In this document: in pieces, positions 1-7,803 of the stretch | How the letters are laid out: every line of letters begins with the position of its first letter | How positions within the stretch are numbered: the first letter of the stretch is position 1 | Source of the DNA: Campylobacterota bacterium | GTDB taxonomy: Bacteria; Campylobacterota; Campylobacteria; Campylobacterales; Sulfurovaceae | NCBI GenBank assembly: GCA_013153675.1 | Contig: JAADEA010000010.1 | Coordinates: 1 to 7,803 of the forward strand | DNA: 7,803 nt | Direction of reading: 5' to 3' | Notes under the pieces: generated by a model | What the model was told of the DNA's origin: nothing | Seen by the model: the letters and a program-made list of their open reading frames with translations, nothing else | Databases searched by the model: none | Made by a program: the position numbers and the translations under genes

Positions 1-96
1 GCTTAAGTAGAATATATATGTAAAAAAGATGTAAAAAGAATTTTTAATTTTTATTAAAAAATATCTTAATATTTGATATTAATTTTAAAGTAGCAA
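1..96. other. AT-rich intergenic stretch
   Basis: Almost pure A/T sequence downstream of the last gene of the NO reductase unit. It contains an A/T-only inverted repeat (TTTTTAAT at 41-48, TTTT loop, ATTAAAAA at 53-60). A second, weaker one pairs AATATC and GATATT around 60-80. Such repeats are expected at this base composition and I assign them no function. No reading frame, promoter or RNA gene can be supported here. Confidence 0.5.
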
Positions 97-116
97 TCAA
101 ATATGATCGCTACTTT
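87..116 (-). terminator. Hairpin overlapping the 3' end of the NO reductase unit
   Basis: On the minus strand AAAGTAGC-GATCA pairs with TGATT-GCTACTTT across a TATT loop. This gives a 13-base-pair stem with a single G-U wobble. The TGA stop codon of the last gene (99-97) lies in the descending arm. Only three U residues close the stem and AAAAUUAA follows, so the U-tract is poor. It may be an intrinsic terminator or an mRNA 3'-end stabilising structure. The stem itself is clear; the function is inferred. Confidence 0.5.
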
Positions 117-702
117 CATCAATAAATAGATCTTCTTTTTTAATACATCCAAGATCTTCCATCTGTTTTAATAAATTTAAATTATAATTATAAATATTCT
201 CAAATCTCTTCTTTTCTTGTTGAAATTTTCTCTTCTCCTTTTTAGCATACCACCAAGCAATCAAAATTGAAAGAGCAAAAAAGGTATATATCTCTATTTG
301 CCAATCTTTTAAATTTAAAAGAACTATTAAATATTGAACAGAAAACAAAACAAAAAATTCAATTGAAAATATAATTACCAATACTGAGCTTTGAGCAAAG
401 TCAAGAGTATATTTCTCAATATTTTTCAAAATTTTTAAATTTGAATTAAACTCTTTTGCTCTCTCTTTACACTTTGGATCTAATTTATCTATATCTATCT
501 CTTTTATATGAATATTACTTAAATTATACTCCACATTTAACTGTTTATAAGCTTCTAAAATATCACTATTACTCTTTAAAAGATTTTCAATATCCTCATA
601 GGTAGGATTCTCTTTATTTAAAGCCCTCTTAACATCTTCTAAGATTAAATTATAAAAACCAATATCTTTAATCTCTTTTGCTACCCTTTTTAAATTAATC
701 AC
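97..702 (-). CDS. Uncharacterised two-helix membrane protein, third gene of the NO reductase unit
   Basis: I do not recognise this family. With the GTG start at 702 it has 201 residues. The N-terminal ~100 residues are charged and helical. Two hydrophobic segments follow at about 105-130 and 137-153, then a basic helical stretch (KKEKRKFQQEKKRFE) and a short acidic tail. The basic residues after the second helix suggest that both ends face the cytoplasm. There is no signal peptide, Cys-pair metal site or heme c motif. It begins 15 bases after the catalytic subunit, and its AAAAAGGAG ribosome site overlaps that gene's TAA, so co-transcription is near certain. A TTG two codons earlier (708) lies only two bases from the site, whereas GTG 702 is eight bases away, so I chose GTG. 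By position it could be an assembly or anchoring factor for the reductase, but nothing in the sequence proves that. Confidence 0.8.
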   Translation of the reverse strand: MINLKRVAKEIKDIGFYNLILEDVKRALNKENPTYEDIENLLKSNSDILEAYKQLNVEYNLSNIHIKEIDIDKLDPKCKERAKEFNSNLKILKNIEKYTLDFAQSSVLVIIFSIEFFVLFSVQYLIVLLNLKDWQIEIYTFFALSILIAWWYAKKEKRKFQQEKKRFENIYNYNLNLLKQMEDLGCIKKEDLFIDESSDHI

Positions 703-710
703 CGCCAAAG

Positions 711-719
711 CTCCTTTTT
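711..719 (-). promoter_or_regulatory. Ribosome binding site that decides the start of the 201-residue protein
   Basis: Minus-strand AAAAAGGAG overlaps the stop codon of the preceding catalytic subunit (720-718). It leaves 8 bases to GTG 702 but only 2 bases to TTG 708, so it favours the GTG start. The overlap with the upstream stop suggests translational coupling. Confidence 0.6.
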
Positions 720-2400
720 ATGCTTTAGCGGCACTATTTTCTTGAGCTTCTATACCATAAGTAGCTATATTATTTTTTGCTGGTAAAAATATTCCAACTA
801 AACCTTTTAATCCCACACTCATTATAATATTAAATAAAAATATAAACCACGCAATTAAAACCATACTTCCAAATATAGCTCCAAGAATCATCCATGTATT
901 AAATTCCCCATTTACATATAAATGGCGTCTTAGCATACCATCAAGTCCAGCCATTCCAACAAACGCACCCATACCAATACCACCAATTAGATATAGCCAA
1001 AAGTGAGTCCATGTAAGCTTTTTACTAAATATCTTTGTATTATTAGTAACCATTGGCCAAAGTACATATAAAGCACTATATAAAGTCATATACAATCCTA
1101 CAATTAATGCCATATGAAAATGGGCAAAACTAATCCATTGGGTATTATGTAATACTCTATTCATTCCCATATCAGCCTGAATAATTCCAGCAGGTACTGC
1201 TAATCCAAATCCAATTAACCCTGCTAATAAATAGGCAAGTTCAGGAGTCATTTTAAGAGGGCGCCCCTTCCACAAAGTTACAAGAGTAATAAATAGAGCC
1301 AAACCTTGAGTTAACAACTCAAATGCTGTAACCATCTCTCCAGATACAAGTTTCATCATCTCTGGCTGAGGCTGATCTGCTAATAGGTGATGACTCCATA
1401 CCATCCAAGATACCACCAACTCTAATAAAAGAGCAGCTCTTGCCACATTCTCCATAAAAAGCTTTTGTCCACTAATAATAGTAGCTAAAAGATACCAAGT
1501 TCCAGCTACATAAATTAATACAAGCCCATCTGCTACCAAATCAAGTCCCCACCAAAAATAGTTTTTGTATAATAAAGAGTCTATTGCATGTAAATCTAAA
1601 TTAAATCCTCCAGCATAAGCTACTAAATATACCAATACTAAAATTCCAGCTCCCAAAATTACAATAGCATCTAAAAATGTATCAACTGTTCCTCTAAATA
1701 TAGCAACTACTGGCAAAGATAGAGCAGGCTCTTTAGAATATGGAGGTTTACCCCTTAATTTTCTAATTAAATTTAAAAGTCCATCGATTCCAAATCCAGA
1801 GATTAATAACTCTTTTGTAGTTTTATTTGCGTGTACTCCAACCTTAGCAAAAATAGTTGCATAAATATTATAAATAAAGCCAATTGTTCCAATCATTATC
1901 ATTGCAATACCAATAACAAAAATAATTCCTCCAATAATTTTAAACTGTTTCACATCAGCTGGTAGAGGCCAATATAAAGTATATAAAGGTGCATAATGCC
2001 AAATAAAAGCAGCAATCCAAGCAAGAGCAGTCCCAAGAGTTATCATAATCCAAACAAAATTGGCAAGTTTTATACTATATAGAGGTTTTTTAGTCAAATA
2101 TGGGACCAAAAACATAAAAGCAGCAAAAACAAGCTGATATGTAGAACCAAAAATTCCAACAATTGGATGAACTGTCATAATAGAGAAAAAGTGGTCTGGA
2201 TGGGAAAACATCTTTGGTAGAGGGTTAGATGGACCAATCTCAACCATTCTCATAATCATTCCCTCAATTGCCACAAGCCCAAAAAATAAAAAGCTCATTA
2301 CAACAGCTCTTAGAGTAACTTTTTGCAAAGCACTTAAACTATTTGCATCAAAATTTGTACCATTAATTAATGTATCAAAAAAGCTTTTTTTACTCTCCAT
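718..2400 (-). CDS. Heme-copper superfamily nitric oxide reductase, catalytic subunit (gNOR-like)
   Basis: This 560-residue protein with about 12 membrane helices belongs to the heme-copper oxidoreductases and probably reduces NO to N2O at the cytoplasmic membrane. Visible landmarks are the low-spin heme ligand H78 in SIMTVHP, the metal-site pair H337-H338 in WSHHLL, H427 (high-spin heme) and H429 (low-spin heme) in AHFHM, and R491-R492 near the heme propionates. Helix 6 reads WWGLDLVADG at 283-292. Aligned with cNOR (HLWVEG), the first metal-ligand His becomes D287 and the catalytic Glu becomes D291. The Tyr of oxygen reductases is absent from helices 6 and 7. A polar loop at about 185-228 separates helices 4 and 5. 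The RBS AAGGAG lies 5 bases before the ATG and overlaps the stop region of subunit II. From memory this matches gNOR of Campylobacterota. NO reductase is well supported; the subfamily is less so. Confidence 0.85.
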   Translation of the reverse strand: MESKKSFFDTLINGTNFDANSLSALQKVTLRAVVMSFLFFGLVAIEGMIMRMVEIGPSNPLPKMFSHPDHFFSIMTVHPIVGIFGSTYQLVFAAFMFLVPYLTKKPLYSIKLANFVWIMITLGTALAWIAAFIWHYAPLYTLYWPLPADVKQFKIIGGIIFVIGIAMIMIGTIGFIYNIYATIFAKVGVHANKTTKELLISGFGIDGLLNLIRKLRGKPPYSKEPALSLPVVAIFRGTVDTFLDAIVILGAGILVLVYLVAYAGGFNLDLHAIDSLLYKNYFWWGLDLVADGLVLIYVAGTWYLLATIISGQKLFMENVARAALLLELVVSWMVWSHHLLADQPQPEMMKLVSGEMVTAFELLTQGLALFITLVTLWKGRPLKMTPELAYLLAGLIGFGLAVPAGIIQADMGMNRVLHNTQWISFAHFHMALIVGLYMTLYSALYVLWPMVTNNTKIFSKKLTWTHFWLYLIGGIGMGAFVGMAGLDGMLRRHLYVNGEFNTWMILGAIFGSMVLIAWFIFLFNIIMSVGLKGLVGIFLPAKNNIATYGIEAQENSAAKA

Positions 2401-2409
2401 ATTCTCTCC

Positions 2410-3006
2410 TTATCTACTTGCTACTTTATCTTTTTTACACTCTACTACCATTGCATCTTTTACAAACATTAAATCTTTTCCATCTTCACTATATTGTCTT
2501 GGTCCAGAATATTCAGTAGAAATTAGATCAAATTTTCCACACTCATTAAATGTCCATAAAATATCATTTTTATATTTTGGAACCACCTGCATTTGAAACA
2601 CCATAGTGCCATCTTTACGAAATAACCCAAATCCATATGTTAAATCTTTACTTCTTACATCAAATCTTACCTTCTCACCCTCTTTTGCTTTCATTGGTTT
2701 TTGTGGTAATTTCCATTTATGGTTAGCTACTTCAATCTTATACTCTCTATTAGCCTCTATCTTATCCCTCATAATATCTTCTGCTACCCAAGGAATTGCA
2801 TTATATGTAAATATATGATGTCCAACTCCAGCAGCAACCAAAAAAGCTATATAGCCATAAAAAGGAATTCTTACAATCGATTTAACTTTTTCTTTTCTTG
2901 TTAAATTAATACCAAACCAAGCTACTACGGAGATAATTAATAAAGAATAGATCGTATAGGCTACCCAGTGAAATTTTAGCAGCTCTATCGATGTAGCAAA
3001 TGTCAT
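2410..3006 (-). CDS. Subunit II-like cupredoxin protein of the NO reductase, lacking CuA ligands
   Basis: A 198-residue protein with two N-terminal membrane helices (about 12-33 and 48-68) and a C-terminal periplasmic cupredoxin-like domain (about 89-190), the layout of cytochrome oxidase subunit II. The CuA ligands are gone: DxxH is D-L-T-Y (Y124), and the CxExCGxxHxxM loop reads S163-T-E-Y-S167-G-P-R-Q171, with Glu where Met is expected. Only E165 and the Gly remain. There is no CxxCH. It therefore probably shapes or stabilises the complex, or docks a donor, rather than passing electrons through copper. Its gene precedes the catalytic subunit, with a stop 9 bases before that start. I chose ATG 3006, which has AAAAGGAG 5 bases upstream. 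The longer TTG start at 3039 would lie inside the predicted -10 element. Confidence 0.85.
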   Translation of the reverse strand: MTFATSIELLKFHWVAYTIYSLLIISVVAWFGINLTRKEKVKSIVRIPFYGYIAFLVAAGVGHHIFTYNAIPWVAEDIMRDKIEANREYKIEVANHKWKLPQKPMKAKEGEKVRFDVRSKDLTYGFGLFRKDGTMVFQMQVVPKYKNDILWTFNECGKFDLISTEYSGPRQYSEDGKDLMFVKDAMVVECKKDKVASR

Positions 3007-3011
3007 AACTG

Positions 3012-3019
3012 CTCCTTTT
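3012..3019 (-). promoter_or_regulatory. Ribosome binding site that decides the start of subunit II
   Basis: Minus-strand AAAAGGAG sits 5 bases before ATG 3006. No comparable site precedes the in-frame TTG at 3039, which also falls at the predicted -10 of the promoter. Confidence 0.75.
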
Positions 3020-3031
3020 ATTGATTTTATA

Positions 3032-3080
3032 AGGAGCAATATTAAGTCTAAAAAGTGGCTAAAAAATTGATCTATATCAA
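3032..3080 (-). promoter_or_regulatory. FNR-type class II promoter of the NO reductase unit
   Basis: A perfect FNR/DNR-type palindrome, TTGAT-N4-ATCAA, occupies 3067-3080. A -10 hexamer, TAATAT, lies at 3044-3039 on the minus strand. From the palindrome centre (3073.5) to the start of the -10 is 30 bases. This puts the operator at -41.5 relative to a start point near 3032, the textbook position for class II activation by a CRP/FNR-family protein. There is no convincing -35 hexamer, as expected for an activator-dependent promoter. The resulting leader is about 25 bases and holds the RBS. The site differs from the TTAAC-N4-GTTAA box I associate with Campylobacter NssR. The regulator is not encoded in this window. 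Confidence 0.7.
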
Positions 3081-3175
3081 TAGATACAAGGAGTTGATTA
3101 ATTAAAAAATGACCAATTGATTATTTTTTAATCATATATAAGTATAAAATTTCGATTTTTTGATGAAAGTGAAAA

Positions 3176-4489
3176 TTATAATTTTGGAGTATCTTTTTGA
3201 GAATTTAAAATATTTTTTATAACTTTTCTATCATCAAAAGGAATTTTCTCCTCTCCTATCTCCAAAAACTCCTCATCTCCCTTCCCTAAAACCAATAAAA
3301 CTTCATTATCCTCAAGCTCTAAAATAGCTTTTTTAATAGCCTCAAATCTATCTACAATCTCATATACTCCCTCTTTTCCCTTTAATCCCTCTTTAATATC
3401 TTTAATAATCTCTAATGGATCTTCACTTCTTGGATTATCGCTTGTAAGATATATTCTTTTTGCAAAAAGACCAGCAGCTCTCCCCATTAGAGCCCTTTTA
3501 CTCTTGTCTCTATCTCCTCCCGCACCAAACACTACTACTAAATCTTTATCTTTCATTGAATCTAATACTCTATATATACCATCTGGAGTGTGAGCAAAAT
3601 CTACAATAATTAAAGGCTTGGTAGATACTACTTCCATTCTACCACTTACTCCACCAAAATTTTCAACATTAGAAGCAATAGTTTCTAATGAAAGATTAGT
3701 CAAAATTTTTATAGAAGCAATAGCAGCTAAAATATTATATAAATTAAATGTACCCATCATTGGAGAGTAAAAAGTAGCTTGCTCACTTTTATACTGAACA
3801 ATCCCACTAATTCCATTTTGAAGAGAATATGCAATAATTTTAAAATCTCCTCCACTATCTATTCCATAGGTATAAGCATTTTTGGGATTAAATACTATAT
3901 TTTTAATATCATCTGCATTAATTAATTTTCTACTCTCATCTAAAAAGAAAGAGCTCTTTACTCTTCTATACTCTTCAATACTTTTATGAAAATCTAAATG
4001 ATCCTGTGTAATATTTGTATGAACTTTAAGAGCAAAAGATAAATCCTCTATTCTATTTTGAGCAATAGCGTGGGAACTAACCTCCATTACAAAATAGTCT
4101 ATTTCCTCTTCTTCTTTACCTTTTTTCATATAATATAGAGTCTCTAAAATTGAAGGGGTAGTATGAGTTTTAGGAGCCAATTTTTTATCATTTGCAAAAA
4201 ATCCTCTTGTTCCAAGCAATCCTGCCTTAAAGCCTAAATCTAAAAGTAAAGAGTAGATCAAAGCAGTAGTAGTAGTTTTCCCATTTGTACCAGTTACTCC
4301 AATAACTTCCAAATCTTTAAGATTCCAAATCTCTATAAGCTCTTTTGGAGTAATAAAAGGAGGTTTATTAGAGAGCTTTTCAAAGTATCTCCTATTTTGA
4401 GTCGTAAGTAAAAAGAGAGTATCTTCACTAATTTCTTGAGTATTATCACTTACATATTTAAAATTTTTATAATCTATTGGAAACTTCAC
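3176..4489 (-). CDS. murE: UDP-N-acetylmuramoyl-L-alanyl-D-glutamate--2,6-diaminopimelate ligase
   Basis: This cytoplasmic ATP-dependent ligase adds meso-diaminopimelate to UDP-MurNAc-L-Ala-D-Glu in peptidoglycan synthesis. The 437 residues show the Mur ligase order: a short N-terminal UDP-binding part, the P-loop VTGTNGKTTT at 65-74, EVSSHA at 136-141, HTNITQDHLDFH at 157-168, the presumed carbamylated lysine K178 in YRRVKSSFF, and the C-terminal domain. DNPR at 351-354 is the meso-DAP recognition motif, which separates it from lysine-adding MurE. The usual GKGHE reads GKGDE at 402-406, keeping the Gly and Glu positions that contact the substrate. The GTG start follows the stop of the upstream TPR gene by one base and has only a weak AAGAAG-like RBS, so translation is probably coupled to that gene. 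The length is slightly short for MurE but nothing essential seems missing. Confidence 0.95.
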   Translation of the reverse strand: MKFPIDYKNFKYVSDNTQEISEDTLFLLTTQNRRYFEKLSNKPPFITPKELIEIWNLKDLEVIGVTGTNGKTTTTALIYSLLLDLGFKAGLLGTRGFFANDKKLAPKTHTTPSILETLYYMKKGKEEEEIDYFVMEVSSHAIAQNRIEDLSFALKVHTNITQDHLDFHKSIEEYRRVKSSFFLDESRKLINADDIKNIVFNPKNAYTYGIDSGGDFKIIAYSLQNGISGIVQYKSEQATFYSPMMGTFNLYNILAAIASIKILTNLSLETIASNVENFGGVSGRMEVVSTKPLIIVDFAHTPDGIYRVLDSMKDKDLVVVFGAGGDRDKSKRALMGRAAGLFAKRIYLTSDNPRSEDPLEIIKDIKEGLKGKEGVYEIVDRFEAIKKAILELEDNEVLLVLGKGDEEFLEIGEEKIPFDDRKVIKNILNSQKDTPKL

Positions 4490-4490
4490 G

Positions 4491-5060
4491 TTACTTCTTT
4501 TCTATTAAATTATAGAGCTCTAAAATATCTTGATTTGAAATATATGCATTAGAGTATCTATCTAAATATTCTAACGCAATATCCCCATATCCACTCTTTA
4601 TTAAATCTTTAATAAACTCTATAAAATCCTCCTTTTTAGAAATAATTACTTTTGTAGAAAATATAATATCTTCAAAAGTCTTTTTAAAATCCCCTCTCTC
4701 TTTTACAAGTTTTTTAAAATCCTCATAGCTAATACCATTTTCCCCCTCATTTCCCCTACTTTGTAAAATTTTATTTAACTCTTTTGTAATTACTACTCTA
4801 CTCTCTACAATAGTATTTAAGAGCTGCTCAATTATCTCATCTGCATCTTCTGCCTCATCTTTTATACTTTGATAATAATCAAATAAAGCTTGAGCATCCT
4901 CTTCACTCTCACTTCCTAAATCACAAAGACTAACCCCAACTATTGCATCTTTTAACTGAGGGTCCTCTTTTAACAAGAGACTATAAAGTTTCATTGCACT
5001 ATTATAATCTCCCTTTAAAAAGCAACCCTCAGCTCTTTCTAATAGTCTTTTTTTGTCCAT
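4491..5060 (-). CDS. Small TPR-like helical protein upstream of murE
   Basis: An acidic, all-helical cytoplasmic protein of 189 residues with no signal peptide or membrane segment. Residues about 6-47 resemble a tetratricopeptide repeat (ERAEGCFLKGDYNSAMKLY, then LLKEDP), with the spacing of small and aromatic residues typical of TPRs. The middle (about 50-100) is strongly acidic. The C-terminal helices include another repeat-like stretch near 158-171 (GYGDIALEYLDRY). A protein-binding or scaffold role is the usual inference for TPRs; no enzyme motif is visible. Its stop lies one base before the GTG of murE, so the two form one transcript. I start at ATG 5060, where AAAAGG lies 8 bases upstream, rather than at the TTG at 5063. 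The product could be linked to cell-wall synthesis, but the evidence is positional only. Confidence 0.8.
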   Translation of the reverse strand: MDKKRLLERAEGCFLKGDYNSAMKLYSLLLKEDPQLKDAIVGVSLCDLGSESEEDAQALFDYYQSIKDEAEDADEIIEQLLNTIVESRVVITKELNKILQSRGNEGENGISYEDFKKLVKERGDFKKTFEDIIFSTKVIISKKEDFIEFIKDLIKSGYGDIALEYLDRYSNAYISNQDILELYNLIEKK

Positions 5061-5098
5061 CAATTCTACCTTTTGGCTCTTAATATTCCTTTAAGAAT

Positions 5099-5104
5099 AG
5101 TATA
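5099..5104 (-). promoter_or_regulatory. Extended -10 promoter candidate for the TPR-murE unit
   Basis: The minus strand reads TGATATACT, a TATACT hexamer preceded by TG at the extended -10 position, following an A/T-rich stretch. A start near 5092 gives a leader of about 30 bases to ATG 5060. The -35 hexamer is not recognisable, which is normal for Campylobacterota vegetative promoters. There is no sign of an operator. Confidence 0.5.
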
Positions 5105-5183
5105 TCACAAACTTTTATTTTTACAAAATTGAGAGTACAAATTTACAATAATTAAACTTAGAGGCATTTTATGGGGAAATTAA

Positions 5184-5207
5184 CAGAGGAAAATTACTTC
5201 TCCTCTG
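5184..5207 (-). terminator. Hairpin with the stop codon of the YfdX gene in its loop
   Basis: On the minus strand CAGAGGAGAA pairs with TTTTCCTCTG over a GTAA tetraloop of GNRA type. This gives a 10-base-pair stem with one G-U wobble. The TAA stop (5196-5194) begins inside the loop. The following bases, TTAATTTCCCC, are only moderately U-rich. It probably marks the 3' end of this transcript, as a terminator or protective structure. Confidence 0.5.
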
Positions 5208-6054
5208 CTTTTGGCATCTCTTTTGCTTTATGGATTTTATTAAAAGTTGCCATATATTTATTTAATTTTTCTTTTAACTCTTCAAAAATATCTTTTGTGC
5301 CTTTATCTTTATCTGCTAAGATAGATTCTATCTTCTCAATTTCATCAAGCAGATCTTTATAATCCTCTTTTACTTTACCATATCCAAGAGCTTGAGCCAA
5401 TAGCAGTTGCTCTTTTGCATACTCAAGCAACTCTTTTAACTCTTCTTTATTTGCATCATCTTTACCTTTTGTTAAATCACTTGCTCTTTCTATTGCTTTT
5501 TGTGCTCTTAGCACTGGTAGAGGAATTACAATTTTTTCTAATACTAATGTATCTAAAATCTCTATTAAAAGCTTTTTAGCCTCTTGAAAATCTCCTGCTT
5601 CAATTAGAGGAATAATTCCTTTAATTGCTGCTGGATATGCACCAACTGGCAATAGTGTAATAAAGATATCAAGTTCACTTGCTAAATTTAACATAATATC
5701 TCTTGCTGCTTGTAGCTCATCATCTTCAATAAGCTCTTTTAAAACCTCTTTTGTATGAACAATATCATCTACTGTTCCTGGATAATCTATTACTTGTTCT
5801 CTAATATCAACTGGTACTTGAGATAAGTTTGGATCTCTTGCTAAGAGAACTTCAATTTTTCCAAGAGATTTTTCACAAGCTTCAATTGCTTTTTCTTTAT
5901 CTTGCTTATCTATTGCTTCTAATACCTCTCCAATTAAATTTAAAGCTTCAATTGCTTCATTTGAAACTCTTTTTAACTGCTCATTTACATAGTTATCTTG
6001 TGCATTATCTACTTTTTGAGTAACCTCTTTTTTCTCTACCTTTCTTTTTCCCAT
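5194..6054 (-). CDS. YfdX-family helical protein
   Basis: A 286-residue, highly charged, all-helical protein. Residues about 24-190 follow the YfdX pattern: a first helical pair (EAIEALNLIGEVLEAIDKQD), a central VPVDIREQ segment (80-87) where the family has LPVD or LPID, the hallmark DIFITLLPVGAYPAAIKG (129-146), then LIEAGDFQEAKKLLIEIL and a closing IPLPVLRAQKAIERA. The last ~95 residues form a lysine/glutamate-rich helical extension with coiled-coil character. The N-terminus (MGKRKVEKKEV) is basic with no signal peptide, so the protein is predicted to be cytoplasmic, unlike secreted YfdX versions. YfdX proteins have been linked to acid and other stress in enterobacteria, with no known reaction. 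The ATG has AAGGAG 7 bases upstream. It is apparently monocistronic, flanked by its own -10 and a 3' hairpin. The family call is from motif recall, not a search. Confidence 0.75.
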   Translation of the reverse strand: MGKRKVEKKEVTQKVDNAQDNYVNEQLKRVSNEAIEALNLIGEVLEAIDKQDKEKAIEACEKSLGKIEVLLARDPNLSQVPVDIREQVIDYPGTVDDIVHTKEVLKELIEDDELQAARDIMLNLASELDIFITLLPVGAYPAAIKGIIPLIEAGDFQEAKKLLIEILDTLVLEKIVIPLPVLRAQKAIERASDLTKGKDDANKEELKELLEYAKEQLLLAQALGYGKVKEDYKDLLDEIEKIESILADKDKGTKDIFEELKEKLNKYMATFNKIHKAKEMPKAEEK

Positions 6055-6087
6055 CTCTTTTCTCCTTATTAAAATTTTTATGGATTT

Positions 6088-6093
6088 ATTATA
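6088..6093 (-). promoter_or_regulatory. -10 element for the YfdX-family gene
   Basis: A perfect TATAAT on the minus strand is preceded by a run of T (ATTTTTTC) and lies 34 bases before ATG 6054. It gives a leader of roughly 27 bases that contains the AAGGAG ribosome site. No good -35 is seen; TTGCTT at 6119-6114 is 20 bases away, which is too far. A T-rich upstream element with a strong -10 is the usual vegetative promoter form in Campylobacterota. Confidence 0.55.
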
Positions 6094-6143
6094 AGAAAAA
6101 ATTAAATTTTTAAAAGCAACTTAAGTAGCATTGCTTAAAATCC

Positions 6144-6187
6144 AAAAAGATATTTTTCCATAAAATGAAGATAATAAAGAAAAATAT
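6144..6187 (-). terminator. Weak intrinsic terminator candidate after polX
   Basis: On the minus strand ATATTTTTC (6187-6179) pairs with GAAAAATAT (6158-6150) across a 20-base loop, followed at once by CTTTTTGG. The geometry of stem plus U-run is right, but the stem has only one G-C pair and the loop is long. It lies directly downstream of the polX stop codon and before the YfdX promoter. Confidence 0.35.
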
Positions 6188-6188
6188 T

Positions 6189-7803
6189 CTATCTTTTTAT
6201 AAATTTTAAAAACTCATCCAACTCCATCGTATTTATTACATCCTCTCTTTCAATCCATCCTCTTCTTGCCTGATTTATCCCAAACTCCATAAATTTTAAA
6301 CACTCTATCGCATGCGAATCGGTAGAAATTGCAAATTTTATCCCCATCTCTTTTGCCATCTTTGCATAGATATCATTTAGATCGAGCCTTTGAGGTTGAG
6401 CATTTATCTCTAAGACTTTTCCTTCCTCTTTAGCTACTTTAAAAATCTCTTCCATATCTATATCCAAAGCCTTTCTACCTCCAATAAGCCTTCCCATTGG
6501 ATGGGCTAAAATATGAACATATTTATTTTTTAACGCATTTACTATCCTTTTTGTCTGCTCCTCTTTTGAAAGATTAAATTTATAATGCACTGCTACAAGC
6601 ACAATATCAAGTTCTTTTAAAACTTCATCACTTAAATCTAAACTTCCATCATCTAAAATATCACATTCAATCCCTTTTAATATTTTAATATCAACCTCAC
6701 TACTAATTTTTTCTATCTCTCTCCACTGCTCTTTTAATCTCCTTTCATCTAAACCATTTGCTACTGTTAATCTTTTTGAGTGATCTGTAATGGCAATATA
6801 GCTATATCCCATCTCTTTAGCAGCTAAAGCCATCTCTTTAATAGAAAATTTTCCATCACTATAAGTAGTATGCATATGCAAATCGCCTCTTATATCCTTT
6901 TGCTCTATAAGTTTTGGCAAAGCTCCTCTCATAGCTGCTTCAATCTCACCTCTATCTTCTCTAAGCTCTGGTTCTATATAAGAGAGCCCAAGACTCTTAT
7001 AAACCTCCTCTTCACTCTCACCAGCAATCTTCTCCCCTTTATCATTAAAGATGCCATACTCATTTACCTTCCAGCCTCTATCTTGAGCGATCTTTCTTAT
7101 CTTAATATTATGAGCTTTTGAGCCTGTAAAGTAGTGAAGAGCTGTCCCATAACTCTCTTTTGAAACACTTCTTAGATCAACTTGCAAATCATTTCTTAAA
7201 ATAATAGTTGATCTTGTCTCACCTTTTGAGAGAATATTTTTAACTTTCTCATACTTTACAAAATAGTCACTAACCTCCTCCCAATTTTTAGCTACTACCA
7301 AAATATCTAAATCTCCCACACTCTCTTTTTTTCTTCTATAACTTCCGGCAACCTCAACTTTTAATACCCCATTAAAATTTTTTAAATACTCTCTTAACTC
7401 CTCAGCATAAGGTTTAACAATATCAAAACGAAACCTCTTCCCACTCTTTTTAGCAAGTTTAACACCTTCTAAAATCTTTGAAATAAGCTTTACACCAAAA
7501 CCTCTTATTTTAGATAGCTCTCCACTCTCTGCCAATTTTGCCAAATCTTCAAGAGAAGTTACCCCAAACTTATCATAAAGAACTTTGATCCTTTTTGGTC
7601 CAAGCCCTTCTATCGATAAAAGTTCTATTAAACTCTCTGGAATCTCTCTTTTTAACTCTTCCAATTTTGAAAATTTGCCACTTAATACTATCTCCTTGAT
7701 AGCTTCGCTTAGATCCTTTCCAATACCCGGAAGCTTTGTTAGATCATACCCTTCCTTTACTAAACTATCAAGACTTTTGCCCATACTCTCCACTACCCTT
7801 GCC
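6189..7803 (-). CDS. polX: DNA polymerase/3'-5' exonuclease PolX, 5' end outside the window
   Basis: A bacterial family X DNA polymerase fused to a PHP exonuclease, a gap-filling repair enzyme. The frame stays open to the window edge (A-R-V-V-E-S-M-G) and the family's conserved AYRxAAR segment should lie just upstream. About 35 N-terminal residues are therefore missing and the GTG at 7793 is internal. Counting from that codon: helix-hairpin-helix motifs LPGIGK (21), IEGLGP (61) and IRGFGV (96); polymerase palm GSYRRKKESVGDLDIL (150-165) with catalytic D161 and D163 and third Asp D206 in LQVDLR; YFTGSKAHN (221-229). The PHP domain has DLHMHTTYSDG (304-314), ITDHS (335-339), E376 in KGIECD, H403, AHPMGR (430-435) and STDSH (490-494), so all expected metal ligands are present. 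It ends with TAG at 6191-6189. Both activities look intact. Confidence 0.95.
   Translation of the reverse strand, partial: ARVVESMGKSLDSLVKEGYDLTKLPGIGKDLSEAIKEIVLSGKFSKLEELKREIPESLIELLSIEGLGPKRIKVLYDKFGVTSLEDLAKLAESGELSKIRGFGVKLISKILEGVKLAKKSGKRFRFDIVKPYAEELREYLKNFNGVLKVEVAGSYRRKKESVGDLDILVVAKNWEEVSDYFVKYEKVKNILSKGETRSTIILRNDLQVDLRSVSKESYGTALHYFTGSKAHNIKIRKIAQDRGWKVNEYGIFNDKGEKIAGESEEEVYKSLGLSYIEPELREDRGEIEAAMRGALPKLIEQKDIRGDLHMHTTYSDGKFSIKEMALAAKEMGYSYIAITDHSKRLTVANGLDERRLKEQWREIEKISSEVDIKILKGIECDILDDGSLDLSDEVLKELDIVLVAVHYKFNLSKEEQTKRIVNALKNKYVHILAHPMGRLIGGRKALDIDMEEIFKVAKEEGKVLEINAQPQRLDLNDIYAKMAKEMGIKFAISTDSHAIECLKFMEFGINQARRGWIEREDVINTMELDEFLKFIKR

What the first reader, a model, noticed from the sequence alone, without database searches (positions are those of the whole stretch)
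718..2400. NO reductase with Asp replacing a metal-ligand histidine
Helix 6 has WWGLDLVADG instead of the His-containing motif of oxygen reductases (GHPxVY) or cNOR (HLWVEG). All other heme and metal histidines are intact, so this is a real subfamily feature and not decay. The active-site metal would be held by two His and probably D287, with D291 in place of the cNOR Glu and no active-site Tyr. It fits what I recall of gNOR, a group known mainly from genomes, so its chemistry and proton supply remain open.
Basis: partly seen in the sequence, partly recalled or inferred. Interest (0 to 1): 0.75.

Follow-up and report, generated by a model that had tools for sequence, protein, structure and literature searches.

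The report
gNOR-type nitric oxide reductase operon
This is a relative of the oxygen-respiring enzyme in which an aspartate stands where a metal-holding histidine should be; its family is already known from genomes as a likely nitric oxide reductase, and its control region fits a nitrogen-oxide role, but its activity has not been measured here.

Summary
ORF 718-2400(-) is a heme-copper subunit I with five of six canonical histidines; the sixth (helix VI) is Asp287, and the oxidase-Tyr/cNOR-Glu position is Asp291. Both Asp are in 240 of 240 listed relatives (capped lists) and 111 of 111 loci (8 duplicates), so it is a family trait. The family is gNOR (norGH), already proposed from genomes, tabulated with active-site residue D and called quinone-oxidising: a new member of a known kind.

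Added here: the norH partner lacks both Cys and both His of CuA; a third gene (97-708) follows norG in 92 of 103 non-duplicate rows; an Nss/Crp-Fnr-type box TTGA-N6-TCAA precedes norH in 73 of 95 loci, with a -10-like hexamer at the class II distance in 72 of 73; gNOR tracks nirS (27 of 31 gNOR genomes, 18 of 267 others, kinship not corrected). These point to nitrogen-oxide respiration or NO detoxification.

Not shown: NO reduction, metal identity, Asp287 ligation (no model coordinates; low confidence there). No gNOR outside Campylobacterota was examined.

The parts
718..2400 (-). norG: gNOR catalytic subunit, heme-copper subunit I, 560 aa
   Evidence: COX1 E 5.2e-50; heme-copper subunit I fold; one clade with other gNOR 100/100
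1528..1542 (-). codons of D287 (1542-1540) to D291 (1530-1528), helix VI DLVAD
1387..1392 (-). codons of H337 and H338, the HH metal-ligand pair
   Evidence: invariant 94 of 94
1318..1320 (-). codon of E361, invariant acid aligned with the Glu of the cNOR motif SALE
1114..1122 (-). codons of H427 (high-spin heme) to H429 (low-spin heme); assignments by alignment
2167..2169 (-). codon of H78, low-spin heme ligand by alignment
2410..3006 (-). norH: subunit II-like cupredoxin protein, 198 aa, without the Cys and His ligands of CuA
   Evidence: Cox2 CuA domains E 3.9e-6; conservation in 103 rows; reading frame
97..708 (-). third gene of the operon, 203 aa, membrane-type protein of unknown role
   Evidence: directly follows norG in 100 of 111 loci; no Pfam/NCBIfam match; no PDB fold match
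3067..3080 (-). Nss/Crp-Fnr-type box TTGATATAGATCAA before norH
   Evidence: perfect match, 0.03 expected in the window; conserved in relatives
3039..3044 (-). -10-like hexamer TAATAT, 36 nt after the box start

Best explanation
This is a gNOR (norGH) complex of a campylobacterium. NorG keeps ligands for a low-spin heme (H78, H429) and a high-spin heme (H427) [ligands shown, hemes inferred]. Beside the high-spin heme a non-heme metal, most likely iron, is held by H337, H338 and the carboxylate of D287 [inferred]. D291 and E361 form an acidic second sphere that supplies protons to bound NO, as glutamates do in cNOR [inferred from position]. NorH is an oxidase subunit II without the Cys and His of CuA [shown in sequence], so electrons probably come from quinol rather than from cytochrome c through CuA [inferred]. 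The operon norH-norG-third gene is controlled by an Nss/Crp-Fnr-family regulator at a class II promoter [box and spacing shown, binding inferred]. It reduces 2 NO to N2O during denitrification or to remove toxic NO [inferred].
For: D287/D291 at ligand and +4 positions by spacing and alignment, invariant. CuA ligands replaced in NorH. gNOR co-occurs with nirS in 27 of 31 genomes against 18 of 267 others, with cNOR in 26 of 31 against 17 of 267, with nosZ in 24 of 31 against 64 of 267. TTGA-N6-TCAA box before norH in 73 of 95 loci, -10-like hexamer at 35-37 nt in 72 of 73; the published box lies 48-49 nt before napA, norE and nosB starts in Nitrosophilus labii (PMC11539149), whose gNOR is P0121/L139. 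norHG lies divergent to norCB and near nirS in L071. Published naming: gNOR residue D (PMC8756737 Table A4), quinone-oxidising norGH (PMC8906906).
Against: No activity, metal or heme data. The clade lies with A/B oxygen reductases. 26 of 31 gNOR genomes already carry a cNOR, so its NO role would often be redundant. 4 of 31 gNOR genomes showed no strong nirS match and 22 of 95 loci lack the box. The window's own other genes (murE, polX, YfdX-domain, a 190-aa protein) are not nitrogen-oxide genes. In 45 of 81 loci no such gene was recognised within 6.5 kb, many with short flanks.
Confidence: 0.7

Rival explanations
1. It is a divergent oxygen reductase of B-family descent that works at very low O2 without the cross-linked Tyr and with one Asp ligand.
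For: Tree placement with A/B oxygen reductases, 95/90; best PDB sequence matches are ba3 oxidases; databases name relatives cbb3-type oxidase.
Against: No Tyr at the +4 position in 240 of 240 listed relatives; strong co-occurrence with nirS; nitrogen-oxide type promoter box; a cbb3 oxidase was found in most of the gNOR genomes searched with COX1, which already covers low-O2 respiration.
Confidence: 0.13
2. It handles NO in another way: an NO-stress or signalling protein, or an enzyme with a different nitrogen-oxide reaction such as NO dismutation.
For: 26 of 31 gNOR genomes already have cNOR, which leaves room for another task; activity unmeasured. PMC6094997 (passages) calls the role of gNOR in Ca. 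Methylomirabilis unknown, perhaps nitrosative stress.
Against: Complete heme and metal ligand set with a subunit II suggests turnover. G180, G263 and G305 have gNOR and cbb3 as their only COX1 matches above cut-off; G263 and G305 have nosZ, but no nirS or nirK was found in the three. NO dismutation was not tested.
Confidence: 0.1
3. D287 does not bind the metal: the site has two His only, or a residue from elsewhere or water completes it, and D287 is a proton relay.
For: No coordinates; low model confidence at helix VI; H466 and H418 are also invariant.
Against: D287 sits exactly at the ligand position by spacing and ungapped alignment and never varies; carboxylates are common iron ligands (established knowledge).
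Confidence: 0.25

Closest known systems
gNOR (norGH), proposed by Hemp and Gennis 2008, Sievert 2008, Murali 2024 (none of these held; seen through later papers)
   Same: Active-site residue D, Campylobacterota genera, two genes norGH, quinone-type; [quoted passage not shown]
   Different: Nothing found; no annotated gNOR reference sequence was available to align. The third gene and promoter are added here and not named in the passages read.
cNOR (NorBC)
   Same: Acid at the +4 position of helix VI and an acid in helix VIII (E361 aligned with the SALE Glu)
   Different: cNOR keeps the helix VI His (H in 4 of 4 rows) and uses NorC; separate clade 100/100
B-family (ba3-type) oxygen reductases
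   Same: Best PDB sequence match; HNTQW and AD motifs; nearest in the tree at 79/73
   Different: H and Y are D and D; CuA Cys and His absent from subunit II; one extra residue before the heme His in helix X
2-His-1-carboxylate iron sites of soluble enzymes (established knowledge, works-like only)
   Same: Inferred ligand set of two His and one Asp
   Different: Unrelated fold; here beside a heme in a membrane protein

Membership tests
gNOR | Heme-copper subunit I fold and five heme/metal His | tested here: met
gNOR | Active-site residue D in place of Tyr/Glu (PMC8756737 Table A4) | tested here: met
   D291, 94 of 94 rows
gNOR | Helix VI ligand His replaced by Asp (recalled as a family trait, not seen in print) | tested here: met
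   D287, 240 of 240 listed proteins
gNOR | Two-gene unit norGH | tested here: met
   norH next to norG in 111 of 111 loci, including 8 duplicates
gNOR | Quinone oxidation | not testable with these tools
   Only the absence of CuA Cys and His is seen
gNOR | No proton channel (0 in Table A4) | tested here: inconclusive
   The B-type helix VI Tyr at +7 and +11 from the active-site Tyr are absent in gNOR rows; E46 and E327 are invariant; no structure
gNOR | Clade with published gNOR sequences | tested here: inconclusive
   No annotated gNOR reference was available; relatives fall in Sulfurimonas and Sulfurovum, genera named in Table A4
gNOR | NO reduction | not testable with these tools
   Not counted as biochemically characterised in PMC11388526
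cNOR | Helix VI HLWVE with ligand His | tested here: not met
   DLVAD
cNOR | Clade with cNOR | tested here: inconclusive
   Apart in the best tree; union not rejected, AU p 0.13
B-family oxygen reductase | Ligand His and cross-link Tyr (HxxxY), CuA in subunit II | tested here: not met
B-family oxygen reductase | Clade with B family | tested here: inconclusive
   79/73
cbb3 oxidase (database name of relatives) | ccoN model and GHN motif | tested here: not met
   No ccoN hit; best NCBIfam 82 bits against a cut-off of 671; motif absent

The most novel reading that the evidence does not exclude
A heme plus non-heme iron centre in which the iron is held by two His and one Asp, with two further invariant acids (D291, E361), in a quinol-fed complex of three proteins (NorH, NorG and the 203-aa third protein) under Nss-type nitrogen-oxide control: an iron site built differently from the three-His sites of solved heme-copper enzymes.
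Probability: 0.4. Interest if true: 0.6.

Novelty: new member of a known kind. Interest (0 to 1): 0.42.

Why it matters
gNOR has been proposed from genomes but is not among the four NO reductase families that PMC11388526 lists as biochemically characterised. The promoter and co-occurrence data are an independent reason to place it in nitrogen-oxide metabolism, and they add a candidate third component. Relatives are named cbb3-type oxidase in databases, so the capacity to form N2O may be under-called. Cultured carriers (Nitrosophilus labii, Hydrogenimonas thermophila) make a structure of the Asp site feasible.

Tried and rejected
Own-genome search: no genome held. The primary gNOR papers are not held, so whether the His-to-Asp change is in print could not be checked; no passage I read names it (paper searches). 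D287-metal distance: not measurable, the structure tool gives no coordinates. NssR-like word TTAAC-N4-GTTAA (recalled consensus): 0 of 95 exact, not enriched. AU test of gNOR+cbb3 did not finish. A regex count of E361 over 240 proteins was too narrow (141 found, 99 not matched); the aligned count 94 of 94 is used. The two multi-family MAFFT alignments set cNOR helix VI in different, shifted registers, so the register for cNOR rests on spacing. Fold search of the third protein: 0 matches at E 0.001 or better; a missing match does not show a new fold. Sigma-70 scan: 14 found, 18.2 expected, uninformative.

Rows dropped: 8 duplicate loci (L111, L112, L114, L115, L118, L121, L123, L124); 8 further loci without enough upstream DNA in the box counts. 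Alignment A2 has the window, L041, L071 and 91 of the 240 listed proteins. The COX1 genome search used 40 of the 80 loci. Presence lists were copied by hand: gNOR = E under 1e-100 (27 weaker matches are other oxidases by length and score, not counted), nirS = PF02239 at E under 1e-40, cNOR = 65% identity or more to the L071 protein (five NorB-like proteins at 38-41% not counted).

Full report
What is there. The window holds seven main genes on the minus strand: polX, a YfdX-domain protein, a 190-aa protein without a Pfam hit, murE, norH (2410-3006), norG (718-2400) and a 203-aa gene (97-708). The close relatives that carry names are Campylobacterota, mostly metagenome-assembled (Nitratifractor, Hydrogenimonas, Sulfurovum, Sulfurimonas).

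The Asp observation. NorG has H78, H337, H338, H427 and H429 and, in helix VI, FWWGLDLVADG. Against Thermus ba3 the alignment is ungapped and puts D287 on the ligand His and D291 on the active-site Tyr. A spacing test needs no aligner: from the helix VI residue to the first His of HH it is 50 in 9 of 9 gNOR, 51 in 7 of 7 cNOR-like, 50 in 5 of 5 cbb3 and 49 in 12 of 12 A/B-type sequences, and the residue four further on is D, E, A and Y. D..D is in 94 of 94 aligned rows, 240 of 240 listed proteins and 111 of 111 loci including at least 8 duplicates, over identities down to 56%. It is fixed in what was sampled, which is Campylobacterota as far as named; the lists are capped at close relatives.

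Other active-site traits. E361 is invariant (94 of 94) and aligns with the Glu of the cNOR motif SALE; the A, B and cbb3 rows have no acid there. PMC3431322 (passages) reports experiments in which Glu280 and Glu211 of cNOR are critical for activity and proton uptake, though its own simulation finds the path through Glu280 less likely; that E361 corresponds to Glu280 is my reading. gNOR also has one extra residue before H427. PMC10256718 (passages) gives three His, or three His and Glu, as FeB ligands in solved NORs and notes variable coordination among subfamilies.

Partner. NorH matches Cox2 CuA domains (E 3.9e-6), with ISTEYSGPRQ where the CuA protein has ICSEICGANH and Tyr for its other His; the Met position lies outside the matched stretch. 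Y124 and E165 are in 103 of 103 rows. No standard CuA can form. This agrees with the published label quinone-oxidising, non-electrogenic gNOR = norGH (PMC8906906, passages).

Third gene. It follows norG in 100 of 111 loci, 92 of 103 rows without duplicates. Of the 11 without it, seven end within about 350 bases of the end of the stored DNA, L033 is long and lacks it, and L138-L140 show no detectable copy. No Pfam or NCBIfam match; the model is fair (pLDDT 84) without a PDB fold match. Subunit or assembly factor is a guess.

Promoter. In the 250 nt before norH the one clearly enriched 5-N4-5 palindrome is TTGAT/ATCAA: 54 of 95 loci (next word 7), 71 of 95 with one mismatch, against 0 and 1-6 in five single-base shuffles. 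Per base such sites are about 189 times rarer elsewhere in the loci, and 50 of 54 22-mers are distinct. A TANNNT hexamer stands exactly 36 nt after the box start in 34 of 54 (maximum 10 in 200 shuffles). With the published consensus TTGA-N6-TCAA, 73 of 95 loci have a site, about 50-fold over the rest, and 72 of 73 have the hexamer at 35-37 (no shuffle was run for that count). Seven of the nine most divergent loci, L131-L136 and L140, lack the exact TTGAT form; L134, L135 and L136 lack the looser one too. In L065 the counted site lies 72 nt before the divergent operon and may serve that one. In Nitrosophilus labii exact boxes lie 48-49 nt before the predicted starts of napA, norE and nosB (PMC11539149, passages), the same geometry. 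PMC6682613 (passages) says no FNR orthologue is found in Campylobacterota and names Nss regulators for nitrate, NO and N2O in Wolinella, so an Nss-type regulator is the likelier one. In the window the box is 3067-3080 (0.03 matches expected); a second perfect match lies inside another gene at 4869-4882. In L071 and L065 the same box stands 74 and 72 nt before the divergent operon that leads into norCB.

Genome context. Of 298 sampled Campylobacterota genomes 31 have gNOR. nirS: 27 of 31 against 18 of 267; cNOR: 26 of 31 against 17 of 267; nosZ: 24 of 31 against 64 of 267; a NorB-like protein of qNOR length: 0 of 31 against 37 of 267. Kinship was not corrected and completeness is not given. G180, G263 and G305 have gNOR and cbb3 as their only COX1 matches above cut-off, with nosZ in G263 and G305 and no nirS or nirK found. 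Genes I read as nitrate, nitrite or NO genes lie within 6.5 kb of gNOR in 36 of 81 loci, 18 of 32 with more than 4 kb on both sides. This count is loose: it has no background control, several names are mine, and the named representatives scored below NCBIfam cut-offs (NarK 219 of 312, NirJ 397 of 515; the molybdopterin enzyme scores best with a formate dehydrogenase model).

Phylogeny and fold. With motif columns left out, gNOR is one clade (100/100) on the A+B oxygen-reductase side (95/90), nearest B at 79/73. Unions with cNOR (p 0.13), with cNOR and cbb3 (p 0.31) or with A (p 0.37) are not rejected, and joined long branches are flagged. [quoted passage not shown] The model (pLDDT 77, pTM 0.82) has the heme-copper subunit I fold but is weak at 271-300, so Asp287 ligation stays untested.

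What is known. PMC8756737 Table A4 (first part of the section read) lists gNOR with active-site residue D, 0 proton channels, in Sulfurimonas, Sulfurovum and Persephonella. It does not say which of the two positions the D is. PMC6094997 (passages) reports gNOR in Ca. Methylomirabilis with role open. I recall, but could not check, that the primary papers describe a changed metal ligand. Family and residue swap are not claimed as new. The third gene, promoter and counts were not met in the passages read; that is not proof that they are unpublished.

Verdict. A genuine gNOR and a new member of a known kind. My odds: NO reductase role about 0.75, Asp287 as metal ligand about 0.7; both unproven.

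Noticed in passing
window 97-708(-): Conserved third gene of the norHG operon, 203 aa, no known family or PDB fold match.
   Followed up: partly
L015:4226-5107 and relatives: A further small protein lies about 0.65 kb downstream of norG in 55 of 81 loci, not in the window; no Pfam or NCBIfam match.
   Followed up: no
L141:569-1936, L142:483-1862, L110:1480-2859: A second cNOR-like protein of about 460 aa with HLWVEA in some gNOR genomes, sister to cNOR in the tree.
   Followed up: no
P0002, P0012, P0121, P0128 and others: gNOR proteins are named cbb3-type cytochrome c oxidase subunit I in databases, and no gNOR model appeared among the NCBIfam matches.
   Followed up: no
298 Campylobacterota genomes: gNOR and NorB-like proteins of qNOR length were not found together: 0 of 31 gNOR genomes against 37 of 267 others (Fisher p 0.02, kinship not corrected).
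   Followed up: no
window 4869-4882: A second perfect TTGAT-N4-ATCAA match lies inside the 190-aa coding gene; meaning unknown.
   Followed up: no
L006/L114 and L127: norG in these two genomes carries one in-frame TAA; sequencing error or decay, not examined.
   Followed up: no
window 5194-6054(-): YfdX-domain protein of 286 aa next to a 190-aa protein without a Pfam hit.
   Followed up: no
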